Under the pieces are notes generated by a model, which was not told the origin of the DNA, ran no database searches, and worked only from the letters and a program-made list of their open reading frames with translations. Source: Promethearchaeota archaeon (GTDB lineage Archaea; Asgardarchaeota; Lokiarchaeia; Sigyniarchaeales; SOKP01). From it: a stretch of 40,347 bases of DNA. Numbering within the stretch: position 1 is the stretch's first letter; each line of letters starts with the position of its first letter. The stretch is from the NCBI GenBank assembly GCA_020344955.1, contig CP070831.1:1-40347 (forward strand), read 5' to 3'. Positions 1 through 40,347 of the stretch are shown here, piece by piece. The position numbers and the translations under genes were made by a program.

Positions 1-2832
1 TGGGGTATTTTTTACTATAATACATTGATTCCGTTAATTTTAGTACCTTTAGGAATCTACTTCTGTTTTAAAAGGTTAAATGCCGCAGATATTTTTGTTA
101 TTGCATTTGTTCTTTTAATGTATTATTTTACAGGAAGTATGATTCGTATAATTTTAATTTTTGCACCAGCGGCAGCATTAGCTGGAGCATATGGATTAAC
201 TAGTATATTGAAAATATTTGGTAGTTTCTTAGAAGAAAGAAAAGTTAGTGTTAGTAGAAAACGAAAAAGACAGCTAAAAGGAACATTAGGAAGTACTGAA
301 ACTTTAGTGATTTATGCTCTCGTTGGATTTTTATGTATTGCTCAAGTAGTTCATACAACTGATATTGCTGTCAATCAACTCTCCTTCGCTCAAATGGCTC
401 CTATAGGTGTTATCCACGATTGGGAGGACGCATTAAGTTGGACTAAATCTAATTTACAAGGTACAGATGTTGTAGTTTCTTGGTGGGATTATGGATACTG
501 GCTTACACCAGTTGGGAATGTAACAACTGTTAATGATAATGCAACTAAAAACGAGACAGTAATAGGATTAACAGGTATGGCCTTGATGCAAACTAATGAA
601 ATTTATAGTGCTAGAATCCTTCGAATATTAAAAGCGGATTATATACTAGTGTATTTTGGATTTTTTTATGCAGGCTTAGGTGGTGATGAAGGTAAATGGC
701 CTTGGATGGTACATATTCCCAATGATAATTATAATACTTACATAAAGATGGGTTTAGAAGAAGACAATTGGAAAACAAATTCAATTTTTGATATCAATGA
801 GTATCAAAATCAAACAACCGGAGCTATGTGTCCTAAATGGTTCCAAAGTCAGCTAACTAAAATGATGTTTTGGTATGAACCTACTGTACATGATCCTCAA
901 AGTCAAGATCAATTTGAGGAAAATTATGCTAGAGAAATTAATAGAAGAAGAGATTGTAATGGTGATCCATGGGTAAATCATATACCCCCTAATGGGAATT
1001 ATGACTCTGATGTGTTTATTCCAAAATACTTCTCAAAATATGGAATGGTGAAAATATATGAGATTGATTATACAGTATTGGATTCAACTTTTGAGATTGA
1101 AAATCCTGAAGTCATTGATTCTGGATATGGTACATTTAAAGTAATAAATACCGGAGAAAAAGACTTAGAAATAAATAATGTGGAAATTAATGGAACAGAT
1201 TATGATTTTTATTTGGGTAGTGGGGGGACTAAAATCGAAAGTGGATCTGAAGATATAGTATGGGTGGATATAAAGTCTCAGGGTACAACATTCCAAAAGA
1301 ACGATGTAGTCAACTTCAATGTAACCGCTCAATCAACAGGTTTGTATGGTCGCCCTTATACATTTTCTGAATCAACTAGTAGTTTTTTCGTAAAAACAGC
1401 GGAAGAGGGAGAGATTAGAATTAATAAGGGAAAGAGCATCATTATTCAGAGAGATACTTCTACTGTAGATTTATATCTTGAAGTAGAAAACGTAGGAGAA
1501 TCAATAGTTTTATTGGATAGATATTATGTAAACGATGATCTCCCTGAAAATAAACTTGATGCTGCATCGTACGATTATTTAAGAGGTTCTGCAATACTTG
1601 AACCTACTGATAAAGCATATGTTAAAATATCTAATATGGAATTAGACTTTTACCCAATTAAAGAGTATAATAAAATCGGTGTAGCTACTCCAAATAATAT
1701 ATCTGACGAAATATTATTTACTTCAAATGTTGAAAATTATACTCTTTCATTTCTAAGTCAAGATCGAATTTTATCTCCCGAATTACAAGCATCCCTTGGA
1801 GGAAATTATAGAAACCATATTCCAATTGCTTTTAATGAATCCTTTGCATATGCACATGATAATGGTACTATAGTCTTAAACATAAAAATAAAGAACACAG
1901 GAGATATCATATTTGGGATTGCTGAAGCATATATAACAGAATCGCTACTCTCTGCTGATTTTAATGTCTTACTTGGGAAAAAAACTATAGACCCCAATGA
2001 TGAACGCATAATTAAAATAATAATTGACACAACTGATCCCGCTAACGATATATATGGTCTTAGCGGAGATATAAACGAAGAAATATTGGTATGTATAACT
2101 GGAAGTTTCTCAGAATTAGAAACGGTTGCCTCAGATATTGGATATATTCATACTGTAAGAGATCAAGAAGATATTCGGCTTATAGAAAATATTGATGGAA
2201 CGACAGTTTCATATATTTCTGCAAATGAGACGGGGAAATTATTAATAAAAAATACAGGAACTGAACCAATAACACTAGAAAATGTTATACTCAATAATAC
2301 TTTCACGTTTGATTTCTCTAATCCCTCTGAAATTGAATTTATTTACGGAGATTCCTCACTTGATGTTCAAGAATGTGCGCTAATTTCGTTTGATATTCCA
2401 ACTTTTAAAATAAATAAATCTGATGACATATTAGTGAATATTACAACCACAACGGCAGCAGAGTATGTTACAATTCTTGAAGCAATAGTTGAAACTGAAT
2501 TCTATGATATTACTATTGATCCAACCATAACTAGAATCGATCTTAGTGAAAATGAAGTTAGGATTAAAATAATAAACAATGGACTATTAAATGTTACGAT
2601 AGATTCAATTTATATAAACGGTACTTATATTCCTCTTAGTAACTTTACTTTTGAAGAAGGCACATCCTTCGAAATTGGTAGTCTTGGTGGTTCAATTACT
2701 ATTACAATGCTAGTCGATGATCTAGAAACTCTTATTGAGGTTGATCCTCTCAATGTTGATGACAAATTGGTTATACTTGCTCGTTCTATAGAAGGTGCTG
2801 AAAATACAATAGAAGAATTGGTAAAACCTTGA
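1..2832 (+). CDS. STT3-family oligosaccharyltransferase, C-terminal part, with long beta-repeat tail
   Basis: The reading frame is open from base 1, so the 5' end of the gene lies outside the window. STT3 (AglB in archaea) transfers a lipid-linked glycan to Asn in N-x-S/T sequons on the outer face of the membrane. What remains is the last membrane segments, then the soluble domain with the WWDYG motif at bases 481-495. About 65 residues later is a DxxKxxxM motif (D at 685-687, reading DEGKWPWM), which resembles the eukaryotic DK motif. From about base 1090 to the stop follow more than 500 residues rich in beta-strand-like units, several with a 'NTG' or 'NNG' turn, and many N-x-S/T sequons. 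No C-terminal membrane anchor is seen. The STT3 identity is very secure. The tail looks like tandem Ig/CARDB-like sandwiches, which is inferred from pattern only. It is transcribed toward uvrB with a 131-base gap. Confidence 0.93.
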   Translation, partial: WGIFYYNTLIPLILVPLGIYFCFKRLNAADIFVIAFVLLMYYFTGSMIRIILIFAPAAALAGAYGLTSILKIFGSFLEERKVSVSRKRKRQLKGTLGSTETLVIYALVGFLCIAQVVHTTDIAVNQLSFAQMAPIGVIHDWEDALSWTKSNLQGTDVVVSWWDYGYWLTPVGNVTTVNDNATKNETVIGLTGMALMQTNEIYSARILRILKADYILVYFGFFYAGLGGDEGKWPWMVHIPNDNYNTYIKMGLEEDNWKTNSIFDINEYQNQTTGAMCPKWFQSQLTKMMFWYEPTVHDPQSQDQFEENYAREINRRRDCNGDPWVNHIPPNGNYDSDVFIPKYFSKYGMVKIYEIDYTVLDSTFEIENPEVIDSGYGTFKVINTGEKDLEINNVEINGTDYDFYLGSGGTKIESGSEDIVWVDIKSQGTTFQKNDVVNFNVTAQSTGLYGRPYTFSESTSSFFVKTAEEGEIRINKGKSIIIQRDTSTVDLYLEVENVGESIVLLDRYYVNDDLPENKLDAASYDYLRGSAILEPTDKAYVKISNMELDFYPIKEYNKIGVATPNNISDEILFTSNVENYTLSFLSQDRILSPELQASLGGNYRNHIPIAFNESFAYAHDNGTIVLNIKIKNTGDIIFGIAEAYITESLLSADFNVLLGKKTIDPNDERIIKIIIDTTDPANDIYGLSGDINEEILVCITGSFSELETVASDIGYIHTVRDQEDIRLIENIDGTTVSYISANETGKLLIKNTGTEPITLENVILNNTFTFDFSNPSEIEFIYGDSSLDVQECALISFDIPTFKINKSDDILVNITTTTAAEYVTILEAIVETEFYDITIDPTITRIDLSENEVRIKIINNGLLNVTIDSIYINGTYIPLSNFTFEEGTSFEIGSLGGSITITMLVDDLETLIEVDPLNVDDKLVILARSIEGAENTIEELVKP

Positions 2833-2963
2833 TTTTCCAATTTTATCTTAATGGATTAATAAAAATCTTAAGTTATGGAATATTAGAATATCATAAGTCT
2901 TATCTTTAATAAATTAATTCAATTTTAATATTTAATAACTGATGAAGTCAGTCATCTTCCCTT

Positions 2964-4970
2964 ATGATAGCTAAGTTTAAATTAAAATCAGATTTTCTTC
3001 CCGCGGGAGATCAACCCGGAGCAATAAATATTCTTACTACTAACATTAATAAGGGTAAACGTTTTCAGACATTATTAGGGGCTACTGGTACTGGTAAAAC
3101 ATTTTCAATTGCAAATATAATTCAAGATATTCAAAAACCCACCTTAGTTATGGCACCTAATAAGACGTTAGCCGCTCAATTATATAACGAACTAAAAGAG
3201 CTTTTTCCTCATAATGCTGTTCATTATTTCGTGTCTTATTATGATTATTATCAACCTGAAGCATACATGCCAATTTCAGGTCTGTATATCGAAAAAGATT
3301 TCTCTGTGAATGAAGAAATTGAACGATTAAGACTTGCAGCCGCACATGCTGTCAGAACGCGAAGAGACGTTATTGTTGTGGCCACAGTGTCTTGTATTTA
3401 TGGTTTAGGCAATCCTGATCTATGGGAGAAAATTGCTCTCTATATAGAAGTAGGGAATCAGATAAAACGTTCTGAAATTTTGAAGAAACTTGTAAAAATG
3501 AATTATGAACGCAATGATATTGAATTTAAACCAGGAAATGTAAGAGTAAAAGGAGACATAATTGACATCTATCCAGCGTATCTAAATAATGGTGTTAGAA
3601 TTTCTTTGTTTGGAGATGAAATTGAATCTATAACAGAGATACATCCGTTAACCAATAATCCAATGAATAAAGTGCCAAATTATAGAATATTTCCTGCCAC
3701 ACATTTTATCATTCCAGATGAAAATAAAGTTAAAGCGCTTGAGTTCATAAGTGAAGAACTGGAAGAAAGAATCAAATATTTTAAAAATCAAAAAAATTAT
3801 GCAGAAGCTCAACGAATTGAGAGGAGAGTTAAATTTGATTTAGAAATGATGAAAGAAATGGGATGGTGTAAAGGTATTGAAAATTATTCGAGACCTTTGG
3901 ATGGTAGACCGCCAGGAACACCTCCCATGACTTTAGTGGATTATTTTCCAGATGATTTTTTAATAGTTGTCGATGAGTCCCATATTACAGTTCCCCAGAT
4001 CCACGGGATGATCGGGGGGGATAGGTCTCGTAAAAAAAACCTTGTGGATTTTGGCTGGCGTTTACCTAGTGCTTATGATAATAGACCTCTAACATTTGAA
4101 GAATGGGAAAGTAAAATAGAATATTTAATTTTTATGAGTGCAACTCCCGGGGATTATGAGTTAGAAAAAAGTGGTGGAATATCTGCTGAACAGATTATAC
4201 GCCCGACTGGTCTCGTTGATCCAATGGTAGAAATAAGACCTGCTAAAAATCAAATTGATGATTTATTAGGTGAAATTAGAAAAGTGATAAAGAATAATGG
4301 TAGAACACTTATAACCACTCTTACGAAGAGAATGTCTGAAGATATTGCAGAATACTATAATGAAATAGGGTTGAAAATTACATACTTACATTCAGAAGTT
4401 GATACGGTTGAAAGGTTTGAAATCTTACGTCAACTGAGAGATGGAACTTTTGATGTATTAGTAGGAATTAACCTTTTAAGGGAAGGATTAGATTTACCTG
4501 AAGTTCAACTTGTTGCAATTTTAGATGCTGATAAACTGGGATTTTTAAGAGATACACGATCACTTATTCAAACTATTGGTAGAGCTTCTAGAAATGTTGA
4601 TGGAAAAGCAATATTATATGCAGATAGGGTTTCACCATCAATGAAAGCAGCATTAGATGAGACGAATAGAAGAAGAAATAAACAATTAAACTATAATAAA
4701 GAAAATAATATTACTCCTCAAACTATTAAAAAGAACATCTTACAATCTCTTTCAGAGGAACAGGAATTTAAGGATAGGGAAGTTAAAAAATTAAAACAAA
4801 CTGTTAAAGATAAGATAAAGCAATTAGAAGCTGAGGGAGATTTGGATATAGTAATTCAATATTTAGAGGATAAAATGTTTATGGCAGCGAAAGAACTTAG
4901 ATTTGAAGATGCTGCTTATTTAAGAGATAGAATCAAGGAAATGAAACAAACGCATAAATTAAAAGCGTGA
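2964..4970 (+). CDS. uvrB: UvrABC excinuclease subunit B
   Basis: This is the damage-verifying helicase-like subunit of nucleotide excision repair, which is loaded on DNA by UvrA and recruits UvrC. The protein has 668 residues, normal for the family. Visible features in order are Walker A GATGTGKT near the N-terminus, the beta-hairpin motif YYDYYQPEAY that inserts between DNA strands, the Walker B box DESH, helicase motifs V/VI (GINLLREGLDLPEV and QTIGRASRN), and a C-terminal UVR motif (residues about 630-665) that contacts UvrC. The start is an ATG with no clear Shine-Dalgarno sequence, so the mRNA may have a short leader. uvrA follows after 41 bases in the same direction, which suggests one transcript. 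The gene is of bacterial type; its presence in an archaeon implies transfer at some point. Confidence 0.98.
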   Translation: MIAKFKLKSDFLPAGDQPGAINILTTNINKGKRFQTLLGATGTGKTFSIANIIQDIQKPTLVMAPNKTLAAQLYNELKELFPHNAVHYFVSYYDYYQPEAYMPISGLYIEKDFSVNEEIERLRLAAAHAVRTRRDVIVVATVSCIYGLGNPDLWEKIALYIEVGNQIKRSEILKKLVKMNYERNDIEFKPGNVRVKGDIIDIYPAYLNNGVRISLFGDEIESITEIHPLTNNPMNKVPNYRIFPATHFIIPDENKVKALEFISEELEERIKYFKNQKNYAEAQRIERRVKFDLEMMKEMGWCKGIENYSRPLDGRPPGTPPMTLVDYFPDDFLIVVDESHITVPQIHGMIGGDRSRKKNLVDFGWRLPSAYDNRPLTFEEWESKIEYLIFMSATPGDYELEKSGGISAEQIIRPTGLVDPMVEIRPAKNQIDDLLGEIRKVIKNNGRTLITTLTKRMSEDIAEYYNEIGLKITYLHSEVDTVERFEILRQLRDGTFDVLVGINLLREGLDLPEVQLVAILDADKLGFLRDTRSLIQTIGRASRNVDGKAILYADRVSPSMKAALDETNRRRNKQLNYNKENNITPQTIKKNILQSLSEEQEFKDREVKKLKQTVKDKIKQLEAEGDLDIVIQYLEDKMFMAAKELRFEDAAYLRDRIKEMKQTHKLKA

Positions 4971-5011
4971 AATTTTTGTAATATCTTTAATTGAAAAATC
5001 TAGTATATAGA

Positions 5012-7885
5012 ATGACTGAAGACTCTATAATAATAAAAGGAGCAAGGCAGAATAACCTAAAAAACATTGATGTTGTAATTCCACGTAATAATCTAGTAGT
5101 TATAACAGGAATTAGTGGAAGTGGAAAGAGCAGTTTGGCAATGGATACTTTATATGCTGAAGGTCAACGAAGATTCCTTGAGTCATTATCAAGTTATGCT
5201 AGACAGTTTCTAGGAGAAATGGACAAACCTGATGTTGATTCAATCGAAGGATTATCTCCAGCGATTGCAATTGAGCAAAAACCACTTTCAAAAAATCCGA
5301 GAAGCACTGTAGGTACTGTAACTGAAATATATGATTACTATAGACTATTATTTGCCAATATTGGTATCCCACATTGTCCAAATTGTGGAAAAGAAATAAA
5401 GCCACAAACACCTCAACAAATTATTCAACAAATATTAGATTCGGTTGACGAAAATCAAAAATTTGTAATAAAAGCTCCTGTTATAAGAGACCGAAAAGGA
5501 GAGTATAAGGAACTTTTACAAGATTTAAAGAAGCAAGGATATGTGAGAATTGAAGTTGATGGAATTCAATATACTCTAGATGAAGACGTCTCTATGGAAA
5601 AAAATGTCAAACACAATATCAATGTGATAATTGATAGGTTAGTAATGCGAAAAGATATTAAGACAAGACTCGCAGATTCAATTGAAACTGCTTTGGAATT
5701 AACAGAGGGTCTAGTTATTGTTGAGGTTATTGATAAAGGAGAACATATTTATTCTGAACATCTTGCTTGTATTGATTGTGGAATCTCTTTTCCCCCGTTA
5801 GATCATAAAATGTTTTCTTTTAATATTCCTCACGGTAGTTGCAAATATTGCAGTGGATTAGGGAATGTTATGGAATTTGATTATGGATTACTTCTAGGAA
5901 CAGATTTAGATGTGACCATAGAAGAAACACCAATTCGAGATATTCCGGGATTTGGATCTGAAAATGGTTATTCATGGCAGACTATTGTTCAAGTAGCTAA
6001 ACATTATGGATTCAACACTAATAAAACTCCAATAAAAGACATAGATCCAAATAACCTTCATAAAATTTTATTTGGGTCTGAAAACGAGGCAATAGATTTT
6101 CATTTTGAAAGTGATGGTAATGATTATAGAAATCATAACGGCGAATTTAAATCCTCTTGGCAAGTTAAAAGACCCTTTGAGGGTATCATTCCAATTCTCC
6201 ATAGGAGATATATGGAAACACGTTCAGAATGGGCTCGTGGTGTTTATGAAAGTTTTATGAATCGGATAGCTTGTCCTCAGTGTAATGGGCAAAGATTAAA
6301 ACCAGAAAGTCTTGCAGTAACAGTTAATAATCTAAATATCTCCGAATTAACTGCACTACCCGTTAAAGATTCTTTAGAATTTTTCAAGAATTTACAATTA
6401 AATGAAACTGAAAAGAAAATAGTTAAAGAAGTATTAAAGGAAATATATGATCGGCTTTCTTTTCTTGAAAATGTCGGTTTAGATTATATTTCATTAATTC
6501 GTCGTTCAGATACTTTATCAGTAGGAGAAGCTGAAAGAATCAGATTAGCTACTCAATTAGGTTCTAGTTTAGTAGGAGTTTTATATGTTTTAGATGAGCC
6601 TAGTATAGGATTACATCAAAGAGATATCTCACGTCTTATCAACATGTTGAAAAAGCTAAGAGATTTAGGAAATACCGTAATAGTGGTTGAACATGATAAT
6701 GCAATAATTCGTAGTGCAGATCACATCATTGATTTAGGGCCTTTAGCAGGTGAACGAGGAGGAGAAATAGTGGCTGAAGGGCCAATAGGCACGATAATTA
6801 ATTCCAGTACATTAACTGGAGATTATTTATCTGGGAAAAAAAAAATTGAAATTCCAAAGAATAGACGGAAAATCAATAAGGAAACTATTAAAATAATAGG
6901 AGCAGAAGAAAATAATCTGAAAAAAATTGATGTCGAAATACCTTTGGGAGTATTTACATGCATTACAGGGGTTTCTGGAGCTGGAAAAACTAGCCTAATT
7001 ATTGATTGTTTATACAAAGGGCTTCATAACTTAATCAATACCAGGAGTTCAAAGATTTCTCAAGGAAAATTTAAAGAAATAATTGGGTTTGAAAAAATTG
7101 ATAAAATAATAAATATTGATCAATCACCAATAGGAAGAACACCAAGATCGGTTCCAGCAACATATACAAAAGCATTGGATTATATAAGAGAAATTTTTGC
7201 CGAATTACCAGACTCTAAAGAAAGGGGATACAAAAAAGGAAGATTTAGTTTTAACACCAAAGCAGGGCATTGCAAAAAATGTAAAGGTACAGGATATATA
7301 CTTAAAGAAATGTACTTCTTACCAGATGTATATATAAAGTGTGATTTATGTAAAGGTAAAAGATATAATGCTGAGACATTAGATATTAAATATCATGGAA
7401 AATCTATCTATGATGTCCTCAAAATGACATTTCATCAAGCTTTAGAATTTTTTGACAATATTCCGAATTTAAAAAGAACAATTAAAACAGTAGTAGATGT
7501 TGGGTTAGGTTATTTAGAATTAGGTCAATCTTCCACTACTTTAAGTGGAGGAGAATCACAACGCTTAAAAATTGCGAGAGAATTAAGAAAAACTAGTACA
7601 GGAAACACACTTTATATTTTAGATGAACCCACAACAGGGCTTAGTTCTTTTGATATTAATTATCTACTAGAAGTTCTTCAAAAATTAGTGGATAAAGGTA
7701 ATACAGTAATCATTATAGAACACAATATGGACATTATAAAGTCAGTCGATTTTATAATTGATCTTGGCCCAGAAGGTGGTGAAAAAGGAGGTTATATTGT
7801 AGTAAAGGGTGTACCCGAAGAAATTATTAAAACTCATAATTCTTTTACTGCCCAATACTTAGAACCATATCTTAATAACAATTAA
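5012..7885 (+). CDS. uvrA: UvrABC excinuclease subunit A
   Basis: This dimeric ABC-class ATPase finds DNA lesions and loads UvrB. The frame is open from a TTG at 4991, but the ATG at 5012 (MTEDSIIIKGARQNNL) matches the usual UvrA N-terminus and is chosen, giving 957 residues. Visible features are Walker A GISGSGKSS, zinc-binding CxxC pairs in the first half (CPNC, CIDC, CKYC, CPQC), a second Walker A GVSGAGKTS, and the C-terminal zinc finger (CKKC ... CDLC) with the family's 'FLPD' segment between. There are two ABC signatures: LSVGEAERI (bases 6515-6541) and LSGGESQRL. The first departs from the usual LSGGE by Gly to Val. Both Walker B motifs (LYVLDEP, LYILDEP) are intact. It is probably co-transcribed with uvrB. 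No uvrC lies in the window. Confidence 0.98.
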   Translation: MTEDSIIIKGARQNNLKNIDVVIPRNNLVVITGISGSGKSSLAMDTLYAEGQRRFLESLSSYARQFLGEMDKPDVDSIEGLSPAIAIEQKPLSKNPRSTVGTVTEIYDYYRLLFANIGIPHCPNCGKEIKPQTPQQIIQQILDSVDENQKFVIKAPVIRDRKGEYKELLQDLKKQGYVRIEVDGIQYTLDEDVSMEKNVKHNINVIIDRLVMRKDIKTRLADSIETALELTEGLVIVEVIDKGEHIYSEHLACIDCGISFPPLDHKMFSFNIPHGSCKYCSGLGNVMEFDYGLLLGTDLDVTIEETPIRDIPGFGSENGYSWQTIVQVAKHYGFNTNKTPIKDIDPNNLHKILFGSENEAIDFHFESDGNDYRNHNGEFKSSWQVKRPFEGIIPILHRRYMETRSEWARGVYESFMNRIACPQCNGQRLKPESLAVTVNNLNISELTALPVKDSLEFFKNLQLNETEKKIVKEVLKEIYDRLSFLENVGLDYISLIRRSDTLSVGEAERIRLATQLGSSLVGVLYVLDEPSIGLHQRDISRLINMLKKLRDLGNTVIVVEHDNAIIRSADHIIDLGPLAGERGGEIVAEGPIGTIINSSTLTGDYLSGKKKIEIPKNRRKINKETIKIIGAEENNLKKIDVEIPLGVFTCITGVSGAGKTSLIIDCLYKGLHNLINTRSSKISQGKFKEIIGFEKIDKIINIDQSPIGRTPRSVPATYTKALDYIREIFAELPDSKERGYKKGRFSFNTKAGHCKKCKGTGYILKEMYFLPDVYIKCDLCKGKRYNAETLDIKYHGKSIYDVLKMTFHQALEFFDNIPNLKRTIKTVVDVGLGYLELGQSSTTLSGGESQRLKIARELRKTSTGNTLYILDEPTTGLSSFDINYLLEVLQKLVDKGNTVIIIEHNMDIIKSVDFIIDLGPEGGEKGGYIVVKGVPEEIIKTHNSFTAQYLEPYLNNN

Positions 7886-7946
7886 TTCTATATTTTTCCT
7901 CTATGATTTTAAAATAAAATTCTAATCTAATAGTGAATTAATTTAA

Positions 7947-7955
7947 TAATATAAG
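7947..7955 (+). promoter_or_regulatory. Possible TATA box for the aIF5B gene
   Basis: The sequence TAATATAAG lies about 48 bases before the aIF5B ATG. With an archaeal start about 25 bases downstream this would give a leader of about 20 bases. It is in the only gap upstream of this gene. The call rests on sequence resemblance alone, in a very AT-rich background. Confidence 0.35.
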
Positions 7956-8002
7956 AAATGCATGAGTATTTTAGACGCATAAATTAAGATTCGTGATAAA
8001 AA

Positions 8003-9808
8003 ATGAATGAAGAGGAAAATAAAATAATTAGAGCTCCGATTGTTTGCATTCTTGGTCATATAGACCATGGAAAAACCACGATCCTAGATTATATTAGAGG
8101 TACTGTAGTCCAACAAAGAGAAGCTGCAGGAATTACTCAACATATTGGTGCTTCTTATTTTCCAACTGAAGATATAAGAGAATTTTTAAGAAAATCAAAA
8201 CAAGAATTTGCAGAAAAGGAAATAAAACTTCCAGGAATCTTAGTTGTAGACACACCAGGTCATGCGGCGTTTTTAAATCTGCGGAGAAGAGGAGGTGCAG
8301 TAGCAGATATTGCTATTTTAGTTATAGATGTTACAGCTGGAACGATGCCTATAACTTGGGAGTCTGTTCGGATTTTGCGTGAGAGAAAAACACCATTTGT
8401 TATTGCCGCCAACAAAATAGATAGAATTTCTGGATGGAAATCAATAAAGGATGCAGATTTCCTCGATTCATATCATTCTCAAAAACCACATGTTAAAGAA
8501 TTCTTAGATGAAAAGATTCTAGGGATTATAGGAAATTTTCTAGAAGAAGGCTTCAAAGGAATTGATCGGTATGATAAAATAAAAGATTTCACTAAAAAAA
8601 TTGCTATTGTGCCTACAAGTGGTAAAACAGGGGAAGGAATTTCTACGCTTTTAATGATTTTAATGGGATTAGTACAACAGTATTTAACACCAAATCTAAA
8701 ATTTTCCGAGGGTGCCGCTAAAGGAGTTGTTTTGGAAGTCAAAAAGGAGAAAGGTCAAGGAAAAACAATGGATGTGCTTATATATGATGGTCTTATTAAT
8801 AAAGGTGATGATTTTATTGTTGGAGGTCTTGAAAAACCTATTAAATCTAAAGTGAGGGCTCTATTAACTCCAAAACCATTAGATGAAATTAGAGATCCAA
8901 GACAAAAATTCGATTCTGTTGAAGTTATAAGTGCTGCTGCTGGGATCAAAATTTTAGCACCTAATATTGATGATGTTGTAGCAGGATCTCCATTTAGAGG
9001 TATTGCCGATCCTTCTGAAGAAGAGTCTTTATATAAAGAAATAGAATCTGAAGTAGAAAGTATTAGGATTAAAACTGATAAAGCTGGTGTAGTTTTAAAA
9101 GCTGATACTCTAGGTTCACTAGAAGCCTTGGAAAACCACTTCACTAAAAATGGAGTGAAAATCAGTGTTGCTGATGTAGGACCAATAAAAAAGGAAGATA
9201 TTATTAACGCAAATATAGTTAGGCAATTAGATCCATATTCTGCAGCGGTTTTAGGTTTTAATGTTCCAATATTACCAGAAGCTAACGAGCAAGCTATTAA
9301 TGATAACATTAGAATTTTCATAAATAATGTTATTTATCGATTATTAGAAGATTATATTGAATATGCTGAAACAAGAAAAGCAGAGGATACAGCTAAAGGG
9401 TTAAGTGAGCTTGTTTTGCCAGCAAAAATAAAAATGCTTCCAGATTTTATATTTAGAAATTCAGATCCTGCCGTTTTTGGCGTTCAAATTGAAGCAGGGA
9501 TTTTATATCCGAAAGTACCATTAATAACTGACACTGGCAAGAGAGTTAGGAGAGTCCACCAGATTCAAGACAAGGGTCAAACTCTTGAAAAAGCACGTAA
9601 AGATTCAGAAGTAGCAATATCAATCCGTGGTATTGAAATTGGCCGAGATATAGAAAAAGACGAAACACTATATGTTAATATCCCAGAATCGCATGTTAGA
9701 CAATTAATGGGTAAATTTATTGACGAATTAACCATAGATCAAAAGGAAGCTTTAAGAGAATTTATCACAATAATGCGAAAAACAACACACCCATGGTGGG
9801 GAATGTAA
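8003..9808 (+). CDS. infB: Archaeal translation initiation factor aIF5B
   Basis: This GTPase is the archaeal/eukaryotic homologue of bacterial IF2 and promotes subunit joining with initiator tRNA in the P site. The protein has 601 residues, the normal archaeal length, with no intein. GTPase motifs are G1 GHIDHGKTT (residues 18-26), G3 DTPGHAAF and G4 NKID, followed by domain II (KGVVLEVKKEKGQG), domain III (VVLKADTLGSLEAL, typical of the family) and domain IV. It starts at ATG 8003. It is followed in the same direction by the CCA-adding enzyme gene after 108 bases. That gap holds a plausible separate promoter, so the two need not form one operon. Confidence 0.98.
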   Translation: MNEEENKIIRAPIVCILGHIDHGKTTILDYIRGTVVQQREAAGITQHIGASYFPTEDIREFLRKSKQEFAEKEIKLPGILVVDTPGHAAFLNLRRRGGAVADIAILVIDVTAGTMPITWESVRILRERKTPFVIAANKIDRISGWKSIKDADFLDSYHSQKPHVKEFLDEKILGIIGNFLEEGFKGIDRYDKIKDFTKKIAIVPTSGKTGEGISTLLMILMGLVQQYLTPNLKFSEGAAKGVVLEVKKEKGQGKTMDVLIYDGLINKGDDFIVGGLEKPIKSKVRALLTPKPLDEIRDPRQKFDSVEVISAAAGIKILAPNIDDVVAGSPFRGIADPSEEESLYKEIESEVESIRIKTDKAGVVLKADTLGSLEALENHFTKNGVKISVADVGPIKKEDIINANIVRQLDPYSAAVLGFNVPILPEANEQAINDNIRIFINNVIYRLLEDYIEYAETRKAEDTAKGLSELVLPAKIKMLPDFIFRNSDPAVFGVQIEAGILYPKVPLITDTGKRVRRVHQIQDKGQTLEKARKDSEVAISIRGIEIGRDIEKDETLYVNIPESHVRQLMGKFIDELTIDQKEALREFITIMRKTTHPWWGM

Positions 9809-9845
9809 ATTATAAATCAAAACGGGAATAATATACAGAATTATT

Positions 9846-9854
9846 GTATATAAG
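9846..9854 (+). promoter_or_regulatory. Possible TATA box for the cca gene
   Basis: GTATATAAG lies only about 10 bases before an in-frame TTG (9863) but 63 bases before the ATG at 9917. An archaeal transcript would begin near base 9875-9880, downstream of the TTG. This favours the ATG as the true start of the cca gene. Resemblance only. Confidence 0.4.
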
Positions 9855-9916
9855 TAATTTTATTGGGTTCGCCCAATAAATCAATTAAGGAAAAAAAGAA
9901 TATAATCAGCTTTTTT

Positions 9917-11374
9917 ATGACTAAAATTAAAAATATTTTAAGCAATGTATTAAAAGAGATTACACCGACTCAAAAAGAAATAGCTCTAATTAACAATATT
10001 GCAGATAGGCTAAAAAAATTATTAGATAAAAAGGCAAAGGAATTAGAAATAAAGTATACAAAAATAGAACCTCAAGGATCAACTGGAATCAAACAAACCC
10101 AATTAAAGAATGATTTTGATATCGATCTCTTTATTGGATTAGATTATAATCTATATAAGTTAAAATATGAAGGTTTGAGTAGAAGTAAATTAAAAAGAGA
10201 TTCGAAAGATGATTTTTTAACTCTATGCAATAATTGGATTCTCAAGAGTTTAACTTCAGATGAATTTCATAGACCACGTCTTTTGTATGCTGAGCATCCA
10301 TATGTCACTGTTGATTATATTCTGGAAGATATAAAGATAAAGATTGATATTGTTTTATATTTTGATTTAGATGTGGAATATATTAAAAATAATGGACCTA
10401 TTAGTGCTGTTGATAGGTCTCCTTGGCATGGATATTTTGTTAGAGATAAGTTAACTCCAAAACAAAAAGATGATGTAAGACTGTTAAAGCAATTTTTTAA
10501 ATCTTCTTATAGTTATGGCGATAAAAGCGCAATAGGCAAAATTGGTTTTATAGGGTACAGCGCTGAATTATTAATTTACTATTTTGATGATTTAACGAAT
10601 CTTTTTCATAATTTTAATGAATTGAATAAGAAACCACTAGATTATTATGACCGAACTGAAGAAGAATTAAACAAAATCGTCCATTTTCAAAATGATTATC
10701 TTATTATCATAGATCCTATTGATAAAAATCGAAATGTCGCTTCAGCTATATCCAAAAGAGCATATAAATATTGTAATCAAAAAGTTATTGAATTTTTAAA
10801 ACAACCTAGTCCAGAATTTTTTACAATTAAACCAATTCCAGAAATAAATTTATCAGTTAAAGAAGATCCACTCCTATCTAATATTTTTGTAATTGAATTA
10901 CAAAATATTGATACAAAAATCCATTATACTATTAATAGAGATAAGCTATATTCATTAGGAGAAAGTATTAAAGCTAATGGAGAAAAAGAATTTTCCCATT
11001 TTAATCGTTTTGGTACAATTATTTTTGAAATCTTTTTTGAAGATGAGAAAAACTTGTATACTATAGCTATTTATGTTGAGAAACCAATGATCTCTAAGTC
11101 TTATCTACGTAAAGGCCCTCCAATTACAGAAGAAAAACATGTATTAAATTTTAAAAGGAAAAATCCAAAAAGTTATGTAAAAGATGGATTTTTTTGGGTA
11201 GAAACCTCAAGAGAATTTAGTAATTTCTCTGATTTTTTAAAAGATTTTGTTAATGGTAAAATATCAAATAATTTACAAATACTCAATATCTCAAAAGCAT
11301 GCAAAACATTAAGTTCAACAGGAAAAAAAGCAATATATCTTTTGAAAAATATTATTTTACCTTTCAATATCTAA
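9917..11374 (+). CDS. cca: CCA-adding enzyme, archaeal class I tRNA nucleotidyltransferase
   Basis: This enzyme adds or repairs the 3' CCA end of tRNA without a nucleic-acid template. The frame is open from TTG 9863, but ATG 9917 begins where archaeal Cca proteins usually begin and gives 485 residues. The nucleotidyltransferase core is clear: the GS motif (QGSTG, G54-S55), the paired aspartates of DFDIDLF (D68, D70) and a third carboxylate in KIDIV (D144). Then comes the archaeal signature region (YAEHPYV, ISAVDRSPWH, DDVRLLKQFFK, GKIGFIGYSAELL). The protein is slightly longer than typical archaeal Cca and very Lys/Asn rich, in line with the base composition of the window. Its stop codon overlaps the end of the convergent histidine kinase gene by 18 bases. 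Confidence 0.93.
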   Translation: MTKIKNILSNVLKEITPTQKEIALINNIADRLKKLLDKKAKELEIKYTKIEPQGSTGIKQTQLKNDFDIDLFIGLDYNLYKLKYEGLSRSKLKRDSKDDFLTLCNNWILKSLTSDEFHRPRLLYAEHPYVTVDYILEDIKIKIDIVLYFDLDVEYIKNNGPISAVDRSPWHGYFVRDKLTPKQKDDVRLLKQFFKSSYSYGDKSAIGKIGFIGYSAELLIYYFDDLTNLFHNFNELNKKPLDYYDRTEEELNKIVHFQNDYLIIIDPIDKNRNVASAISKRAYKYCNQKVIEFLKQPSPEFFTIKPIPEINLSVKEDPLLSNIFVIELQNIDTKIHYTINRDKLYSLGESIKANGEKEFSHFNRFGTIIFEIFFEDEKNLYTIAIYVEKPMISKSYLRKGPPITEEKHVLNFKRKNPKSYVKDGFFWVETSREFSNFSDFLKDFVNGKISNNLQILNISKACKTLSSTGKKAIYLLKNIILPFNI

Positions 11375-12679
11375 AATTCCATGAGTTTCAGGTACTAAGA
11401 GAATTACTTTACTTCCTTTCGTATGTTCCCCTTGAACTTTATCTTCAACCCATACTCTTCCAGATAAATTTCCTATTACTTCATTTACGAGCAATAATCC
11501 TAATCCAATTCTATTAGAAGCTTTAGTCTTCGTATAAACTGGCTGGAAAATAGTCTTTTTCATACTATCCGCTATTCCAATACCGTTATCGATGAATTCT
11601 ATTTTTATATTAGAAGCAATATCTTTTACTTGTTTAGAAATTTTAACTTTAATCTCTTTTATAGGGTTATCGTTATACTTCACTGCATTGCTTAAAATTA
11701 TTCTGAATACATCTTCCAAAAGTAGATTTGCATCTACGTATATTTTTTCTGGATCTCCAGCAATATCGATTTTAATCTCTTCCTCAGGGAATTTTATTTT
11801 TATCTTATCAATTGCCTGATTCAATATATCAAGCAATTTTATCGGCTTATTTTTAATTACACCTATTTCCAAATCTGAGAGTTTCTTTACATTTAGTCCT
11901 AATTCTGCTCCTCGATTTACTTGAGCTTTTGCTATTTTAAGCAGTTCAAACATTTCTGCTTCCTTTTCATAGTCCTTGCATCTTTTAGAAATAATTTCTA
12001 AAGAAAATTGTAAATTTTGAAGAATGTTGTTAATATCATGAATAAAGAGATCCTTATAGAATTCTGCTCTATTGTATGCTAGACGATACTTTCTTTCTGA
12101 TCTAAGAATTTTTTCTTCAATAATAACAACAATTCCAGTAATGAGCATAATAGTAGCCATAACTATCCTAGAAAATTCAAAGAATTCGTCTGCTCCATCA
12201 AATCCTTGATCTCTAATAAGGCTAGCAATAAGCTGTAATAATCCCGTACATAAAATGAAAAACATAAATGCATGGGTTGGTGTTCTTTTTTTCAAATATA
12301 TTCTAAAACTCAAGAAAAATGCGATAAATAGTAAAACTGCGATAATTATTTGAAGACCTATTGACGCGGAATGGTGGTAAAAAATTAAAAAAATCATAGG
12401 TATTACTTCAGTTTTTACAGAATGACTTCTATTTTTTAAAAATGTTTTGTAATACTCATACGATACAGCAATAATGAACGTTAAAACACTTAGAGCTGAA
12501 AAAGTTATCCCTATTATTTCCAAAGTGTCATATTGTTCTTGAGATAATAATCTAAATACCTCTGATAATGAAGCTGAAATATATGCTAAAAGCCATGAAA
12601 CTAAATCTCTTCTTTTAAAACATACTCGCGCAAATATTAAAGTAGCAATGAATATAACAGCCGCTGTTGATAAATTCAT
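11357..12679 (-). CDS. Membrane-bound sensor histidine kinase
   Basis: The N-terminal ~190 residues form about six or seven hydrophobic segments with short loops and no large extracellular domain, so the stimulus may be sensed in the membrane. A cytoplasmic kinase core follows: an H-box FIHDINNILQNL with the phospho-accepting His (residue 214 from the ATG), an N-box in RIILSNAVKYND, a G1 box DNGIGI and a G2 box IGLGLLLV. No PAS or receiver domain is present and no response regulator lies nearby, so the partner is unknown. Several starts are possible: TTG at 12718, TTG at 12697 (preceded by AGGGGT, Shine-Dalgarno-like) or ATG at 12679. The ATG is reported, but the 12697 start is a serious alternative. 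The gene is convergent with cca and divergent from the EF-2 gene. Confidence 0.85.
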   Translation of the reverse strand: MNLSTAAVIFIATLIFARVCFKRRDLVSWLLAYISASLSEVFRLLSQEQYDTLEIIGITFSALSVLTFIIAVSYEYYKTFLKNRSHSVKTEVIPMIFLIFYHHSASIGLQIIIAVLLFIAFFLSFRIYLKKRTPTHAFMFFILCTGLLQLIASLIRDQGFDGADEFFEFSRIVMATIMLITGIVVIIEEKILRSERKYRLAYNRAEFYKDLFIHDINNILQNLQFSLEIISKRCKDYEKEAEMFELLKIAKAQVNRGAELGLNVKKLSDLEIGVIKNKPIKLLDILNQAIDKIKIKFPEEEIKIDIAGDPEKIYVDANLLLEDVFRIILSNAVKYNDNPIKEIKVKISKQVKDIASNIKIEFIDNGIGIADSMKKTIFQPVYTKTKASNRIGLGLLLVNEVIGNLSGRVWVEDKVQGEHTKGSKVILLVPETHGILDIER

Positions 12680-12750
12680 TACAAAAAATTCTTTCAACTC
12701 ATTACCCCTAATACCCAATTTTTTTTATTAAACATATAATAGAGTTAGGT

Positions 12751-12760
12751 ATTATAAATT
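12751..12760 (-). promoter_or_regulatory. Possible TATA box for the histidine kinase gene
   Basis: Read on the minus strand this is AATTTATAAT. A transcript would start near 12725-12730, compatible with any of the three candidate start codons of the kinase gene. The 212-base gap to the EF-2 gene holds no ORF and is very AT-rich, so the call is weak. Confidence 0.3.
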
Positions 12761-12891
12761 TGTATATATTGTAAAATAATATAAAAACAATGATTTATAG
12801 CGTAAATTAATAAAATTTTTATGATTTCTCGTATTTATTTCTTCAATTATAACATAAGAATTGTATATGATTTATACGACGTGAACTAATT

Positions 12892-15144
12892 ATGGTTAAA
12901 GTGAAAAACCCAGATGAAATCGCTAAACTGGTTACTTCTGGTTCATATGAAAAGAAAAGAATTTTCAGTATCACAGCACATATCGACCACGGTAAAACTA
13001 CTGCTACAGATTACTTGTTACGTAGAGCTGGACTCATGAGACCTGAAGACGCGGGTCAACTTCAAATGACCGATTCAGATGATGAAGAACAAGAGAGAGG
13101 CATCACAATATTTACTTCTGTTGTACTTCTAGCATTCAATGATCCAAGAAAACCTGATGATGAAGAACCTTATATAATTCAGCTTAATGATACTCCTGGC
13201 CACATATCTTTTACTGGTGAAGTTTCAAGAGCACTCAGAGGTAGTGATGGTGCTATAATATTAGTAGATGCTCTTGAGGGAGTTATGACTCAAACTGAAA
13301 CTAATATTAGGCTATCTGTTGGTGAAGAATATTGTAAACCTGTCCTCTTTATCAATAAGGTTGATAGGTTGATAAGTGAATTAAAGCTCAGTCCTCAAGA
13401 AACATTTGCAAAAATTGATAAGATCACGCGAGAAATTAATGAGTTAATTAAAAAAGTAAGACCTGAAGGATCAAATTGGAGTATTGATTTTGCTAAGAAT
13501 TCTGTTGCAGTCGGGTCGGCTAAACATGGATGGGGTTTTACTTACGAGATTTTACTCGAAAAGGGTATGAAACCACAAGATGTTTTTGAGAAATACAACG
13601 AAGGTGATATTCAGTGGTTAAGGGATAATTTACCTTTAGATGAACCTATGTTAAGAATGATTGTTGATCATCTTCCAGACCCAATTTCAGCTTCTAAGTA
13701 TAGAATCCCTCATGTATGGAGTGGAGATTTAAATTCAGAATTAGGTCAAGCACTTCAAAAAAGTGATCATAACGGACCACTCTATGGTATGATTACCAAA
13801 ATATTCCTTGATCCTAAGAGGAATTATCAAGCAACCCTCATAGGTCGTGTTTTTTCAGGAACATTTGATCAAACAGATTCAATTTATCTTATAAATAGTG
13901 ATACAAGTCAACGAGTGAAAAGACTTGGGGTTATGGAAATTACTGACATTTTAGATATTCCCAAAATTCCAGCAGGAAATTTATTCGCATTATTTGGATT
14001 TATTTGTCCTTCTGGCGAAACATTTATGTTAACTAATGACGTTCCTAAAGATAAAGAAGAAAGAAAGAGAATCCCTTCATTTGAAAAGATTCATTATGCA
14101 TGTGAACCAGTTGTATCAAGAAGTATTAAACCAAAAGATCCACATGAAATTGATAAATTAGACGATGTTGTAAGTAAATGGCTAAAAGCAGATCCCACAG
14201 CAGAATATAGGAGAGACGAGGAATCTGGAGAATTTATCCTTAGTGGAATAGATCCTCTCCAAATAGAAATTCTTACGAAGAGAATAAATAATCAAGTTCA
14301 AATTAATATCGGAGAACCTATAATCGTCTATAGAGAAAAAATTACGCAAAAAAGTCCAGACTATTATACTAAATCAGCAAACACACATAACCGGATTTTA
14401 CTTTACATAGAACCCTTAGATGAAATAACTGAGAGATTAATCGAAACTGGTAAGGTTAACGATCTTCAAAATGAGAAAGATAGAGCAATGATTTTAAGAG
14501 AAGAAGCAAATTGGGATGCAAAAGAAGCAAGACGTATTGTAGATGTATATCAAGGAAGTTTACTTGTAAATGGTGCAACTGGGCTTCAAAGATTTGATCG
14601 TGTGAAATCTTATTTATCTGCTGCCTTTAGAGATTGGGTTGGTAATTGTATTATAGCAAAGGAACCTGCTACTGGAATTAAAGTTGTATTTACAGATCTA
14701 ACAGTACATGAGGACCCCCGACATACGCAATATGGGCAGATCGCTGGGATGGCATTTTCTGCTATGTCCTTAGCTATGCTAGACGCTGGATATCATCTTT
14801 TTGAACCAATTCAGCGGATAGATATTAAAACACCACAAGGAACTGAAGGTGGGGTAACTGCAATAATAACCAAGCGGAGAGGGAGAATTACTAACGTCAT
14901 TCCTGAAGGAGAATATGTGAGAATCCAAGGCCAAATTCCAGCAGCAGAAACAATCGGCATTGCGGATGATATTAGGGGTTCTACCCAAGGACGTGCATTT
15001 TTCGGATATGAATTTAAAGGATTTGAAAAAGTACCTCCAAGTTTGGAAGAAGATCTCATTATGGAAATTCGTAAGCGTAAAAATATGCCCTTAGAGATGC
15101 CTTCCAGAAAAAGCTGGGAGCGATTTATATACAAACGTACCTAA
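12892..15144 (+). CDS. Elongation factor 2 family GTPase, probable EF-2 paralogue (aEF-2p)
   Basis: The protein has 750 residues with the full EF-2 domain plan: G1 AHIDHGKTT (residues about 29-37), switch I region QERGITI, G3 DTPGH, G4 NKVD, a domain II beta-barrel, and domains III-V with the domain V ending IRKRKNMPLEMP. EF-2 drives translocation on the ribosome. The tip loop of domain IV, which in canonical EF-2 reads roughly LHEDAIHRGxxQ and carries the diphthamide His, reads VHEDPRHTQYGQ here. The His is kept (residue 611, bases 14722-14724) but the flanking AxHRG is replaced. Asgard genomes are reported to carry an EF-2 paralogue lacking the conserved diphthamide loop, and this gene fits that description better than the main EF-2. 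The family call is certain; the paralogue call is likely. A T-rich run follows the stop. Confidence 0.9.
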   Translation: MVKVKNPDEIAKLVTSGSYEKKRIFSITAHIDHGKTTATDYLLRRAGLMRPEDAGQLQMTDSDDEEQERGITIFTSVVLLAFNDPRKPDDEEPYIIQLNDTPGHISFTGEVSRALRGSDGAIILVDALEGVMTQTETNIRLSVGEEYCKPVLFINKVDRLISELKLSPQETFAKIDKITREINELIKKVRPEGSNWSIDFAKNSVAVGSAKHGWGFTYEILLEKGMKPQDVFEKYNEGDIQWLRDNLPLDEPMLRMIVDHLPDPISASKYRIPHVWSGDLNSELGQALQKSDHNGPLYGMITKIFLDPKRNYQATLIGRVFSGTFDQTDSIYLINSDTSQRVKRLGVMEITDILDIPKIPAGNLFALFGFICPSGETFMLTNDVPKDKEERKRIPSFEKIHYACEPVVSRSIKPKDPHEIDKLDDVVSKWLKADPTAEYRRDEESGEFILSGIDPLQIEILTKRINNQVQINIGEPIIVYREKITQKSPDYYTKSANTHNRILLYIEPLDEITERLIETGKVNDLQNEKDRAMILREEANWDAKEARRIVDVYQGSLLVNGATGLQRFDRVKSYLSAAFRDWVGNCIIAKEPATGIKVVFTDLTVHEDPRHTQYGQIAGMAFSAMSLAMLDAGYHLFEPIQRIDIKTPQGTEGGVTAIITKRRGRITNVIPEGEYVRIQGQIPAAETIGIADDIRGSTQGRAFFGYEFKGFEKVPPSLEEDLIMEIRKRKNMPLEMPSRKSWERFIYKRT

Positions 15145-15145
15145 A

Positions 15146-15152
15146 TTTTTTT
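15146..15152 (+). terminator. T-run after the EF-2 family gene
   Basis: Seven consecutive T residues start two bases after the stop codon, and another T5 follows about ten bases later. Archaeal polymerase often stops at such T-rich runs. The run sits between convergent genes, where a terminator is expected. Confidence 0.4.
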
Positions 15153-15191
15153 AAAACTATTTTTAAATATTTGTTTCAAATTTAGTAAGCT

Positions 15192-15764
15192 TCATGAGAA
15201 ACTTGAGATCTTAGCAATCATATATAGTTTTTTGACAAGTGCTTTAAAAGCATCAGTTACTCCTTGACCTGTTAATGCACTAGTTTTGTAATAGCCAATG
15301 AATCTATTTTCTTTCACAAATTTATCAACTATTGCATCAGAAGTCGGTATATTTGGATTTGATGCTAATTCTCCATCGTCAACTAAATCAACTTTATTTC
15401 CAAATAAAACTATAGGTATATTTCCACAATGTTTCTTAAGATCATCAAGCCATCTTAAAACATGATTATAACTATCAATTTGTTCTGGAGCATGAGAAAA
15501 GACTATGATAGCTCCACTACTTCCAATATAAAATCTTTGGCGTAATGCTTGAAATGAATCCTGACCTGCTATATCCCAAAGAAACAATCTAACCTTCTCT
15601 CCATCAATTATTTCTTCATAATTGGAGAATTGCGTTCCTAATGTCGAGATATACTCCTTCTGAAAAGATCCTTGAGTATATTTTTTAATTAAAGATGTTT
15701 TCCCAACCGCTCCATCTCCAATTACGCAAATTTTGAATCCATATCCTTTTTCATCGTTGCTCAT
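15192..15764 (-). CDS. Rab/Ras-like small GTPase
   Basis: The 190-residue protein is a single G domain. Motifs are P-loop GDGAVGKT (residues 16-23), switch I YISTLGTQF with the Mg-binding Thr41 (compare the Rab effector loop YISTIGVDF), switch II WDIAGQ (63-68, catalytic Gln kept), G4 GNKVDL and G5 TSAL. There is no C-terminal cysteine, so the prenylation used by eukaryotic Rabs is not possible; membrane binding, if any, must use another route. It is a tandem paralogue of the gene at 15953-16507, sharing long stretches around SSGAI and CGNIPI. The start is ATG at 15764. The 188-base gap to its paralogue is AT-rich without an ORF and could hold its own promoter. Small GTPases of this type are greatly expanded in Asgard genomes. 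Confidence 0.95.
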   Translation of the reverse strand: MSNDEKGYGFKICVIGDGAVGKTSLIKKYTQGSFQKEYISTLGTQFSNYEEIIDGEKVRLFLWDIAGQDSFQALRQRFYIGSSGAIIVFSHAPEQIDSYNHVLRWLDDLKKHCGNIPIVLFGNKVDLVDDGELASNPNIPTSDAIVDKFVKENRFIGYYKTSALTGQGVTDAFKALVKKLYMIAKISSFS

Positions 15765-15952
15765 TTTATATGTGCATCCTTCTAACTCTAATTTCCTTTT
15801 TTAAATAATAAAAATCAGATATTTTAAATTTTTTCAATCTAATAGTCAAATACTTCTAAAATATCATACAAATTCTAGGAATTAAAAAGAATATATTATC
15901 TCTATATTTGAAATATTGAGACTAATAAATAGATAAAGACTACTTTTGATTT

Positions 15953-16507
15953 TTAAAATGTAGCTCGATGGTATAATTTTTTAACCAGTGTTTGAAAACC
16001 TTCTTTAACACCTTGACCTGTTAATGCACTTGTTCTGAAATATTCACTAATATTATGATCTTGAGCAAATTTCTGTACATGAACATCAGAAGTTTCATAA
16101 TCAGGACTAGTTGAAATTGCATTTTGATCGACTAAATCAGCTTTATTTCCAAACAATATGATGGGAATATTTCCGCACGCATCTTTTACATGCGATAACC
16201 ATTTAATAATATTACGATAAGTTTCAATTTCTTCAGGAGCGAGAGAGAATACAACAATAGCACCACTACTTCCTTTGTAAAATCTATCACGTAATGTAGC
16301 AAATGATTCTTGACCTGCTAAATCCCATAAGAATAACTCAACCATTATACCACTTAATGTTTCTTCATATCTTGAAAATTGCATTCCTAAAGTAGAAATA
16401 TAATCCTTTTCAAACGTATTGGTTGTATATCTTTTTATTAAAGAAGTTTTACCAACAGCAGCATCCCCTACAACAACTATTTTAAATCCAAAAGCTTTAT
16501 CACTCAT
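15953..16507 (-). CDS. Rab/Ras-like small GTPase, tandem paralogue
   Basis: The 184-residue single G-domain protein has P-loop GDAAVGKT (14-21), switch I YISTLGMQF with Thr39, WDLAGQ (61-66), G4 GNKADL and G5 TSAL. It is clearly related to the neighbour at 15192-15764 over its whole length, so the pair arose by tandem duplication. As in the neighbour, the loop before G5 is longer than in Ras and the C-terminus (YHRATF) lacks cysteine. The gene lies downstream of a HAD phosphatase gene on the same strand with 123 bases between, a gap that carries a perfect 22-base palindrome. The cellular process it switches is unknown. Confidence 0.95.
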   Translation of the reverse strand: MSDKAFGFKIVVVGDAAVGKTSLIKRYTTNTFEKDYISTLGMQFSRYEETLSGIMVELFLWDLAGQESFATLRDRFYKGSSGAIVVFSLAPEEIETYRNIIKWLSHVKDACGNIPIILFGNKADLVDQNAISTSPDYETSDVHVQKFAQDHNISEYFRTSALTGQGVKEGFQTLVKKLYHRATF

Positions 16508-16585
16508 TATCTTAGATTGAAATTTTTTAATATTTCTTTTCTTAATAGTAAAAATATTATCTTTTAAGCGTTGCTAAAATATCAC

Positions 16586-16607
16586 TTTTTGTGTAGCTAC
16601 ACAAAAA
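16586..16607. repeat. Perfect 22-base palindrome upstream of a Rab-like GTPase gene
   Basis: The half-site TTTTTGTGTAG is followed directly by its exact reverse complement CTACACAAAAA. It lies 79 bases before the start codon of the GTPase gene (minus strand) and just after the HAD gene. A zero-spacer palindrome is more like a dimeric-regulator binding site than a hairpin, though a weak hairpin with a short loop could also form and act on the HAD transcript. Confidence 0.6.
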
Positions 16608-16630
16608 TTAGAATATTATATCCTTTTAAT

Positions 16631-17344
16631 TTAAATATTAAAGAGTTGAATTAATTGCTTAGTATCCTCCACTAAGATATCCGGCTGATGTTTTTTTAAT
16701 GTTTCTTTTTGGGCTAGACCACTTGCTACACATATCATTTTTACATTAGCTGCCTTTCCAGCATCAACATCAGTAGTCATATCTCCAATAAATATAGCTT
16801 CTGATGGTTTAATCTTCCACTTACTAAGAATTTTTAGAATTCCTTCAGGATTTGGTTTTACTTCTGAAACATCATTAAATCCTATAATTGTATTAAAATA
16901 TTTTATTAAGTTAAATTTTTCTAAGACTTCCTCCGCATATTGACTTTTATTGTTTGTTAATATTGCTAATTTCACGTTTTTAGCCAATTTTGAAATTAAA
17001 TCGTCAACACCTTTAAAAATAGTTGATTCCTCCTCCTTATATTTATTAAATTGATTGAAGAGGAAAATTGCAACACGTAATTTCTTGAAAAAACTTATAC
17101 CTTCAAGGAATTTTACTTGTAATAACTCAAAAGAATTTAAAAGGATTTTAGGCACTGGATAATTTTGAATCTCTTCAATTAGATGAGCGATTTCCTCCAT
17201 TACATCATCACGATTCACATTCTCCAATTGATATTTCTCAATACCATCATCTACCGCTTTCTTAATTGCTTCAGTAATATCATATATAACACCATCTAAA
17301 TCAAAAATTATCCCTTTATACTTTTCTAAGTAAATTTTTTCCAT
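16631..17344 (-). CDS. HAD-superfamily phosphatase (phosphoglycolate phosphatase-like)
   Basis: The 237-residue protein has the four HAD motifs: motif I FDLDGVIYD (nucleophile D15, acid/base D17), motif II ILTNN, motif III Lys in VKPNPEG, and motif IV GDMTTDVDAG. A helical cap lies between motifs I and II, as in subfamily I enzymes of the phosphoglycolate/beta-phosphoglucomutase type. The substrate cannot be told from sequence. It starts at ATG 17344 and is divergent from the acidic-protein gene at 17447 across about 100 AT-rich bases. It is co-directional with the two Rab-like GTPase genes downstream, but the palindrome and gap argue that they are separately controlled. Confidence 0.9.
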   Translation of the reverse strand: MEKIYLEKYKGIIFDLDGVIYDITEAIKKAVDDGIEKYQLENVNRDDVMEEIAHLIEEIQNYPVPKILLNSFELLQVKFLEGISFFKKLRVAIFLFNQFNKYKEEESTIFKGVDDLISKLAKNVKLAILTNNKSQYAEEVLEKFNLIKYFNTIIGFNDVSEVKPNPEGILKILSKWKIKPSEAIFIGDMTTDVDAGKAANVKMICVASGLAQKETLKKHQPDILVEDTKQLIQLFNI

Positions 17345-17446
17345 ATTAAAGTCTATTAATATTTAGAACAATTTTAATTATACGAATATCAATAATTTAA
17401 TTATGAAAATATCAAAATTTTTATTAAAATACTATCATAAACGAGA

Positions 17447-18337
17447 ATGAACGAAAAACAAGAAGAAGAAAACGATAAACAATATGGACGAGAATATGAA
17501 GTAGAAGAGGATGATTTGGAAGCTTACCTCAAAGATATGAAAGCCCTTGAATCAGATTTTTCTGACTTAGATGATTTAGACATTGAAGAACTTCAAGAGA
17601 TTCAAGATGCAATTTTGAAGGTAAAAGAAGGTGAAGAAGCTCCTGAAGATATTGCTATAAGTAAAGAAATCTCTTCTGAAGGAGAGATTGTCGATGAATT
17701 AATAGAACAGAGGGAGGTTAAAGAAATAATGATCTCTGATTTTTCTGATATGGATGAGATCGATTTTGATGAATTACGAGAGATGCAAGAAGCGATTGAA
17801 ACAGTGAAACATGAAGAAATTGCAGACTTACACGAACTAGAGAATGAAATAAATTCTACTCAGGAAGTTTCAAGAGATTTAGAGGAAAGAATTAAACAAG
17901 AACTTCTAAAAAGAAAAAAGTTAGAGGAAAAAGAGATTATTACCCCAGAGAAGTTCTTAGCTTATATTAGAAATAAACGGGATAAAATTTGGTATCATGC
18001 GTTATATTATTTAATTTTTAATATTGAGGATCATATAGCTTCAAAAGCACTATTATACGATGTTTTAAAAGAAGTTACAAGTAAATCTCCAATTGATCCC
18101 ATCCTAGAACACCAATTTTATTTTGGTCTAGGTTATCTTTTGAGGCTAAACTTAAACGACAAACAAGTGGTAAGATTTCTAAGAGATGGAAAGTTTAAAA
18201 TTAATGTTAATGTTGAGCTTTTGAAAGAGATATTAGCAGAAGCAGGGGAACCCATAAGTACAAGACCTGTTATAGAGGAAGAAGAGCAGAAGCAGATGTT
18301 TAAGGATTTTTTAGATGATGATTTTCTTGATATTTAA
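17447..18337 (+). CDS. Acidic protein with internal SDFSD repeat, unknown function
   Basis: I do not recognise this 296-residue protein. Its first half is extremely acidic and looks mostly disordered or helical. It holds a clear 25-residue internal repeat: residues 36-60 begin SDFSDLDDLDIEEL and residues 97-121 begin SDFSDMDEIDFDEL, each ending in AI..VK. A charged helical stretch follows (about 140-170). The second half (about 175-260) is likely a folded helical domain rich in aromatic and Leu residues. An acidic tail ends in DDDFLDI. No signal peptide or membrane segment is visible. The gene is followed after 24 bases by an EngB-like GTPase gene, so the two are probably co-transcribed. The repeated acidic units could be docking motifs, which is an inference only. 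Confidence 0.75.
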   Translation: MNEKQEEENDKQYGREYEVEEDDLEAYLKDMKALESDFSDLDDLDIEELQEIQDAILKVKEGEEAPEDIAISKEISSEGEIVDELIEQREVKEIMISDFSDMDEIDFDELREMQEAIETVKHEEIADLHELENEINSTQEVSRDLEERIKQELLKRKKLEEKEIITPEKFLAYIRNKRDKIWYHALYYLIFNIEDHIASKALLYDVLKEVTSKSPIDPILEHQFYFGLGYLLRLNLNDKQVVRFLRDGKFKINVNVELLKEILAEAGEPISTRPVIEEEEQKQMFKDFLDDDFLDI

Positions 18338-18361
18338 GTTTAAAATTTATTTTTTCATAAT

Positions 18362-18994
18362 ATGAGCCAAAAACCATCATTATTGATTATAGGAAATTCA
18401 AACGTAGGGAAATCTTCAATAACTAAATTATTGATGCCAAATCCTAGAAGTTTTAAAGGGAAAATAGGCAAAACTCCAGGTAGTACATTATTGATAAAAT
18501 CAATTTCCCAAGAAAATTTACCTTATAATATAGTTGATCTTCCTGGATTTGGATATGTTAGTCAATCAAGCCGAAGACGAGCAGAACATATAAAAAAACA
18601 AATCGTTATTCATATTGAAAAGCATTATGAAGATTACTTTTTTGGATTAGTCGTAATCAATATTCTAAGAATAGAAGATGAGCTGAAAAAATATTTTATT
18701 AAAAATAAGAGAACTATTCCTTTAAGCTTTGAATTGATTCAATTTCTAGGGGAATTTCAGATTCCTCTCCTTATAATTTTAAATAAAATCGACAAAGTCT
18801 CTAATTTTGATAAAAATAAGATTATCTCTTTATTTGTCAACTCAGCAAAAGAATATGGGTTGAATCTAATTCATTTAGATGATTTTATTTTGAGTGAACA
18901 ATCTAAATTACCATATTTAGAATTTTCGGTATTAAAAAAACAAAATCTACAAAAATTAAATGGTATTATAAGAAAATATTTGAAGAAAGTGTAG
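18362..18994 (+). CDS. EngB/YihA-like GTP-binding protein
   Basis: The 210-residue TRAFAC-class GTPase has P-loop GNSNVGKSS (residues 11-19), the EngB-type switch I GKTPGST (36-42), G3 DLPGFGYV (59-66) and G4 NKID (141-144). In bacteria EngB (YsxC) helps assemble the large ribosomal subunit; archaeal members are less understood. The region between G3 and G4 contains an insertion (about residues 100-130) beyond the compact bacterial form. It lies 24 bases after the acidic repeat protein gene, probably in one transcript, and ends 5 bases before the convergent Taw1 gene. The family call is firm; a role in ribosome assembly is inferred. Confidence 0.88.
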   Translation: MSQKPSLLIIGNSNVGKSSITKLLMPNPRSFKGKIGKTPGSTLLIKSISQENLPYNIVDLPGFGYVSQSSRRRAEHIKKQIVIHIEKHYEDYFFGLVVINILRIEDELKKYFIKNKRTIPLSFELIQFLGEFQIPLLIILNKIDKVSNFDKNKIISLFVNSAKEYGLNLIHLDDFILSEQSKLPYLEFSVLKKQNLQKLNGIIRKYLKKV

Positions 18995-18999
18995 TCTTA

Positions 19000-20292
19000 T
19001 TATATATTAGTTATTTTTGGGTCTGTATTTTGCTCCCAATTTACTGAAAACAAAAAATCTCTACTAGCCTTGTTGCGATAGATTAATGGAAATCCACTCA
19101 CATTCTCAAATTTTAAAGCTAAATTTTCCAAATAGTCATAATCAGGAAAAAAATACTGCATTTGTTCCTCACTCTTCACTCTTTCCTTTATCAGTAATGC
19201 TTTCGCTTGCAAGGTAAACCCTTTTATTTCAAAAAAGTTTGGGTTTACTTTTTCTATTATCTTAGCATATTCCTGAATGAATTTTTCATGTATGTTAAGA
19301 TTTTTAACAGCAGTTAATCTTACAACTGTTCTACCTGATAAAGAATTAATCATCTCAAGACTTTGCATAATTTTGTCCCATCCTTTCTTAATCATAGGAC
19401 GGCAAACTTTTTTATATATTTCTTCATTTGGAGCTGGTAATGTGATATAGAGTTGAGATGGAAAAGGATCTAATTGTTCTATTCTTTTTGGTAATGTACC
19501 ATTGGTAACAATGAATGTCGTCATATTACGATTTTTAAATTCTTGAATAAATTCAGAAATTTTTGGATACAAAAGGGGTTCTCCATCAAGAGAAATTGCA
19601 GCATGATTTGGCATCAATGCTTCACTGTGAGCTTGAATTATTTCATCAGGAGATGTCAGTACTCTATTAATTAAAATTTCAAGTTCATCTCTAGATCCAA
19701 TACAACAATTAACATCGCTATCTAGACTAAAATTATTAATTGAATGATTTGTGGGTTTAATATATTCTTGGTTCTTTAGAAGAGTTATAGCCCGTTCAAT
19801 TTTATTTTTTGAAACATGAATATTATTACTAAGTGAACTTACAGAATGAGTTTTTTCATTATTTAAAAGCATATAATATAGAATATCAATCATTATTTCA
19901 TAATTATCTAGATATCGCCTAAGAGGTAAGTGATTATTAATTATATCTCTATGATGTCTTAACATTTCATCGACAAGTAGTTTTGGATCATCTGGTTCAA
20001 CAATAAATTCACTATCTAGTGATCCAGATTCGATATCTCTCCAACAAAAAACACATTGATGATTGCAAAAAGGTAATGAAGGAGTATTTTGTAAACATCT
20101 ATGACTTTGTATACCAAAAATACCTTTATAACAATTGCGATTTTCTCTTCCTGTCATTAATCTCTGTTCAAGCCAATGGCAGGGTTTAATTGATGAGTGT
20201 TTATTTTCTCCAATAATTCTATAAGTCGTTTTAGTATATGTTTCAACAAATTCATTTGTGATTTTGTTATCAAGGATAAATCTATTTTTCAT
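19000..20292 (-). CDS. taw1: tRNA 4-demethylwyosine synthase (Taw1/TYW1) with a helical insertion
   Basis: This radical-SAM enzyme builds the tricyclic wyosine base from N1-methylguanosine 37 of tRNA-Phe. The radical SAM cysteines are C76, C80 and C83 (CNHQCVFCWR, including the family's WR). Three further upstream cysteines (C38, C54, C66) fit the second iron-sulfur cluster of the family. Core motifs ISLDGEP and FIVTNGT are intact. At 430 residues it is about 100 longer than typical archaeal Taw1. The excess is an insertion at about residues 121-215 that includes a helix-turn-helix-like stretch (SVSSLSNNIHVSKNKIERAI). It starts at ATG 20292. It is convergent with the EngB-like gene and divergent from the phosphorylase-like gene. 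Confidence 0.92.
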   Translation of the reverse strand: MKNRFILDNKITNEFVETYTKTTYRIIGENKHSSIKPCHWLEQRLMTGRENRNCYKGIFGIQSHRCLQNTPSLPFCNHQCVFCWRDIESGSLDSEFIVEPDDPKLLVDEMLRHHRDIINNHLPLRRYLDNYEIMIDILYYMLLNNEKTHSVSSLSNNIHVSKNKIERAITLLKNQEYIKPTNHSINNFSLDSDVNCCIGSRDELEILINRVLTSPDEIIQAHSEALMPNHAAISLDGEPLLYPKISEFIQEFKNRNMTTFIVTNGTLPKRIEQLDPFPSQLYITLPAPNEEIYKKVCRPMIKKGWDKIMQSLEMINSLSGRTVVRLTAVKNLNIHEKFIQEYAKIIEKVNPNFFEIKGFTLQAKALLIKERVKSEEQMQYFFPDYDYLENLALKFENVSGFPLIYRNKASRDFLFSVNWEQNTDPKITNI

Positions 20293-20417
20293 TAAGCAAC
20301 CACTATGAACTCGAAATTCTCACTAATTTATATAAATAATTGTATTTTATTAAGATATTAAATTATATTCTTTACAATTATAAATACATAATTTTTTAGT
20401 ACAATACTTTTAGAATA

Positions 20418-20441
20418 TAACTAAAATTATGATTTTAGTTA
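20418..20441. promoter_or_regulatory. Inverted repeat before the phosphorylase-like gene
   Basis: The arms TAACTAAAAT and ATTTTAGTTA are exact reverse complements separated by four bases (TATG). The repeat ends 28 bases before the ATG of the gene at 20470, in a 177-base divergent region shared with taw1. It could be an operator overlapping the transcription start, or a small hairpin in the leader. No TATA box stands out in this AT-rich gap. Confidence 0.5.
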
Positions 20442-20469
20442 ACTAGAATAAATAAAATAATGGTTAAAA

Positions 20470-21348
20470 ATGTTAAATCGAATCAAAAACGAATTGCTAA
20501 ATATAGGACTTAAATTTATTTCGGTAGATGAGAAGATCGTGAGAATGATTTTAGAAACAAGTCCTTCTAATGTGAATGAAATTGTAATTCTTCCTGCAAT
20601 CAAAATTGTGATGAAAAAATTATTGAATAAATTGCAGAATAAAAGAAATTATGGAAGAGTATATAACGGGGAGTTAAATGGTGTTAAAGTCAGTATAGTT
20701 CGCTCCTTAGTTGGAGCGCCTAATTGTGCAATAGCGGTAGAAGCATTAAGAAGATGTAAAACCAAAGTTATTATTAGAATTGATGTATGTGGGGGAATCG
20801 AAAATTCTATTACACCAATTAACATCGGCGACATACTAGTTCCAAAACTAGCAGTATGTGATGATGGTACTAGTCCTCATTATCTTCGAGAAAATCCTTC
20901 TTTAGTAAATGAATTAGATTCGATCCCTAATCCAATAGGAAAATTTCAAAGCATGTTTACGGGAAATCAGACTATATTTATTTCTAGACCAAACGAAACT
21001 TTAAAAGAAATACTATTTAATAAAGGTATATCATTTTTAAGTGATAATGTAAAATTAGTGGATTTATGGACTACTGATGCTCTATTTTGTGAAAGTTTAG
21101 ACTTCGTACGAGCTTTAAATTCAATAAATATACAAAGCATTGATATGGAGTCTTCTCTATTATTTTTATTAGGGAGGATCTATAATTTAAAAACAGGAGC
21201 TATTCTTTCAGTTTCAGATCTACCAGGTCATCCAAAATATGATTTACTTAATTCAAATAAGATTCATCCTAATATGGAAATTGGCATTGATAATGCAATT
21301 AAAATATTGATGAATTCTTTACCACAAATAAAATATGAATTAACATAA
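20470..21348 (+). CDS. Nucleoside phosphorylase / nucleosidase family protein (PNP-UDP superfamily)
   Basis: The 292-residue protein has the superfamily's landmarks: the phosphate/ribose region VRSLVGAPNCAIAVEAL, the glycine-rich RIDVCGGI, the TTDAL segment, the ribose-binding motif DMESS (E227) and a late SVSDLPGH with a candidate catalytic Asp (D250). Such enzymes split nucleosides with phosphate (uridine or purine phosphorylase) or with water (AMP nucleosidase and relatives). The substrate is not clear; the GAPNCAIAVE and IR.D.CGG pattern is closest to uridine-phosphorylase-like members. An out-of-frame ATG at 20460 is ignored. The start ATG at 20470 is directly preceded by an inverted repeat. 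The gene is convergent with the winged-helix regulator gene. Confidence 0.85.
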   Translation: MLNRIKNELLNIGLKFISVDEKIVRMILETSPSNVNEIVILPAIKIVMKKLLNKLQNKRNYGRVYNGELNGVKVSIVRSLVGAPNCAIAVEALRRCKTKVIIRIDVCGGIENSITPINIGDILVPKLAVCDDGTSPHYLRENPSLVNELDSIPNPIGKFQSMFTGNQTIFISRPNETLKEILFNKGISFLSDNVKLVDLWTTDALFCESLDFVRALNSINIQSIDMESSLLFLLGRIYNLKTGAILSVSDLPGHPKYDLLNSNKIHPNMEIGIDNAIKILMNSLPQIKYELT

Positions 21349-21374
21349 ATAATTTAATATGAAAATACAATGAG

Positions 21375-22271
21375 TTATAGCCCTTTTAGTAATTGTGAAA
21401 AATCAGGTTCATCAAAAAAATCATTATATTTTTTAAGTAGTTCAATATTGATAAGAAAAATTTTTTTTCCTGATTTATTTTTGGCTGATCTTACAATATT
21501 AAGATCTTTTAACTTTTTAATGTGATATAATATAGTTCCCGAATATATATCAAGGTTTTCTCCCATTTTACTAACTGTAACTGTTTCATCTTTAAATATT
21601 TCTTCTAATATATTAGGAATTAAAGGATTTAGGAAAATGATTTTAAATTTATCATAATCTTCTGGAACATCTGATAAGAAATAATGAAGTGTTTTTCCTA
21701 TTTTCTTAGATCGTATTAGTTTAAATCTTTCGAGCGTTATTACGTGTTTTAAAAATGGAGTTCTCGTAATTTCTAATTCTTCTTCAATTTTGTCATCTCT
21801 TGCATGAATACCTGGATTTTCTTTTATAAAATCAAGTATATGTACAAGCTTTTCATTAGTAAGTATCTCTAATTTAGTTCTTCTTTCATTTGTTACTATC
21901 CAATTCTTCTCTTCTAAACTCCGAATTGCTAAAAATATCTCCTCTTTGCTATATCCCTTCTTATAAGAGAGTTTAGCAATGCACTTTGCATATAATTTTT
22001 CAATTATCGGATATTTTTGAATTTGGGCTTCTGATTCAATTTCAAATTCAGTATCATATCTCTTTAATTTTAATATATCTTCAGCAATTTCTAAAACATC
22101 TTTTTCAATTTCACTTAACTCTTCAACAATCTCTTCTTTTATTACTTCTGTATCAAAACTTACTTCACTCTTTTCCTCTATTGGTCTAAAATCAAGACGC
22201 CTAAATGAGCTTTCTTGAAGATTTTCTTTTTCCTTAGTTCCTCTAGGTTCTCTTTTTTTTTCCAGGGACAT
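21375..22271 (-). CDS. Multi-winged-helix DNA-binding regulator
   Basis: The 298-residue protein has an acidic, Glu-rich N-terminus (about 1-85) followed by what look like three winged-helix units: about 90-135, about 141-200 (IHARDDKIEEELEI, then TPFLKHVITLERFKLI) and about 215-275. The third is ArsR-like, with a recognition-helix region SGTILYHIKKLKDLNIV and wing KNKSGKKIFLI. It is most likely a transcription regulator. Its ATG lies two bases after the stop codon of the zinc-ribbon membrane protein gene, so the two are almost certainly co-transcribed and translationally coupled. This suggests that the membrane protein and the regulator belong to one circuit, though no direct evidence of signalling is visible. 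Confidence 0.85.
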   Translation of the reverse strand: MSLEKKREPRGTKEKENLQESSFRRLDFRPIEEKSEVSFDTEVIKEEIVEELSEIEKDVLEIAEDILKLKRYDTEFEIESEAQIQKYPIIEKLYAKCIAKLSYKKGYSKEEIFLAIRSLEEKNWIVTNERRTKLEILTNEKLVHILDFIKENPGIHARDDKIEEELEITRTPFLKHVITLERFKLIRSKKIGKTLHYFLSDVPEDYDKFKIIFLNPLIPNILEEIFKDETVTVSKMGENLDIYSGTILYHIKKLKDLNIVRSAKNKSGKKIFLINIELLKKYNDFFDEPDFSQLLKGL

Positions 22272-22273
22272 AT

Positions 22274-23881
22274 TTAGGCGTTTTCCTCTAGGAATTGGAT
22301 AAATTTTATTTGTTCATCATAATCCATATATTTTAATTCATCTACAATTTTATCATAATGTTTAGGTTTAACATTAGGAAGTTTTCGAATTCTAGTTATC
22401 AGTTTTTTAGGTATTTCTTTATATAAATCAACAATGGCTTCGATATATTTAACTTGCTCCTCTTTAGTTAGAAATGCAAGTTCCTCCAGTAATTCATTCT
22501 TTTCTTTTTTCGAAATTTTTAAATCTCTTATTTGTTTCCTTAAATCTTTAGACAGAACAGCAAATATTTTAGAGAAATATTCTTTGACTAATTTCTTATC
22601 TCTTTCGTCTTTAACTGGTAATAGAGAATCATGTAATTTGAGTTCAAATTCTTTCTCCCTTCTTATTCTTTCTTCTTCAGTTTTAATAGGAATTTCTTCA
22701 AGATCTCTCTTAGGGATTTCTTCTATTTTCTTTGGTTCGATTTTAATACCTTCTTCATGCGGAACTTCAGGTGTTTCAATTTCACTTGGTTTTTCCGAAA
22801 TTTTTGGTTCTTTTTCCTTTTCTTCTGAAACTATTAAGGGAGGATGTTCTAATCTTTTATAAGGGTGTACTGGAGGGCTTGGGGGTGTTGGAGGAACAGG
22901 AATATGAGGTATCGTTTTATCAACTTCAAGTGATTTTTCTATAAACTCTTTCGGTTTACCTAAAACCAGGAAAAATATCAAAATTCCTTTTAAAAGTATA
23001 AAAATCCCAGTTGCGTAAAAGAGAACTCCAAAAATTCCAAGAATGAAATATTTAAAGCCATCACTCACGGTAAATTTCTGTTTCTCTTTAATCTTTTTTC
23101 TTGATCTATTATCTATGAGTAAAACTATTAGTGCAATAACTAGAAAACAAAAATAAATTAATAACTCTAAAGGGATTTCTATATGAATTGGGACATTTAT
23201 TATTATTCTCCAACCTGTTGGGATGTAAATTCTGTCTGAGTATGCCCTATATACACCAAATAATACAATTAAAAGACCTGCTTTAGCGGAAAAATAATTC
23301 AATGAATTTTTTGCGAGGAGCCCATACTCATACGTTTTAAAATCAGTATTTTTAGAATCTGAAATTACATAAATAATAATAAAAATACCTTTAATGAGGA
23401 CAATAACTCCTGTACCATATAAAATACATCCTAAAATTCCCCAACAAAATGCATCGAGAAAAATAGTATTAAACTTTTTCTCTTTTACTTTAGGGGCAAT
23501 ATAAGTTCTATCATATATTAATAGAAATAATCCTAATAAACCATGAATAATCCGATCAAACAAAATTCCCATATTAAATGAAATTATAATTTCAGCAATT
23601 AACCCAAAAGATACACATGTAAAAATAAATAAGGGGATAAAAGAGATTTTATTTAGAAATAGAATAAGCTTTTCTAAATTAGAGGATTTCTTCTCAGATA
23701 ATACATGGTAAGGTTTCTTTTTTCTTAGATATGGTGTTGGTGCTGGTTTAAATTTAATCCCTTCTATGATAAAAGGGGAACCACATCTTTCGCAATAAAC
23801 TTGAATATCACTTTCTATCAGTTGAGAAAGTTCCTCTGGGAACACATAACCACATTCTGTACAAATATAAATATTGCCCAT
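22274..23881 (-). CDS. Zinc-ribbon membrane protein with a duplicated membrane module, unknown function
   Basis: I do not recognise this 535-residue protein. It begins with a zinc ribbon (C7, C10, C30, C33). Then come two copies of a membrane module (about 75-173 and 200-308); their last helices are plainly related, WGILGCILYGTGVIVLIKGI (147-166) and the stretch 278-301 with VLFYATGIFILLKGI. A proline-rich linker (326-350) and a very charged Glu/Lys linker (350-415) follow. The C-terminal helical domain holds two related units 48 residues apart: EELAFLTKEEQVKYI (466-480) and DELKYMDYDEQIKFI (514-528). It is the first gene of a two-gene unit with the winged-helix regulator. A TATA-like site lies about 50 bases upstream. 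A sensor or scaffold role is inference. Confidence 0.8.
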   Translation of the reverse strand: MGNIYICTECGYVFPEELSQLIESDIQVYCERCGSPFIIEGIKFKPAPTPYLRKKKPYHVLSEKKSSNLEKLILFLNKISFIPLFIFTCVSFGLIAEIIISFNMGILFDRIIHGLLGLFLLIYDRTYIAPKVKEKKFNTIFLDAFCWGILGCILYGTGVIVLIKGIFIIIYVISDSKNTDFKTYEYGLLAKNSLNYFSAKAGLLIVLFGVYRAYSDRIYIPTGWRIIINVPIHIEIPLELLIYFCFLVIALIVLLIDNRSRKKIKEKQKFTVSDGFKYFILGIFGVLFYATGIFILLKGILIFFLVLGKPKEFIEKSLEVDKTIPHIPVPPTPPSPPVHPYKRLEHPPLIVSEEKEKEPKISEKPSEIETPEVPHEEGIKIEPKKIEEIPKRDLEEIPIKTEEERIRREKEFELKLHDSLLPVKDERDKKLVKEYFSKIFAVLSKDLRKQIRDLKISKKEKNELLEELAFLTKEEQVKYIEAIVDLYKEIPKKLITRIRKLPNVKPKHYDKIVDELKYMDYDEQIKFIQFLEENA

Positions 23882-23932
23882 ACTTTTTTACTACACCTTT
23901 TTAATTAAATTATTGTTTATTTTAAATTTTTT

Positions 23933-23940
23933 TTATATAA
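23933..23940 (-). promoter_or_regulatory. Possible TATA box for the zinc-ribbon membrane protein operon
   Basis: TTATATAA lies about 50 bases before the ATG at 23881, which would place a transcript start about 20-25 bases before it. It is in a 211-base gap in which I see no ORF or structured RNA. Confidence 0.4.
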
Positions 23941-24092
23941 AGAGATATTAAAAACCATTAATGAAAAAGAGTTTTCAGCTAGTGAACATAATCTCATATT
24001 AATTAACTCATAGTTTTTCTTAATTGTAAGGTGTTAAGAATTGAACTTAAAATAATTGGAGTCCAGTTTTTGAATTGATAATCAGTGAGATT

Positions 24093-24593
24093 TCATTGAA
24101 TTAACTTTTTCCAATCCAAGCTTCTAAGTGTTTTTTTAAGAGTATGATCATCATTCATAATATTGTAATTGAGATTGGTGAAGAGTTTTTCAGCGAGATT
24201 CTTAGATTGACTTAAGGAGATAACTGTATCATCTTTACCCTGGAAAATGATAACGGGAACTTCAATACTATAACATTTCCTAAGTTCTAATTCTAAGACT
24301 GAAAGGAATGGAGCAAGTAAAATTAACTTTAATACTTTTTTAGGATTTTGACATGTGAAGATTGTACCCATCAAACCTCCAAAGCTGGACCCAATAATTA
24401 TCCAATTATCTTTCTTATTTAAAATTGAATATAATTGTTCCATTCTCTTCTCTAATAATATCTTAATTGAAAATTTAGGATTAAATTCTTCAAAATTTGG
24501 AGTAAAACATCCAGGGAACAATTCTCTGAAAAATCGGCCTTTAAAGCCATCTCCAGAACTTTCAAGTCCATGAATAAAAATTAAATTCTTCAT
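24093..24593 (-). CDS. Small alpha/beta hydrolase (YqiA-like)
   Basis: The 166-residue protein is a minimal alpha/beta-hydrolase fold. It starts MKNLIFIHGLESS, with the oxyanion-hole HG motif. The nucleophile elbow is GSSFGG (S70), the acid is in GKDDTV (D121 or D122) and the catalytic His is in NDDHTL (H150). The size and 'HGLESS' start resemble the YqiA/RBBP9 group of small esterases. The substrate is unknown. Its ATG lies 12 bases after the stop codon of the DUF2085 membrane protein gene, so the two are likely co-transcribed. A 211-base gap separates it from the next operon. Confidence 0.88.
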   Translation of the reverse strand: MKNLIFIHGLESSGDGFKGRFFRELFPGCFTPNFEEFNPKFSIKILLEKRMEQLYSILNKKDNWIIIGSSFGGLMGTIFTCQNPKKVLKLILLAPFLSVLELELRKCYSIEVPVIIFQGKDDTVISLSQSKNLAEKLFTNLNYNIMNDDHTLKKTLRSLDWKKLIQ

Positions 24594-24605
24594 TTTTTCG
24601 ATTAA

Positions 24606-25667
24606 TCAGTAATATTCTTCTTCAACTGAAATCTTATCAGATTCTTCTTTTAACAATCTCAACTCTTTCTTATGACCTAAATATACCAATATAAAAAATA
24701 TAGTGAAATAAATTGTTAAGATTAACAATGTAAAAAAGTAATATTTATATGTAAATGACATATAGTGCAAAGCAGTTCCGATAATAAATCCAGTAAACAA
24801 TCTAGACTCTGTCGTACTTGTTCTTAATAAAAGTCTTTGGGTTCCCCAGTCAATTATCCCTGGTAAAGGTAATATTATACATAGGATTAAAGCAAGTTCT
24901 GCATTAAATTCAACTTGGTAAATTTTTTGGATTAAGTAAGTTGAAAACAAAGCAACTAACCCTCCAATAATTACACCTGAACATCTTGAGCAAAAATAAA
25001 TTTTCGTGCGACCAAATTTAAGATAAAAAGTGTGATCACTCGCAGAAAGGGGATGGTGGGTCAGGATCATATAATATAAATGCTTTTTATCTTTAGCTAG
25101 GATTTTATCGTATATAAACAATAGGGCAGGAATTGTAATCAAAATTGAGATACTTGCTTGAAGTAAATATTTTAATCCAAAAATGAAAATAATCTCAGTG
25201 GAAAATTGATCAAGATATAACAGATATTCTATACCAATTATAAGACCTGAAATTATAAACGAAATTATGATTAGGGTTATAAATGTGTACAAGACTCTGG
25301 TAAGATCATGATATTTAAGAGGGTGATATTTATAGATACCAGTTAATAATCCTAAAATAGCGATAATAAAACACCATTCAAGGTAAAGAATCTCATAGAA
25401 AGCTAACTGAAAAAGGAATTCTCCTAGAAATCCTGATATAAATCCTTGTAAAGGACCTGCTAATATAGAGAAAAATGTGAAAATTAGAAGAGTTATACCA
25501 AATTGCATTGAAAACTCTTGAGAAACTATAAAAATCGTAGAAATTGAACCAAAAGGTTCAGAAATATATACGTATGATATGACAATAAATGCAATGATAA
25601 GTAAATTAAGAAAAACACGTCTTATAAAATTGTATCGCGCTTCTTCTTGAGTAGAATCAGTCACCAT
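24606..25667 (-). CDS. DUF2085 membrane protein
   Basis: The 353-residue polytopic membrane protein has about nine hydrophobic segments. The N-terminal half (about 15-190) contains five or six helices with a Gly/Pro-rich LAGPLQGFISGFLGEFLFQ stretch, which resembles substrate-binding components of small transporters. The C-terminal half carries the DUF2085 pattern: HHP at 204-206, FCSRCSG with two Cys (226, 229), and DWGTQ at 273-277 within paired helices. The conserved His/Cys set on the membrane face suggests metal binding, but the function of DUF2085 is unknown to me. The gene belongs to a minus-strand cluster, 51 bases after the first QCx3HxNY-family gene and 12 bases before the hydrolase gene. 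Confidence 0.8.
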   Translation of the reverse strand: MVTDSTQEEARYNFIRRVFLNLLIIAFIVISYVYISEPFGSISTIFIVSQEFSMQFGITLLIFTFFSILAGPLQGFISGFLGEFLFQLAFYEILYLEWCFIIAILGLLTGIYKYHPLKYHDLTRVLYTFITLIIISFIISGLIIGIEYLLYLDQFSTEIIFIFGLKYLLQASISILITIPALLFIYDKILAKDKKHLYYMILTHHPLSASDHTFYLKFGRTKIYFCSRCSGVIIGGLVALFSTYLIQKIYQVEFNAELALILCIILPLPGIIDWGTQRLLLRTSTTESRLFTGFIIGTALHYMSFTYKYYFFTLLILTIYFTIFFILVYLGHKKELRLLKEESDKISVEEEYY

Positions 25668-25718
25668 ATCCTCTTATTTATTTTCATTTTAAAGATTTAT
25701 AATTTGATTGAAGAATTG

Positions 25719-26378
25719 TTAATTAAAAATTTCATCAAGCTCTTCAATTAATTTTTCTTTTGTCATTTCAAAGCCCATTCTTAGAACCTTCAGAATTATA
25801 TTTCTTCCTAAAGGTACTTTTAATATATTCTCATCACTTTCCACAATAGAAATTCCTTCATCATTATAATCAAGTTGACGCTTTAACGCCTGATACGCCT
25901 TCTCTTTTGAACTAAATGCTGCTCTAGATAATTCATTATAATCTTTTACATCCTCATTTACATTTAGAAAAAGGATACTTTCTTCTACTTGAGTAATAAA
26001 ACATTTTTTAGTTACTTCCTCTAACCTTTTATAGTTGTGGTGTTTTTCTTTACACTGGATATATGTTTGGTCGTTTTTTAAGTATGTAGGGAAGTTTCTA
26101 TTAATAATTTTATTGAAATTATCTTTCGAACCATCTCCATTTTGGATAAACTCTTTCGCAGAATCAAGGGTAACTCTTATTTGTTCTAGTGTTCCCACTT
26201 TTGCATCTTTATCAGACCAGTACTTATAAAACGATTTGACTATTGGTTTAATAACAAAATTTAGAGAACCAGCATCCACTTCTGTGTCTATAAGATCTCT
26301 ACCATAATTAAGACTGGTCTCCATTTGTTCAATCATCCGTTTCTCTAAGATTTTATAATTTTGCTCAATGTATTGCAT
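25719..26378 (-). CDS. Unrecognised helical protein, paralogue A of a tandem pair
   Basis: I do not recognise this 219-residue protein. It has no signal peptide or membrane segment and looks mostly alpha-helical. It is plainly related end to end to the gene at 26489-27169. Shared blocks are MIEQME.S...GR.LIDTE near the N-terminus, a central FVIKPIVKSFYKYW (41-54), DQT..QC (103-109) followed by H113 and NY (115-116), and a C-terminal hydrophobic-charged segment P.GR.I..K.LR.GFE.TK. The Cys and His of QC-x3-H-x-NY are kept in both copies, so they may bind a metal or serve in catalysis. It starts at ATG 26378, 110 bases after its paralogue, and the DUF2085 gene follows after 51 bases. Confidence 0.7.
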   Translation of the reverse strand: MQYIEQNYKILEKRMIEQMETSLNYGRDLIDTEVDAGSLNFVIKPIVKSFYKYWSDKDAKVGTLEQIRVTLDSAKEFIQNGDGSKDNFNKIINRNFPTYLKNDQTYIQCKEKHHNYKRLEEVTKKCFITQVEESILFLNVNEDVKDYNELSRAAFSSKEKAYQALKRQLDYNDEGISIVESDENILKVPLGRNIILKVLRMGFEMTKEKLIEELDEIFN

Positions 26379-26488
26379 TATTTAAATTCAATCTCTTTAA
26401 TATTATAAATTTCAGCACATTCGGTTATTTAATTTAAGTTATTATCTAATTATAAATGTTAAAATCTTTTATTAAATTAATACTTTAA

Positions 26489-27169
26489 TTATTTCTCATT
26501 ATATGTATCATTAAGTGCTTCAATAAACTCTTTTTTAGTTAATTCAAAACCTCGTCTAAGTGCTTTTACTATAATTTTTCTCCCCATCGGAATTTTTAAT
26601 ATACCAATGTCCTCTTCAACTATTTTGATCCCCTCATCTGTAAATTCTAATTGTTTCATCAAATTTTCCTTCGCTACTTCTTTCAAAGGAAAGGTTATTC
26701 GACATAAGTCTCCATAATTCTCTGCTTCTCCTTTTATTTCTAAAAATTTCACTACTTGTTTTAAATAATTTTTAAATGTTTCTTTAGCCACTTGACTCAT
26801 TCTTACATAATTTCTATGACTTGGTGAGCATTGTCGAGATGTTTGATCTGCTTCAAGGTATTTTGGAAAATTTTCTTCGATTATCTTATTATAACTCTCT
26901 TCAGTTTTACCATTAAGCAATAATTGCTTACCTGCATCCAATGTAATTTTAATTTGTCTTAATGTTCCAGATCTAGCATCATTTCTTGACCAATAATCAT
27001 AGAAAGTTTTAACAATTGGTTTAATAATGAAGGTTAAAAGGCCGGTATCTAATTCAGTATCAATTAGTTCCCTTCCTAATTCAATGGATCTTTCCATTTG
27101 CTCAATCATTCGTTCTTTTATAAGATGATAATTTCTCTCTAAGTAATTCAATGCTTGATCTCCGGTCAT
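26489..27169 (-). CDS. Unrecognised helical protein, paralogue B of a tandem pair
   Basis: The 226-residue protein (from ATG 27169) is a tandem paralogue of the gene at 25719-26378. A longer frame from TTG 27202 adds 11 residues with no match in the paralogue and is rejected. Shared features are MIEQMERS, LIDTELDTG, FIIKPIVKTFYDYW (47-60), and QC (113-114) with H118 and NY (120-121). The C-terminal IPMGRKIIVKALRRGFELTK aligns with its partner. No domain family comes to mind. The gene is divergent from the giant pseudo-GTPase/solenoid gene across 176 bases, so they may share a control region. Confidence 0.7.
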   Translation of the reverse strand: MTGDQALNYLERNYHLIKERMIEQMERSIELGRELIDTELDTGLLTFIIKPIVKTFYDYWSRNDARSGTLRQIKITLDAGKQLLLNGKTEESYNKIIEENFPKYLEADQTSRQCSPSHRNYVRMSQVAKETFKNYLKQVVKFLEIKGEAENYGDLCRITFPLKEVAKENLMKQLEFTDEGIKIVEEDIGILKIPMGRKIIVKALRRGFELTKKEFIEALNDTYNEK

Positions 27170-27280
27170 TTTTAAAACAAAAATATTTAATCTCAAACTC
27201 AATTAATAAATATAAAAAGAATTCTATTCTTTTAAAATAATTTCATAAGTTTTATACTATTAATGTAATGTAAAATAATC

Positions 27281-27288
27281 TTTATAAC
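27281..27288 (+). promoter_or_regulatory. Possible TATA box for the pseudo-GTPase/solenoid gene
   Basis: TTTATAAC lies 58-65 bases before the ATG at 27346. With the usual archaeal spacing, transcription would begin near 27310, giving a leader of about 35 bases. It is one of the cleaner TATA-like sites in the window because CCG follows it. Confidence 0.4.
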
Positions 27289-27345
27289 CGAGTTAGGATT
27301 TATCAATCAATAGAAATTGAAAAATAAATTAGAATTATTTTTAAT

Positions 27346-30300
27346 ATGTCAATATTTTACTTCAGAACTTTAATTCTTGGTTCGGATCCTGATTCTATTC
27401 ACTTTTATATTTCAAGAGCTTTTGGAGAACCGGGAGAAGATAAAGAAACATATGTTTCATGGTATAAGGAAGTAAAGGTTCTAGATAATGTCTGTGATTT
27501 AGAAATTGATGCCCTAATAAGTGTTTCTGCAGATTTAGATAAAATAATTCCAATGGTTGACGGAATTATATATTTTTTAAATCCAGTGGTTCAAGAGGAA
27601 TCAGAACTTTTTGAAATGATTCTTCCAGATATTTTTTCTGTAAAGAGAGATATCCCAACAATAGTTGTATTTTATGATCAGGATGGAATTCTTCCTATCT
27701 CTGTTAATGAATTATTAACTCATATATGGGTTAATTTTCCTAGTCTTGAAGCATTTGTGAATCTCCCTCCTAAAGATTTTCATCAAGCTCTTCAAGCTTT
27801 GTGTTTAGCTATCATTAATGGAGATACTCCCTTAAATATTGAAAACGCTTGGATGAGATTTCCAATATTTATTCAAATGGCAAATATATATTTTAATAAC
27901 CAAAATTATTATTACGCTGCTCAAGCTATTAGGAAAACCGCCCAAATTGCTGATATATACAATAAAGAAGAATTTTATATAATTAGTGAACAAGCAGCAT
28001 ACTTGTATTCTAAAATGAGTTTATATCTAGAAGCAAGTAAAATTTTAGAAAAAGTAGATATAAAGAAATCAGCAAATTTCAAGAAATTATATGCTGAGGC
28101 GATGGTGAGAGAAGCGAATCTTTATTTCAAACGGAATGAATATGAAAAGGCAGCTAAAACCTATGAAACAGCAGCTCAATGGTCAAGTATAGAATTATTA
28201 GACAAAACATTAATAAATGAAGCATTTAGCTTATCAATAAATTCGTGGATTTCAGCCTGCAGAGTAGAAGATGCATTTAGAATTCTTCAAAGTTTACCAC
28301 ATCAAGAAGTTATAGTCATTTTAAAAGAAATTTCAAATAAAATCGGAGCAGCAGCAGAATATTTGGTTAGTATCAATAATTTCGAACTAGCAAGAGAACA
28401 GCTTTATAGAGCTGTCAATAGATATCAATTGGAAGATCTTTTTGATGAATTAAAAGATTTGACTAACAAACTAACTGAAGTTCTAATTAAACTTTTTAAA
28501 AAACAGATAAAGGAGCAAAAAAAACATGCTGCCAAAAATACTTATGATGAACTCGAAAATATGTGGAGTTCATATAATGTAAAAAAACCAGATTTAGATC
28601 CAACTTTAGAAGAATTAATTAATCAGTTTTTTGGAAGCAATAATTTTGAGATAGCCACTATTTTAATTGATAAATTAAATTCAAGTATTCTAAAAAAACA
28701 ATTGGCAAAAGTTAGAGATGAGCTTGAAGATAAATTTAGAGTACAAAAAAAGAAAGAAATCGAGGATTATATCAACAAGGGAATCCAAATTATAAAAGAA
28801 TTCACTGAAGCTGAACAAAATATAATTATTGAAATGAATTCTCAAAAAATAAATGAAGCAAATGAATACGTTAAACAAAATAGTTATATTACTGCTGCAA
28901 ATCTCTTGAAAAAACAAGCAAAATTTCTCAAAAGTATCGGTAAAGACGAAATAAAGGAACAAATTCTTACAAGATCTTTAGAGGTATTATTGGAGGGTTT
29001 AGAATTTGAAAATTTCTTCCTTATTTTCAATCAACTCTCAAGTGATATGAAAAAAAAATATTTAACTAGAATTTTTCCTAAATTTCTTCAAAAATTACGT
29101 GAAATTAGAAAATCAGAGGATTATGAAAGAATTTTTAAAATTTTTGAGAGTTCAATTAGAATCTACCGAGATCAAATGCTTTATGATCAATCGAAGGAAA
29201 TTAGCTTAGTTTTCATAAAAGTTATTAAAGCTAATGCTTTGAAAATTTTAGAAGGTGAAGATAATCTCCTCCCTGCAGTTAATAAGGCAGAATTATTAAT
29301 CAAAAAAGTTCTAAATATTGCCTCAGCATATTTAGATAAAGAAGAAAATATTAGAATCACATTTAACAAAATCTATAAAAGAATTACAGAAATTTACATT
29401 GAATTAGATAACTTGCATCTAGCTCATGTTTATAATGATAAAATTGAAAAAGCTGTTTATAAAATAGAACTCCATAAAAAAATAGAGCTTCTCGAAGCTA
29501 AAAAAAGCGAGATTCGATCAAAAAAAGCTAAAAAGATTCGTAAAGGAGAAGAATTAAAGGAAAAAGACTCAATTATAGAGAAACGAGCACAAGAAGCGAG
29601 ATTAGATAGAGAAAATGATATGAAAGAAAGAAAAGGATTAAAAAGGGGATATTTTAAAGACGGTTTGAGTAATTTGAAAAGCCAACAATATAATGAAGCA
29701 CTTGAAATCTATAAAAATTCTATAAATCGATTGAATATAACTAAGAAGTATAAATTAGCAGGAGTTTCTTTAGCAATTGCTTGCCTAATACTCATGAAAC
29801 AAAATAAATTTGAAGATGCAATGAATTTATTAACTGAAACGAAAAAGAAATTATCTGGATATGGTAAATTATTTTCTGAAGCATTTGCGGTTACATTAAT
29901 CGAATACGTTATTGATTTGATGACTTTTCAAGATGAAGAAAAATACAAAGAATCACTACATTTTTTTGAAATACTACCATTATTTGAAGAAGAATTATTA
30001 TTATTATATGATCTCATGGGTAAAGAATATCAAATAGAAGGACAACGTGGAAGAACTGTCGAGATGTTCACAAAACTAAAAGAAATTCAGAGAGACATTA
30101 AAAATTTAGCAGAATATATTGAAAAAGAAACACATTCTGTGAAACAACGGGAAGTAATTAAAAACCAATATTGGAGATTAATATTAGATGATATTTCTAA
30201 CGGCAAAATGTTAAGCGCATCAACTGGTTATTTTGAGTCAATTTCAAAGCTTAAAAAGGAAGGGTACATTAAACCAGCAGCAACTAGTTTGATCTTAGGT

Positions 30301-31086
30301 TCTATGATCCTTATTAAAGAAGAAGGTGTTAAAACTGCTGAAGAAGAGTTTCGGAACCATTTAAATCAAAATAAATCAGATTTAAATAATCTTCCAGAAA
30401 TCAAGATCATGAAGTATCTTTTCCCTGCAATAAAAAATGACGAGAAAATTGTTATTAATCTGATTGTTGATTTATTTATCGAGAGATTAGTTTTATTTGA
30501 ACCGGAAATTCAAATTTTAAGAAATATTGCTGGAGAAGACATATCAGAAGAAGATCAAATTAAGGAAATGCTTACACGAGAAGAATTTGGAGAATATACT
30601 AAATTTCAAGTAGAAATTGATCAACGATATGGTAAATTACAAGCTAAAGCAGTAGATGCTAGAAGAGATAATGAAACAATGATTAAAAAGAGAAAACCAA
30701 TGAGAAAAAGATATTATACACCAATAATAGAATTACTAGAATCAAAGAATTTTAAGGGAGCTGCAGATAAGTATTTACAATTAGCATATAGTTTCTCTAA
30801 AAGAAAAGATCTCGAATCTAGCTCCTTAATGGTAATTTTGCACGGATTAAGTCTTTTAAAGGCAAATGAATCCTTAAAGCAAATTAAAAATAATGTTAAT
30901 ATGTATTTGAAAAGTTTAGGGGTTAATAAGAAACTTGTAGAAGAGACATTTTATATTATGTTATTTATGTTTTTGATTGATGTAATCTTATATAATTTTG
31001 ATCAGTATTTACCTAAAATAAAAGAAAGCTTGGAAATACTTCCATTATTCGAAGAAGAAGAGATTTTAATCGATATTAGAGAATGA
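27346..31086 (+). CDS. Giant helical-repeat (TPR/SNAP-like) protein with an N-terminal pseudo-GTPase-like domain
   Basis: The 1246-residue protein matches no family I can name with confidence. Residues 1-160 look like a small-GTPase fold without nucleotide motifs: strand LILGSDPDSIH sits where a P-loop would be but lacks GK[ST], VDGIIYFLN (71-79) resembles the strand before the base-binding loop, and IPTIVVFYDQDG replaces NKxD. Residues about 170-700 are helical hairpins of TPR/alpha-SNAP character (for example ANLYFKRNEYEKAAKTYETA). Residues 700-765 are a very charged, likely coiled-coil segment. Residues 766-1246 hold three related modules beginning near 766, 939 and 1120; the first and third each carry ILPLFEEE about 110 residues in. 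There is no membrane segment. The architecture suggests a scaffold or regulator of a GTPase or coat-like system, which is inferred. Confidence 0.75.
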   Translation: MSIFYFRTLILGSDPDSIHFYISRAFGEPGEDKETYVSWYKEVKVLDNVCDLEIDALISVSADLDKIIPMVDGIIYFLNPVVQEESELFEMILPDIFSVKRDIPTIVVFYDQDGILPISVNELLTHIWVNFPSLEAFVNLPPKDFHQALQALCLAIINGDTPLNIENAWMRFPIFIQMANIYFNNQNYYYAAQAIRKTAQIADIYNKEEFYIISEQAAYLYSKMSLYLEASKILEKVDIKKSANFKKLYAEAMVREANLYFKRNEYEKAAKTYETAAQWSSIELLDKTLINEAFSLSINSWISACRVEDAFRILQSLPHQEVIVILKEISNKIGAAAEYLVSINNFELAREQLYRAVNRYQLEDLFDELKDLTNKLTEVLIKLFKKQIKEQKKHAAKNTYDELENMWSSYNVKKPDLDPTLEELINQFFGSNNFEIATILIDKLNSSILKKQLAKVRDELEDKFRVQKKKEIEDYINKGIQIIKEFTEAEQNIIIEMNSQKINEANEYVKQNSYITAANLLKKQAKFLKSIGKDEIKEQILTRSLEVLLEGLEFENFFLIFNQLSSDMKKKYLTRIFPKFLQKLREIRKSEDYERIFKIFESSIRIYRDQMLYDQSKEISLVFIKVIKANALKILEGEDNLLPAVNKAELLIKKVLNIASAYLDKEENIRITFNKIYKRITEIYIELDNLHLAHVYNDKIEKAVYKIELHKKIELLEAKKSEIRSKKAKKIRKGEELKEKDSIIEKRAQEARLDRENDMKERKGLKRGYFKDGLSNLKSQQYNEALEIYKNSINRLNITKKYKLAGVSLAIACLILMKQNKFEDAMNLLTETKKKLSGYGKLFSEAFAVTLIEYVIDLMTFQDEEKYKESLHFFEILPLFEEELLLLYDLMGKEYQIEGQRGRTVEMFTKLKEIQRDIKNLAEYIEKETHSVKQREVIKNQYWRLILDDISNGKMLSASTGYFESISKLKKEGYIKPAATSLILGSMILIKEEGVKTAEEEFRNHLNQNKSDLNNLPEIKIMKYLFPAIKNDEKIVINLIVDLFIERLVLFEPEIQILRNIAGEDISEEDQIKEMLTREEFGEYTKFQVEIDQRYGKLQAKAVDARRDNETMIKKRKPMRKRYYTPIIELLESKNFKGAADKYLQLAYSFSKRKDLESSSLMVILHGLSLLKANESLKQIKNNVNMYLKSLGVNKKLVEETFYIMLFMFLIDVILYNFDQYLPKIKESLEILPLFEEEEILIDIRE

Positions 31087-31093
31087 TTAGATT

Positions 31094-32017
31094 TTAATCA
31101 ACCATCTTGGCATATTTTTGTAAATCTTTAACTCGCATTCTTAGGGTAACTTCAGTTACCCTGGCTAATTTACTTATCTCCTTTTGTGTGCGATTTTCAT
31201 TACATATTTTAGATCCTATATAAATAGCAGCCGCCGCAATTCCTTTCGGGTCCTTCCCTGCAGAATTGAATCCACTATCTCGGGCTTTTTCTATAATTTT
31301 AACAGCGATATTTCGGCACTTCATTGAGAGTTTTAACTCTTCATTGAATTTATCCACGTAACGTTCGCTAGAGAAATGGGTTACTTTTAATCCTAATTTA
31401 GGTAAAACTTCCATCAAAATTAGCCTATAACTTTTTATAACTTTCTTTTTTGGAATCTGTGCTACTTTTGTAATTTCTTCTGCTGTTCTGGGAATTCCAT
31501 GTACTCTCAAAGCAGCAAAAATTGATGCTGATAATAATGTATCAATACTTCGCCCCATAGTCAATTTTTTTTTCACTGTTTGTGTATAAATACGAAGAGC
31601 ATCTTCTGCTACGGCGTCGGGAATTCCTAATCTCTTTTGTAGTCGTTGTAAATTTGGTAATGCAATCCATAAATTTCTTTCATAACTAGTTGTAAGAGAT
31701 CTGTGAATCTTGGCTAATCTATTAAATTTAGATTTATATTTAGGGCTTAAAAGAGTGCCCCTTGCATCTCTAGAACCTCTTATAATTGTTCTAGGCCCTA
31801 TTGGACTATAAACTCTTTCATTACTTTTTCTTTTCTGTATTTCTTCCTGAGTAAAAGCTCTACGTGGGCTATCATCAAGAATACGTGAATATACAAATCC
31901 ACAATTTAAACATACATAAAAACCATCCTCTTCACTAATTTTCGGATTATCACAACAAGAAGGTCCCTCTTCTCCATTTTCCTCAAAAAAATCATCATCT
32001 TCAAAATGAGCTGGCAT
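31094..32017 (-). CDS. tfb: Transcription initiation factor B (TFB/TFIIB)
   Basis: TFB bridges TBP-bound promoter DNA and RNA polymerase. The 307-residue protein has an N-terminal zinc ribbon, a B-reader/linker region (SNERVYSPIGPRT and RGTLLSPKY) and two cyclin folds (about 115-205 and 210-300). The second ends in a helix-turn-helix region (TQKEISKLARVTEVTLRMRVKDL) for BRE contact. The ribbon is unusual: the first metal pair reads CC (C21, C22) followed by DNP instead of CxxC, while the second pair is normal (C36, C39). The acidic N-terminus before the ribbon is short. The gene is convergent with the solenoid gene (7-base gap) and divergent from the Arf/Rag-like GTPase gene over 200 bases. 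Archaea often carry several TFBs; nothing here shows whether this is the main one. Confidence 0.97.
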   Translation of the reverse strand: MPAHFEDDDFFEENGEEGPSCCDNPKISEEDGFYVCLNCGFVYSRILDDSPRRAFTQEEIQKRKSNERVYSPIGPRTIIRGSRDARGTLLSPKYKSKFNRLAKIHRSLTTSYERNLWIALPNLQRLQKRLGIPDAVAEDALRIYTQTVKKKLTMGRSIDTLLSASIFAALRVHGIPRTAEEITKVAQIPKKKVIKSYRLILMEVLPKLGLKVTHFSSERYVDKFNEELKLSMKCRNIAVKIIEKARDSGFNSAGKDPKGIAAAAIYIGSKICNENRTQKEISKLARVTEVTLRMRVKDLQKYAKMVD

Positions 32018-32086
32018 AGTTTTTAAAATGCAAGAGGATAGTAATTGAATTTTTAATTATTTTCCTTAAATTTACATAAATTAATA

Positions 32087-32096
32087 AATATATAAG
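32087..32096 (-). promoter_or_regulatory. Possible TATA box in the tfb / GTPase divergent region
   Basis: Read on the minus strand this is CTTATATATT, 70-80 bases before the tfb ATG. A second candidate, AAATTTATATC at about 32124-32134 on the plus strand, could serve the GTPase gene. The 200-base gap is otherwise featureless and AT-rich. Confidence 0.3.
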
Positions 32097-32217
32097 TTTG
32101 ATCTATTTTACCTTCACTTGTGAAAATTTATATCTTTATCTTTTTAACTAGTATCTTAATAAATAATAATAAAAAGTATATCAACCTATAAATAATAAAG
32201 AAAAATCGTAGTTTGTA

Positions 32218-33450
32218 ATGTCTACTGAAGACTTAATAAAGGTCGTCTCTAAATTTTTAGACCCTAAATCTGCTAAAGTTAGGAAATTAAAAGAAATAGA
32301 TGATGTTCTAAAACTTCATCTTGATTCATATAAATTTATTGATAAGGAAGAATCTACAATAATGAAACAACTTTTAGATATCTCAACTATTGAAGATGCT
32401 TCCAAGTTAAATAAAGATAATCCCTTCGAGAGTATAACTCTAATAGAAGAAACCGACGATTCCATAGAATTAGCAATAGATTTACAAAAAAAATTAGGAG
32501 AACTAAAAGAGAAATATCCTACTCTCGAAACAAAATTAAAAAAAACAGCAACAATCAGTTCACTTATAGCAAGTATTAAAGAAGAAAAAGATGGAATTGA
32601 ATTAAAAGGTCAGAAAGTACTTTGTGCAGGATTGGACGATGCAGGCAAAACTTCATTGTTATCCAAGTTTGGAGGACGCTTAGGAATTGGTGATATGATA
32701 TCAACACATCCAACGAAAGGAGTAGTCCGAATGAAATTTGGGAGTACAAATTTGAATTTGTTTATTTGGGATCTTGGGGGTCAACAAGAGTATCGAGAAA
32801 GATATTTAAACAATCCAGAGCAATATTTCGTCCAATTAGACCTGTTAATGTTTGTGATTGATGTTCAGGATCCTGATAGATATGAAGAATCTCTCCAATA
32901 CTTTAGTAAAATTTTAGATTCCATAATTATACTGGAGGAAACACCCTACATATTAGTTTTTCTCCATAAATATGATCCGGATTTGAAGAACGACCCTAAA
33001 ATCCTCTTAAACATTGAACTTATAAAAGATAGTATGAGTGAAATGTTAAAAAGCAAAAAAATTGAATTTGATGTTGAAATATACTTGACATCGATTTATT
33101 CTCTTATTTCCCGGGAACCACAATTTGCCAAATATGTTAAAAATTTAATGAGTGCGACTCACTCTTTAACTGATCCAACTATTAGAAAAGTAGAGGGATT
33201 AGGGAAAACTTTAGAAGAAACCCTGAATGCTGTAATTCGATTATCAGAAAGTATTTCTACACAACTTAATGATCTTGATAACCGACTCCGAGCTATAGAA
33301 TCAGGAGCATTTCAAGTTGCCCAAAGTGGAATACCTATTGAAATTGCCAATCCCAATCAACCCTCCTCAAGACCTCAAGAAAATGCTAGATTAAATGTTC
33401 TCAATGAGTTAAAAGATTTATTTAGCAAAAGGCGGAGGTTAGATCTTTAA
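32218..33450 (+). CDS. Arf/Rag-like GTPase with N- and C-terminal helical extensions
   Basis: The 410-residue protein has a G domain at about 130-310 flanked by helical arms. Motifs are P-loop GLDDAGKTS (138-146; Arf has GLDAAGKT), switch II WDLGGQ (184-189; Arf WDVGGQ, Gln kept) and a G4-like FLHKYDPD (248-255), where HKYD stands in for NKxD much as in Rag/Gtr GTPases. The N-terminal 125 residues are charged and helical. Residues about 330-370 (LNAVIRLSESISTQLNDLDN) look like a coiled coil, which suggests dimerisation. It has no N-terminal glycine or cysteine tail for lipid attachment. It is divergent from tfb and overlaps the convergent PAP2 gene by 4 bases. Asgard genomes encode many Arf/Rag-like GTPases; the target of this one is unknown. 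Confidence 0.9.
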   Translation: MSTEDLIKVVSKFLDPKSAKVRKLKEIDDVLKLHLDSYKFIDKEESTIMKQLLDISTIEDASKLNKDNPFESITLIEETDDSIELAIDLQKKLGELKEKYPTLETKLKKTATISSLIASIKEEKDGIELKGQKVLCAGLDDAGKTSLLSKFGGRLGIGDMISTHPTKGVVRMKFGSTNLNLFIWDLGGQQEYRERYLNNPEQYFVQLDLLMFVIDVQDPDRYEESLQYFSKILDSIIILEETPYILVFLHKYDPDLKNDPKILLNIELIKDSMSEMLKSKKIEFDVEIYLTSIYSLISREPQFAKYVKNLMSATHSLTDPTIRKVEGLGKTLEETLNAVIRLSESISTQLNDLDNRLRAIESGAFQVAQSGIPIEIANPNQPSSRPQENARLNVLNELKDLFSKRRRLDL

Positions 33451-34178
33451 TCTTTTTCCTTATTCATTTTAAGAATGTTTTTGATTGATTTATTAATAGC
33501 CAGTAAAAATATTATCAAAAATATACTTAAAGTGAACAATAAATATCCAATATTATCCAACAGTATTGGATTAATCTGTCGATATTGTATTTCATAAGGA
33601 ACAAACTGTTCTAAATAAGTTACTATATTAAATATTAATGGACCAGTTAGATATACTGCTATCAAAAAACCTAAAATCCCAAACAGAGATCCAAATATAA
33701 CATCTGATGGGTAATGCACACCAAGCTGAATCCTTGAAAATGAAACGATAATCACCATTAAAAAGATTAAAATACTTATAAAAGGAGATTTTAAAAAGAA
33801 TATTCCAAATAACCAAAACATAGCCATAACATTATAAGAATGCCATGATGGAAAGCTTCTTGATGTAGGTTTACGCTCATAAACAGTTATTTTATCCTCT
33901 CCAAACCTCTCAAATGGTCTTTTTCTTTTTACTGTTTGCTTTATTGCTAATATTAGAGCTAATCCAGTAAGAAAAGTAGCAGATATGAAGGATAACAAAA
34001 AAGTATCATACCAAATTAACAGATAGAAAGCAATTAAAAAAAGCCATATAGTTTCTTTTCCAAAAAACGAAAAAAATCTCAAAATAATTGTTAATGGTTT
34101 ACCACCTAATCCGTTATATTTTAATATTACTTTTTGGTCCCATTTATCTACTTTAATTGAAAATTCTTTGATTTCCAT
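33447..34178 (-). CDS. PAP2-family membrane phosphatase
   Basis: The 243-residue protein has about five or six membrane helices and the three PAP2 motifs. Motif 1 is K-x6-RP (K80 to R87-P88), motif 2 PSWHS (residues 110-114, His113; the family usually has PSGHS) and motif 3 SR-x5-H-x3-D (S148, R149, H155, D159). Such enzymes remove phosphate from lipid phosphates (phosphatidic acid, polyprenyl or isoprenoid pyrophosphates) at the membrane. In an archaeon a polyprenyl pyrophosphate is a plausible substrate. The gene is 22 bases after the PHP-domain gene on the same strand, so the two are likely co-transcribed. Confidence 0.93.
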   Translation of the reverse strand: MEIKEFSIKVDKWDQKVILKYNGLGGKPLTIILRFFSFFGKETIWLFLIAFYLLIWYDTFLLSFISATFLTGLALILAIKQTVKRKRPFERFGEDKITVYERKPTSRSFPSWHSYNVMAMFWLFGIFFLKSPFISILIFLMVIIVSFSRIQLGVHYPSDVIFGSLFGILGFLIAVYLTGPLIFNIVTYLEQFVPYEIQYRQINPILLDNIGYLLFTLSIFLIIFLLAINKSIKNILKMNKEKD

Positions 34179-34200
34179 AGAATTTAAACTTCTATTTTTT

Positions 34201-34995
34201 TTAGATTTGTTGTAATAATTTATAGGTATTTATAACTTTAGGGATTTGTTCTTTAAAGTAATCTAAGGAATGTGAATCAGATCCAACAAAAAATTCCACT
34301 CCTTCTTTCTTTAATTGTTGCATAACTTTCATCGAGGGAAAGGTTCTCTTTATTGGAAATCGTAGACCCGATAAATTTAATTCTACTTTTATTCTGTTCT
34401 TCATACACAAACGACCCAAATCAAGTACTCTATTTTCAGAAACATTACAATCATCTGTAGGTATGAATTCATTATTATTAATATATCGAAATATAGTATC
34501 AATATGGCAGATATTTTTGAATATTTGAGAATCAATCATTTTTTTACTTACTTCAAAATAATTATCTATAATTTTTTTCATTGGAATTTTTTCTAATAAT
34601 TTTTTTAACCCCTCTCTTGTCGTAATTGGATATCCAATTATCCATTCATGAATAGATCCCCCAATAAAATCAAATTCTTTTTCATAATCATCCATAAATT
34701 CACTTAATTCAATCTCCTTATCCTCATAGTATTCAATTTCTAAGCCACTGAGTATAAAATCATATGATTCCTTAAATCTATCGATCTCTTCAAGATAATC
34801 ATCAACTCTTCCATTATAAAAGGGATTAGTCTTATCATTCTCTACATAATAAAGCTCATAATGGTCAAGAAAACAGATATTAATTTGATGCTCCTCTACT
34901 ATTTTTATATAGTCTATAAAAGTAGGACCATCTTCTGCAACATCTACACTCCAAGGTCGAGTGTGAATATGAAAATCTGTAAATTTAAACCTCAT
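34201..34995 (-). CDS. PHP-domain phosphoesterase (histidinol-phosphatase-like)
   Basis: The 264-residue protein carries the PHP metal-ligand set: H9-x-H11, H45, E86, H116, H164 and D240-x-H242 (GSDSH). This pattern is found in HisK-type histidinol phosphatases and related phosphoesterases with a trinuclear metal site. No other histidine biosynthesis gene is in the window, so a role in that pathway is not supported by context. It is the upstream gene of a pair with the PAP2 phosphatase (22-base gap) and begins 49 bases after the end of the CoA-transferase/GNAT gene on the same strand. Confidence 0.88.
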   Translation of the reverse strand: MRFKFTDFHIHTRPWSVDVAEDGPTFIDYIKIVEEHQINICFLDHYELYYVENDKTNPFYNGRVDDYLEEIDRFKESYDFILSGLEIEYYEDKEIELSEFMDDYEKEFDFIGGSIHEWIIGYPITTREGLKKLLEKIPMKKIIDNYFEVSKKMIDSQIFKNICHIDTIFRYINNNEFIPTDDCNVSENRVLDLGRLCMKNRIKVELNLSGLRFPIKRTFPSMKVMQQLKKEGVEFFVGSDSHSLDYFKEQIPKVINTYKLLQQI

Positions 34996-35044
34996 AAAAT
35001 GACTAGATTAATAATTAAAGAAGAAAAATAAAAATTTGGATTAT

Positions 35045-36934
35045 TCAACTAATTGAATCTTCTTTATCAAAAAATACTCTGTAGAACAATTCTTTTTCTC
35101 CAATTTCTGGTGGAGTTATCTTTGTATAACCTCCTTTATGAATAACACGGATTGTTTCTTTATTTTGAATGTGAATATTTCCATAGAATCCTTTTATACC
35201 CTTCTCCTTAGCAATAATAATTATATGTTGATAAAGATATGTACCAATACCCTTTCCTCGATAATCTTCTCGAACTAAAAAACTATATTCTGCCATATTC
35301 ATTTGAGGATTTAAATAATATGTTGCACTCCCTACCATTTCTTCTTTACCAATTTCTCCAATAAAAGCACCTAGTGAAAAAACGTTATGATAATCAATAT
35401 TTACTTCGCTTTGAGTTTTAGAATGTGTGAATTCTTTTCTGAGCTCAAAGAATCGTAAATATCTATCTCTTTCATTTAATGAGTAATATAACTCTTTAAG
35501 TGCTTGTTCATCCGTAGTTTTAACAGGTCGAATTCTAATTTTTTCGTTTTCTCTTGTAGTATAAATTGTTTCATATTCTGAAGGATATAAGCAAATACGG
35601 CCATCTTCATCACAGGGAAGCATTTGATCAGAAAATATATAATTCAACTTTTTAGCTTCGTCTAATAAAGATTGTCGGAATTTTGGATGAGCAATACATA
35701 TCAACTCAAGCACTCTTTCACGAATAGTCTTACCATGAATGTATGCTACACCCCATTCTGTTACCACATAATGAACATCTCCACGGGACAACATAATCCC
35801 TGCTCCTTCATCTAAATGCGCTACAATTCTGGATTTTTCTCCATCTCTAGATGTTGAAGGGAGTATTATAATAGGCTTTCCTCCCTTAGAAAATGCTGCA
35901 CCTCTCATAAAATCTATTGTTTCTCCTAATCCTGAATAAAAACTATAACCTTCTGTTGCAGCATTTACTTGTCCGGTTAAATCAATTTGTCTAGCAGAAT
36001 TGATCGAGACCATTTTCTTATTCATTCCAATGTATCTAGGATTACAGATATAGTCTGATGGAAAAAACTCAATATAGGGATTGTTGTCTACAAAATCATA
36101 CAATTTTTTTGTTCCAAGAGCAAAACTCGTAAGAATTTTTTCAGGATGAAAATTCTTTTTTCTACATGTTAACGCTCCCCCTTCAATAAGAGGTATTATA
36201 TTGTCTGTAATATAATGAGAATGCATTCCTAAATCTTTCTTATCTTTTAAAAATCTAATAACTGCATTTGGTAAATCACCAAAACCCACATGAATAGTAG
36301 ATTTATTTTCTATTAAATTTACTAGATTTTTACCAATCCGTTCAGCAATTTCATCAGGTTCATCAAAAATAAATTCTAATAATGGAGTATCATTATAGAC
36401 AAAAAAATCAATTTCTTTCATGTGGATAAAACTATTTCCCAAAGTCCGTGGCATTTGTGGGTTAATTTCAACAATAGAGATATAAGAGGATTGAGCTATT
36501 GGCTTTGCAATATCCACATTAATCCCTAAAGAACAAAAACCATAAGGATCAGGGGGAGTAGCTTGAATTAGCGCGACATCGACATGTTTCCGGCCTGTAA
36601 GAAATAAAGATGGAATTTCACTCGTAAATATAGGTGTATAATCTGCTTGTCCTTTATTAATCTCCTCTCTAAGAGTTTTGCCAATAGAAAAAGCGTTATG
36701 CCTAAATAGGTCTTCTGCTTTATCCTTAAAATATTTTTCTGGACCTATAGTTAAAAAGTGGAGTATTTCAGTATCAATTAATTTATCTGAGTGCTTGATC
36801 AATTCCGATGTTAATAATTGTGGTTCTGAACATCCAGAATCAATAAAAACTCTATTCCCAGGAATGATTTTATTAATTGCCTCTTCGGCGGATATTTCCT
36901 TATCTTTCCACTTTTCTCTCCAATCTTCGGTCAT
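35045..36934 (-). CDS. Acetyl-CoA hydrolase/CoA-transferase fused to a GNAT acetyltransferase
   Basis: The 629-residue protein has two parts. Residues 1 to about 455 are a family I CoA-transferase/acetyl-CoA hydrolase of the 4-hydroxybutyrate CoA-transferase type, with IDLTGQVNAATEG (317-329), GLGETIDFMRGAAFSKGGKP (335-353) and SRGDVHYVVTEWGVAYIHGK. Residues about 465-629 are a GNAT domain: RIRPVKTTDE start and the acetyl-CoA loop REDYRGKGIG (555-564). The residue just before IDLTGQV is Gln316, where I expect a catalytic Glu in many relatives (from memory, not checked). The gene is divergent from the acetyl-CoA synthetase gene across 260 bases. The fused GNAT domain could sense or use the acetyl-CoA made nearby and may modify proteins such as Acs, which is inferred. 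Confidence 0.92.
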   Translation of the reverse strand: MTEDWREKWKDKEISAEEAINKIIPGNRVFIDSGCSEPQLLTSELIKHSDKLIDTEILHFLTIGPEKYFKDKAEDLFRHNAFSIGKTLREEINKGQADYTPIFTSEIPSLFLTGRKHVDVALIQATPPDPYGFCSLGINVDIAKPIAQSSYISIVEINPQMPRTLGNSFIHMKEIDFFVYNDTPLLEFIFDEPDEIAERIGKNLVNLIENKSTIHVGFGDLPNAVIRFLKDKKDLGMHSHYITDNIIPLIEGGALTCRKKNFHPEKILTSFALGTKKLYDFVDNNPYIEFFPSDYICNPRYIGMNKKMVSINSARQIDLTGQVNAATEGYSFYSGLGETIDFMRGAAFSKGGKPIIILPSTSRDGEKSRIVAHLDEGAGIMLSRGDVHYVVTEWGVAYIHGKTIRERVLELICIAHPKFRQSLLDEAKKLNYIFSDQMLPCDEDGRICLYPSEYETIYTTRENEKIRIRPVKTTDEQALKELYYSLNERDRYLRFFELRKEFTHSKTQSEVNIDYHNVFSLGAFIGEIGKEEMVGSATYYLNPQMNMAEYSFLVREDYRGKGIGTYLYQHIIIIAKEKGIKGFYGNIHIQNKETIRVIHKGGYTKITPPEIGEKELFYRVFFDKEDSIS

Positions 36935-37194
36935 GATATCATACTTCCCAATTATTTTTTGTATTATTTAATTCTTTCAAATATAAATATAATCTCCAGT
37001 CTCTTTATTAATTGTATTATCTTCAATAAAAATGTTTTTGAAATTATAAATAAAATGTTTAAATTTCATATATCTCTTTTTTGAATTAGAACGAACTACT
37101 AAAAAATATCAATTTTAAATATTAATAGTTAAAAAAAAATAAAAATATAGAATTATGAATATCTAGAATTAAAAAATTCAAAATAGTGAAAATA

Positions 37195-39174
37195 ATGTCA
37201 AAAGAAGAAAGAATGGAAAGTATTCTCACTGAAACCCGTATATTTAATCCTGTTGATTTAAATCCTGAATACGCTAAAACTGGAATGTCTATGGAAGAAT
37301 ATCAGAGGAAGTATAAACAATCTATAGAAGATATGGAAGGTTTTTGGGCTGAACAAGCAAAATCACTTGATTGGATCAAACCATATGAAAAAGTCTGGGA
37401 AAAAACTGATTTATTTCCTGGTAAATGGTTTGTTGGTGGGAAGCTCAACGTTAGCTATAATGCGTTAGATAGACACATCAAAGCAGGAAAAGGAGAAAAA
37501 CTAGCATTGATCTGGGAAGCAGATGAACCCGGACATGTACGAAAATTTACTTTTAATGAACTTTTAAAAGAAGTTAGTAAAGTCGCTAACGGAATGAAAA
37601 AGTTAGGGTTGAAAAAGGGAGATCGAGTAACCATTTGGTTACCTATGGTCCCTGAACTTGCTATAATTATGTTAGCCTGTGCTCGTATAGGCGTTATTCA
37701 TTCTATAGTTTTCGGTGGTTTTTCAAAAGAAGCTGTTAAAGACAGAATTGAGGACTCAGATTCTCGACTTTTATTCACAAGTGATGAAACTTTGAGAGCT
37801 GGTAAATTTTATCCAAAGATGGCAGATGTTGTCCAAATTATAGATGATGTTCCTACAATAGAGCATGTAATTGTTGTAAAACGTTCAGGAAGAGAAGTAC
37901 CTCATACTAATAAGGATCTCTGGTATCATGACTTTATCGATGGCATGAGTGAAGAATGTGAATCTGAGGTTATGGATTCTGAAGATACACTGTTTATTTT
38001 GTATACAAGTGGGACGACTGGAAAGCCAAAAGGCGTGAAACATACAACAGCAGGATATATACTCTATACATCATTTACACATAGAGTTGTATTCAACTAT
38101 CATGATGAGGATATCTGGTATTGTACTGCTGATATTGGATGGATAACAGGGCATTCTTATATTGTTTATGGACCATTGGTAAATGGAGCTACTTCTTTAA
38201 TGTTTGAAGGAGTTCCAACATATCCTGATGTTGATCGTTTTTGGGATATCGTAGAACGTCATAAAGTAACTCACTTTTATACAGCTCCAACTGCTATACG
38301 TGCTTTAATGAGGTATGGCGATGATCCAGTCAAAAAACATGACTTAAGTTCATTAAAAGTACTTGGAACAGTAGGTGAACCAATAAATCCAGAGGCATGG
38401 ACTTGGTACCATCGCATAGTAGGAAAAGAACGTTGTCCAATTGTTGATACTTACTGGCAAACTGAAACTGGAGGTTTTATTATGACTCCAATATCTACCG
38501 CAACTCCAACCAAACCAGGATCCTGTTGTATGCCATTCCTAGGGATTAAACCAGTTATATTTGATCTCGAAGGTGATGAAGTGACGGAACCAGATGAAGG
38601 GGGTTATTTCGCAATGGGACAGCCATGGCCAGGTATGTTAAGAGATGTTTGGGGTGATACTGAGAGATTTAAATCAACTTATCTGGAACGTTATCCTGGA
38701 TATTATTATACTGGTGATGGAGCTAGACGTGATGAAGATGGATATTACTGGATTCTTGGACGATTGGACGATGTAATAAAAGTATCCGGACATAGAATAG
38801 GAACCATGGAAGTAGAATCTGCTCTGGTAAGTCATCCAAGTGTTGCAGAAGCTGCTGTTGCTCCATTTCCACATAAAATTAAAGGACAAGCAATCTGGGC
38901 TTATGTAACTCTTATGCAAGGTGTTGAAAAGTCAGCTAAACTTTCTAAAGAGATTAGAATGCATGTCAGAAATGAAATTGGTCCAGTTTTCCAACCAGAT
39001 GTTATCCAATTTGCTGATGCGTTACCAAAAACAAGAAGTGGCAAGATTATGCGTAGAATTTTAAAAGCTATTGCTGCAGGAACAGATATAGGAAATGTAA
39101 CTACTTTAGCCGATCCTTCTGTTGTAGATTCTCTATTAGAAGAACGTAAGAAAATGGATGTAGAAATTGGATAA
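37195..39174 (+). CDS. acs: AMP-forming acetyl-CoA synthetase
   Basis: Acs makes acetyl-CoA from acetate, ATP and CoA through acetyl-AMP. The protein is 659 residues from ATG 37195; a GTG nine bases upstream is also in frame. Motifs are the P-loop-like YTSGTTGKPKGV, the substrate-pocket segment DTYWQTETGG, the hinge/adenylate region YYTGDGARRDEDGYYWILGRLDDVIKVSGH (reported as several adjoining motifs: TGDGARRDEDGYYW and GRLDDVIKVSGHR), and the C-terminal PKTRSGKIMRR with Lys617 (bases 39043-39045), needed for adenylation and acetylatable in bacteria. Codon use is somewhat less extreme than in the neighbours, as in highly expressed genes. It is divergent from the CoA-transferase/GNAT gene and convergent with an Lrp-like regulator gene 15 bases away. 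Confidence 0.98.
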   Translation: MSKEERMESILTETRIFNPVDLNPEYAKTGMSMEEYQRKYKQSIEDMEGFWAEQAKSLDWIKPYEKVWEKTDLFPGKWFVGGKLNVSYNALDRHIKAGKGEKLALIWEADEPGHVRKFTFNELLKEVSKVANGMKKLGLKKGDRVTIWLPMVPELAIIMLACARIGVIHSIVFGGFSKEAVKDRIEDSDSRLLFTSDETLRAGKFYPKMADVVQIIDDVPTIEHVIVVKRSGREVPHTNKDLWYHDFIDGMSEECESEVMDSEDTLFILYTSGTTGKPKGVKHTTAGYILYTSFTHRVVFNYHDEDIWYCTADIGWITGHSYIVYGPLVNGATSLMFEGVPTYPDVDRFWDIVERHKVTHFYTAPTAIRALMRYGDDPVKKHDLSSLKVLGTVGEPINPEAWTWYHRIVGKERCPIVDTYWQTETGGFIMTPISTATPTKPGSCCMPFLGIKPVIFDLEGDEVTEPDEGGYFAMGQPWPGMLRDVWGDTERFKSTYLERYPGYYYTGDGARRDEDGYYWILGRLDDVIKVSGHRIGTMEVESALVSHPSVAEAAVAPFPHKIKGQAIWAYVTLMQGVEKSAKLSKEIRMHVRNEIGPVFQPDVIQFADALPKTRSGKIMRRILKAIAAGTDIGNVTTLADPSVVDSLLEERKKMDVEIG

Positions 39175-39188
39175 ATAACATATTTATT

Positions 39189-40271
39189 TTAAATTTTTTT
39201 TATAATTGTTATAATTCGATTGATATCAATTTCCCATTTTTTAGTATGTCTATTATAAAACTCAAACAATTCAGGATTTCTAGCAGTTGGATTTTCAAAT
39301 ATAAACTGTATAAAATAGGAATCAATATATTCTTTTAAGAATTCAAAGCTATTCATAAAAGATACCATATCTTTCCTCGAAATATTTAATCTAATACAAT
39401 ATTTATTAACTGATTCGAAAATAAACATGAAAGAAAACGGAATTTGACATATATTTTCAATGAATTCTTTTTTCAGTTTCCCAACCTCAACAAAACAATA
39501 AAGATATAGCATTTGGTCTTTAGGAATTGGAGAGAAAATCGGTTTAATAACTTTAATGATATTTTTTCTTTTAAGGTTTAGAATTCTTTTTCTGATTTGG
39601 GTCTTAGATAAGTTTAAAATATTTCCGAGTTGTTGTAGGGTGATGGATCCATCAATAGAAAGTTGCTGTAATATTAATATATCCTTATAGTCAAAATCTA
39701 CCAAATTAGAACTTTCATTTAGTTTTGTATCTAATATCTCAGAAATTACATCTAGATTATCAATACTTTTAAACCAATCATCCCATTTCATGGCCCACCC
39801 TGTTCTAGGCAAATATTTTTTATAATTCATACTTTTATGATGATAATCAACAATTTGGAAAATCTGATATTCTTTAATTAAATTCTTATTTATCATTTCC
39901 GAGATAATTATTGAATTAGTATTAGGCATAGATAAATTGAATAGAGAATGCACAAGAAAGCCATTAAACTTTCCATATGTACGAGCATGCCAATAAAAAG
40001 TTGGAGATGAGTTTAAAATTTGTAAAATCTTTGATTGGAACTTTTGATTTTCTTCCAGAAGCAATATTTGCTCTCCTAATCCTAATTTACGTTCATTCAT
40101 GAAAACAAATGCGGGAATCAATAATTTTTCTTCCTTTAATTTAGCTAGTCTATAACGAATTGTTCTTGCAGGAATGTTAAGATTACGACTAATTTGAGTA
40201 GTGGGTATTTGAGGGCCAAATTTATCTAATTCGTTAATAATGTCAAGATCTTTTAATTTAAACTCTAACAT
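39189..40271 (-). CDS. Lrp/AsnC-like regulator with two helix-turn-helix domains
   Basis: The 360-residue protein has two HTH units. The first is at residues 5-50 (TTQISRNLNIPARTIRYRL, then KLKEEKLLIP) and the second at about 193-240 (LQQLGNILNLSKTQIRKRIL). Each is followed by an alpha/beta region that may match an AsnC-type dimerisation or ligand domain, so the protein looks like two Lrp-like halves joined in one chain. That is longer than the usual 150-residue Lrp. It has no visible metabolite clue. It is convergent with acs, which makes it a candidate regulator of the acetate module by position only. The ATG at 40271 has a good TATA-like site about 40 bases upstream. Confidence 0.82.
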   Translation of the reverse strand: MLEFKLKDLDIINELDKFGPQIPTTQISRNLNIPARTIRYRLAKLKEEKLLIPAFVFMNERKLGLGEQILLLEENQKFQSKILQILNSSPTFYWHARTYGKFNGFLVHSLFNLSMPNTNSIIISEMINKNLIKEYQIFQIVDYHHKSMNYKKYLPRTGWAMKWDDWFKSIDNLDVISEILDTKLNESSNLVDFDYKDILILQQLSIDGSITLQQLGNILNLSKTQIRKRILNLKRKNIIKVIKPIFSPIPKDQMLYLYCFVEVGKLKKEFIENICQIPFSFMFIFESVNKYCIRLNISRKDMVSFMNSFEFLKEYIDSYFIQFIFENPTARNPELFEFYNRHTKKWEIDINRIITIIKKI

Positions 40272-40311
40272 TTTTTCATCATTTTTATTATTAATATATA
40301 ATATGGTAAAG

Positions 40312-40319
40312 TTTATAAA
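40312..40319 (-). promoter_or_regulatory. Possible TATA box for the Lrp-like regulator gene
   Basis: TTTATAAA lies 41-48 bases before the ATG at 40271. The expected start about 25 bases downstream gives a leader of roughly 15-20 bases. A second AT-rich stretch (TATATATTAA) lies closer to the ATG and is a less likely alternative. Confidence 0.45.
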
Positions 40320-40347
40320 TAATTTTTGCCATTTGTAAACTGTACAA

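Follow-up and report, generated by a model that had tools for sequence, protein, structure and literature searches.

In the human kinetochore HIKM complex, CENP-M has a small-GTPase fold close to that of Rab, does not bind GTP and forms a permanent structural unit with CENP-I, modelled as an alpha-solenoid (PMC4080450). GTPase folds with degraded G motifs also occur within scaffolding and adaptor proteins, for example the pG1 and pG2 domains of p190RhoGAP and the fungal dynein light intermediate chain; these belong to other hosts and have other partners than the protein described here, and excerpts of the two papers describe no fused TPR-like solenoid (PMC5593906, PMC4359372). The pseudoGTPases named in the accessible sections of three accounts comprise eukaryotic examples, including an Entamoeba protein, and a bacterial CheY receiver fold (PMC10211241, PMC5593906, PMC4359372). 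Neither an archaeal pseudoGTPase nor one with a TPR solenoid was found in the titles and abstract openings listed by searches of the open-licence PMC literature, which does not prove their absence. CENP-M/CENP-I is the nearest precedent for the lokiarchaeal protein described here, which would likewise combine a non-binding GTPase fold with a solenoid, a likeness of design for which no descent is claimed. However, the kinetochore unit consists of two chains and has an importin-like solenoid (in a model), whereas the archaeal protein is a single chain, predicted to be TPR-like, with repeated C-terminal modules.

Asgard archaea are the archaeal group nearest to eukaryotes, and their genomes are rich in small GTPases. 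The window, the whole stretch of 40,347 nucleotides analysed here, comes from a Promethearchaeota archaeon (GCA_020344955.1, contig CP070831.1, positions 1-40,347) and carries a giant gene (Table 1) opposite a strand with stops throughout. A search of its own 3.34 Mb genome (G000) gave one match only, and one copy per genome is the norm. The homologue set listed 120 sequences, 7 of which were dropped for length, leaving 113 full-length sequences (P0001, the window's protein, and 112 homologues). A family profile matched 71 of 227 genomes surveyed in the phylum; every match falls in the order to which the window belongs (71/79 with fragments counted; none of the other 148), so that in this genome survey the giant gene is confined to one order. 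The eight order genomes without a match include six that are 58-84% complete, together with G034 (92%) and G071 (91%). An Asgard host had been proposed from the sequence, and the named relatives in the genome collection are indeed lokiarchaeal: 37 loci are filed under Lokiarchaeota, Lokiarchaeia or Prometheoarchaeum sp., and Lokiarchaeum sp. GC14_75 has a relative in Lokiarch_03720 (P0088). Some source names speak against strict confinement: 15 of the 120 listed homologues are named Thor-, Odin-, Hermod- or Hodarchaeota and three more carry off-lineage names, one of them Heimdallarchaeota (P0014, P0050 and 16 others in all). As identity reaches 85%, these are probably loosely named bins.

Table 1 Features of the giant gene and its divergent neighbours, in window coordinates
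Feature	Position	Strand	Remarks
Giant gene, complete	27346..31086	+	starts with ATG; 1,246 aa and a stop codon; ORF bounds exact
Pseudo-GTPase head, residues 1-158	27346..27819	+	predicted Rab/Ras-like fold without P-loop or NKxD
Head-solenoid linker, residues 159-180	27820..27885	+	PLNIENAWMRFP at 162; among the protein's best-conserved stretches
Predicted TPR-like alpha-solenoid, residues 181-727	27886..29526	+	from model; 64-residue helix at 447-510
Long predicted helix, residues 728-764	29527..29637	+	from model; runs into module M1
Module M1, residues 745-902	29578..30051	+	KRGYF at 766, ILPLFEEE at 876
Module M2, residues 918-1075	30097..30570	+	KNQYW at 939, LFEPE at 1050
Module M3, residues 1090-1246	30613..31083	+	KRYY at 1121, ILPLFEEE at 1231
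237-aa protein, divergent neighbour	26489..27202	-	from synteny; no Pfam match at 0.001; paralogue of 25719-26378
219-aa protein, divergent neighbour	25719..26378	-	paralogue of 26489-27202 (alignment)
Likely membrane protein, divergent neighbour	24606..25667	-	hydrophobic (hydropathy); DUF2085 (Pfam); ECF S-component-like stretch below cut-off

The sequence-only reading had assigned a small-GTPase strand order to residues 1-160, and the structure prediction it called for returned that fold. In the AlphaFold2 model, built from a 38-row alignment (mean pLDDT 89.6, pTM 0.87), the predicted order is b1-a1-b2-b3-a2-b4-a3-b5-a4-b6-a5 with a b2-b3 hairpin, and the matches listed by Foldseek and VIA-align are Ras/Rab-type entries. 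An antiparallel b2-b3 hairpin sets the GTPase topology apart from the CheY/receiver fold, which was rejected for the head since its model shows that hairpin. Profile comparison likewise makes the head kin to Ras-family GTPases, with 94.6% probability against 15192-15764 and four relatives, only 36% against the window GTPase at 15953-16507, and no match to the window GTPases at 32218-33450 and 18362-18994; the Ras profile match spans residues 3-110 only. When the PDB was searched with the head profile, the top match was the septin GTPase CDC10, over residues 69-131 alone and without significance (E 0.35), and Pfam returned nothing for the head alone. The NCBIfam search of the protein gave no real match and P0001 against the PDB one chance match and nothing else. 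Pfam and NCBIfam contain neither head nor modules, as expected from the earlier remark that no named family has this layout.

The predicted fold and the profile kinship that the head has in common with active Ras/Rab-type GTPases of its own genome (15192-15764, 15953-16507) do not extend to the nucleotide-binding motifs. Among the 19 Ras domains of the genome used for comparison, all chosen by their P-loop, 18 keep NKxD, whereas the head lacks both motifs that mark an active small GTPase of the Ras/Rab type, the P-loop GxxxxGK[ST] and NKxD. The pattern [GA]xxxxGK[ST] within residues 1-60 and [NT]KxD in the G4 area were each found in 0/113 full-length sequences and 0/38 aligned heads, and DxxG near switch II in 3/113. 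On this sequence evidence the G1 and G4 motifs, whose absence had been remarked on earlier, are lost. Head dN/dS was 0.04-0.14 by a simple Nei-Gojobori count over seven hand-picked close pairs and lay below that of the solenoid in 6/7; an eighth pair, with one member lacking a head, was left out. These ratios indicate that the head is under purifying selection and maintained. The motifs are lost while the domain itself is maintained, so the earlier term 'decayed' is misleading and 'repurposed' fits better. Decay or a pseudogene was rejected, because almost every relative keeps an open frame (G073 has one internal stop) and dN/dS is low.

The body was modelled from residue 157, with model numbering shifted by 156. 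Residues 157-1246 are predicted to be all-helical with a mean pLDDT of 84.5, in agreement with the long helical body proposed from the sequence, although its overall shape is not fixed because pTM is only 0.36. Long predicted helices, candidates for the coiled coil proposed from the sequence, lie at residues 447-510, 728-764 and 1078-1132. As in the TPR solenoids of SKI, Paf1/Ctr9, IFT-A and alpha/gamma-SNAP, the body would be built of stacked helical hairpins; however, it has no significant sequence match to them, and the alignments are pieced together. One stretch comes near the TPR profile, residues 250-278 scoring 21.5 bits against the Pfam cut-off of 27, and TPR_2 matches at E <=0.01 occur in 6/22 family members. 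The body profile against the PDB gave a best E of 0.29.

Three related modules had been proposed near residues 766, 939 and 1120, and comparison within the protein found them alike. One-against-one hhalign E-values were 1.5e-19 (M1/M3), 1.1e-15 (M1/M2) and 3.9e-10 (M2/M3), compared with E >=0.028 and probabilities <=1.8% for the modules against the head and three solenoid pieces; chance likeness was rejected, as these controls give nothing. The motifs also stand where they had been placed, ILPLFEEE 110 residues after KRGYF in M1 and after KRYY in M3, and LFEPE 111 residues after KNQYW in M2. As M2 is missing in 14/39 orthologues, a protein has two or three modules.

The gene neighbourhood was compared across 40 loci besides the window, belonging to families f1 (28), f2 (7), f3 (1) and f4 (4). 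The small proteins and the DUF2085 protein lie divergently, <=6 kb upstream, in 28/28, 4/7, 1/1 and 0/4 of these, respectively; two of the f2 misses have <600 bases of contig and the third 3.1 kb, and two of the four f4 loci have <4 kb of upstream contig. A winged-helix gene on the opposite strand, also <=6 kb upstream, occurs in 31/40 loci (f1 25/28, f2 5/7, f3 1/1, f4 0/4). In the window's family, f1, a TFIIB gene adjoins the giant gene and, at most loci, a Rag/Gtr-type gene lies downstream (32218-33450 in the window); both were seen as neighbours only in this family. The Rag/Gtr-type product is Gtr1/Rag/Arf-like, keeps its P-loop intact and is longer by about 130 residues at the N-terminus. 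The small-protein family (~220 aa), which has no Pfam or PDB match, is found in 76/225 phylum genomes, other orders of the class included, and reaches 5-6 copies in each of two genomes from a different order of that class. An obligate complex with these proteins was rejected, as the family occurs without the giant gene and survives its clean loss; because the family is distributed more widely than the giant gene, synteny hints at a shared process only. Neighbour family A5 had a best E of 0.67 against the PDB and scattered weak matches only in Pfam. The annotated start of 26489-27202 probably lies too far upstream, as the proteins of its close relatives start about 17 residues further in.

The reading we favour, at a probability of roughly 60%, is that the single chain is a permanent assembly platform, with the head a fixed structural or partner-binding piece and no GTP switch. 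The sequence-only reading had raised a platform for small GTPases, or a coat-like complex, as possible roles. The head would not bind GTP and may be packed against the solenoid of the same chain by way of the conserved linker and the face that carries W128, E135, L152 and I157. Unable to switch and held by the linker, it could act as a clamp or docking piece, with the solenoid and modules carrying the partners. The modules may serve as docking units whose number can vary with function kept, a changed module count giving a changed number of docking sites, and the assembly could act close to the membrane, together with the membrane protein and the divergently transcribed small proteins. Covariation between the head and the solenoid's first half (49 pairs among the top 300 against 18.7 expected, at an effective depth of only 109) is a hint that fits packing but is confounded by phylogeny, and packing is not visible in the model because of the body's pTM of 0.36.

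It is also possible, though unlikely, that the head is a decoy or allosteric regulator, mimicking a GTPase to hold or activate the GEFs and GAPs (roadblock, longin) of the many small GTPases in the genome. The genome has 79 PF00071 matches, and Rnd is one example of a pseudoGTPase that binds a GAP (PMC10211241). In the 113 closer sequences, residues 26-75, the switch-like region, match the other parts of the head in conservation. However, order-wide conservation, taken as mean BLOSUM across 17 diverse members, is lowest in P-loop/helix 1 (0.37) and the switch-I-like stretch (0.64), followed by the G4-like stretch (0.88) and helix 3 (0.93); it is middling in the switch-II-like stretch (1.54) and helix 5 (1.56), and highest in strand 4 (4.56), the linker (3.07), strand 1 (2.95), strand 5 (2.34) and helix 4 (2.04). 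In addition, the neighbourhood common to three families contains no recognised GTPase regulator.

A coat or tether is rather improbable; in this reading the solenoid would polymerise at membranes in the manner of COPI, HOPS or a SNAP-type adaptor and would shape protrusions or vesicles. Fold comparison of the whole body turned up TPR solenoids of a generic kind and SNAP alignments that were pieced together. Residues 749-1246 alone reached 14.2 bits with the SNAP profile (PF14938), whose cut-off is 25, and with the whole protein as query SNAP was absent from the matches at E 5. The beta-propeller of membrane coats was not seen, the modelled residues 157-1246 having no beta strand and residues 1-158 a predicted GTPase fold. 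CENP-I, COPI and HOPS were not among the best 50 matches of each body fold comparison, which excludes nothing. A scaffold for transcription or RNA processing of the CTR9, SKI or TFIIIC kind seems very unlikely: the body's Foldseek list is led by entries for the SKI complex, IFT-A and Paf1/Ctr9, TFIIIC is among the matches listed, and the TFIIB and winged-helix genes lie nearby, but these matches are long TPR solenoids with TMq ~0.1 and rmsd >=20 A, and the TFIIB neighbour is restricted to f1. Least probable is binding of a nucleotide or small ligand through a changed site, as in class-ii or atypical GTPases, where the signature YD..GI.P at the G4 place of closer relatives (D111 in 110/113, G114 and P117 in 113/113) is set against the weak order-wide conservation of that stretch and the loss of any phosphate-binding loop pattern.

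The assembly platform would be dispensable in at least one genome. In G034, of the same family, the gene is cleanly lost (L151, G034:C1:177000-196900, deletion junction 9712-9834): 121 bases separate TFIIB from a small-protein gene, and the genes for TFIIB, one of the small proteins and the membrane protein have remained side by side, suggesting that the neighbours work without the platform. The other upstream neighbours are kept as well. A second genome, G008, has a fragment equivalent to residues 344-479 (L152, G008:C1, 8119-8526; 71% identity) with the rest absent from the 16 kb examined; it is apparently a remnant of the giant gene, and G008 is counted among the 71 matching genomes despite this single fragment.

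A broader and more doubtful possibility is that in Lokiarchaea a Rab-like switch took on a structural role as part of a giant helical scaffold, making a single-chain archaeal counterpart of eukaryotic pseudoGTPase-solenoid assemblies that would organise a membrane-linked complex, its reach tuned by two or three docking modules. If true, Ras/Rab-type pseudoGTPases would not be exclusive to eukaryotes. The protein would then offer a concrete, expressible handle on the binding partners of lokiarchaeal GTPase folds. Orthologues that are otherwise syntenic but repeatedly differ by one module are natural variants for relating structure to function, and L151, where the gene is cleanly missing, allows a comparison.

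Several of the PF00071 matches in G000 fall within ORFs 500-690 residues long; further GTPase fusions may therefore occur in this genome. The window also holds a 629-aa ORF (35045-36934) fusing acetyl-CoA hydrolase/transferase and GNAT acetyltransferase domains. Among f2 loci, a ubiquitin-conjugating-enzyme-like gene (PF00179, E 1.8e-25; L034:5373-5882, minus strand) lies two genes from the giant gene, and in two genomes the genes directly downstream of it (L035:3584-5911 and L036:5083-6969, both minus strand) have a common, possibly gelsolin-like N-terminus; a stretch of the latter matches a histidine-rich repeat profile.
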